The translations under genes and the position numbers were made by a program. A stretch of DNA of 35,443 nucleotides from a virus: positions 1-35,443 of the IMG/VR virus record IMGVR_UViG_3300033388_001269; one strand, given 5' to 3'. The notes below the pieces were generated by a model. That model saw only the letters and a program-made list of their open reading frames with translations. It was not told the DNA's origin and did not search any database. Below are positions 1 through 35,443 of the stretch, piece after piece. Position 1 is the first letter of the stretch. Each line of letters begins with the position of its first letter.

Positions 1-1
1 A

Positions 2-316
2 GATCCTGCTATGCCACCAGAAGACAAAGAGAAAGCTATGAAGCTTCTTGAGTTAGATATGATTGAGATGGCTGAGATATCCAAACGTTGGGACTCAGAT
101 ATGAAATCAGATTCATGGCTCAGCAAGAATACAAGACCTATGACATTGATTTATTTAACTGTTATTACGTCTTTGTACATTATACTTGACTCTCTAGATA
201 TAGCATTTGATATAGATGATAGTTGGGTAGAATTATTGAAGACATTATTAGTTACAATTTATGTAGCTTATTTTGGCTCACGTGGATTTGAAAAGTATAC
301 AACAATTAAAAAATAA
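2..316 (+). CDS. 3-TM-type holin, C-terminal part (5' end outside window)
   Basis: The frame is open back to the window edge at position 2, and the first ATG is at 11, so the gene probably starts upstream. The visible 104 residues begin with a charged helix rich in E, K, M and L. The segment KSDSWLSKNTRPMTLIYLTV follows, then two hydrophobic stretches (about residues 45-60 and 74-92). A charged helix, an SWL-x-RP motif and transmembrane helices are the pattern of the 3-TM holin family of phages and gene transfer agents. Such holins form inner-membrane holes at the end of infection. It lies at the head of a forward late-gene run, as expected for lysis genes. The family call is from pattern memory only. 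Confidence 0.62.
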   Translation, partial: DPAMPPEDKEKAMKLLELDMIEMAEISKRWDSDMKSDSWLSKNTRPMTLIYLTVITSLYIILDSLDIAFDIDDSWVELLKTLLVTIYVAYFGSRGFEKYTTIKK

Positions 317-341
317 TATTAACATTTAAAAATTAGAAATT

Positions 342-581
342 ATGCCAAATAATATGAGAATAGCAGGTAGAAAGTACACAGTAGGTGGTGCCAGAGATAA
401 AAAGAATTCTTACGGAGACGGAGGAATGGATGGTTCACCACAATCTTACAACATGAACAGAATGGCTGCAGGTGGTGGTCTTAAAGGTTTTATGGCCGGA
501 GGTTCTGTAATTGATGGTCTTATGGATAAGGCTGCTTACGGAAATGCGGAAGATGTAAAATCAGTAAGTAAAATGAAATAA
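342..581 (+). CDS. Small glycine/methionine-rich protein, unknown
   Basis: This is a 79-residue protein with no family I recognise. It is rich in Gly, Met, Asn and Lys, has glycine runs (AAGGGLKGFMAGG near the middle) and no predicted membrane segment. The leader before the ATG is A/T-rich (taaaaattagaaatt) with no Shine-Dalgarno site. The next gene begins 9 bases after its stop with a near-identical leader, so the two are probably co-transcribed. Its place between a holin and virion-like genes suggests a late structural or packaging accessory protein, but that is inference from position. Confidence 0.6.
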   Translation: MPNNMRIAGRKYTVGGARDKKNSYGDGGMDGSPQSYNMNRMAAGGGLKGFMAGGSVIDGLMDKAAYGNAEDVKSVSKMK

Positions 582-590
582 TTAGAAATC

Positions 591-827
591 ATGGCAAAGA
601 AAATATCATTCCCTATGCAGGGAGAAGCGTATAAAAGAGAGACAACAAACGGATACTATGATCCTACATCTGTGTATTCTAAAACTCTACAAAAAAGAAA
701 TGCAAAGAAAGTTGCTAAAAGACAAAGACTAGCTAAAGCAGGTATCAAGTGTGATATGGATTCTACTAGATCTCCTGAGCCAGTACAATCAGCAGCTTTC
801 AAGAATGGATATAGAAGAAAATCATAA
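591..827 (+). CDS. Small basic protein, unknown
   Basis: This 78-residue protein is strongly basic, with a Lys/Arg-dense helix at about residues 34-50 (KRNAKKVAKRQRLAKAG). There are no membrane segments. Such small basic proteins are common in phage late operons and may bind nucleic acid or acidic virion surfaces, but I recognise no family. It sits in a tight forward run, 9 bases after the preceding gene and 11 bases before the next. Confidence that it is a real gene is higher than any functional guess. Confidence 0.6.
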   Translation: MAKKISFPMQGEAYKRETTNGYYDPTSVYSKTLQKRNAKKVAKRQRLAKAGIKCDMDSTRSPEPVQSAAFKNGYRRKS

Positions 828-838
828 ATTAAATTACT

Positions 839-1183
839 ATGGCAAAGTTAACAGCACAACAAATATCTCAGGCAGGTTTAAAACCTACTTATGTTACACC
901 GTCAGCAGGGGGAGATACTCTTGCTAACACAGCAGAACAGTTCTTCCATGTAGAAAACAATGGGGGTGTTGCTATTACTGCAACTGTGGTTCCTGTGGTT
1001 ACAACGGTAATAGATCCTTTATTAGGAAAGTTGGTTAAAGAAAACGCAGTGTTAACACTAGCGGCAGGAGAAGAAGGTTTCTTAGGACCTTTTGAGGTTG
1101 ATGCTTTTAATGATGCTAATGGTGACATAACAATAACATGTTCAGCTACAGCTAGTGTTAAATTGGCTGCACTGTATTTATAA
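839..1183 (+). CDS. Small virion decoration-like protein
   Basis: The protein has 114 residues and looks all-beta. It starts with a short helix (KLTAQQISQAGL), followed by alternating Val/Thr strands, the segment TLAAGEEGFLGPF at about residues 80-92 and FNDANGDITITCSATAS near the C-terminus. This layout (AGL-x-P-T-Y start, AGE-x-x-F-x-GPF, F-N-D-A-N-G) matches a small protein often found among phage head and tail genes, probably a jelly-roll or Ig-like decoration protein. No signal peptide is seen. It lies directly upstream of the first giant fibre gene, which supports a virion role. The family recognition comes from general pattern memory; the exact position in the virion is not known. Confidence 0.55.
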   Translation: MAKLTAQQISQAGLKPTYVTPSAGGDTLANTAEQFFHVENNGGVAITATVVPVVTTVIDPLLGKLVKENAVLTLAAGEEGFLGPFEVDAFNDANGDITITCSATASVKLAALYL

Positions 1184-1195
1184 AAACATAAAGAA

Positions 1196-3649
1196 ATGGG
1201 CTCATTATTACAAGACGTAATTGGATTATTTTCCAAGAAAAAATATGCAGAGAATCCTTATGAAGTAAGTAGGGATGATTTTTTAGTTTTATCTACTAGA
1301 GGATCTAGTGAACTAAATGTAATGGCTTACTTACCAAAAGTAGACCAAACATTAATCTCTGTTAAACAATTAGCAGATGCTATCAATGGTGCTGGAAATA
1401 CCACTTATGATTATTTACTTGCAAATGATGGGAACAACAACTCTATTTTAAGCTTAGAAGGTTCTGATGGTACTACAGACAATATAACTATAAAATCAGG
1501 TAATGGTATTAGTCAAGCTATAGATTTAGTAGCTGGAACAGTTACACTTAGTGTTAGCACAGGAACATTTGTAGAATGTACTGGATCTAATACAGCCAAC
1601 GTTATCCCAATGTGGAATGGCGGTACATGTTCATTAAAAGATAGTGATTTTACTTTTGATGGTAATAACATGTATGCTCTAGCTTCTAGCAAAAAATTTA
1701 CAGTAGGTTGGTTAGAAATGTCATCTGCTGGAGTTATATCAACATCTAATGGTACAGGATCTGTTGGTCAAGTTCTTACAGTAGCTGCTAGTGGTCAATT
1801 AGAATGGACTACAAATGGTACTGGTAGTATGAGTAGCTGGAAAGTAACTGGTGATGTTGGAACTGGTCAATCAGTTACTGATGGTGATGAAGTTACATTT
1901 GGTGGAGGACAAAAAATTGTAACTGAAATACAAGGAACACGTGTCTTAAAAATTACTCATGATAATACTACAAGAACAGATACTACTTCTACTGTAACTC
2001 CTGGACCTGGTATCCAGTTTTCTGTTATAGATGTTGTTCAAACAGATTCAATGGGTCACATTACAGATGTAAATACTAAGCAAGTAACAATGCCTACTAT
2101 AAGTGGTGTTACTAGTGTTAGTACTTTAACAGCCGGTACAATATCTATTGGAGGTACTGCACAAGATCCAACTGTATCAACTATTACAACAGGTGTTTCT
2201 GATGGTGGTACAGGGCTTGCAACTGGAGATCAAATTTATGACTTTGTAATTGGTCTTGGTTATGGTATTGTTGATTCTGTAACTGAAGGTGATGGTATAA
2301 AGGTTACAGGTACAGCTCAAGACCCAGTAGTAAACATAAAATACGCTGGAGCAGACAATGCAATACTTGTTGCACCAACTGAGGTAGCAACAGCACAAGA
2401 CTTTTTATGGTTTAGTGATGCAACTAATAATAATATTAGAAAGGTAAAAATAGGTGATTTACCAATAAGCGGTGGTGGAGGCGGAGTCACACAAATTGTG
2501 GCTGGCACAAATGTTAATATAAGCCCTGCTAATGGTGTAGGTACTGTTACTATAAATTCAACAGATCAATATTTAGGAACTGTTACTTCTGTTGGTACAT
2601 CTAATAGTGCATTTATAGATGTAACTGGTGGTACAATTACCAATACAGGAACTATTACAGCTGCACTAAGTGCTACAGGAACTCCTGATGCTAGCAAATA
2701 TTTAAGAGGAGATAATACATGGTCACCAATTCCAACTGATACAAATACTACATATGATCTAAGTTCTGCACAAGCAGGCAGTGATGTTAACGTAAATCTT
2801 GTTGCTTCTAATCCAGCATCAACAGATACTGTTAAGTTAGTTGCAGGTTCAAACGTTACACTTACAGATAATGGATCAAGTGAAATAACAATTGCTGCTG
2901 CTGGTTCAGTAACTAATGTAAATGCAACAACAGGCGGAGATGCATTAGATGTTTCAGGTGTACCTATTACAACTACAGGAACTATGGCATTTACTTGGGC
3001 TGGTTCTGCCAGTGAATATGTAAATGGTGAGGGTGACTTAGTAACTTTCCCAAGCTTCCAAGCTCCTTTAACTTTAACAACTACAGGTACAAGCGGAGCT
3101 GCAACACTTGTTGGTAATACTTTAAATATACCACAATATGCAGGTGGCTCTAGTACTGATGAGAAATTTAAAATAGATTCAGCAGATACTGCAGCAGGAT
3201 ACTTTACAGATAAAGTAACTATAGGTTCTGGTTTATCAGGTTCAGTTAATACAGATGGAAGCGGTGTTAAGACATTAACTATAAGTGCTGTATCATTCCC
3301 ATATGTATCAAGTATAAAAGTAGGAAGTAGTACAGATTCAGGTTCATTTGAATTTGTAGGACCAGGTGTTACTATGACTTCTGGTACTCCTCCTACAGAA
3401 ATAGAGTTTGCATCTGTAGTTACATTAGCAGCTACAACAGCAGGAGATGCTTTAGATGTAGCTGTAACAAATAATAGTACTACAACTGGTACCAGTACTG
3501 CAGCCTTTACATGGGCAGGTACTACCTCTCAGTATGTAGATGGTCAAGGTAATTTACAAACATTCCCAAGCATACCTTCTGCTTTTACATTTGATATTGA
3601 CAGTGATGCTAGTAAAGTCCATCAGGATCTCCCAATATTATTAATGTAG
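1196..3649 (+). CDS. Giant tail-fibre-like virion protein, N-terminal part of a frameshifted gene
   Basis: As given, this encodes 817 residues of low-complexity, Thr/Ser/Gly/Val-rich beta sequence typical of phage fibres. It starts with a short amphipathic segment (LLQDVIGLFSKKK) shared with the next fibre gene. The motif SKYLRGDNTW at about residue 500 is the classic fibre-repeat signature. Two copies of a block running from GGDALDV/AGDALDV through TWAG to F-P-S lie at about 2925-3055 and 3435-3570. The frame ends abruptly at 3649, but sequence of the same type continues at once in another frame up to 4737. One extra A in the A-run at 3614-3616 would fuse both parts into about 1180 residues. 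I regard the two parts as one gene. Confidence 0.75.
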   Translation: MGSLLQDVIGLFSKKKYAENPYEVSRDDFLVLSTRGSSELNVMAYLPKVDQTLISVKQLADAINGAGNTTYDYLLANDGNNNSILSLEGSDGTTDNITIKSGNGISQAIDLVAGTVTLSVSTGTFVECTGSNTANVIPMWNGGTCSLKDSDFTFDGNNMYALASSKKFTVGWLEMSSAGVISTSNGTGSVGQVLTVAASGQLEWTTNGTGSMSSWKVTGDVGTGQSVTDGDEVTFGGGQKIVTEIQGTRVLKITHDNTTRTDTTSTVTPGPGIQFSVIDVVQTDSMGHITDVNTKQVTMPTISGVTSVSTLTAGTISIGGTAQDPTVSTITTGVSDGGTGLATGDQIYDFVIGLGYGIVDSVTEGDGIKVTGTAQDPVVNIKYAGADNAILVAPTEVATAQDFLWFSDATNNNIRKVKIGDLPISGGGGGVTQIVAGTNVNISPANGVGTVTINSTDQYLGTVTSVGTSNSAFIDVTGGTITNTGTITAALSATGTPDASKYLRGDNTWSPIPTDTNTTYDLSSAQAGSDVNVNLVASNPASTDTVKLVAGSNVTLTDNGSSEITIAAAGSVTNVNATTGGDALDVSGVPITTTGTMAFTWAGSASEYVNGEGDLVTFPSFQAPLTLTTTGTSGAATLVGNTLNIPQYAGGSSTDEKFKIDSADTAAGYFTDKVTIGSGLSGSVNTDGSGVKTLTISAVSFPYVSSIKVGSSTDSGSFEFVGPGVTMTSGTPPTEIEFASVVTLAATTAGDALDVAVTNNSTTTGTSTAAFTWAGTTSQYVDGQGNLQTFPSIPSAFTFDIDSDASKVHQDLPILLM

Positions 3650-3726
3650 GCTTAGATAATAGCGGTGTAACTGCTGGTATCTATAGTAATCCAACTATAA
3701 CAGTAAACGCTCAAGGACAAATTACT

Positions 3727-4737
3727 TTGGCATCTAGTGGTAGTGCTGGAATGACTTCATGGACAGCACAAGGAGATAGTGGTACTGATCAAGTTATAAC
3801 AAATGGAGACAAGCTCTTATTTAAAGGAGATGGTACTATAGAAACTGTAGCACAAGCAACAGATGAAATACTAATAAACCACGCTTCTTCTGGAGTTACT
3901 GCAGGAACATATAACTATACAACTGTACAGGTAGATGCAAAAGGTCACATTACCAATATTCAATCTGCTAATGCTGTAAACACTTTAACATTAAACGCAG
4001 GAACTAGTTCTGGAGCTGCATTAACTGGAAATATTTCTGGTAATGCTTTAACACTTCAATCAAATGTATTTGCAGGAAGCAGTAATGTAGGTCATGTACC
4101 TTCTTCATCAGGAGTTGATCAAAATAAATTCTTCTTAAGAGCAGATGGAACATGGGCTCAACCTGGTGGTGGTGGTGGATCTATTACTGCTGGATGTGGT
4201 ATTGATGTTACAGGTAGTCAAGTATCTGTAGAGTATGGTCAAGGAGCAACTAATGTTGTAAACTGTGCAAACTTATTACCAGAAGAAAACTTTGACATTG
4301 ATAAAGACACAATGCTGGTTGATGACAAAGACTCAGGTGGAACAGGTGTTCATGAAGCAAAAGAAATAAAAGTTAAAGATGTATTTGATAGAGCAGTGCA
4401 AAGATCAACATTCCCGCTACCAGTAGCATGGGGTAAAGTTGTAACAGGTACGAGTGGTTTTGCATCTCCAGCTAATGCAGGTAGATCTAATCTAGGCCCA
4501 ATGGCATATACTGCTATTGGTAGTTCATCAGGAACTTTATCTTGGGCTAATGCTTTATCAGGAACAAATTATGTTATTCAACTAACATGTGATTCTGTTC
4601 TTCAACCTGTACATTGCTATGCAAGAAATAAACAAACAACCAGTGTTATAATTGGAACAAAAACAATGGCTGGTGCAGATTTAGCTGGACAAGAACTTGA
4701 TTATGTTATTTATGACACATCAATGAACTCAATATAA
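3727..4737 (+). CDS. Giant tail-fibre-like virion protein, C-terminal part (other side of frameshift)
   Basis: This frame is open back to 3616; the only start near its beginning is a TTG at 3727, with no normal leader. It is therefore best read as the continuation of the gene starting at 1196. The sequence immediately upstream (SGVTAGIYSNPTITVNAQGQ) resembles the VTAGTYNYTTVQVDAKGHI block within it and the DVVQTDSMGHITDVNTKQV block of the first part. A second fibre signature, KFFLRADGTW followed by a Gly run, lies at about 4132-4175. The C-terminal 150 residues are less repetitive and could be the tip or trimerisation domain. It is followed after 18 bases by the second fibre gene. Confidence 0.7.
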   Translation: MASSGSAGMTSWTAQGDSGTDQVITNGDKLLFKGDGTIETVAQATDEILINHASSGVTAGTYNYTTVQVDAKGHITNIQSANAVNTLTLNAGTSSGAALTGNISGNALTLQSNVFAGSSNVGHVPSSSGVDQNKFFLRADGTWAQPGGGGGSITAGCGIDVTGSQVSVEYGQGATNVVNCANLLPEENFDIDKDTMLVDDKDSGGTGVHEAKEIKVKDVFDRAVQRSTFPLPVAWGKVVTGTSGFASPANAGRSNLGPMAYTAIGSSSGTLSWANALSGTNYVIQLTCDSVLQPVHCYARNKQTTSVIIGTKTMAGADLAGQELDYVIYDTSMNSI

Positions 4738-4755
4738 AAATTAAAATAAAAAGAA

Positions 4756-7700
4756 ATGAGTGTTTATATACAAGAGGTATTAGGCCTATTAAAGAGAAAT
4801 AAAAAGAAGACTAAATTAGACAAACAAAGAGATCACTTTGAATTTGGTAAACTTTATCATACTAGTAAGCTAAACACTGGTGCTTCTTATAATCCTACAA
4901 TGGAACCTTTTGTAGTTAAATGGGGAGATATAGTATGTCAAGCCACAGAAGATTTAACAAGAACACAACCAGGATCAGGTAAGGTAGGTAAAATTCCTGT
5001 TTATACTGACCCAGAAGGTTTCTGTTCATGGGATACATTAATGGATTCTATAATGAGTCAAAATGCTATAGGAGATACAATCTCAATAGCAGGTGATCTT
5101 TATGTAGATGGTACTATTACAAGCACTGCTTTAACAGAAGACCGTATAGTTATTGTAGGACCTAACGGGATACTAGAAGATGATGCTAACTTCACAATGG
5201 ATGGAACTACTTTTACAGCTAATGTAAATGTAGCACATGGACCAACTACTATGGCTCCTGTACCACCACACACAACAACTATTAACTCTAATCTTTTCTT
5301 AGAAGGACCTGTTTATGATTCACTTGGTAATATGGGTGGGTTAAACAAAGTTCTTGTTGGTTTAGCAGATGGTAGAGTGAAGTGGCAAGATGATGATGTT
5401 GTAGAAGCACTTACATATGGTGCACTATGGCAAGGAGATCCTACTAACTATAAAGTAGAATTACCTATTGGCACTGCAGATCAAATTCTTATTTCTGATG
5501 GTACTACTTTTTCATGGAAAGATAACCCTGCAGCAATTGTAGGTGAAGTTTGTGATGTATATAGAATTCCATTATGGACTCCAGATTCTCAAACATTGGG
5601 TTGTTCATTGCTTATTCAGAATGGAAACTCTAGTACTCCTGCTACTAAAATTACTAATGACGGTAAACTACAACAAACAAAAGAATTATTCTTAGACACT
5701 GTAACACAAGATGATACTCTGACAGAAGTATTAGTTAGAGATACCGGTTCTGCAAATGAAGTTAAATTCAGAGATGTTAGTACTATTGTGCCTCCTGTAG
5801 GATTTGATACTCTTACTATGAGTACATCTGCAGATTGGACACAAACTTATCTTAATGCATATGTACCCTTAGATGATACTTCTGTAAGTTATATGCGTAT
5901 TGGTGGAATGACAGGATTAACAGATGGTCAAGAAGGACACGTTATTGCAGAAAATGTAAAGACCGGTACTCTTCTAGCACAAGATGCTATTAGATTCCCA
6001 GATGGTTGGGGTGTTGTTGGTGAGTTGTGGGATAATAGAGTATCATGGTTAACAGGTCCAGGTGGAATGAATGGATATAAAGATACAGACACACTATTAT
6101 TTGGTGAGTCACTTAAGTTTAAATATATAAACTATCAAGCTCCTGGTCAATCCAATAACGTTTTATTCTGGGATGCATGCTGTAAACTATATTCTAAAAA
6201 TGACTGTCCTCAAGCAAGTAATCAAACTCATACTATAAATGAAGACACTTCTCTACCTTCAACATCAACTGTTGTAGTAGATAATGGATATGGTGGTTAT
6301 GGCCTTACATATACTATTGTAAGTAATGTAACTAATGGTACTTTAAACTTTAATTTAAATACTGGTGTTTATACATATACACCAAACACTAACTTCTTTG
6401 GTACAGATCAGTTTACTTATACAGTATCAGATGGATATTGTAGTTCTGATGTAACAACTGTAACAATAAATGTTACTGCAGTACCTGAAGCACCAGAATT
6501 TACAAGCCCATGTCCAAATACAAGCAGCTTAATAGCTGGAGGAACATATACATATAACTATACAATTGTAGATCCTGATCATGCAGGCAATCAATTAACA
6601 GTTACATATGAATTACAAGATGCTAATGGTGTTAAAATCACAGGAACATCTTCTGATTGGCTCACTAATACATATAATAATGATTATACTGGTACCATAA
6701 CAGGAACTTATCCAGCAACAGGAGGCACATTTACATTGATTTTGAGTGTAACCGATCCTGATAATCTTGTTGGTCAACAATCTTGTAATATAGCAGGGCT
6801 AATACCAGATAAAGATACATTCTTTAATTTCTGGAGTGATGTATCAGGCTCAATGATTAGTACAATTTCACAAACAGCACAAATGGCTAGTGTATCTACA
6901 GTATATTTCCGAGGAGATGCTCAACAAACAGGAGCTGCTGCTGATGAGTATATATCACTTAACAATGGTTCTGGTTTTGGTAGAGTAGATAAAGCTCAAA
7001 CTGACCAATTAAATGCAGGTTTTTATGCCAATGCACATTTTGCATGCCGTGTAGGTATGAGTGTATTACCTGCAGCTGGTACACCAGATACTTTTGTTGA
7101 TGGATCAGGAAATCCAACTCAAGCTTTTATAGGCAGTTTAAATTATAATGGTGCAGTTTTAACCCTTAAATTTGTAGATGGTTCAGGAAACCCTGTTACC
7201 CATTCTATGCCAGGAGGAGTTACTTTAATTTGTACTTTACCTGATTCAGTTAAAACAGCTGACTATAATGATACAGGTAAAAACTTTAGAAACCTTCTTC
7301 AAGACTTTTATGCAACAGCAGGTACACAAGCAAGTGGAAATACAGATAGAGCTACCAATGGTTCAGATAGATATGATTCACATGTTATATGGACACACGG
7401 TGGTCAAGAGTTATTTGTAGGATGTTTATCTATGAAAAATGGTAGTTTAAATAGAGGCACTGGATCAAATCCAGCAACAAACTGGTTCTATGATGCTACA
7501 CAAATATTCCAACTTGTAATGTATGATGAATCAGGAAGATGTAATGGTATAGATAATGGTTATGAAATGTGTACACAAGACCCAGGATCATGGCCTGATA
7601 GAAATAGTAGTACAAATGCTCTTCTTGTAGGAGATGTTGCTGGCGTTAGAGGTTGGGTAGGTGTACCTCAATATACTGATGCAGGTGGAACAACTCATTC

Positions 7701-8082
7701 TGCAGTAGCCGGGACATTAGATCCTAATGTAACATTTAGAGCAACTTTCTTCCCTATTGCACCAGATCCTAGTAATCCTCCAATAGATACTATGGTTGGT
7801 CATCAAGGAGCTTTTGCTTTAGGTGTAAATGCTAATGTAACAGGATTTATTTATCCTGGTGGTGTACAAACTACTGTTACAACAAATGCAGCAGCATATG
7901 ATGAGCAGCTTGAAACTCTAACACCTCATTACCAAAGTACTCCAGCTCTTATTAGAGCTTATCCTACTACTCAAAATGCATCTGAAAATAATGCATATGT
8001 ATTGAGTGATGGTGCTGGTTCTGTATATTATTATAATGCGGTTAGAGCAGCACTGCTTAACCACGGAGTTACAGGAATCTAA
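4756..8082 (+). CDS. Giant adhesin/fibre-like virion protein with cadherin/Ig-like and VWA-like regions
   Basis: The protein has 1108 residues. It starts with a YIQEVLGLLKRNKKK segment matching the N-terminus of the neighbouring fibre, which suggests a common virion attachment module. Residues about 485-575 form a cadherin/VCBS-like repeat (INEDTSLP start, GVYTYTPNTNFFGTDQFTY, YTVSDG), and about 575-690 a second Ig-like repeat ending LILSVTDPDN. From about residue 688 follows NFWSDVSGSM. D-x-S-x-S at 695-699 is the metal-binding MIDAS pattern of von Willebrand A domains, and SHVIWTHGGQELF further on fits the strand that usually carries the TDG motif. A secreted-adhesin-like virion protein that contacts host surface glycans or proteins is the likely role. 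The VWA assignment is tentative. Confidence 0.7.
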   Translation: MSVYIQEVLGLLKRNKKKTKLDKQRDHFEFGKLYHTSKLNTGASYNPTMEPFVVKWGDIVCQATEDLTRTQPGSGKVGKIPVYTDPEGFCSWDTLMDSIMSQNAIGDTISIAGDLYVDGTITSTALTEDRIVIVGPNGILEDDANFTMDGTTFTANVNVAHGPTTMAPVPPHTTTINSNLFLEGPVYDSLGNMGGLNKVLVGLADGRVKWQDDDVVEALTYGALWQGDPTNYKVELPIGTADQILISDGTTFSWKDNPAAIVGEVCDVYRIPLWTPDSQTLGCSLLIQNGNSSTPATKITNDGKLQQTKELFLDTVTQDDTLTEVLVRDTGSANEVKFRDVSTIVPPVGFDTLTMSTSADWTQTYLNAYVPLDDTSVSYMRIGGMTGLTDGQEGHVIAENVKTGTLLAQDAIRFPDGWGVVGELWDNRVSWLTGPGGMNGYKDTDTLLFGESLKFKYINYQAPGQSNNVLFWDACCKLYSKNDCPQASNQTHTINEDTSLPSTSTVVVDNGYGGYGLTYTIVSNVTNGTLNFNLNTGVYTYTPNTNFFGTDQFTYTVSDGYCSSDVTTVTINVTAVPEAPEFTSPCPNTSSLIAGGTYTYNYTIVDPDHAGNQLTVTYELQDANGVKITGTSSDWLTNTYNNDYTGTITGTYPATGGTFTLILSVTDPDNLVGQQSCNIAGLIPDKDTFFNFWSDVSGSMISTISQTAQMASVSTVYFRGDAQQTGAAADEYISLNNGSGFGRVDKAQTDQLNAGFYANAHFACRVGMSVLPAAGTPDTFVDGSGNPTQAFIGSLNYNGAVLTLKFVDGSGNPVTHSMPGGVTLICTLPDSVKTADYNDTGKNFRNLLQDFYATAGTQASGNTDRATNGSDRYDSHVIWTHGGQELFVGCLSMKNGSLNRGTGSNPATNWFYDATQIFQLVMYDESGRCNGIDNGYEMCTQDPGSWPDRNSSTNALLVGDVAGVRGWVGVPQYTDAGGTTHSAVAGTLDPNVTFRATFFPIAPDPSNPPIDTMVGHQGAFALGVNANVTGFIYPGGVQTTVTTNAAAYDEQLETLTPHYQSTPALIRAYPTTQNASENNAYVLSDGAGSVYYYNAVRAALLNHGVTGI

Positions 8083-8198
8083 TGGAAGATATAGAAAAAT
8101 TAGCTGATGAAATATCTTTCAGACTTTTAGCTACAAAGGATCATCCAGATTACGAGTGGTTAAAAGAAAGATTAAAAGAAGCACTAACTTCCAAATAA
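8082..8198 (+). CDS. Small charged helical protein, unknown
   Basis: This is a 38-residue ORF whose ATG overlaps the stop of the preceding fibre gene (TAATG, one shared base). It encodes a Glu/Lys-rich, probably helical peptide (MEDIEKLADEISFRLL at the start, WLKERLKEALTSK at the end). Its stop lies at the left edge of a strong terminator, so it is the last gene of the forward late operon. Translational coupling by overlap and the position right before the terminator make it a credible gene. No family is recognised; a short chaperone or assembly factor for the fibre is only a positional guess. Confidence 0.6.
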   Translation: MEDIEKLADEISFRLLATKDHPDYEWLKERLKEALTSK

Positions 8199-8237
8199 AA
8201 AAAGAGCCTTCCAATTACGGAGGGCTCTTTCTTTTTT
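8197..8237. terminator. Bidirectional intrinsic terminator between convergent operons
   Basis: A 12-bp stem AAAGAGCCTTCC / GGAGGGCTCTTT (one G-T pair) with loop AATTAC is flanked by an A run on the left and CTTTTTT on the right. It can therefore end both the forward fibre operon and the reverse early operon, which converge here. Confidence 0.9.
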
Positions 8238-8268
8238 AAATTAACTAGGCCATATAACAACTAACATA

Positions 8269-8661
8269 TCACACACCTCCATCTACATAAGCTGACTCAG
8301 TACCAGTAATAATATCATCATGACTTATCTGGTCTTTTACAGCACGATTCCTATTATACTGTTCTATAAACTCTTCTCTTGATTCAGATTCTAGTTCTTT
8401 TTCTAAACAAGCAAGAGCACGCCATGCTACTTTTGCGGTATGACGAATTCCATCATCATCCATAGTTCCAGCATCTATTAGATGTCTAGCAAGAGCATCA
8501 TAGTCATCAGTTGACTTACTACGATCCCAGTGTAACGGTTTATCTGGATGATGTTGTTCATTCCCGGCTAGAGATACTCTAGCAATTTCCATTAGTGCTT
8601 TTGGAAAGTATTTAATTACTCCCGTAAATACGGGCCTTTCTTTTCTTTGTTTTGCGTCCAT
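8269..8661 (-). CDS. DUF5664-like nucleotide (dATP/dGTP) diphosphohydrolase
   Basis: This 130-residue, all-alpha protein has the layout of the DUF5664 / dATP-dGTP diphosphohydrolase N-terminal family: a start of the type RP-x-F-x-x-x-P, ALMEIARVSLAGNEQH, a WDRS segment, ALARHLIDAG and IRHTAKVAWRALACLEKEL. Helices carrying E, H and D residues around a metal site are typical of all-alpha NTP pyrophosphatases. The expected role is to hydrolyse deoxynucleotides and tune the pool during phage replication. Related enzymes act in phages with 2-aminoadenine DNA, but no purZ-like gene is visible here, so no modified base is implied. It is the last gene of the reverse block, 32 bases from the terminator. 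Confidence 0.65.
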   Translation of the reverse strand: MDAKQRKERPVFTGVIKYFPKALMEIARVSLAGNEQHHPDKPLHWDRSKSTDDYDALARHLIDAGTMDDDGIRHTAKVAWRALACLEKELESESREEFIEQYNRNRAVKDQISHDDIITGTESAYVDGGV

Positions 8662-8834
8662 GTGTTTTTCTTTTTTATGAGGAGGAAATTTGCTTTAACT
8701 TCTGCCCAGTAAACATATAGTTCTTTGCTTTCACAGCCGTCTGCAAAATAAATCAACTGATCTATGTGCTTTATACCGTCTATTCCGTATGTATTCATTA
8801 TTTCAGTTGCTCTTATTTCTGCCTCTGTAATCAT
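8616..8834 (-). CDS. Small protein, unknown
   Basis: A 72-residue protein from the ATG at 8834 (start MITEAEIRATEIM); a TTG seven codons upstream is less likely. The first half looks helical and acidic (GIDGIKHIDQLIYFADG), while the C-terminus is very basic (LLIKKKNTWTQNKEKKG). The gene overlaps the start of the downstream DUF5664-like gene by 46 bases and the end of the upstream membrane protein by 32 bases, which fits a compact early operon. No family is recognised. Confidence 0.55.
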   Translation of the reverse strand: MITEAEIRATEIMNTYGIDGIKHIDQLIYFADGCESKELYVYWAEVKANFLLIKKKNTWTQNKEKKGPYLRE

Positions 8835-9018
8835 TTTTATGTAATTTATAATCAATTAAAAACCCTATACCTACCACAACATGTAATCCAATACTACTTA
8901 ATATTTCATACAGGTCATGGTAATCATGTATAGATAAATGTATATGTCCAACTATCCAAAAAGGTATAGCCAGCTGTTGGCTTATCCAAACCACGGTAAA
9001 TTTAATAAAACTTTTCAT
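8803..9018 (-). CDS. Small membrane protein, unknown
   Basis: A 71-residue protein with two hydrophobic stretches, about residues 5-25 (IKFTVVWISQQLAIPFWIVG) and 41-58 (SSIGLHVVVGIGFLIDY), and a basic tail. It is likely an inner-membrane protein with two helices. It starts after a structured intergenic element and overlaps the next small gene. I do not recognise a family. Early phage membrane peptides can serve superinfection exclusion or anti-defence, but nothing in the sequence proves this. Confidence 0.5.
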   Translation of the reverse strand: MKSFIKFTVVWISQQLAIPFWIVGHIHLSIHDYHDLYEILSSIGLHVVVGIGFLIDYKLHKNDYRGRNKSN

Positions 9019-9033
9019 ATAATAAGTATAAGA

Positions 9034-9088
9034 AAGGAGCCAGTGCCAGAGAATGCAAAAACTCTGACACCGGTTGGCTTACTCCTTA
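9034..9088 (-). terminator. Long imperfect hairpin, possible terminator or structured RNA
   Basis: Nested pairing: AAGG (9034-9037) with CCTT, AGCCA with TGGCT, GTG with CAC and CAGAG with CTCTG (9062-9066). That is 17 pairs, with bulges and a 10-base loop. In the minus-strand RNA it follows the micro-ORF at 9086-9166. The following U-tract is weak (TTTCTTATACTT), so it may be a processing or stability element rather than a strict terminator. Confidence 0.5.
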
Positions 9089-9166
9089 GAAATGTTTCAT
9101 ATCATTTTTACTAGACATCCAAAAACAAAAAGCTATTAGGGTTACTATAATGATTAACTTAATCAT
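9086..9166 (-). CDS. 26-residue membrane peptide
   Basis: The start codon overlaps the stop of the DUF932-like gene (ATGA), the usual coupling in this operon. The peptide begins MIKLIIIVTLIAFCFWM, a single transmembrane helix, and ends with a short polar tail (SSKNDMKHF). Its stop codon abuts a large hairpin. Several other genes here are equally tiny and hydrophobic. Support is the overlap and the membrane profile; no family is known. Confidence 0.45.
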   Translation of the reverse strand: MIKLIIIVTLIAFCFWMSSKNDMKHF

Positions 9167-10050
9167 CTTCCCATGTAAACATCTTGTACAAGTCTAGAGT
9201 GTGTTATGTCCTCATCAATCTCAATTGCTAAGTCTGTATCTGACATAGTAATACCTAAATCAGTATTATCCATGTTTAATTCAAATCCTTCAAGAAATAA
9301 AGTATTTAAGGCTTTTACTTCTGCAGTCATGAAATCATGAAAGTTCTGCTGATCATTCAACCAATCCCTTGGGTGTGCTTTCTTTAATGCATGCGTAACA
9401 TTATTATAAAAGGCCCATGCGGTATCTTCATTGACACCATAATCATATGATGGTTTACTTATTTCTGACTTAAGACACGTCATTTGTTGAGTATCTAGCA
9501 AATCTTCTTCAATGAACAGTCTTCCTACTAGTTCTGACTGTTGTTGACAATTGAGATTTACAGACTTCATTAACTCTTTATCAGCAATGAGGCGCTTGTA
9601 ATATTTCTCAGCATTCTTTATCTGATCTGATAAGTGTACTTTAACATCATAATCTGCTGAGCCAGTATGTTTTCTTCTAAAGTTCATCATGTCTCCTGCA
9701 ATCATACCGTTATAGCATACTGCAACATATGCTCCAATAGCACATTGAAACCTAGTGCTCTTGTCATATGAGTTTGTCCAGGCAAACATCATACCTAGTT
9801 CTTTTTCACTACTAATCTCTTTATCAGTTGTGTTACTAGGATAAATATGATATATGCCTTGTGCTACATTGGCATTTACGTTTGCTCTATATATTTCTTT
9901 AGTAATTGTAAATCCACCAGCATTCAATAATGCTAATGTGTTGTCTATCACAGACTTGTGTGATACTACTGTATAACTCTTACCATGATTTGGTAAAGGT
10001 GCATTCTCTAAATAAGACCTAGTGGTCTCTATTGGTTTTTTATATCCCAT
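9163..10050 (-). CDS. DUF932-like phage/plasmid protein
   Basis: The protein has 295 residues. The central segment, ELGMMFAWTNSYDKSTRFQC followed by GAYVAVCYNGMIAGD and FRRKHTG at about 84-130, matches the DUF932 (phage/plasmid-like) family. A C-terminal helical half carries the acidic tail DTDLAIEIDEDITHSR. The function of the family is unknown; members are common on phages and conjugative elements and may act in replication or DNA modification. It is preceded by a clear Bacteroidota-type promoter (10071-10101), so it can be transcribed separately from the polymerase operon, and is coupled to a 26-residue membrane peptide downstream. Confidence 0.7.
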   Translation of the reverse strand: MGYKKPIETTRSYLENAPLPNHGKSYTVVSHKSVIDNTLALLNAGGFTITKEIYRANVNANVAQGIYHIYPSNTTDKEISSEKELGMMFAWTNSYDKSTRFQCAIGAYVAVCYNGMIAGDMMNFRRKHTGSADYDVKVHLSDQIKNAEKYYKRLIADKELMKSVNLNCQQQSELVGRLFIEEDLLDTQQMTCLKSEISKPSYDYGVNEDTAWAFYNNVTHALKKAHPRDWLNDQQNFHDFMTAEVKALNTLFLEGFELNMDNTDLGITMSDTDLAIEIDEDITHSRLVQDVYMGR

Positions 10051-10070
10051 AATGTTAAACTTTTAAAGTG

Positions 10071-10101
10071 TAAAGATAGTAAATTAATTTGACTCAGCAA
10101 A
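10071..10101 (-). promoter_or_regulatory. Bacteroidota-type promoter for the DUF932-like gene
   Basis: On the minus strand TTTG (complement of 10098-10101), 19 bases, then TATCTTTA (complement of 10071-10078). This fits the -33 TTTG / -7 TAnnTTTG consensus with the expected spacing and lies about 20 bases upstream of the ATG at 10050. Confidence 0.65.
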
Positions 10102-10935
10102 TTAAAATATATATCTTATTGTTTCAATTGGAAAATATTTAGAATATAGTGTCTTAAATTCTCTAAGCAGACGGGTTTTATGTATCAGAGGGTATCTCAT
10201 TACACCAGACTTATTTTTTAACTCATATGATCTTCTCATAAGCTCTTGTGCTTTAGGAGAAGCTTTGGCCATTTGGTTTCTATGATTAGTAAGTGCTATT
10301 ACTTCACACTTATTAATCCCTGCATATGCATTAACTGCAGAAAATAAATCATTATACTCTTCTTTCCAGCCCGGATAGAATATTAATGGACTGTAATTAC
10401 AATGTACTTCCCATCCTAATAGCTTGAGCCGGTTAATATCTTTAATACGGCTCATTATTTTTTGCATCTTAGGTTCTAATATATTAGAATACTTTTGAGG
10501 CATAAGGCTTACACGTACTCTAGGTTTCTTATTAAAGTGATTTACATCCAACTTTAACAACCCAGGATACTTAGTAGCCATAGTACTATTAAGCTGTGGA
10601 TGATCATCATATCTCTTTAGATAATCTATCAGAGGTTCAGGCATATGTTTCTGCATCAGAACAAGATCTGAGTTACACGCAACATCTACCATAGTATATA
10701 TAGGGTCTTGTTGATCTGGTTGTTTATAATAACCTTTTTCCCATTCAACAACAGACTGAAATATCTCATCAACGTTTTCATTAACAAAAACCCTTTTACC
10801 ATTATACCGTGACATATAACAATAAGTGTCTACACAGCCGCCAAAACACCCATAAATGATGTTTGGAGCTATGCAGTTTGCACTATTGTTATTTGGTTTG
10901 GTTACAAGAGTTCTAGTCTTTTGCTTTTTAATCAT
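10102..10935 (-). CDS. SplB-like radical SAM protein (DNA repair photolyase-like)
   Basis: A 277-residue protein. Near the N-terminus is APNIIYGCFGGCVDTYCYMS, with Cys at 30, 34 and 39. It resembles the spore photoproduct lyase/COG1533 radical SAM signature, in which three Cys bind a 4Fe-4S cluster and a Tyr follows the last Cys. The spacing here is CX3CX4C instead of the usual CX3CX2C. Later segments (RVRVSLMPQKYSNILEP, WEVHCNYSPLIFYPGW, KCEVIALTNHR) fit the TIM-barrel strands of SplB proteins. A role in repairing UV thymine adducts or another DNA modification is possible. It overlaps the polymerase gene by one base. Confidence 0.62.
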   Translation of the reverse strand: MIKKQKTRTLVTKPNNNSANCIAPNIIYGCFGGCVDTYCYMSRYNGKRVFVNENVDEIFQSVVEWEKGYYKQPDQQDPIYTMVDVACNSDLVLMQKHMPEPLIDYLKRYDDHPQLNSTMATKYPGLLKLDVNHFNKKPRVRVSLMPQKYSNILEPKMQKIMSRIKDINRLKLLGWEVHCNYSPLIFYPGWKEEYNDLFSAVNAYAGINKCEVIALTNHRNQMAKASPKAQELMRRSYELKNKSGVMRYPLIHKTRLLREFKTLYSKYFPIETIRYIF

Positions 10936-12926
10936 TAAAATAACTTTAATTGATTAGAAGATACAGATAAAATAGAATTTATCTCAGACTCAATTGCTTG
11001 CAAATAATATTGTTTATCAATGTTATAGTTTTCCCATTTAGGTTCTACTTTCATTTTATTAAACACAGTTTGCAACCAACGCCCAGCTTCTAACTGGATT
11101 TCTCTATCATCTTTCTTATTAACCTTTATAATTTTTACACCAGACTTAGATATAAAATACCTATTGATCTTTTGTAATTCAGTTTCTACGTATAAACCTT
11201 CAGAAATTGTACGTGCAACTTGCTTCCAATCACCTTTAGACTTACCGCCTATACAGTAGTCAAGAATATTTTTGTTCTGATCTAGATATTCTTCAGGCAA
11301 TACATCATTAACAAAGTATTGATATATAGCTTTAGGTATAACTAATTTAGATTTATTCTTATGCAACTGTAAATTATGAAAATCAAATCTACCCTTAAGC
11401 TTGACTGGAGCAAAACTAAATTTGTCATTATCTACTTTAAATAGATAGTGAGGCTGACTCTGTTTAATTTCCCTCCATTTAGTGATGTCTACATCTATAT
11501 AGTTATTCACACCAATATAATTATTGACATCAGCTAGCACAAGCTTTTGGTACTCATCATGTTCTAGGTTAAGATTAGTTTTTTCTTCCCACTCTTTACA
11601 TATTTGCATATATAAATCCATGTGCTCCCTTGGAATTAGTGTCTCAACACCATCTGTATTCTGTAACAAAGCTACAGCACCGGGGATACGTTCCATAATT
11701 TGTTCATATAACATCATCAGAGTTAACTGACCATTAATTGTTATACGAAGACAAAGCTCAGGATCATAAAAGAAACTTTTCTCATCATTACTAAGACCAA
11801 AGGTACTATTTAAGATAATCTTATATACATAGTTCATAGGATTACTCTTAGGTATCTTTTTCCTTTCATTAAAGAACCACTCATACTGATCACAAAATTC
11901 ATCTTTAGGGAAGTGGCCCGGTGACCATCTATTCTTTATAGCAAGATTAGGATAGAAACTGGTAACATCTGATGACATTATAATCATATCATCATTAGAC
12001 TCATAAACACCTTTGTTAGCAGCACCATGTACACCACCTAAACCAAAGTGGGTCTTTACATCTTTATATGTAAGATTATACTTAAAACTACCTTTAAGAC
12101 TATTAGCATCAACCTCTAGAGACTTAAATCTTTCAAGTAACATTTTAAACTCTGGAGATGTAAAAGAGATATAAGGTAATATAATATCCTTAACCTTTAT
12201 AACATCTCTATAAGTTCTCATGCTTTTAAGATCTCTTTTAGGTATATTTAATTTCTGTGTTAAATAGTATCCAAATAATTCTTTACTAATACGTGGTTCT
12301 GAGGCGCTAAACAAGTTTATGCCATATGTTTTAGTAAGTTCTTTTCTTAATCCTATTTGAGACTTAGATCTATTATATATCTCTTTAGTAGACCTAACAT
12401 CATTAATACAATACTCAAGAATAGTATCTATCTGTTCTTGCGTTTCTATTACTGTATCATGATGTATAGGCATATCCAAGATGTTCTGCCAATCCATACT
12501 ATATTGAATCCATTTAAGACTTGATCTTTTAGCTGGGTTATCCCAGTGATGCATCTTAAATATATCTATTTGATTTATCTTCATCTTCCATTGAGGATAG
12601 TCCTGAAACTCTTTGTTTCTAGACTTCTGTATGCAAGACTGTGCATAAGCAAATATTTGTCTAGCAATGTCACAACCTTCAAGGTTATGCCATTTCTTAT
12701 AGTTTTCTATGATATAATGAGTAACCTGACCGTCAAAAGCTAATCCATTATAGGATATATGCCACTCTCTGTTCTTATAATTTTCTCTTAAGAATTCAAT
12801 AAACTTATCTAAATCATTTCTCAGATCATGAATCACAAAGACTTTAGTTTCTGAAGTTTTGTAATGTTCAAATACACCTGTAAAACAATTAGATAAAGTC
12901 TCATAATCCATTACCCAATGTCTCAT
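10935..12926 (-). CDS. Family B DNA polymerase with 3'-5' exonuclease
   Basis: This 663-residue protein is the replicative polymerase. Exonuclease motifs: D7-x-E9 (MDYETL), N60-GLAFD65 and Y172-CIND176. Polymerase motif A is SSDVTSFYPN with D320. Motif B is KIILNSTFG from 369. Motif C is QNTDGVE at 422-428, where the common D-T-D-S is N-T-D-G, so only the second Asp (D425) remains. FGLGGVHGA at about 294-302 is typical of phage PolB proteins with this motif. Length is at the short end for the family. Its start overlaps the stop of a mini-HTH gene (ATGA), suggesting coupled translation. It is followed by the SplB-like gene. Confidence 0.95.
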   Translation of the reverse strand: MRHWVMDYETLSNCFTGVFEHYKTSETKVFVIHDLRNDLDKFIEFLRENYKNREWHISYNGLAFDGQVTHYIIENYKKWHNLEGCDIARQIFAYAQSCIQKSRNKEFQDYPQWKMKINQIDIFKMHHWDNPAKRSSLKWIQYSMDWQNILDMPIHHDTVIETQEQIDTILEYCINDVRSTKEIYNRSKSQIGLRKELTKTYGINLFSASEPRISKELFGYYLTQKLNIPKRDLKSMRTYRDVIKVKDIILPYISFTSPEFKMLLERFKSLEVDANSLKGSFKYNLTYKDVKTHFGLGGVHGAANKGVYESNDDMIIMSSDVTSFYPNLAIKNRWSPGHFPKDEFCDQYEWFFNERKKIPKSNPMNYVYKIILNSTFGLSNDEKSFFYDPELCLRITINGQLTLMMLYEQIMERIPGAVALLQNTDGVETLIPREHMDLYMQICKEWEEKTNLNLEHDEYQKLVLADVNNYIGVNNYIDVDITKWREIKQSQPHYLFKVDNDKFSFAPVKLKGRFDFHNLQLHKNKSKLVIPKAIYQYFVNDVLPEEYLDQNKNILDYCIGGKSKGDWKQVARTISEGLYVETELQKINRYFISKSGVKIIKVNKKDDREIQLEAGRWLQTVFNKMKVEPKWENYNIDKQYYLQAIESEINSILSVSSNQLKLF

Positions 12927-13057
12927 TTCTTATTGTTTTTTATATATGTATATAACGTTCTGCTTGTTATACCCAAAGCTTTGGCCGCTTCCTCTATTGT
13001 ATTAAATCTTTCTAAAGCAATTTTTATATGCTTATCTTTCATTTCTTTTAATGTCAT
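12923..13057 (-). CDS. 44-residue Fis-like helix-turn-helix protein
   Basis: A very short ORF: a basic N-terminal helix (MTLKEMKDKHIKIALERF) followed by NTIEEAAKALGITSRTLYTY, a clear Fis/NtrC-type DNA-binding helix-turn-helix (AAKxLGIT-S-RTLYxYI). Its TGA overlaps the ATG of the DNA polymerase (ATGA). It is therefore probably made just before the polymerase and may bind DNA as a dimer, either as regulator or replication accessory. Upstream lies a terminator-like hairpin (13077-13103), so the HTH gene leads the polymerase transcript or depends on read-through. Confidence 0.75.
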   Translation of the reverse strand: MTLKEMKDKHIKIALERFNTIEEAAKALGITSRTLYTYIKNNKK

Positions 13058-13076
13058 ATATTTAATTATTAGAGCC

Positions 13077-13103
13077 AAAAAAAGCCCAAATCAATGGACT
13101 TTT
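13077..13103 (-). terminator. Intrinsic terminator upstream of HTH-polymerase genes
   Basis: On the minus strand AAAGTCC, an 8-base loop, GGGCTTT, then a T run. The 7-bp stem includes one G-T pair. It sits between the 139-residue gene and the mini-HTH gene and would stop or attenuate transcription entering the polymerase genes. Confidence 0.6.
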
Positions 13104-13133
13104 CTTTTTAATGGCCAGCAGTGGAATGGACTG

Positions 13134-13553
13134 TTACTGACCAGGTAATATAATTTTAGAAGGTTCAGTCTTCTTTAAGTCTACAAAGAATTCTTCAATA
13201 CTAAAGTTATCAGCATTAATTGCAAACATATGAATGAAAGTTTCTATATCCTTTCTATCACTAAGATAAAACTCAGAGAATGTGTCCACTAATCTTCTCT
13301 CTTCTTTTACAGTTTTACCTGTTTGCATATTTGGTTTTTTTAATCTCATTGGTTGACCTTCATCATCTAGTTTAGGGACCATGTGATAAGATTGTTTCAT
13401 CACTTTACTGATGACAGCTAAGATGCCTGACGTTGGGTCAAACATAGCTTCTACATATGGTGAGTCAATACTCACTGGAATAAGTGTAAATGATTTAGCA
13501 TTTCTAAAAGTAGAATTTACTAACATCATATTTTGTCCAATTTGGTTTGCCAT
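13134..13553 (-). CDS. Unknown protein, early operon
   Basis: A 139-residue soluble protein with no family I recognise. The N-terminal half looks beta-rich (SFTLIPVSIDSPYVEAMFDP, GILAVISKVMKQSYHMVP). The middle is basic and flexible (RLKKPNMQTGKTVKEERR). The C-terminal half looks helical with acidic residues (RKDIETFIHMFAINADNFSI). A TATCTTTG box lies 18 bases before the ATG, so it may have its own promoter in addition to read-through from the gene upstream. It is followed by a terminator. A role with the neighbouring replication genes is likely from context alone. Confidence 0.6.
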   Translation of the reverse strand: MANQIGQNMMLVNSTFRNAKSFTLIPVSIDSPYVEAMFDPTSGILAVISKVMKQSYHMVPKLDDEGQPMRLKKPNMQTGKTVKEERRLVDTFSEFYLSDRKDIETFIHMFAINADNFSIEEFFVDLKKTEPSKIILPGQ

Positions 13554-13562
13554 AATTTTATT

Positions 13563-14138
13563 TTATTTTGTCAAAGATATGGAACTTCTTTTTAATAATT
13601 GCTGAATAATTAAATTATTATCAATTAATGTTTCTTTTTCTAGATCTGGAGGGGTACATATTTCATATACTTCTTCTAAAGTTTCAAGCCTTACACCAAG
13701 AAAATCTGCATATTCACTATGCAAATCTTCTGGTGATAAGAAACCTTGTATATAATCTGATACTTTTCCGTCATCAGCAAAGAAATCTAATATGTTAATT
13801 TTAGATTCTAATGTCAATTGAGAATATTTACCTTTTATAAATCTATTGTAATCATTCTTAATTGGTGATAAGTCAAAAATAAATAAATGTTTATTTGTTT
13901 CTAATTCTATGTACTCTTCAAAATAAGGGACAGTTGTTATGTATTCAGTAATGAACTTTTTAAACTTGTCTGTATATTTTGCTTTGTATTCACAAAAAAA
14001 TCTACAATCTTCAACAGTGTATACATTTTCCCAAGCAACATATGTCTGTTTAGGGACATACGCTAGCCCTTTCTTTAACCTTAATAAAGGATATAGAAAG
14101 ACCTTGCTCTTTTGAAAATAGTCAGTATACACTCCCAT
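13563..14138 (-). CDS. Unknown protein, early operon
   Basis: A 191-residue protein of unknown family. It starts MGVYTDYFQKSKVFLYPLLR, is rich in aromatic and charged residues, and ends in a helix (DNNLIIQQLLKRSSISLTK). No signal peptide, membrane segment, metal site or nucleotide-binding motif is seen. It begins one base after the stop of the PD-(D/E)XK nuclease gene, so the two are almost certainly co-translated, and a supporting role in recombination or replication is plausible. The last codons overlap a promoter-like TATCTTTG box serving the next gene. Confidence 0.6.
   Translation of the reverse strand: MGVYTDYFQKSKVFLYPLLRLKKGLAYVPKQTYVAWENVYTVEDCRFFCEYKAKYTDKFKKFITEYITTVPYFEEYIELETNKHLFIFDLSPIKNDYNRFIKGKYSQLTLESKINILDFFADDGKVSDYIQGFLSPEDLHSEYADFLGVRLETLEEVYEICTPPDLEKETLIDNNLIIQQLLKRSSISLTK
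13572..13579 (-). promoter_or_regulatory. TATCTTTG -7 box before the 139-residue gene
   Basis: A perfect TAnnTTTG box on the minus strand, 18 bases upstream of the ATG at 13553. No TTTG or TTG is found at the usual distance upstream, so it may be weak or depend on an activator. Confidence 0.4.
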
Positions 14139-14139
14139 A

Positions 14140-15129
14140 CTATAAGGTAATCTTATTTGCTAAGAAATCCATGGGAAGTGAGTAGTTTCTGCTGTTATAA
14201 TGGAATTTTGCAGTGTTTATTACACCTTCTAAGCCATTTGTCCATGCATTTATACTATTATCACTAACATCAAAGACATATACTTGATTGTATTTATCTA
14301 TTACAATAAACTTAAACTCTAGAGTATATTCATCTGCTTTATCTCCTAAGAAATCATATACAAGCTTCATATAAATAGCTGCTTGTAACCAATAATTATA
14401 GAAGTCAACTGTTTCTCTAAAATCAGCAACAGTTTTACCTGTAGTTTTTAAGTCACAAATAGTAGCAACCTTTTTATCATTATCTATTTTAAGATAATCA
14501 ACATAACCATGCAGACCAAAAGCAACATCTTTTAATTCAGACTTTAAATACTTCTCACAGTGTACTTCAATAGGATCAAGATCAAAGTCAGTAGTCTCAT
14601 CACTTAATAAAGTTAATACTTCTTCATTGTTCTTAAGATATGTTAGACTATCACTTAACCTATCAAATGTATCACGATCAATTACATCCATACTAGGGTT
14701 TAGTACAAAATCCCAATATGGTACATTGTCTTCTGTTTTTATTTTAGCAACACGTGCTTCATCTTTTTTAAGAGATTGATACAAATTAAGGTGTTGCAGT
14801 GAATCTAAAATTATTCTGTCTTCTACATCTTCTAATGCTTCTACATCAGTATATAAAGACATGTCTTTTAAAACCTTTCTAATGTTCTCACTTGGCAATT
14901 TGCCCGGTACTACATTAAATTTAGTTTTAAATTGATCTGGCTCAAACATAAGACAGTGTAATGCTTTACCTTCTATCAAATGTTTATCTGTTTTGACCTC
15001 ACGGTCCTTTAAAATATAGTCCTTATAGAATAAGGATGGTGAAAATAAAAGTTTATTTAAAGAGGAGTAGCTAAAGCAAAATTCAGTATCTGCATAAAAC
15101 TGCTCCTCTTTTATAGGATCTTTAATCAT
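14140..15129 (-). CDS. PD-(D/E)XK exonuclease, RecB/RecE-type
   Basis: This 329-residue protein begins with SYSSLNKLLFSPSLFYKDY and GKALHCLMF (His58), the usual N-terminus of Cas4/RecB-like and exonuclease VIII-like nucleases. The core is GLHGYVDYL with D211, then ICDLKTTGK with D226 and K228, and the helix YWLQAAIYMKL with Q249 and Y253. All catalytic elements (H, D, D-x-K, Q-x3-Y) are present. It probably degrades DNA ends to yield single strands for annealing by the Sak4-like protein, or degrades host DNA. Its start overlaps the end of the upstream unknown gene by 8 bases, tying it to the ATPase-VWA module. Confidence 0.85.
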   Translation of the reverse strand: MIKDPIKEEQFYADTEFCFSYSSLNKLLFSPSLFYKDYILKDREVKTDKHLIEGKALHCLMFEPDQFKTKFNVVPGKLPSENIRKVLKDMSLYTDVEALEDVEDRIILDSLQHLNLYQSLKKDEARVAKIKTEDNVPYWDFVLNPSMDVIDRDTFDRLSDSLTYLKNNEEVLTLLSDETTDFDLDPIEVHCEKYLKSELKDVAFGLHGYVDYLKIDNDKKVATICDLKTTGKTVADFRETVDFYNYWLQAAIYMKLVYDFLGDKADEYTLEFKFIVIDKYNQVYVFDVSDNSINAWTNGLEGVINTAKFHYNSRNYSLPMDFLANKITL

Positions 15130-16321
15130 CTATTATTTGTTCTTTATATTTATCATTTATTTTTAAATTATCAAAGTCAACGGTAAATACTTCAGCTTCT
15201 GATCCAACTTGAGTATTTAGATGTTTATCCAATAACAATTGTCTTGTTTTGTCTACAGCAAATTTAGTTAATTTCCCGTTACGTGCTAACTTTTGTATAT
15301 AATTATTGAATGACCATATGCCGCTATAACAGTGATTACCCTCAAAATCTTTCATCTGAGCTCTGAATGCTTTTACATTAACTGTATTCCAATTATTGGT
15401 ATTTTTAAACCAATCATAATGCCAATAATATAGCCCAGATACAACATCAAAAGACTTATTTACATTACAATTAGCAAGCATCTCAACAGCAAGTGATCTG
15501 TCATCTATATTACTACTGACAACCATCTTTTCAATATCATCATACTGATCATTTGATATGATAGCTAGACCTTCATCTATTATCTCAATTATAGTTTCAT
15601 CAAGAACCATTCTAGATGCATTAGATAACATAGATTGATATACTTCTACATCTTTAGACCTTGCTGCTGATCCACACAACCCAACCATTAAGCTTCTACC
15701 AGAACCATAATCTTTAAAATATTTATCAGATACTCCTTTTACAGTATCTAAAAAAGCATCTAATACAGCATTAGGTGTAGCATTCCAACTTTGATAATAA
15801 GTATTTATCTTCACTTCAAACATTGAATCTTGTTCTGTATCTTGCAATAAACCTCTAAAGAAATTTAAAGCACAATCAGATAATAAATCTTTAGCTTTTA
15901 TTTGTGCTAAAAATTCATATACTACAGACTTATTATAATGTGAATTCCATGAATGTGTTATAATTTTATTTAAATACTTTTTAGATATAATAGTATAGTC
16001 TGCTTTATCTACATTTCTAGTAACTTTTATGTTATACTTTTCTTTTAATAAATCTACTTTTTGTCTAGGTAAATTTAAATCTGGGTATCTATAAAAACTT
16101 TTATCTTTTATAGTAGAACTATCTAATGTAAGAAGATCATCTAAACCAATGGTTTCTAAGTCATCATTACTTAGACTATAACCAGTACTTGTTCCAAGCC
16201 ATAGACCGCCCTTTGAATAAGAGCAGTTGCTAGCATGAATTTTATATTGACCATTATCTTTCTTACATATATGGTCTCCTTCATCATATAACATTATATG
16301 TAACTTATATGTTTTTCTCAT
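15122..16321 (-). CDS. Unknown protein, paralogue of its upstream neighbour
   Basis: A 399-residue soluble protein with no known family. A core at about residues 74-118 (KSFYRYPDLNLPRQKVDLLK, then NIKVTRNVDKADYTII) aligns with KAFILPKCNVSQDRLKAALK / GITVTNNYELADLVIG of the gene upstream. Similar blocks recur later: IDDRSLAVEML and KAFRAQMKD here match SDDKALALKI and SNFRSLMRK there. The two thus look like tandem paralogues along most of their length. The core resembles a small alpha/beta (Rossmann- or BRCT-like) fold, which is inference. The middle is helix-rich. It starts 4 bases after the stop of the paralogue and overlaps the nuclease gene. Confidence 0.65.
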   Translation of the reverse strand: MRKTYKLHIMLYDEGDHICKKDNGQYKIHASNCSYSKGGLWLGTSTGYSLSNDDLETIGLDDLLTLDSSTIKDKSFYRYPDLNLPRQKVDLLKEKYNIKVTRNVDKADYTIISKKYLNKIITHSWNSHYNKSVVYEFLAQIKAKDLLSDCALNFFRGLLQDTEQDSMFEVKINTYYQSWNATPNAVLDAFLDTVKGVSDKYFKDYGSGRSLMVGLCGSAARSKDVEVYQSMLSNASRMVLDETIIEIIDEGLAIISNDQYDDIEKMVVSSNIDDRSLAVEMLANCNVNKSFDVVSGLYYWHYDWFKNTNNWNTVNVKAFRAQMKDFEGNHCYSGIWSFNNYIQKLARNGKLTKFAVDKTRQLLLDKHLNTQVGSEAEVFTVDFDNLKINDKYKEQIIDD

Positions 16322-16325
16322 AATT

Positions 16326-17360
16326 TTATTTTAAATATTGTTGATACTCTTTCTTAACTGATACTTTAAATACATATAAATCTCTATTATGAATAGAAAT
16401 CTCTTGTCTTACTATAGGCTCTAGATATTTAAAGTAAGTCTTGTTTAATAATTCTCTACTCTCTAACCATAAGATCATATCCTGTGCACTTTTACGCATT
16501 AATGATCTAAAATTAGACTCTTTTAACCAGTACTGAAGATCTTTATCTCTGTTATCAGCATACTCAAGACTACTACAATCTTGTGCTAGCTGCCACATTA
16601 AATGTAAATTCTTAGTATAGTCTATAGTAGGAACTATTTTAAGAGCTAAGGCCTTATCATCACTGTATGAATTAAGCTGTGCTTTTAAATCAGCTAGCAA
16701 AGTTTCATCAAGTGTCAAGAGGTTAGCAGATGAATGTAATACTGTCTCAGGGTCAACAACAGTTAGATCTGTTGTATCTATAAGGTGAGCTAAATTAATA
16801 GCCATACCTGTAAGCATCCAGACATCATATAAACTTTCTTCCATGTCTATATCATAGTACCTTACACGATCTGTAATTTGTGGTGTCACTATACACTCTA
16901 AACCTGAATCAGCCACTGCTTTTAAAACACCAGTACTATTACTATCTCCAAGAGTTGTCTCATAGTTCCACAACTTATTCATCATAAGTGTAGATGGTAT
17001 ATTGTCAGCATTCTGTAGCTTATATGTGCTTATATCATTATGACCTATAACTAGATCAGCTAATTCATAATTGTTTGTTACAGTTATACCATGCTCTTTA
17101 AGAGCAGCTTTCAATCTATCTTGTGATACATTACACTTTGGTAGTATGAAAGCTTTCTTTTTGGTTCTAAAAGTTTGTCCATCTTCTGTAGGGACAGTTA
17201 ATATACTGTTTATTTTATCATATGTTGTTTGATCTTGAGTGCACAATACTTTATTAATACTCATAGAGCTAGAAACCAACCCATAAAATGGGTCAGCCTC
17301 TAGTCCAAAGTATTTCAAAGCATCTGCATCAAAATCTTGATATACGGATTTTGTTGCCAT
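16326..17360 (-). CDS. Unknown protein, tandem paralogue, coupled to MoxR-like ATPase
   Basis: A 344-residue protein of unknown family. It carries the core KAFILPKCNVSQDRLKAALK-EHG-ITVTNNYELADLVIG (about 70-111), shared with the next gene. Further conserved blocks are SDDKALALKI (about 230) and a C-terminal half rich in helices (WLESRELLNKTYFKYLEPIV). No catalytic motif is evident. Its ATG follows the stop of the MoxR-like ATPase gene after one base, the tightest link in the region. A partner, adaptor or substrate of the ATPase is the most economical guess. The repeated AD-x-V-I strand ends could form a ligand pocket, but this is not shown. Confidence 0.65.
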   Translation of the reverse strand: MATKSVYQDFDADALKYFGLEADPFYGLVSSSMSINKVLCTQDQTTYDKINSILTVPTEDGQTFRTKKKAFILPKCNVSQDRLKAALKEHGITVTNNYELADLVIGHNDISTYKLQNADNIPSTLMMNKLWNYETTLGDSNSTGVLKAVADSGLECIVTPQITDRVRYYDIDMEESLYDVWMLTGMAINLAHLIDTTDLTVVDPETVLHSSANLLTLDETLLADLKAQLNSYSDDKALALKIVPTIDYTKNLHLMWQLAQDCSSLEYADNRDKDLQYWLKESNFRSLMRKSAQDMILWLESRELLNKTYFKYLEPIVRQEISIHNRDLYVFKVSVKKEYQQYLK

Positions 17361-17361
17361 A

Positions 17362-18636
17362 TTACTTCATTGTCATCTTGACAATCTCAGGGATCATCAT
17401 TAGTTTGTTAAACTTCTTTTTATTACCATTAAATATTGTACGTACAATTAAATACTTCAGATCATTAGTAAAATAATCTGCAGTACATAAACTCTTAAGT
17501 CTATCAGTAATTTTCTGGTTGATAGTATTATCTTGAGAATATACTACAGAATAATTACCAAGTCTTGTAGCTAATGTAGATGCAATATCTGCACGGTAAG
17601 TATCATCTTTACCAATACAAGATCTCAATTCATTAAGAATATATTGCTCATTGTCATGAAGCAAGAGATCTTTTGGTGTAACAAGCTTATCAAGCTTATT
17701 ATTAATAAAGGTTGTAAACATAGAAGCAAATGCATCTCCAACACTACCTTCACCAATCATTTGGATTATACCAAGGTTATCTTCAAAGCTTTCAAAGCTT
17801 GATATTGCATTAAAGAATGTTGTAATAGATCTTGCATTTGTTTCTTGTGTGACTAACTCTGGGTGAAGTAACAGGAAGTTAATACATCTAGTATCAATTC
17901 CTGCACCCTCTGCCCATTGTGCCCATACATTAACATCAAACTTCAAGTTAGCGGTTACATATCTAGTCTTCTGTGCTGCGTCAACACTGTTAACCATATA
18001 GTCTCCATTGTCTGGGTTTGCTGTTAAAATTATGTGCCAGTCTTTTGGTAATGTCCAAGAAATATAAGTTTGTCTATCTATTAGTTCCATAACCGCTTGG
18101 ATAAATCTAGTATCTGCACGGTTCCAGTCATCAAGAAGTAAAATACCTCCTTCTTTCTTATCAGCTATCCATTCTGGTGCACAATAAGACATTCTGTTCT
18201 TACCTGTCATTTTGTATCCATTCTTTAGATACTCTTGTACGGCAAGTTCATCAACCCACATACCAACTTTTTTGGTGATGGTTTGATTTAAGTTTGCTAA
18301 ACTTGATCCGGCAGCTCTTTGTGCTGCTGTAACCATAGAGATGTCATCTATTTTTGCTGGTGCATTGACTTTCTTTTCTTTATACATCTGGAACTGTCTT
18401 ACAGGAAACCCTACAAGATCACCCAGCTCTTCTATCTGTGCTAAATTAAGTTTTACAAAGTTTAGGTTATTCTCTTTTGCAAGCTCTACAATAGTAGAAG
18501 TCTTACCAATACCTGACTCACCTACAACTTCTACTGATACAGCGTTCTTACCGTTTTCCTGTAAGTATCTGTTGTTGTTAATAATGTGATTTACAAATCC
18601 TTTTAGCTCATCAATGTTTAAATTTACTTGTGCCAT
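17362..18636 (-). CDS. MoxR-like AAA+ ATPase
   Basis: This 424-residue protein has a Walker A VVGESGIGKTS (K45), a long insert, Walker B GGILLLDDWNRAD (D169-D170) and sensor-1 WHIILTANPDNGDYMV (about 200-214), followed by an AAA lid. This is the pattern of the MoxR/dynein-related (AAA_5) branch, whose members work with VWA proteins as unfoldases or remodelling chaperones (RavA-ViaA, NorQ-NorD). Here the gene directly follows a metallopeptidase/VWA gene (6-base gap) and precedes two paralogous unknown genes, matching that pairing. Phage substrates are unknown; remodelling of replication or virion complexes is possible. Confidence 0.88.
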   Translation of the reverse strand: MAQVNLNIDELKGFVNHIINNNRYLQENGKNAVSVEVVGESGIGKTSTIVELAKENNLNFVKLNLAQIEELGDLVGFPVRQFQMYKEKKVNAPAKIDDISMVTAAQRAAGSSLANLNQTITKKVGMWVDELAVQEYLKNGYKMTGKNRMSYCAPEWIADKKEGGILLLDDWNRADTRFIQAVMELIDRQTYISWTLPKDWHIILTANPDNGDYMVNSVDAAQKTRYVTANLKFDVNVWAQWAEGAGIDTRCINFLLLHPELVTQETNARSITTFFNAISSFESFEDNLGIIQMIGEGSVGDAFASMFTTFINNKLDKLVTPKDLLLHDNEQYILNELRSCIGKDDTYRADIASTLATRLGNYSVVYSQDNTINQKITDRLKSLCTADYFTNDLKYLIVRTIFNGNKKKFNKLMMIPEIVKMTMK

Positions 18637-19017
18637 TTTCTATTAATTTAATTTTATTTTTAATCCTGGTAACTCTTCATTTATACTAGAAACACTGCTA
18701 TGTACCCATAAGGTATTAGTTGGACAGTTTTCTGGTGCATAAGCTTCACCATCTGTTAAGTATACAAGGGCGGTATATCTTCCCTTCTTTTCATTATAGT
18801 GATCAATTACTGGTTGGAAGCTAGTTCCACCACGACCATGTATTTCCCAATCCTTATTAGGATTAAATTCTTTCACGCTGTTTAAGCGGGTATCACATTG
18901 TGCTACTGTTATCTTATGACCTGTCTTATGCATATGTGCAAGTTCACTAAAGAACTCTTTAAGCTCATCATTATTTACAGATCCACTTGTGTCAACACCA
19001 ACAAGTATGTGATTCTT

Positions 19018-19039
19018 GAATTTAATCTGAATTTAATCT
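19018..19039. repeat. 11-bp tandem duplication inside VWA gene
   Basis: GAATTTAATCT occurs twice in a row (19018-19028, 19029-19039). Deleting one copy joins GLKIKF to KNHILVGVDTSGS in one frame, which restores the entry strand of the VWA domain. Confidence 0.85.
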
Positions 19040-19282
19040 TAAGTCCTGGATTAGCTGAATATCTTTTATTGTATTTACGTCTCAGCTTTTTTGTATATAC
19101 TACGCTAGAATTTCCTACAAATCTTCTTAGATAACCTTTCCAATCAAACTTTGGTGGTTCTACATTCATCAACCTTCTAATGAGATCAGCAAACTCTCCG
19201 GGTATATTACCTTGTTTCTTTACTGTTTGCTCTGCAGATTCTTTTAGTTGATGTTCAATTTGTTTTTGAACTAACTTCTTAT

Positions 19283-19292
19283 CTGCTCTGCT
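19283..19292. repeat. 5-bp tandem duplication inside metallopeptidase/VWA gene
   Basis: CTGCT occurs twice in a row. Deleting one copy joins DDLSEA to DKKLVQKQIEHQLKES in one frame. As given, it leads to a stop at 19271. Confidence 0.75.
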
Positions 19293-19745
19293 TCTGATAA
19301 ATCATCAAAGTCATCCCAACCGGCATGACAATATTGTGAATTACCATCCATTTGATTCATTAAGTTATCTAGAGATGGAGATGTACCATCTTGTTGTGCT
19401 TGTTCCAATAGTTCATAATAAACTTTTGTACCTGCTTTTTTAGGAAGATTTAATTCAGGAAAGCTACTAAGCAGTAATCCGCCTTCTGGTAACTTACTTT
19501 CTGCTATATACTGATTAATTTCCAAATCTGCAGCTATATTAAATAGCTTATGATCTGCATATAGATCTCTCATAATTAAATGACCAAAGCCAATGTGCAA
19601 TAGCTCATGCTTAATTAATCCATATCTGTGATCTTCACTGAGGTTTTTATAAAACTCAGGATTTATAGTTAACTGCATACCAATACCATGTTTACTTACA
19701 CCAGCTGTTGGTATTTGTTCTGTATATTGTTTATTGATACCAATT

Positions 19746-19768
19746 AAAAAGAGCCCGTAAAAGGGCTC
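19746..19768 (-). terminator. Intrinsic-terminator-like hairpin within the metallopeptidase coding region
   Basis: On the minus strand GAGCCC, loop TTTTAC, GGGCTC, then TTTTT: a 6-bp GC-rich stem with a U-tract. It lies about 55-75 bases after the start codon and encodes EPFYGLF, a segment usual for this family. It could attenuate transcription into the ATPase-VWA genes, or be a by-product of the protein sequence. Confidence 0.45.
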
Positions 19769-19814
19769 AGTAAATATTAAACTCTTGGTTGTTCTTGCAA
19801 CCAAATCTTGAATG

Positions 19815-20105
19815 TTATTCATCTAGTAATTTTTTAAGTATATCCATATATATATGATTAAATGATTCTGTTTCTATAAAAGCATATAGTTTTTTAGAAT
19901 CAGCAATGAATTCAAATTTAACTGCATCAATAAATTGTTGACGGTTCTTAAACATAAGAGCCTTTGCCATCAATTGACTTAGTATTATTTTGTCTTCATA
20001 TGTATTATCAAATATTTCCCATGCAAGTTCTTTATCTTCTTGGCCTCCACTAAACATTTGCTTTAACCTGAAAAATTCTTCAACTGTTATTATCTTTTTT
20101 TTCAT
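19815..20105 (-). CDS. Small helical protein, unknown
   Basis: A 96-residue protein from the ATG at 20105 (MKKKIITVEEFFRLKQMF); a TTG two codons earlier is less likely. It is rich in Phe, Lys and Glu, probably all helical (KELAWEIFDNTYEDKIILS, LMAKALMFKNRQQFIDAV), with no catalytic motif. It overlaps the end of the RusA gene by 26 bases and the start of the metallopeptidase gene by 8 bases, so it is a link in a co-translated chain between recombination genes and the ATPase-VWA module. No family is recognised. Confidence 0.6.
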   Translation of the reverse strand: MKKKIITVEEFFRLKQMFSGGQEDKELAWEIFDNTYEDKIILSQLMAKALMFKNRQQFIDAVKFEFIADSKKLYAFIETESFNHIYMDILKKLLDE

Positions 20106-20469
20106 TCTCAATTAATTCTATCCATACTCCTGGGTTCTTCTTATCATAAGTATATTGTTCAAATGCTGGTATAATAAACTCAGCATTATCATCCTCAATC
20201 CAACCGTGCTTAACCATATCATCTTGCACTGTTTGCGCAGGATTTATATAATCAAATTTATGACGGCTACCTCTTATAAATTCAAATGATACTTTAACTG
20301 GCAGATCTAACTTTGCTACTTCAGCTTTGAATTCATCAGCATAATCAGCATAATACTGTTTAGTTGCTTTTCTATAATTCATTACAGCTTTACTTGCAAT
20401 AAAGTATTTACCTGTCCAACGTCTTCCATTCTTACTAGAGGGTACATTTCCTGGTATAAACCATTTCAT
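20080..20469 (-). CDS. rusA: RusA-like Holliday junction resolvase
   Basis: This 129-residue protein begins WFIPGNVPSSKNGRRWTGKY, the usual RusA opening (P-x-x-K-x-R). The active-site region reads KFDYINPAQTVQDDMVKHGW then IEDDNAEFI: D73, D83/D84 and D93/D94 match the three acidic residues of RusA (D-x-x-N, K/D-D-x-L/M, DD). RusA proteins are dimeric endonucleases that resolve branched DNA, here likely concatemer or recombination junctions before packaging. Length is normal for the family. It starts 2 bases after the primase gene stop region and overlaps the next small gene, so it belongs to the replication operon. Confidence 0.82.
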   Translation of the reverse strand: MKWFIPGNVPSSKNGRRWTGKYFIASKAVMNYRKATKQYYADYADEFKAEVAKLDLPVKVSFEFIRGSRHKFDYINPAQTVQDDMVKHGWIEDDNAEFIIPAFEQYTYDKKNPGVWIELIENEKKDNNS

Positions 20470-20471
20470 AA

Positions 20472-21452
20472 TTATTTGTTTAAAGTATTCTTCAACAAAG
20501 GTTTCAGCATTTTATGTACTTCATCAAAGCCATGTTGTTTCATAGCATCTGATATGTCTTTACATAAAGTAGGATGTATACCATGTATACCATATACATC
20601 AGTATATTTCTGTATAGCATGCTTACCCGCTTCATCATTATCAAAGAAAGTTATTACTTTATCAAATTTCTTTTTAAGATGCTGAATGACGTGTGGTTTT
20701 ATCATAGTATTCTCTGAGTCTGGTGCTATAACTTCTATGTTATATCCCATACCTTTTAAACACATTGCATCTTTTAAAGATGAACAAATAACTAAATAAG
20801 GTTGATTGTACTTAAGTTGATCAATGCCCTGCAGATACTGCTTGGCTTTAAAAAACTTATGCTTTTTACTATGGGGCTGATATATTTTATATACATCACC
20901 ATTCTTGTCAAAGTAACCATAGCAAAACTTACTACCTATTTTCAGCTTTTTTAATTCATTTGATTCTTGTTTTACCAGATTATAATATTCTATTGGTTTT
21001 ACATTATAGGCATCAAGTATTGTTTTACCTATTCTGTATGATAACCAATAGTCTTTATCATCTGTTGTCCAACTCCTAACTTTTATAAAATCAATTTCCC
21101 ATCTAGATTGCGGGATGAAATTAGTGTCTTCTATATAGTCAGATGTTCTTACAAACTTATTGTAATCATTTACCATTCTTCTCATGGCTTCAGAAAAGCT
21201 GAGGTTAAGTACATACTTAACTAAATCAACTTTAGCACCACTTTTACCGGTAGAGAAATCTTTAAACTTGTATTGCATTATAGATTTATCTACATATATG
21301 CAAAAGCTTGGTGTTCTCTCATTAGGATTAAAGATAGATTTAATCTTTATATCCTGACCTGTCAGTCTTTCTGGTAGGTCTAAATAGTATTGAAATACCC
21401 ATGTGCTAGGAACATCTGAACCTTCTATTACAAAGTTCTTAGTGCTAAACAT
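20472..21452 (-). CDS. DnaG-like TOPRIM primase (no zinc finger)
   Basis: The protein has 326 residues. The N-terminal part has FNPNERTPSFCIYVDKS and KFKDFSTGKSGAKVDLVKYV (about 41-81), the strand pattern after the CHC2 finger of phage primases, but the Cys/His cluster itself is absent. The C-terminal half is a TOPRIM domain: YLVICSSLKDAMCLKGMG (about 219-236), VITFFDNDEAGKHA with DND at 271-273, and CKDISDAM. Motif I has S-S-L-K-D where most primases have a Glu. It should make RNA primers for the DnaB-like helicase encoded in the same block. A terminator lies just upstream, separating it from the SSB/Sak4 unit. Confidence 0.8.
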   Translation of the reverse strand: MFSTKNFVIEGSDVPSTWVFQYYLDLPERLTGQDIKIKSIFNPNERTPSFCIYVDKSIMQYKFKDFSTGKSGAKVDLVKYVLNLSFSEAMRRMVNDYNKFVRTSDYIEDTNFIPQSRWEIDFIKVRSWTTDDKDYWLSYRIGKTILDAYNVKPIEYYNLVKQESNELKKLKIGSKFCYGYFDKNGDVYKIYQPHSKKHKFFKAKQYLQGIDQLKYNQPYLVICSSLKDAMCLKGMGYNIEVIAPDSENTMIKPHVIQHLKKKFDKVITFFDNDEAGKHAIQKYTDVYGIHGIHPTLCKDISDAMKQHGFDEVHKMLKPLLKNTLNK

Positions 21453-21464
21453 AAGGCAAATGTA

Positions 21465-21500
21465 AGAAAAAGAAATGGGCCCAGCATTACACTGAGCCCA
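21465..21500 (-). terminator. Intrinsic terminator after the SSB-like gene
   Basis: On the minus strand TGGGCTCAG, a 7-base loop, CTGGGCCCA, then TTTCTTTTTCTT. The stem is 9 bp with one G-T pair and a U-rich tail. It separates the SSB-like gene from the primase gene. Confidence 0.8.
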
Positions 21501-21515
21501 CTCTTTTGGTTTATA

Positions 21516-22190
21516 TTATAAATCAAAGTCATCTCCTGTTGTTCCAACTGGCTCAAAGCTAGTTGTTGCAGCAGCTTCTTTCTTAACCATAGGACGGAAG
21601 TGATTAGTATCATTTCTATCAAATGTAAGAAGATTAGAGTTCTCTGTATCTAGTGCTTCTAATGGCACACCAGCTCTACTTCTCTTAGGTAAAAACAAAT
21701 CATTATTTATATAACCTTCTTTGTTTTCCCACTCACGTGCACCCAAGCATGCATTAATATAACCAGTGTTAGAACATACTTTTGCAGCCTTAATCATAAA
21801 GTCTTCAATAGTATTAGCTTCAATAGCATCTAGCTCAGCTCTTTTTCCTACAACTTCAGCAAGAAATACCATAGCTTTTAGAACTTCAGTATCACGGCTA
21901 ATCTCATTACCATTAGATAAAGTAGCATCTTTATATGGATATGGTGAGAATCTAACTCTACCTACTTGACCTTCATAACGTGGGCCATTAGGATTGTTCA
22001 TGTCTTTTAAGAAGCCATTAAACTCACCTTCTACAGGCTCAGACTCTACGTGCAGTGTAATATTATATGCATCTGCATCATATGGTGTTTGATCAAAGGT
22101 AATAGAGTTAATTTTAACTTTGTGATTACCTGTTCCAATTACTGGTTTTGTTCCGCCATTACCGGCAGACATGTCTTTAGTACTTAACAT
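21516..22190 (-). CDS. Candidate single-stranded DNA-binding protein
   Basis: A 224-residue protein. The N-terminal half looks like an OB-type beta barrel (HKVKINSITFDQTPYDADAY, NITLHVESEPVEGEF, GQVGRVRFSPYPYKD). The last third is flexible (KKEAAATTSFEPVGTTG) and ends in the acidic-hydrophobic tip DDFDL. An OB-like body with a disordered linker and an acidic tail ending in hydrophobic residues is the plan of phage SSBs. It directly follows the Sak4-like ATPase gene; Sak4 proteins are often next to their own SSB. There is no direct family match, so this stays a candidate. Confidence 0.55.
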   Translation of the reverse strand: MLSTKDMSAGNGGTKPVIGTGNHKVKINSITFDQTPYDADAYNITLHVESEPVEGEFNGFLKDMNNPNGPRYEGQVGRVRFSPYPYKDATLSNGNEISRDTEVLKAMVFLAEVVGKRAELDAIEANTIEDFMIKAAKVCSNTGYINACLGAREWENKEGYINNDLFLPKRSRAGVPLEALDTENSNLLTFDRNDTNHFRPMVKKEAAATTSFEPVGTTGDDFDL

Positions 22191-22217
22191 AATTTACTTT
22201 TTTAATAATTATTAATT

Positions 22218-22901
22218 TTACTTATTGTATTCTTCAATACAATCTTTTACTAGTTGTAAGTCATTTGGAATAAAAAATTCCTCAAACATACCCATAGGTG
22301 ATTTACATGTGTTCTCTCCATTGTTTTGTGTTTCAAAACCATATTCAAGTTCACCATCATCATTTTTATTTACTTTACCAAACAATACAATTGAGAATAG
22401 TCCTTCTAAAGTTAAAGCATTGTCAATCATTTTGCCAATAGTTTTAGCTTTAATTTTTCTATTCCCATTAATATCAGTTGAATCTTCTGAATGAGTCAAA
22501 AAGATTACAGTTAAGTCATCTCTCAGATCTTTTGGAAGCTTTGCAACCATTGCTAAGTTGGATGCAATCTGAGTAAACTTATCATAACCTTTTTCATTAG
22601 CTCTATCAAAATACTCAAAAGAACTCATATACTGCCAGTCATCAACAACAATTGTTTTGATGTCTGTCATCTTATCATTAACATGTTTCATTGCCTTGAT
22701 AATTCCTGCAGCACTTGATGCTGAGGTTAAATTACCTTTAGGATTCTCTTTGCTAATTTGAGTGTACTTGCTTTTGTATCCTTTAAACGGTAAAGGTTTG
22801 TTAGCAATATTTATAATGAAAGTCTCTTTAGGATCTAATGTTCTGATTGAGGTTGACTTTCCTGTACCTGAATCAGCAATTACTAATACGCTTTGTGCCA
22901 T
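22218..22901 (-). CDS. Sak4-like RecA-fold ATPase (annealing/recombination)
   Basis: This 227-residue protein has Walker A LVIADSGTGKSTS (K15) at the very N-terminus, Walker B TIVVDDWQYMSSFEY (D87-D88) and VIFLTHSEDST (about 134-144). This layout is that of the AAA_24/Sak4 group of short RecA-like phage proteins, which promote single-strand annealing with an SSB. Length is normal for Sak4. The gene is 27 bases upstream of the SSB candidate and overlaps the upstream gene by one base. It likely works with the PD-(D/E)XK nuclease in phage recombination. A generic P-loop NTPase is the alternative. Confidence 0.75.
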   Translation of the reverse strand: MAQSVLVIADSGTGKSTSIRTLDPKETFIINIANKPLPFKGYKSKYTQISKENPKGNLTSASSAAGIIKAMKHVNDKMTDIKTIVVDDWQYMSSFEYFDRANEKGYDKFTQIASNLAMVAKLPKDLRDDLTVIFLTHSEDSTDINGNRKIKAKTIGKMIDNALTLEGLFSIVLFGKVNKNDDGELEYGFETQNNGENTCKSPMGMFEEFFIPNDLQLVKDCIEEYNK

Positions 22902-23452
22902 TACTTAATTAATTTACTTAATGTTTGATTTAATTGTTTTAACGTTTGATTGATTTCTTCTAGCTTAGCTACCAAAGGATCCTCAATCTTTTGATCATCT
23001 GGATTTGGTAAATCTGGATTAGCAAAATCAATGATAGCAGGTGCATCTGTTGATCCTCTGCTTGTTACATCATTGATAACTTTAAGTTCACTAACAGGAA
23101 TTATATGTCTTACAAATCCTGAGCTAGATGTAATAAGCTCATACTCCTCCTTCCAATGAGGATTGTGTTTGTGTAAATATAATGTCCTTTTAGGATCTTC
23201 TGAGTCATAATCAATACTTACAAATTCTGTGTAAATATCTTGTTCCTTTTCCATTTCACTTGGAAAGAAACTAACATGTAACTCATCTTTACCTGTAGGC
23301 CTGTAAGCCATCTTAGGTATATATAGTGCATTTATTTTACCTTCTGTTTGAAAGTAATCTTCATGCTCTTCTCTAAGTTTTGCAACTTTCTGTTTACGTT
23401 CTGCTGGAGTTAGTCCCATAATTTCTCTATTTATATTCTTTGTATTTATCAT
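22901..23452 (-). CDS. Unknown protein with C-terminal coiled coil
   Basis: A 183-residue protein. The N-terminus is basic and helical (LTPAERKQKVAKLREEHEDY). The middle looks beta-rich and carries DELHVSFFPSEMEKEQDIY. A proline-rich linker (NPDLPNPDDQKIEDP) leads to a short heptad-repeat coiled coil at the end (LVAKLEEINQTLKQLNQTLS). The coiled coil suggests oligomerisation. The gene sits between the DnaB-like helicase and Sak4-like genes, overlapping both by a few bases, so a recombination or replication mediator is possible. I recognise no family. Confidence 0.6.
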   Translation of the reverse strand: MINTKNINREIMGLTPAERKQKVAKLREEHEDYFQTEGKINALYIPKMAYRPTGKDELHVSFFPSEMEKEQDIYTEFVSIDYDSEDPKRTLYLHKHNPHWKEEYELITSSSGFVRHIIPVSELKVINDVTSRGSTDAPAIIDFANPDLPNPDDQKIEDPLVAKLEEINQTLKQLNQTLSKLIK

Positions 23453-24405
23453 CTTCTTTCTTGTTGGCCGGGTGTAGGCATTTCTTCTATTTGCATTTGC
23501 TCAAACTTTGCTTTAAAGAATGACATGCGTGCATCACCATTTCTGGCTTTTAAGAAGTGAAGAACTAAAGTTCTATCATTTTCTATTATATATCTATCTG
23601 GACCGTAGTATCTAATCTTCTGCTTTGCTGGTCTGTTAATACCTATTAAAGTATCAGCATGCTGTAGCATTGCATCTGAGCCAAATATATCTGACTCAAG
23701 AATATAGTTACCATACTTACCATCTATAGCTCTATCCGGGTTATCTATGTTCCTATTCAATTGTGATAGGCATATAAACAAACAAGGATAGTCTCTCTTA
23801 CATTGAGTAAAGAACTCACCAAGCTCAAATAACATATCTAATGTGCTATTCTGATATGGTGCTCTCTTAACTAGCATGCTATGATCTAATGTAATTATTG
23901 TATTGATACCTTTATGTGCTGTCATATATCTATCAATTTGCTCACGCATTTGATTTACAGTCATAGGTGTAGATATAATATCAACTGGATACTTTACCCT
24001 TTCCTTTGCATACTGATGACATGCATTTAGTGTTTCATTACTTAATATAGATCCTGCACTACATAACTCTTTATAAGTTTTACCTGTTATAGAACTAAAT
24101 TCTCTAATGGCTGAGGTTCTACCTACCATCTCAAATTGAAATTCTAATACTCTAAATTTATCATTAGGATTTAATATAAATGATTCTCTAATTATTTGAT
24201 CTTTTATAAGTGTCTTACCTGAGCCAGGTCTACCACCAATAACAGTCAATGTATTCCATTCTAAACCATCAGTTGTTGCGTCATTAAACTTAGGCCAGGG
24301 TGTATATATAGATTTTTCCTCACCGGTAGATCTTTTAAACATATATTTAAGAGCCTCATTAAAGGCTGCATACTGCCCAACCCAAGCATCTGATGATTTT
24401 TTCAT
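23449..24405 (-). CDS. DnaB-like replicative helicase (SF4)
   Basis: The protein has 318 residues. It has Walker A VIGGRPGSGKTL (K64), the LEFQFEM strand after motif H1 (Glu at 88), Walker B TIITLDHSML (D174), FICLSQLNRN (motif H3 Q, about 208-217) and the C-terminal RNG of FLKARNGDARM. It lacks the DnaB N-terminal domain, as several phage helicases do. It should form a hexamer that unwinds the fork and works with the primase at 20472-21452. It overlaps the gene upstream by 4 bases (ATGA-type), consistent with a loader-helicase pair. Confidence 0.88.
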   Translation of the reverse strand: MKKSSDAWVGQYAAFNEALKYMFKRSTGEEKSIYTPWPKFNDATTDGLEWNTLTVIGGRPGSGKTLIKDQIIRESFILNPNDKFRVLEFQFEMVGRTSAIREFSSITGKTYKELCSAGSILSNETLNACHQYAKERVKYPVDIISTPMTVNQMREQIDRYMTAHKGINTIITLDHSMLVKRAPYQNSTLDMLFELGEFFTQCKRDYPCLFICLSQLNRNIDNPDRAIDGKYGNYILESDIFGSDAMLQHADTLIGINRPAKQKIRYYGPDRYIIENDRTLVLHFLKARNGDARMSFFKAKFEQMQIEEMPTPGQQERR

Positions 24406-24992
24406 ACAACGTTTTCTTTAAAGTGTTCATCCTCTGTGTTAATACCTTCCAGTATCATATCACAGTAATCAGCTAATGTTGAATGCTTTACTCTATGTTT
24501 GTCTTGTTTACATATAAAGTACTGACTTGTTTGCATATACAAATAATCAGCATCTCTATATTCATTTACATACATTCTAGTAGCTTTAACTATATCATCC
24601 CATGTGTAATCATATGTTTCAAAGAACCATCTAAATGCTTCTCCAAGAGCTTTTACATTATTTCTTGCTGGCTTACCGCTTGGTAGCTTTTTAGCAGGAA
24701 ATATTTCTCTATAAGCATTTATTCTATCTACATGATTCTTACCCATAAGTTGTATATCAGTCTTCTTCTTAGCTTTTATAAAATAATTATCTAGTTTCAC
24801 CATAAACATTTTTGCTTCTGGTGTTAGTTTATATACGTCATCTTCTAAGTTTAAATAACCAAGGTTTACTAATGCATCCTTGTCTTCTTGCTTAGACAGT
24901 GGTAACGCTATCTTGTTTTTCATCCCAAACAAGATGAGAGTTTGGTTGGGAGTCAATTTTTCTTTTAATATTTTCTGGAATAGTTCCCACAT
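24402..24992 (-). CDS. Unknown winged-helix-like protein, possible helicase loader
   Basis: A 196-residue protein. Residues about 13-66 (LTPNQTLILFGMKNKIALPL, then DALVNLGYL and YKLTPEAKMF) read like a winged helix. The C-terminal half is helical and rich in aromatics (WFFETYDYTWDDIVKATRMY, YLYMQTSQYFICKQ). No P-loop is present, so it is not a DnaC-type ATPase. It overlaps the DnaB-like gene by 4 bases and the DnaA-like gene by 101 bases. Its place between an initiator-like protein and the helicase suggests loading or initiation, but only by position. The ATG at 24923 is an alternative start that would shorten the overlap; the LTPNQ segment argues for the longer form. Confidence 0.6.
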   Translation of the reverse strand: MWELFQKILKEKLTPNQTLILFGMKNKIALPLSKQEDKDALVNLGYLNLEDDVYKLTPEAKMFMVKLDNYFIKAKKKTDIQLMGKNHVDRINAYREIFPAKKLPSGKPARNNVKALGEAFRWFFETYDYTWDDIVKATRMYVNEYRDADYLYMQTSQYFICKQDKHRVKHSTLADYCDMILEGINTEDEHFKENVV

Positions 24993-25398
24993 CTTCTATT
25001 ATCTCTTTTAATATTTGTTGATAAGCATGAATCATATTTCTATCTTTAGCATAGAAGCCGTTTTCTACACTTCTAACTGCATTTATTATAGATGCATGAT
25101 TCTTACCTAATTTCTTCCCTATCTTAGTTTTTGTGTGACCTGCTATGTGAGCAATATGAGACATACTTTGATAGTATACCTGAAATTCTCTACGTCTGTT
25201 TCTTGAGGCCATTGACTTAATCCATTTATAACTAGGGTTATTTTTTACAAATGCATTAGTTGCACACTTATCTATTTTCTGCAGAGACAATATGTACTCA
25301 TCCTCTACTGGAGTGAATACATATACCTCTACATTGTGCTTATTAAAGAAAGTCTTTTTGAACTTCTTTATGTCCATATCTTGTTGGTTATTAGACAT
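24892..25398 (-). CDS. DnaA domain IV-like DNA-binding protein
   Basis: The protein has 168 residues. Residues about 82-112 read IAHIAGHTKTKIGKKLGKNH then ASIINAVRSVE. This matches the DnaA C-terminal helix-turn-helix (IGx-x-(F/L)G-x-x-H-(S/T)(T/S)(V/I)-x-x-A-x-x-x-(I/V)E) that recognises DnaA boxes. The AAA+ domain of DnaA is missing. The N-terminus looks helical and the C-terminus is polar. It is the first gene of the replication run (initiator, loader candidate, helicase) and has its own promoter. It could mark the phage origin or hijack host initiation. Confidence 0.72.
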   Translation of the reverse strand: MSNNQQDMDIKKFKKTFFNKHNVEVYVFTPVEDEYILSLQKIDKCATNAFVKNNPSYKWIKSMASRNRRREFQVYYQSMSHIAHIAGHTKTKIGKKLGKNHASIINAVRSVENGFYAKDRNMIHAYQQILKEIIEDVGTIPENIKRKIDSQPNSHLVWDEKQDSVTTV

Positions 25399-25421
25399 TT
25401 ATGTTGGTTTTTTTGGGTTTA

Positions 25422-25452
25422 TAAAGATACTAAATTTTACCAAGTTATACAA
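25422..25452 (-). promoter_or_regulatory. Bacteroidota-type promoter for the replication genes
   Basis: On the minus strand TTG (complement of 25450-25452), 20 bases, TATCTTTA (complement of 25422-25429), 23 bases before the ATG at 25398. It overlaps the last codons of the UDG gene. Confidence 0.6.
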
Positions 25453-26156
25453 GGTTTTCCTTGCTTTTCTAACTCTTCATTGGCTTTATTAAAAACGTCA
25501 TTACAATCCCATTCTCCGCCTCTATAAGCTGCAGATGCAGGGTGTGAACATTTAAGTATTTTACAGTTAGGTATTAGTGTTTGCCACTCTTCTGCTTTTT
25601 TACCCATCAGTATAAATACTGTATCTTTTTTATGTTTATTTAAATTTTCAAACAAATATGTTGTGAATGGTTTCCATATATGATAATGAGAACCAATTTT
25701 GTTGACCTCTACAGTAAATGCTGTATTAAGTAACAGCACGCCCTGATTAGCCCAACGTCTTAAATCACATTCTTCTGGTGTATACATAACTCTTCCTGTG
25801 TCAGTATAATCACCTATGGTTTGTTTTAGTATGTACTGTAAAGACTTTTCAGCTTTACCTTTTTTACTACAACTAAATGCTAAACCATCTGCTGATCCTA
25901 ATTGTGGATATGGATCTTGACCTACTATAACAACCTTAACATCATCATATGGACATTCATAGAATGCATTAAAGGCATCTTTAAATTTTGGAGTAAATCT
26001 TCTACCACGGTTTACATTATTAACTAAAGTTTGCATTATTATATCAAACTCTAATCCATTTACAAATGGTGAAAGCATGCGCTCCCATCCACTTTCTAAT
26101 AGCTTATTATTTAGTGACTCACGTAAATTTATGATGTCAACTTGTACATTTTCCAT
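25437..26156 (-). CDS. ung: Uracil-DNA glycosylase, family 1
   Basis: This 239-residue protein carries the water-activating motif VVIVGQDPYPQLGSADGLAF (D81), GVLLLNTAFTVE (about 139-150) and the Leu-loop region CSHPASAAYRGGEW with H205. These are the family 1 UDG motifs; the last is a variant of HPSPLS that is common in phage and flavobacterial enzymes. It removes uracil from DNA by cleaving the glycosidic bond, protecting the genome from deamination or dUTP incorporation. Length is usual for the family. It is divergent from the forward gene at 26193, with only 36 bases between the two starts. Confidence 0.95.
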   Translation of the reverse strand: MENVQVDIINLRESLNNKLLESGWERMLSPFVNGLEFDIIMQTLVNNVNRGRRFTPKFKDAFNAFYECPYDDVKVVIVGQDPYPQLGSADGLAFSCSKKGKAEKSLQYILKQTIGDYTDTGRVMYTPEECDLRRWANQGVLLLNTAFTVEVNKIGSHYHIWKPFTTYLFENLNKHKKDTVFILMGKKAEEWQTLIPNCKILKCSHPASAAYRGGEWDCNDVFNKANEELEKQGKPCITW

Positions 26157-26165
26157 ATATTATTG

Positions 26166-26173
26166 TATCTTTG
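26166..26173 (+). promoter_or_regulatory. TATCTTTG -7 box for the forward island gene
   Basis: A perfect TAnnTTTG box on the plus strand, 19 bases before the ATG at 26193, preceded by TTG about 21 bases upstream within the start of the UDG gene. It gives this two-gene forward island its own promoter. Confidence 0.6.
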
Positions 26174-26192
26174 ATTTATAAATTAATTAATT

Positions 26193-26648
26193 ATGAGTGA
26201 ACAAAAAAGACTACAAACATTTAATACCTATGACTTTACTAAAATAATTACAGGTATCTCATGCTCAACTGTTTACATTCCTGCTATCCAAAAAATTCTA
26301 AGTAATTGGATATTAGCTGAGGATAAAATTGAAACTGTTGGTGATACATTCAAAAAATTTGTTGCTATTCAAGAGTTAGATCAAAAATTAAAGGATCTAC
26401 CTCAAGAGGAACAAGTTAAGGCAGCTAAAGACGGCCCTAAATTAGATGAATGGGAACAAGATGTTTATTGTCTATGGTCTCTTGTTCAACAAATGAAATA
26501 TTTAGCTAAAGAACAAGGTCTTGAAATAGAAACTCAAACAGATGCTACTGAAGAAGATATTGCTGCATTAGGTACAATGCTTGCCAAAGGTCAAGACATT
26601 AATTCTAAACTAAGTGAGCTTTCTTCAAAGCTAAACATAGTTAAATGA
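26193..26648 (+). CDS. Unknown protein, forward-strand island
   Basis: A 151-residue protein with no family I recognise. It looks mainly helical and acidic (LPQEEQVKAAKDGPKLDEWE, TQTDATEEDIAALGTMLA), with a C-terminal heptad-like helix (INSKLSELSSKLNIV). There is no membrane segment or signal peptide. It is one of only two forward genes inside about 26 kb of reverse genes and has its own promoter of the same type as the early genes. This setting suggests separate timing or a late acquisition. Its stop overlaps the start of a small membrane peptide. Confidence 0.65.
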   Translation: MSEQKRLQTFNTYDFTKIITGISCSTVYIPAIQKILSNWILAEDKIETVGDTFKKFVAIQELDQKLKDLPQEEQVKAAKDGPKLDEWEQDVYCLWSLVQQMKYLAKEQGLEIETQTDATEEDIAALGTMLAKGQDINSKLSELSSKLNIVK

Positions 26649-26740
26649 TAGCTGATTCTGAAGTGATCAATATATTATTAGTTATAGCTGTTATATTTCT
26701 ATTGATGACACACCGTAGTGATAATCCACCATCACCTTAG
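26645..26740 (+). CDS. 31-residue membrane peptide, forward island
   Basis: The ATG overlaps the stop of the preceding gene (ATGA). The peptide starts MIADSEVINILLVIAVIFLL, a single transmembrane helix with an outside-like acidic N-terminus, and ends in a short polar tail (MTHRSDNPPSP). The stop lies 8 bases inside the 3' end of the convergent gene at 26732. The overlap coupling and the membrane profile are the evidence; no family is known. Confidence 0.55.
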   Translation: MIADSEVINILLVIAVIFLLMTHRSDNPPSP

Positions 26741-27115
26741 TTGCATACCACTAAAGTCTCCTATTTCCATGGCTGCTTGAATAGCCAGGTTTAATTCTTC
26801 TTTATCACATTTAGCAAAAGATTTACAGTGCTCTACGTTATTCTTATTAAAACATAGGCCTGCTCTTCTTTTTACTTGTAATTTAACTTCTTCAAAGGTA
26901 TAACCAAGTTCATTAGCTATCTCACGTATCATTGCGTGTATTCTAGCTAACTGAGGATTACTACCTTTACCGTCTTGCACTCCAATAAATATCTCTACTC
27001 TTGCACCATCTTCATGCTGTTTAAAGAAGTTATCAAATTTTATCTGAAATGCTTTTATAGGGAAATGTAACTTTCCATCTTTTATTCTACCTTCTACAAA
27101 TAACTGGTCTTTCAT
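26732..27115 (-). CDS. NinB/Orf-like recombination protein candidate
   Basis: A 127-residue protein using the ATG at 27115, one base after the stop of the gene upstream; a TTG seven codons earlier is less likely. After a beta-rich start (LFVEGRIKDGKLHF), the segment RVEIFIGVQDGKGSNPQLAR followed by IHAMIREIANELGYTFEEVK recalls the NinB/lambda Orf layout: K-x-R-S-x-x-QN, then a helix with W/H-x-x-(I/L), then K-x-x-x-K. Such proteins bind single-stranded DNA and help recombination. CFNKNNVEHCKSFAKC adds three Cys that could bind metal. The family link is weak. Confidence 0.45.
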   Translation of the reverse strand: MKDQLFVEGRIKDGKLHFPIKAFQIKFDNFFKQHEDGARVEIFIGVQDGKGSNPQLARIHAMIREIANELGYTFEEVKLQVKRRAGLCFNKNNVEHCKSFAKCDKEELNLAIQAAMEIGDFSGMQLR

Positions 27116-27116
27116 A

Positions 27117-27293
27117 TTACCAGAACTTTGTAACAACGTAGATTACATAACCAACCCATGCAAGAAATGCACTAAGCAATGTGTATTCCATTACTTTATA
27201 GTTGCGTTCTACCTGCTCAGGTGATCTACCTTGAGACTTACTATAGTCCCATTTTTTGAGGATTTCTTTACCCTCATTAATCCAGTGTTTCAT
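27117..27293 (-). CDS. 58-residue single-pass membrane protein
   Basis: Starts MKHWINEGKEILKKWDYSKS, a charged cytosolic-looking part, and ends in a transmembrane helix MEYTLLSAFLAWVGYVIYVV. It overlaps the end of the 43-residue gene by 17 bases, and its stop is one base before the next ATG. The leader is A-rich (aaaaaataataaaag). It is one link in a chain of tiny co-translated genes. No family is recognised. Confidence 0.6.
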   Translation of the reverse strand: MKHWINEGKEILKKWDYSKSQGRSPEQVERNYKVMEYTLLSAFLAWVGYVIYVVTKFW

Positions 27294-27408
27294 CTTTTAT
27301 TATTTTTTCAATTATAAGTATAGCCACATCCAAGCTCCTCTGTGAAGTGCCTGGAAATGTCTCTACTTTTTCTAACAAATTAACTACTTTAATTAGTTGT
27401 TCTTTCAT
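27277..27408 (-). CDS. 43-residue helical protein
   Basis: Starts MKEQLIKVVNLLEKVETFPG and continues with SLDVAILIIEKIIKDETLD, two amphipathic helices. Its ATG shares one base with the stop of the gene upstream (TAATG). It overlaps the next gene by 17 bases. No family is recognised; the evidence is coupling and a plausible helical-hairpin composition. Confidence 0.5.
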   Translation of the reverse strand: MKEQLIKVVNLLEKVETFPGTSQRSLDVAILIIEKIIKDETLD

Positions 27409-27554
27409 TACCTTTTCTTTTCTAGATCCCAATCCCAACTATAATCTGGGTCATGTGGATCTAATTCAACTTTGGATGTGTCAATTACCCATCTTCCATT
27501 GGTAAATATATAGGTTTTTCCATTAACTATTCTTGTTTCCTTATTCTGATTCAT
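27408..27554 (-). CDS. 48-residue acidic/aromatic protein
   Basis: Starts MNQNKETRIVNGKTYIFTNG and ends DPHDPDYSWDWDLEKKR. It looks like a small beta-hairpin protein with an acidic, Trp-rich end. It overlaps the 3' end of the gene upstream by 14 bases and is joined to the next gene by TAATG. No family is recognised. Confidence 0.55.
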   Translation of the reverse strand: MNQNKETRIVNGKTYIFTNGRWVIDTSKVELDPHDPDYSWDWDLEKKR

Positions 27555-27810
27555 GATATTCTAGTATTTCTTTCTCTACATCATCTGTATCTAAATCATA
27601 CATATGCTGCAATAAAGGCCATACATCTACTTTTATTCTTTTATCATTAATATCAGATAAAACTAGCATGGCTTTATATAATTTAACTTCTGGATCTGAT
27701 CCTGGATGACCTGGGTCACCATTAGGATAAGACCATATCATAGGCTCTCCCGGTTCATAATCATAGTGAAACTCTATAATTAGATCCTCATGATTATAAT
27801 CCCAAATCAT
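27541..27810 (-). CDS. Small acidic protein, unknown
   Basis: An 89-residue protein with the ATG at 27810, which shares one base with the stop of the zinc-ribbon gene (TGATG); a GTG one codon upstream is less likely. It is very acidic and aromatic (MIWDYNHEDLIIEFHYDYEP, then GEPMIWSYPNGDPGHPG) and ends in an acidic helix (DVEKEILEYHE). The overall negative charge could mimic DNA, as known for several anti-restriction proteins, but the composition alone is not proof. No family is recognised. Confidence 0.6.
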   Translation of the reverse strand: MIWDYNHEDLIIEFHYDYEPGEPMIWSYPNGDPGHPGSDPEVKLYKAMLVLSDINDKRIKVDVWPLLQHMYDLDTDDVEKEILEYHESE

Positions 27811-28043
27811 CACCTAAATCTTTTTACTCCATCTACATAGACATACTCTTGTCCACAAGCCTCACATATAGCAGAGTCTTCATTGCGCATCATAACTGAT
27901 CTATCACAGTTATTACAATATTCCTCTTCATCATGTATAAACTCTTCACAAGATTGTCTTGCCATGTCTTGAATGTATGCATCATGGTCTCCGTTATATT
28001 CACGTTCAACCATTTCCATAAATATTTCTTTCATCTTACCCAT
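27810..28043 (-). CDS. Small zinc-ribbon protein
   Basis: A 77-residue protein. After an acidic helical N-terminus (EIFMEMVEREYNGDHDAYIQ) it has EYCNNCDRSVMM and SAICEACGQEYVYVDG, two CxxC knuckles 15 residues apart that form a zinc ribbon. Small phage zinc ribbons often bind nucleic acid or RNA polymerase. It ends with the TGATG junction to the next gene. Function is unknown. Confidence 0.65.
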   Translation of the reverse strand: MGKMKEIFMEMVEREYNGDHDAYIQDMARQSCEEFIHDEEEYCNNCDRSVMMRNEDSAICEACGQEYVYVDGVKRFR

Positions 28044-28045
28044 GA

Positions 28046-28153
28046 CTAATATCTTTTTGTAGATTTACCATCCCACTTAGCGTGATAGTATTCTGGATTC
28101 TTAAGTACTCTTATGACACCATATAGGTTCATCATTTTAAATAATTTTATCAT
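28046..28153 (-). CDS. 35-residue basic peptide
   Basis: Starts MIKLFKMMNLYGVIRVLKNP and ends AKWDGKSTKRY. Basic, with a short amphipathic helix. Its ATG overlaps the stop of the 24-residue ORF upstream (ATGA), and the zinc-ribbon gene starts 2 bases after its stop. The evidence is the chain of overlaps; no family is known. Confidence 0.5.
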   Translation of the reverse strand: MIKLFKMMNLYGVIRVLKNPEYYHAKWDGKSTKRY

Positions 28154-28224
28154 CTTTTTGAATTTAGTTTTGCTTGGCTCCAAAATAGGAGCATAAGCAA
28201 TGAAGTTATTAATAATGTTTTCAT
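28150..28224 (-). CDS. 24-residue hydrophobic peptide
   Basis: Starts MKTLLITSLLMLLFWSQAKL, like a signal peptide or single membrane helix. The ATG overlaps the stop of the SF2 helicase gene (ATGA) and its own stop overlaps the next ATG in the same way. It may be a real micro-protein or a coupling leader for the genes downstream. Confidence 0.4.
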   Translation of the reverse strand: MKTLLITSLLMLLFWSQAKLNSKR

Positions 28225-29348
28225 CTTTTTAATGGATTATAGTAGGTTACTTTATTCTTATCAAAAGATTTTAAGGCTTTATTTACCCAGTTAACATCTT
28301 GAGTCCCTTTGTAACACAGTATATGACATACTGCTGTTTCTGTAGGGTTAAGTCTTAGTAATCTACCAATTCTTTGTGCTGTCTTACGCTCATTACCATA
28401 TGCATGCATAATAATTCCTGATTTTAACTTTGGAATTGTAACACCTTCTGATAATTGTAACACACATGATAATTGATTAATCCGTCCATCAGAGAACAAC
28501 TCTAAATTATCCTCTGATTTAGGATTTTTAGAATGATAACTATATTTACATATTCTGTCTGCTTGTTTTTGGGTATTAGCAAACACAATACATTTAGTAT
28601 CAATGTTTTTAAGCATACCTTTGACATAACTCTCTTTACTTGTATAATCCATCAAGGCTCTCATGCGCATAATCCTAGCAAACTGTATTTGCTTTTGAGT
28701 CTGTGCATCAGCCAGTCTTGAATTGATATAGTTATAATCCTTTTGTTCTGATGTCCACCAAAAACCACCATTCTTATTCTTTTTCTTTACTGTTGGTAGT
28801 TTAGACAGCTCTAACTCATGTACTATAATCTTATAGTCATTTAATATATTTGAGTCAGTAGCTTTATCTACATCAAAAAGGTATTTAATAGGACAATACT
28901 TTTGCACCATCTCACCTTTCTCTGATTTTTTATCTTTTGGTGGTGTACCTGTCATACCAAGTATTCTGCCTGAATAAGGACCTAAGAATACCTGATGTGA
29001 ATATTTTAATGAGTGACATTCATCTAGATAGATTATGTCATAGTCATTAGGATCTTTCTTTTTTAAAGACATGTATGTTGTAAACTCTATATGATCAAGG
29101 AGTTCTAATTTATTCATTAACTCTAGTTCTTGCATCCATGAATCTTTAACAGACCATTTGGGTACAACAACTAAAGCTCTTATAAAAGGATCATAAAGCT
29201 TACACAGATGTTGAATAGCTATACGTGTTTTACCAACACCCATAGATATACCTAAACCACATCTCTTGTTTTTTATAGCAATTGCTAAAGCATCTGCCTG
29301 AACTATTTCCCTGTTGTTCAAAACAGGAGTCTTATTAATTGTTTGCAT
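28221..29348 (-). CDS. SF2 (DEAD/DEAH-type) helicase
   Basis: A 375-residue protein from the ATG at 29348; an in-frame TTG at 29399 is less likely. Motif I is GISMGVGKTRIA (K40, T41), motif II YLDECHSL (109-112 DECH), motif III MTGTPP (about 132-137) and motif VI AQRIGRLLR (about 325-332). Sequence between them (CIVFANTQKQADRI) fits the second RecA domain. It is a compact superfamily 2 ATPase of the type found in phage replication or recombination (UvsW-like) or chromatin-type translocases. Several tiny genes downstream are coupled to it. Two tRNA genes lie upstream. Confidence 0.88.
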   Translation of the reverse strand: MQTINKTPVLNNREIVQADALAIAIKNKRCGLGISMGVGKTRIAIQHLCKLYDPFIRALVVVPKWSVKDSWMQELELMNKLELLDHIEFTTYMSLKKKDPNDYDIIYLDECHSLKYSHQVFLGPYSGRILGMTGTPPKDKKSEKGEMVQKYCPIKYLFDVDKATDSNILNDYKIIVHELELSKLPTVKKKNKNGGFWWTSEQKDYNYINSRLADAQTQKQIQFARIMRMRALMDYTSKESYVKGMLKNIDTKCIVFANTQKQADRICKYSYHSKNPKSEDNLELFSDGRINQLSCVLQLSEGVTIPKLKSGIIMHAYGNERKTAQRIGRLLRLNPTETAVCHILCYKGTQDVNWVNKALKSFDKNKVTYYNPLKR

Positions 29349-29416
29349 AACCACATTGATATGAACGCTATAGCAGACCATGCCGCTAATGCTGTCCAAT
29401 TAAATTTTTTCTTCAT
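29318..29416 (-). CDS. 32-residue membrane peptide overlapping helicase start
   Basis: Starts MKKKFNWTALAAWSAIAFIS, a basic N-terminus and one transmembrane helix, and ends WLCKQLIRLLF. It has the A-rich leader typical of genes here (aatattaacaaa before the ATG). It overlaps the helicase start by 31 bases in another frame and lies just after the tRNA-Met gene. Real but small, or fortuitous; the leader is the main support. Confidence 0.4.
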   Translation of the reverse strand: MKKKFNWTALAAWSAIAFISMWLCKQLIRLLF

Positions 29417-29438
29417 TTTGTTAATATTTTAAATAAGG

Positions 29439-29512
29439 TGCACCCTACAGGGCTTGAACCTGTGACCTACTGATTATGAGTCAGTTGCTCTAACCATCTG
29501 AGCTAAGAGTGC
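29439..29512 (-). tRNA. tRNA-Met/Ile (anticodon CAT)
   Basis: A complete cloverleaf: acceptor GCACTCT / AGGGTGC, anticodon stem ACTGA / TCAGT with loop CTCATAA, T arm ACAGG / CCTGT with loop TTCAAGC, discriminator A at 29439. CC but not the final A of CCA is encoded. CAT anticodons can be Met or lysidine-modified Ile; the sequence alone does not decide. The 5' G abuts the CCA end of tRNA-Leu without spacer. Confidence 0.9.
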
Positions 29513-29845
29513 TGGTAGCCGGAGTGGGACTTGAACCCACACGGGCAATACTGCCCAACAGATTTTAAGTCTGTCATGTCTACCAATTCCATCATCCGGC
29601 CATCTGTGATCTGAGCCTGAGAATCCTAATTCAAAGGATTCAGCTGGATGTTCTTCTATCCACATGTGACAGTTTCTACAAACTGGTAACCATGTAGATG
29701 TTTCCAAGTGGTATACACCACGGCCATGTTTATGATGAACATCTGTAGCATGCAAAGTACAGTTATGTATTTTTGCATGACAGATAGGATTGTCTTGTAA
29801 ATACTGCCTACGCTTTTTAGTATAGGCAGCATTTATTTTAGACAT
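29474..29845 (-). CDS. HNH endonuclease ORF running into tRNA genes
   Basis: A 123-residue frame from the ATG at 29845, one base after the stop of the gene upstream (an ATG at 29872 is the alternative). It has a basic N-terminus (SKINAAYTKKRRQYLQ), ICHAKIHNC, the catalytic VHHKHGRGVYHLE and LPVCRNCHMWIEEHP: an HNH fold with four Cys for zinc. From about residue 82 the frame reads through the tRNA-Leu gene and into tRNA-Met, giving a C-terminal tail that is unlikely to be selected as protein. The nuclease domain itself is complete before that. Probably a mobile or homing-type HNH gene at a tRNA locus, or one that lost its own stop. Confidence 0.7.
   Translation of the reverse strand: MSKINAAYTKKRRQYLQDNPICHAKIHNCTLHATDVHHKHGRGVYHLETSTWLPVCRNCHMWIEEHPAESFELGFSGSDHRWPDDGIGRHDRLKICWAVLPVWVQVPLRLPALLAQMVRATDS
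29513..29601 (-). tRNA. tRNA-Leu (anticodon TAA)
   Basis: A class II tRNA with long variable arm: acceptor GGCCGGA / TCCGGCT (one G-T pair), anticodon stem ACAGA / TCTGT with loop CTTAAAA (anticodon TAA), variable arm TGGGCAGTATTGCCCG, T arm GTGGG / CCCAC with loop TTCAAGT. A full CCA end is encoded at 29513-29515. UUA is a common codon in this AT-rich genome, so it probably supports phage translation. Confidence 0.93.
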
Positions 29846-29846
29846 T

Positions 29847-30389
29847 TTACTTGAGACTTTTTTGATACTCATTTGGTTTAATTGTAAAAAAGTTTCTTGG
29901 TAGTAACCCTAAAGACATAAACTTTAAAACTACATCTTCATATGTTATACCAAGGTCTCTGAATGTAAACGTGTTTTTGTAGTCTTCTAACACTTCATCT
30001 GCAGGTATACTTGCAATATATTGTGCTAAAGGGCTGTGTGTAAACGTTTTACTAAGATACGCATTTATTTTCTTATTACAAAGTGTTTGTTTCCAAGCAT
30101 TGATTTCTCTTTGCCCACGTTTCCATACTCTAGATATTCTACGTTTTTTATCCCAATGAAGCTTCTTAACTTCTTCAGGTTTATAGACATTTAGACCATG
30201 TAACACACGTTTAAACAAAAAATGTTGATACGGATTTAGTTTACTGTATTCAAAAGAATTGATTACTGACGGTGGGTGTAACTGATATTCAGTTAATAAC
30301 CCCAAGTATTGATAACGCTCAATACGTTTGCTTAATATTAGTTCTTGTTCATTAAGTTTTAATTTTTGGATTTGTTCATGAGATAGCAT
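29847..30389 (-). CDS. Unknown protein upstream of HNH/tRNA genes
   Basis: A 180-residue protein of unknown family, basic and helix-rich: LSHEQIQKLKLNEQELILSK, KKLHWDKKRRISRVWKRGQR and ITYEDVVLKFMSLGLLP. The dense basic centre suggests nucleic-acid contact. It is separated from the upstream acidic-tail gene by a strong terminator, so it probably begins a new transcript leading to HNH, tRNAs and helicase. The stop is one base before the preferred ATG of the HNH frame. No catalytic motif is evident. Confidence 0.55.
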   Translation of the reverse strand: MLSHEQIQKLKLNEQELILSKRIERYQYLGLLTEYQLHPPSVINSFEYSKLNPYQHFLFKRVLHGLNVYKPEEVKKLHWDKKRRISRVWKRGQREINAWKQTLCNKKINAYLSKTFTHSPLAQYIASIPADEVLEDYKNTFTFRDLGITYEDVVLKFMSLGLLPRNFFTIKPNEYQKSLK

Positions 30390-30430
30390 ACTGTTTATTT
30401 TAGATATTAGTTATTTAGTAATTGTGTAAT

Positions 30431-30470
30431 AAAAATGAGGGTAGAGAGCTACTTAATTCACTCTCTACCA
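30431..30470 (-). terminator. Intrinsic terminator with 9-bp stem
   Basis: A perfect stem GGTAGAGAG (30440-30448) / CTCTCTACC (30461-30469) with a 12-base loop. On the minus strand it is followed by CTCATTTTTATT. It ends the transcript of the 187-residue gene. Confidence 0.8.
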
Positions 30471-30492
30471 CTGCATTCTTCAGAAAAATTTA

Positions 30493-31056
30493 TTAAAGTT
30501 CAAAGGTTTCTTCTTCTAAAACCTCTTCTTCAACTTTATCTTCTACTACATCACTAACATCTTCATCTTCATTTGTCTCATCAACGTTGATTCCAAAAGC
30601 TTCAGCTGATGTTGCTGTCATTTTAGTAGCTGTGGCTGTACCATTAGCTTCTCTAATATCAGCACCATTAGTATGAGCAATAAGTACATCCTCTGCATCT
30701 ACGTTAGGTACAAAGAATGTTTTCCTATAAATAGGTTGACCATCAACACAGCATATGATACCTGTATCACCTGCGTATTTATAATCTCTGTCTGGATCAT
30801 TCTTGCTAAATGGCTCTAATGATTCTCTAATAATGATTTTACCTGATAAAGATTCATTTGCTTTGAATCCCATTTCTTGTAAATCTTCAAGTTTACCGTG
30901 GATTAGAGTTGATACGTTTGAGCTTTTAACCCAACCATTAACTCCAAAGGTTACTCTTTTTTGGCCAAGTCTTACATAGCCATACTCTGAATTACTACTT
31001 GATTGGCGGATAACATTTCCCATGTCATCAGCAATGATGTTTACTGAATTTTGCAT
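30493..31056 (-). CDS. Acidic-tailed protein, possible ssDNA-binding role
   Basis: A 187-residue protein. The first 120 residues look beta-rich (YGYVRLGQKRVTFGVNGWVK, KIIIRESLEPF, GIICCVDGQPIYRKTFFVP). The last 35 are extremely acidic (DETNEDEDVSDVVEDKVEEE) and end ETFEL. A beta body with an acidic tail ending in hydrophobic residues is seen in phage SSBs, but other DNA-mimic or chaperone roles would fit as well. It ends just before a strong terminator, so it may be highly expressed as the end of its own transcript. No family is recognised. Confidence 0.5.
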   Translation of the reverse strand: MQNSVNIIADDMGNVIRQSSSNSEYGYVRLGQKRVTFGVNGWVKSSNVSTLIHGKLEDLQEMGFKANESLSGKIIIRESLEPFSKNDPDRDYKYAGDTGIICCVDGQPIYRKTFFVPNVDAEDVLIAHTNGADIREANGTATATKMTATSAEAFGINVDETNEDEDVSDVVEDKVEEEVLEEETFEL

Positions 31057-31102
31057 TTTTAATAAAATTTAAATGGATTAATAAAATAATTGTTTGATGA
31101 TT

Positions 31103-31372
31103 TTAGCAATCATCTGAATGAAAATACGGATCTTCCAATTTTTCATAAGCTTCTAGCTCATCTAACGCTGGTTCATGTTCTTCAATATGTTCTATTGAAA
31201 TTTTCTCAACCTTTGTAGATGTATCTGAAAAACTATTGTAAAAAGGATTACCCACTTCTTTTGTATATGCTGAGCTAAGGCCATTAAGATCATTGTACTC
31301 TTCATCTGTTAATGCTAAGTACTGCTCTAAGGAACATTCAATTATTCTGCCGTTGGGTAATTGTATTATCAT
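31103..31372 (-). CDS. Small acidic protein, unknown
   Basis: An 89-residue protein starting MIIQLPNGRIIECSLEQYLA with an acidic tail (EEHEPALDELEAYEKLEDPY). The N-terminal beta-hairpin followed by a helix (LEQYLALTDEEYNDLNG) recurs, to my memory, in short proteins of related marine phages, but no function is known. It has its own promoter-like TATCTTTA box and a possible operator upstream. Confidence 0.55.
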   Translation of the reverse strand: MIIQLPNGRIIECSLEQYLALTDEEYNDLNGLSSAYTKEVGNPFYNSFSDTSTKVEKISIEHIEEHEPALDELEAYEKLEDPYFHSDDC

Positions 31373-31390
31373 TCTTTACTTTATCAGATG

Positions 31391-31423
31391 TAAAGATAAT
31401 AATATAACTGATCTTGGGTCAGT
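31391..31423 (-). promoter_or_regulatory. Promoter -7 box with overlapping inverted repeat
   Basis: TATCTTTA on the minus strand (complement of 31391-31398), 18 bases before the ATG at 31372. In the place of the -33 element lies the inverted repeat ACTGATC-TTG-GGTCAGT (31407-31423; one G-T pair), which could be an operator or activator site. No TTG is found at the usual distance. Confidence 0.45.
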
Positions 31424-31481
31424 ATAATTAAATGATTTTTGGCTTGACTCAAAAATAATAAGCATTAATATAGCTAACGCA

Positions 31482-31733
31482 TTATAGAATTGTTAGCTTT
31501 CTGCCTACTCTTTGTATGTAATTATGTTGTTTTAATTCTTTTAACCATCTTTTTATAGATGATTGACTTGAGTCAGCATCATCAGCTAATGTACTGATTG
31601 ATGGCCAACATAATCTGTTTTTGTTTGCATAGCAACATAAAATACTATACAAACCTTTTGCTTGAATAGATAGATTAGGATCTGTTAAGACTTCATGTTT
31701 AACAATTCCAAATCTACTGCTCTTCCTGTACAT
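31482..31733 (-). CDS. HTH_36-type DNA-binding protein
   Basis: This 83-residue protein follows the HTH_36 / replication-initiator-type winged helix: VKHEVLTDPNLSIQAKGLYS, then CWPSISTLADDADSSQSSIK and RWLKELKQHNYIQR. Phrases such as LS-x-x-AKGLY-x-x-L, CWPS and L-x-x-x-x-YI-x-R are characteristic. Related domains occur in DnaD-like and Rep proteins and in regulators. It lacks any further domain. It overlaps the end of the 62-residue gene upstream by 20 bases. A role as early regulator or origin-binding factor is likely. Confidence 0.75.
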   Translation of the reverse strand: MYRKSSRFGIVKHEVLTDPNLSIQAKGLYSILCCYANKNRLCWPSISTLADDADSSQSSIKRWLKELKQHNYIQRVGRKLTIL

Positions 31734-31902
31734 GATCTTTTAGTAGTCTAAGTAGTGCAAGATTATTATCTTGTTCTGCTTGCAACTTTAGATCAGTTAA
31801 AGAATACTTACTATTCATATAAGGTCCAAAGTGTTTATGTTCTTCTTGGCCCTTAAAGCGTCTATATTCTGATTTTACTAGTGTTATTGATAATTTAGGC
31901 AT
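31714..31902 (-). CDS. Small basic/polar protein, unknown
   Basis: A 62-residue protein: basic start (KLSITLVKSEYRRFKGQEEH), then a helical C-terminus (LTDLKLQAEQDNNLALLRLL). It starts 2 bases after the stop region of the gene upstream and overlaps the HTH_36 gene by 20 bases, so it is translated with it. No family is recognised. Confidence 0.5.
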   Translation of the reverse strand: MPKLSITLVKSEYRRFKGQEEHKHFGPYMNSKYSLTDLKLQAEQDNNLALLRLLKDHVQEEQ

Positions 31903-31903
31903 A

Positions 31904-32449
31904 TTAAAAGTTATCTGGGTTATCTATATATACTGTATTGGTCAATGCAAGTTCTGTTTGCTTACCATTTTTAAAATATTTAATAGCATTTTTAGTAATT
32001 CTAGTACAAAACATAGGATTTATCTCAAACGGAACAAGTTTAAGGTTTTTTTCTGTGTCATGATATAATAGTTCTAGCTTAATTCTGCTATAAAAAGGAT
32101 TAAATGGTTTATCTGTTGACCAAGAAGTGTCACCAACAACTTTACCATAGACTAAATCATTGTCTGTGGGCAATAATCCCATATCACTAAGAATATCTAC
32201 TTCATATTCTGATCTTTTGTGATAATTAGGTGGCTTAACCTTGACATAATCACCAATTTTAAGCGCTTTATACTCACTTTCTAATAACATCAAGTGAATG
32301 ATAGCTTCTACAGAGCTATCTGACAGTTCTTCTGTCAATATTTTATAGACGTGGTTACTGTTCTTACTAAAGTTAAATGCTTTAGGATCTATAATCTTAG
32401 AAAAGATAACACGTATAACGTCTTTTTGTAATGAATAAGTATCTGACAT
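31904..32449 (-). CDS. Unknown early protein
   Basis: A 181-residue protein with no recognised family. The N-terminal third is helical (YSLQKDVIRVIFSKIIDP, SSVEAIIHLMLLESEYKAL). GDYVKVKPPNYHKRSEYEVD starts a beta-rich part that may form a small barrel, followed by LVYGKVVGDTSW and RIKLELLYHD. No membrane or metal motif is seen. Its leader is the structured 160-base region at 32450-32609, so it may be regulated at RNA level. It leads a three-gene group with the small protein and the HTH_36 gene. Confidence 0.55.
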   Translation of the reverse strand: MSDTYSLQKDVIRVIFSKIIDPKAFNFSKNSNHVYKILTEELSDSSVEAIIHLMLLESEYKALKIGDYVKVKPPNYHKRSEYEVDILSDMGLLPTDNDLVYGKVVGDTSWSTDKPFNPFYSRIKLELLYHDTEKNLKLVPFEINPMFCTRITKNAIKYFKNGKQTELALTNTVYIDNPDNF

Positions 32450-32462
32450 AATTTAATATTTT

Positions 32463-32521
32463 AATCAAGAGCACATACAGAAAACAAGTATGAGAAAACT
32501 GTATGGCTCCTGATCTTGATT
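32463..32521. repeat. Inverted repeat / hairpin in leader of the 181-residue gene
   Basis: Outer arms AATCAAGA (32463-32470) and TCTTGATT (32514-32521), inner arms ATACAG (32475-32480) and CTGTAT (32499-32504). It lies within the 5' leader of the gene starting at 32449. Confidence 0.6.
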
Positions 32522-32535
32522 ACACAATCAACAAT

Positions 32536-32605
32536 CCACAAGACCTAACTACACTAGTGTTATAAATATATTATAATACTGGTGTTGTTAGTGGTCCATA
32601 TGTGG
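32536..32605. repeat. Extended nested inverted repeat
   Basis: Nested arms: CCACA / TGTGG, GACC / GGTC, CTAAC / GTTAG and ACACTAGT / ACTGGTGT (one G-T pair), around an AT-rich loop. More than 20 pairs in 70 bases. It lies between the membrane protein gene and the next structured leader. It may be a terminator, a folded RNA or a protein-binding site. Confidence 0.6.
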
Positions 32606-32609
32606 AACT

Positions 32610-32942
32610 TTATTTATTTGCTGCTTTGAACTCAATGCAAACAAATGGGATTAGTATAATCCATTTCTTGTAGCGTCCTTTTGCACCATTAGTACCCATT
32701 GCCAAACCAATAACTGGTGTTTTTTCAAAGGATACAGCTGGTAATAGCTTGGTAGAACGCATCATTGTAACATAAAATAATGCGTTTACCCAAACTATAA
32801 TCAACAAAACTACTTCAACTAAAAGTTTCATGCTTCCTAACCAACCATTATAATAATAGTTCATAATGATTAGTGAAGTCATTCCAAAAGGAATAATTAC
32901 CGTAAATAGCCATTTAAGCAATGACTTGAAAAATGTTTTCAT
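32610..32942 (-). CDS. Membrane protein, unknown
   Basis: A 110-residue protein: basic N-terminus (MKTFFKSLLKWLF), transmembrane helices at about 12-29 (FTVIIPFGMTSLIIMNYY) and 38-59 (MKLLVEVVLLIIVWVNALFY), and a possible third near the C-terminus (WIILIPFVCIEF). It follows two lipoprotein genes on the same strand, which forms a small cell-envelope cluster (32610-33516). Early envelope proteins can block superinfection or alter the host surface; no direct evidence here. Confidence 0.6.
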   Translation of the reverse strand: MKTFFKSLLKWLFTVIIPFGMTSLIIMNYYYNGWLGSMKLLVEVVLLIIVWVNALFYVTMMRSTKLLPAVSFEKTPVIGLAMGTNGAKGRYKKWIILIPFVCIEFKAANK

Positions 32943-32953
32943 AATTGTTTAAT

Positions 32954-33370
32954 TTATAAGATTATTATTGTGTCACCCAATGCTAAACGATCAGCAAGGA
33001 TTAACTCTGTTATGTAATAGTCCCCATTCCATGTAGACCAATCTGCATTGGATAGTGGACTGAATGTTCTGATAATGTAATCTGGTTCAGCATTCATAAC
33101 ACCATTAGTGCTATCTGTTGCCCACTCTATCCAGCAGCTTTCTGCCCAACAAGTAGGATTAGTGCTTTCCCATTGTGCCTGATAAATAGGCATCTTAAAG
33201 CTATCCCAACCATATATGTCTTTTTGACCTACGATTGGTGTGTTTAATTGTACAAATACAAATGATGTATCTGATAACGGTTGTACCCCTACAAGTTCAC
33301 ACTCAAGAGGCTCCTTCTCACAGCTCATTATAGATACTACGAGAAGGAATATTGATATATACCTTAACAT
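32954..33370 (-). CDS. Phage-encoded lipoprotein
   Basis: A 138-residue protein with signal peptide and lipobox: MLRYISIFLLVVSIMSC then EKEPLE, so Cys17 is the likely lipidated residue. The mature part is acidic, rich in Trp, Asp and Ser (CWAESCWIEWATDS, NADWSTWNGDYYITELI), with paired Cys that could form disulphides. It would sit in the outer or inner membrane facing the periplasm or surface. Its ATG overlaps the end of another lipoprotein-like gene. A superinfection-exclusion role is plausible from known phage lipoproteins but is inference. Confidence 0.7.
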   Translation of the reverse strand: MLRYISIFLLVVSIMSCEKEPLECELVGVQPLSDTSFVFVQLNTPIVGQKDIYGWDSFKMPIYQAQWESTNPTCWAESCWIEWATDSTNGVMNAEPDYIIRTFSPLSNADWSTWNGDYYITELILADRLALGDTIIIL

Positions 33371-33516
33371 CTGGTATACTTTTGTTTTTTAGCATTCCAA
33401 CATTTCTGTTTCTTCATCTTCATTTTAGATGTTTTACAAGATCTACTGGATGCACATGATTGTACGATTGGACCAGCTATAAATAGCATGATCATAAGAT
33501 AAATGATTCTTTTCAT
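33364..33516 (-). CDS. 50-residue Cys/Lys-rich lipoprotein-like peptide
   Basis: Starts MKRIIYLMIMLFIAGPIVQS then C-ASS, a signal peptide with lipobox (Cys21). The short mature part is very basic with three more Cys (SCKTSKMKMKKQKCW, ending YTRC). The stop overlaps the start of the next lipoprotein gene (ATG at 33370 lies inside it), so both are co-translated. The leader is A/T-rich. Basic, Cys-containing and exported, so it could bind LPS or nucleic acid outside the cytoplasm; this is inference. Confidence 0.6.
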   Translation of the reverse strand: MKRIIYLMIMLFIAGPIVQSCASSRSCKTSKMKMKKQKCWNAKKQKYTRC

Positions 33517-33905
33517 AATGTTTATTTTAAATGATTATTTGTTGTAATAAAAAGAGAGTACAGATCCTAGTCTTATTTCTGTATTTCACTGCTTCACTTT
33601 TATCAGGATGGTAGCTATGTGCACTAGCTAACTCTCTTTTAATATTGCGGGTACTATGTCTATTATCCTATAGAGGAAGAGACATAACACCATTATTTAG
33701 TATTGTTGCTTGTATTTAGGGCAATGCCCTTTATGTTAGCTATATTTATATTATAGGTAGTGCTAATTGTTACAGTAGTGGTAAAAGGTGGTATTTTGTG
33801 GGTATAAGACCTCACTTTTATTGTGACACACACAAAAAAATTTAATTTACCAACAGTTTTTTTAAATTATTACTGATTTTTTCTATTTATTAGCACATAA
33901 CGTTA

Positions 33906-33918
33906 TATAGCTGGGGAG
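33906..33918 (+). repeat. Direct repeat copy 1 (TATAGCTGGGGAG)
   Basis: A 13-base exact match to 34430-34442; both are followed, after one differing base, by AGA. The two copies lie on either side of the gene at 34038-34367. Confidence 0.7.
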
Positions 33919-33923
33919 AAGAC

Positions 33924-33990
33924 TGCAGAAGCCGTAGTTGGCAGAGCAGATAGCAGAGTAATTAGCAGTAACCATGCAGAGTTATTACTC
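33924..33990. repeat. Cluster of GCAGA(G) motifs next to an inverted repeat
   Basis: GCAGA or AGCAG occurs about six times in 60 bases (near 33924, 33941, 33946, 33953, 33965, 33977). It is followed by or interleaved with the inverted repeat GAGTAAT (33956-33962) / ATTACTC (33984-33990). It looks like a short iteron or protein-binding array. Confidence 0.45.
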
Positions 33991-34037
33991 AGTTAAACAA
34001 GCAACAGGGCATTACACCCTGATGCTGTTGTACTACA

Positions 34038-34367
34038 CTACGCTGATTCAACCCAACGTAGATTAGTTTCTTCTCCTGTGTTTAAATCTATCACAGGATT
34101 ATCTGATAGTTTAAAGCCCGGCATTTCATCCCCTTGATTAAGCTTATTTTGCAAAGCTTTAATTGTTGGATGATTAGCACGCATCACTTTGTTGGTTTCA
34201 GGGTCTATAAGACTTAAGATACCAAAAGTGACATTACCAGTAGCTCTTGTTGCTACTGACATTCCAGCAAGTTCACTCTTCTTTGAAGTGATGAGCTTGT
34301 CTGTTACAATGATTGTGGCTGTGCCTGTGTTCTCATTGATTCTTAATTTTCTGAAAAATACACTCAT
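34038..34367 (-). CDS. Unknown protein between direct repeats
   Basis: A 109-residue soluble protein. The N-terminal half is beta-rich and basic (SVFFRKLRINENTGTATIIV, TDKLITSKKSELAGMSVATR); ATGNVTFGILSLIDPETNKV and MPGFKLSDNPVIDLNTG follow. This could be an OB-like or small beta-barrel nucleic-acid-binding protein, but no family is recognised. It is the first reverse gene after the divergent region at 34368-34607 and may be among the earliest expressed. The 13-base direct repeat flanks it on both sides. Confidence 0.55.
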   Translation of the reverse strand: MSVFFRKLRINENTGTATIIVTDKLITSKKSELAGMSVATRATGNVTFGILSLIDPETNKVMRANHPTIKALQNKLNQGDEMPGFKLSDNPVIDLNTGEETNLRWVESA

Positions 34368-34390
34368 AATTTTATTATATTTAAGTTATA

Positions 34391-34530
34391 GGGCTCCCAC
34401 ATCCTTGTGGGGGTACCCCGTGTACAGTTTATAGCTGGGGAGCAGATTGGTAGAACCTTTCAAGCACGCAAAACACACAACTTTTTGGGGGGCAGGAAAT
34501 TTTTTTTCTAGAGGGCGGGGGCATGTTGTC
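34391..34530. promoter_or_regulatory. GC-rich divergent control region
   Basis: In a genome of low GC this stretch has the hairpin CCCACA-TCCT-TGTGGG (34396-34411), the palindrome GGGGTACCCC (34410-34419), a repeat copy (34430-34442) and two G-runs (GGGGGGCAGG near 34485; GAGGGCGGGGG near 34511) separated by an A/T run. It lies between the divergent genes at 34367 (-) and 34608 (+), so it should hold promoters for both and possibly an origin or packaging signal. No clear TAnnTTTG box is seen. Confidence 0.5.
34430..34442 (+). repeat. Direct repeat copy 2 (TATAGCTGGGGAG)
   Basis: Second exact copy, 524 bases from the first, in the same orientation, just right of the GGGGTACCCC palindrome. Confidence 0.7.
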
Positions 34531-34607
34531 ACTTAAAAATTTTTATAGAATTTAAAAAATCACTATATTATTCTTATAAAAGAGTTACTAACTAAAATAC
34601 TTTCAGC

Positions 34608-34928
34608 ATGGCAGAGAATAATAATGGACAAGAGGAGCAAGATGATATAATGGATAGAATACATCAAGCACAATTAGATCAAATATTATTAGACAAGGCT
34701 TATGACAATGCGTGGCTGATACTGTCCGGACAAATAACTTTTGATGAGTTACTAGGTCAAAATTTTAGAAATGAAGAATCTATGATAATGGCCTTTGATC
34801 CAGGAGAAGGACCGAAAGAACAAGAGTTAGAGAATATGATAGCACATTACATTGAATTAGAACAGTATGAGAGATGTGCAAAATTAACTGAGATACTAAA
34901 CAAAACGTATCCTAAAATTACAATATAA
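34608..34928 (+). CDS. Unknown acidic late protein
   Basis: A 106-residue acidic, helical protein: QEEQDDIMDRIHQAQLDQIL, LLGQNFRNEESMIMAFDPG, then a C-terminal helical pair LENMIAHYIELEQYERCAKL that resembles the UVR-type helical hairpin (Y-I-E-x-E-x-Y-E-R-C-A-x-L). It opens the forward gene run at the right end and shares its last base with the next start. No function is known. Confidence 0.6.
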   Translation: MAENNNGQEEQDDIMDRIHQAQLDQILLDKAYDNAWLILSGQITFDELLGQNFRNEESMIMAFDPGEGPKEQELENMIAHYIELEQYERCAKLTEILNKTYPKITI

Positions 34929-35131
34929 TGGCACTAAAGAAATCAAGTAAAAAGAAAAGTACTGTAAATAGTAGTGGTAATTACACTAAACCAACTCTTC
35001 GTAAAAGATTATTTAATCAAATCAAAGCTGGAAGTAAAGGCGGAAGACCGGGACAATGGTCAGCACGTAAAGCTCAAATGTTAGCTAAAAAGTATAAAGC
35101 TGCTGGTGGAGGTTATAAAAGTAAGAAGTAA
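34928..35131 (+). CDS. Small basic WSARKAQ-motif protein
   Basis: A 67-residue, strongly basic protein. RKRLFNQIKAGSKGGRPGQW then SARKAQMLAKKYKAAGGGYK is a motif (KGG-x-PGQWSARKAQ-x-x-x-x-x-YK-x-x-GGGY) that I know from short basic proteins of phages and large eukaryotic DNA viruses, of unknown function (possibly the DUF5872 type). DNA binding is likely from charge. It overlaps both neighbours by one base (TAATG), so all three genes are co-translated. Confidence 0.65.
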   Translation: MALKKSSKKKSTVNSSGNYTKPTLRKRLFNQIKAGSKGGRPGQWSARKAQMLAKKYKAAGGGYKSKK

Positions 35132-35343
35132 TGAAGAGAAAGCTACTTACAATATTATTATTACTTGTTATGAGCTGTGGCCCAGCAAAACCATCATGGG
35201 AATATAAAAAAGCACCTGATACTTTATTTGAAGCGGTTAACGTAAAAGATAATCCAAACGTAACTAAGAATGATAAAACAATAATGGGACTTTTATTTTC
35301 AGGTATGGTTTTATTTGTATTACACACATTTGTAACAAGATAA
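35131..35343 (+). CDS. Lipoprotein with C-terminal membrane helix (candidate unimolecular spanin)
   Basis: A 70-residue protein: signal peptide and lipobox MKRKLLTILLLLVMSC-GPAK (Cys16), a short polar middle (YKKAPDTLFEAVNVKDNPNV), and a C-terminal transmembrane helix IMGLLFSGMVLFVLHTFV. An outer-membrane lipid anchor plus an inner-membrane helix is the plan of u-spanins, which fuse both membranes at lysis. It is shorter than the T1 example, with only about 35 residues between anchors. A plain membrane lipoprotein is the alternative. It lies among late genes; a holin is at the left end of the window. Confidence 0.5.
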   Translation: MKRKLLTILLLLVMSCGPAKPSWEYKKAPDTLFEAVNVKDNPNVTKNDKTIMGLLFSGMVLFVLHTFVTR

Positions 35344-35443
35344 TGGCAAAGACAAAACAACAAAAGAGTCTAGATAGATGGACTAAACAGAAGTGGAGAA
35401 CTCCTTCAGGCAAGAAAAGCTCTGAGACAGGAGAAGTATATGC
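35343..35443 (+). CDS. Small basic protein, cut by window end
   Basis: The ATG shares one base with the stop of the gene before (TAATG). The visible 33 residues, MAKTKQQKSLDRWTKQKWRT then PSGKKSSETGEVYA, match a motif (L-x-x-W-T-x-x-K-W-x-T-x-SGK-x-S-x-x-TGE-x-Y) seen in short basic phage and giant-virus proteins, to my memory linked to DUF5872. The 3' end is outside the window. Confidence 0.6.
   Translation, partial: MAKTKQQKSLDRWTKQKWRTPSGKKSSETGEVY

Follow-up and report, generated by a model that had tools for sequence, protein, structure and literature searches.

A four-gene cassette in a phage replication operon

The DNA analyzed here, called the window, comprises 35,443 bases of a virus record (IMG/VR IMGVR_UViG_3300033388_001269). 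It is assigned to a crAss-like marine phage lineage (~115 kb) that is widespread in the ocean, uncultivated, and related to crAssphage; in a large terminase search with a complete relative (G004), the closest matches were crAss-like phages first. The minus strand of the window carries a replication operon with genes for a helicase, a Sak4-like protein, SSB, primase, and a RusA-type resolvase, then a metallopeptidase-von Willebrand factor A (VWA) protein, a MoxR-type ATPase, and two further proteins (A344 and B399), followed by a PD-(D/E)XK exonuclease and, farther on, a family B DNA polymerase (Table 1). From primase to exonuclease, spacing between the open reading frames (ORFs) is 1 to 6 bases or a small overlap. 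An ORF check returned the same coordinates and tight spacing for MoxR and the two twin ORFs as the first-pass annotation. The annotation had also set the module between RusA/primase and the PD-(D/E)XK nuclease, and this placement on the minus strand stands, but the 98-aa ORF at its left border had gone unmentioned.

Table 1. Features of the cassette and its surroundings in the window
Feature	Position	Strand	Basis
DNA primase (TOPRIM)	20472..21452	-	ORF and profile matches
RusA-type resolvase	20080..20469	-	Homologous to phi14:2 gp55, E 2e-48
98-aa ORF, left cassette border, between RusA and VWA gene	19815..20111	-	ORF list, conserved order
Metallopeptidase (HELLH) and VWA (MIDAS) gene, DUF2201_N/DUF2201	18643..19822	-	387 aa in relatives, split in window
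5-bp tandem duplication (AGCAG), breaks VWA frame	19287..19297, approximate (~19292)	-	Alignment to relatives
11-bp tandem duplication, second VWA frame break	19019..19039 (~19029-19039)	-	Alignment to relatives
MoxR-type AAA+ ATPase, 424 aa	17362..18636	-	PHROG 1297, motifs
A344, first twin protein, 344 aa; BRCT-like N-terminal piece and helical C-terminal part	16326..17360	-	Profiles, model
B399, second twin protein, 399 aa; layout as A344	15122..16321	-	Profiles, model
PD-(D/E)XK exonuclease, right cassette border	14140..15129	-	Homologous to phi14:2 gp57
191-aa ORF after exonuclease	13563..14138	-	Homologous to phi14:2 gp58

A MoxR ATPase and a metallopeptidase-VWA partner

The proposal of a MoxR-like ATPase was borne out by a family-level profile match to PHROG 1297 ("ATPase"; E 4.8e-34) and by its motifs; the score against Pfam AAA_5 (21.0 bits) lies just under Pfam's threshold of 22. 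Walker A (GESGIGKT in the window), Walker B (LLLDDWNRAD), the sensor 1 Asn, and the Arg residues are invariant in 76 MoxR sequences. In all 76, Asp replaces the catalytic Glu normally found in Walker B, giving DD where five phage comparators have DE. In one relative (L153, 2943-5263), an insertion of ~1.07 kb with a 235-aa GIY-YIG homing-endonuclease-like ORF falls precisely at Walker B and separates MoxR residues 174 and 175; this split is therefore set apart from the frame breaks discussed below. The insertion is probably an intron, although an Rfam scan of L153 matched no intron model despite the GIY-YIG ORF. Two MoxR records labeled "Bacteriophage sp." were rejected as phage because they look like bacterial contigs. 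Crassphage cr118_1 gp29 (L381, 45670-46809), near the polymerase genes, is annotated as a CbbQ/NirQ/NorQ-type ATPase and matches PHROG 1297 at E 5e-6; DUF2201 was not found in the cr118_1 genome.

The partner gene encodes a DUF2201 metallopeptidase-VWA protein, with an HExxH peptidase domain joined to a VWA domain bearing a MIDAS. The intact protein of a relative (L008) scores above cut-off for both PF13203 (DUF2201_N; 67.9 bits) and PF09967 (DUF2201; 60.7 bits). Across 80 VWA sequences, HExxH and the core MIDAS residues Asp/Ser/Thr (DxSxS, T, D) are invariant, and the Gly within DxSGS is replaced by Ala in two. The protein is matched by 475 phage records, and in phage annotation such proteins are often labeled "HNH endonuclease" (PHROG 1314 included). 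PJN101 WMM35536, a further candidate VWA protein, failed to align as one and was dropped. In five relatives (L054, at 7569-8001, and L053, L056, L059, and L062), the VWA gene and MoxR lie ~430 bases farther apart, and the added sequence has one open stretch of ~130 codons.

Frame breaks in the VWA gene

A single HELLH metallopeptidase/VWA gene had been annotated in the window. Its domain content holds, with DUF2201_N and DUF2201 both scoring, but the reading as one ORF does not: the 1,180 bases are not a multiple of three and are spread over three frames by two tandem duplications, whereas relatives have an intact gene of 387 aa. Among the fetched loci, the VWA frame is split only in the window, L001, and L002, with different indels in each. 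Other irregularities are an in-frame loss of 69 bases from the G004 VWA gene, a MoxR deletion in G004 (G007 differs from G004 at that spot), and breaks of A344 in L001 and L012.

At first we suspected that selection was truly removing the VWA gene, through independent indels in VWA, MoxR, and A344 of near-identical genomes. The case seemed convincing, because every indel in the ~10 kb common to the window, L001, and L002 falls within VWA or A344; the MoxR deletions of G004 and G007, which lie at one spot but are not the same, could be read in the same way. Analysis of the strain junctions led us to drop it as very improbable. Co-assembled strains share identical stretches with the window strain here, the longest being 115, 95, 114, and 258 bases, and most of the indels lie at or close to an end of one of these; the 11-bp duplication, for example, abuts a 115-bp match (19028-18914). 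Several junctions also coincide with a switch of strain, as in L012, where the break is a change from L011-like to window-identical sequence, and contigs end there too. The indels of L002 sit in a diverged stretch of its VWA region. Exceptions are the 5-bp duplication and both L002 deletions, which lie away from exact-match ends. The named broken contigs all come from one dataset series. Given how often junctions coincide with strain changes and exact matches end at or near the indels, the frame breaks in the window look like assembly errors, and no biological meaning should be drawn from them. Where co-assembled strains have long identical stretches in common, assembled phage contigs can thus contain indels that mimic gene loss.

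Two very distantly related twin proteins

The last two genes of the cassette had been proposed to encode paralogues. BLASTP of A344 against B399 was silent on this point (E 0.5), so comparison of profiles was adopted. Profile-profile alignment matched the C-terminal halves at E 2.6e-5 and the N-terminal pieces at E 3e-4, and none of 60 column-shuffled controls reached either score, with a small margin for the N-terminal match; crossed N- to C-terminal comparisons gave no match. The proposal is thus upheld by profiles rather than by BLASTP, and the matching of parts in the same order supports reading A344 and B399 as very distant paralogues.

Neither protein had a match over threshold in Pfam, NCBIfam, PADLOC, or PDB sequences. 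Their AlphaFold models are good (pLDDT 89 and 90), and both comprise a weakly BRCT-like N-terminal piece and a helical C-terminal half. Against solved structures (PDB), neither model had a match below E 0.001, with BRCT domains of PARP1 recurring among the weak fold matches of both twins; the Pfam BRCT profile gave under-cut-off matches in 5 of 41 A members (best E 0.04). The N-terminal pieces therefore may resemble BRCT, with neither a Pfam score over cut-off nor a significant fold match, and we do not class the twins as BRCT proteins. Among predicted viral proteins (BFVD), the A344 fold had four matches at E ~1e-5, including A0A8S5TKB2 and A0A8S5TL70, both of Podoviridae sp. ctz6O13, and A0A8S5QMV2 of CrAss-like virus ctYsL76; these three are alike in fold (probability 1.00), but their sequence identity to A344 is just 8 to 13%. 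By sequence, tblastn found no A or B in cultured phages (an N-terminal A fragment gave chance-level matches only), and the A and B profiles matched nothing in five other MoxR phages or, in runs that lacked a positive control, in ten crAss-like records.

A fixed order and a cassette-free site

The order RusA, small ORF, VWA/peptidase, MoxR, A344, B399, PD-(D/E)XK recurs in every fetched relative. A344 was present in 326 fetched loci, a count that includes many repeat fetches of the same contigs (79 distinct A sequences among loci L001 to L174), and MoxR always lies directly upstream; two flagged exceptions both trace to one contig, whose A gene is broken. Of the 326 loci, 314 also have B, the rest being cut by contig ends. 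The first-pass annotation had asked whether the twins always accompany MoxR and VWA genes or occur widely apart from them, and by sequence A344 is found only beside MoxR in the fetched loci. Every locus with A and B by sequence belongs to one lineage, so that the co-occurrence of A, B, MoxR, and VWA partly reflects common descent.

For the same reason, stronger evidence comes from the cultured Cellulophaga phage phi14:2, in which RusA (gp55) is followed by gp56, the exonuclease (gp57), and gp58, and MoxR, VWA, A, and B are all missing from this stretch. Homology to the window genes is at E 2e-48 for gp55, E 1e-11 for gp57, and E 3.5e-9 for gp58. Since phi14:2 keeps RusA, a small ORF, and the exonuclease together and lacks these four genes, VWA-MoxR-A-B behaves as a discrete cassette that occupies a slot among replication genes. 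In the gut crAss-like phages cr118_1, cr50_1, and cr130_1, a resolvase likewise lies near an exonuclease with other cargo or none between; the resolvases of these three phages do not score as homologous to RusA, and the slot comparison is therefore firmest for phi14:2.

Contrasting rates of evolution

Over the top 80 loci ranked by MoxR similarity, median amino acid identity was 89% for MoxR (somewhat inflated, as MoxR was used to choose the loci), 83% for VWA, 60% for A, and 39% for B, with dN/dS of 0.075, 0.10, 0.19, and 0.46, respectively. Among the genes measured, constraint is strongest on MoxR and VWA and weakest on B.

One explanation of the cassette is a conflict system directed against host defenses or rival phages, in which A and B would be sensors that trigger a MoxR-VWA-peptidase effector, by analogy with the three-part systems of bacteria. 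The logic is shared with systems that combine MoxR, a peptidase-vWA protein, and a fast-evolving sensor (PMC7159879, PMC12839542), no gene measured evolves faster than B, and the resolvase-exonuclease site carries different cargo in gut crAss-like phages. Against it, the cassette is fixed throughout the lineage rather than patchy. In PADLOC, MoxR gave only weak partial matches (DolB, BrxF), and VWA, A, and B gave no match. Profiles for VMAP, FtsH-type, and iSTAND components found no match in Pfam, NCBIfam, or PADLOC; as such components are described as rapidly evolving, a third component of this kind may be present all the same. Taken together, we regard a conflict system as unlikely.

Proposed function of the cassette

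We propose, at a probability of roughly 45%, that the cassette encodes an ATP-driven machine for remodeling or proteolysis, with A344 and B399 as dedicated adaptors or clients. MoxR would assemble into a hexameric ring onto which the peptidase-VWA protein could dock through its VWA domain, as in the cryo-EM model of NorQ-NorD (PMC9976466). The metal site of the MIDAS may then grip an acidic residue of the target, which the HELLH domain, as a putative protease, might cleave. The diverged pair A344 and B399 would serve the machine as its adaptors or clients, and the operon context favors a replication-stage or host complex as the most likely target. Support comes from the gene set, the intact catalytic motifs, the fixed gene order, the cassette-free site of phi14:2, the distant A-B paralogy, the contrast in rates, and the position on the strand opposite terminase and portal in G004. 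Against it count the weak BRCT-like call, the restriction to a single lineage, and the fast evolution of B, which could simply reflect weak constraint; the complex and its activities are predicted.

The operon context also bears on a more specific role, in which the machine would load or unload replication or recombination complexes and the BRCT-like domains would bind DNA ends or partner proteins. Its neighbors (primase, RusA, SSB, Sak4-like protein, helicase, and exonuclease) and the BRCT-like piece in both twins are consistent with such a replisome remodeler, but cassette-free crAss-like relatives retain the same replication genes, and we consider the role improbable. Virion assembly, with a chaperone and a processing protease, has been proposed for jumbo phages and for archaeal ATV, but as the role of this cassette it seems to us comparably doubtful. 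A metallopeptidase-vWA protein with MoxR has been put forward for that function (PMC7824862), and the homologues of N4 gp24/gp25 in roseophage RPP1 have some structural genes in their vicinity (PMC4193335). In contrast, the cassette sits within a replication operon on the strand opposite terminase and portal, as seen in the complete relative G004, and N4 gp24/gp25 are middle genes (PMC4193335). More speculatively, the cassette could be a mobile four-component phage system carried as cargo in crAss-like replication operons; its two BRCT-like recognition proteins, diverged from each other, would steer a MoxR-driven metalloprotease to complexes of the host or of rival phages. We consider this reading improbable as well.

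Comparison with known MoxR-VWA systems

A phage chaperone of the MoxR/VWA type had been suggested to be new, which published work contradicts. The AAA ATPase gp24 and the vWFA protein gp25 of N4 are adjacent core genes of N4-like phages (Schitoviridae) on middle transcripts (PMC4193335, PMC2784036) and occur in hundreds of phages, group 2.2 jumbo phages pair MoxR with a metallopeptidase-vWA protein (Iyer et al. 2021, PMC7824862), and there are the 475 phage records noted above. Despite their being core genes of many phages, we found no established role for MoxR-VWA pairs in the phage literature. Within the literature searched, neither the twins nor the cassette of four genes appears to have been described.

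The A/B twins were not seen in the N4-like record checked, and the phage order differs. The jumbo phage pair has the same domain pairing, with an N-terminal metallopeptidase fused to VWA, but was proposed to act in virion assembly and has no twins reported, whereas the cassette is part of a replication operon. The remodeling chaperones RavA-ViaA and NorQ-NorD likewise combine a MoxR ATPase with a VWA partner; in the cassette, this partner has a metallopeptidase domain, the context is a phage, and two proteins are added. The ternary MoxR-vWA conflict systems (PMC7159879) share MoxR, a vWA protein with a peptidase, and a rapidly evolving third component, but the VMAP, FtsH, or iSTAND component was not found in the cassette. 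Because the cassette adds two proposed dedicated partners, and phi14:2 is a relative that naturally lacks it, what a MoxR-VWA machine does in a phage becomes testable through these partners.
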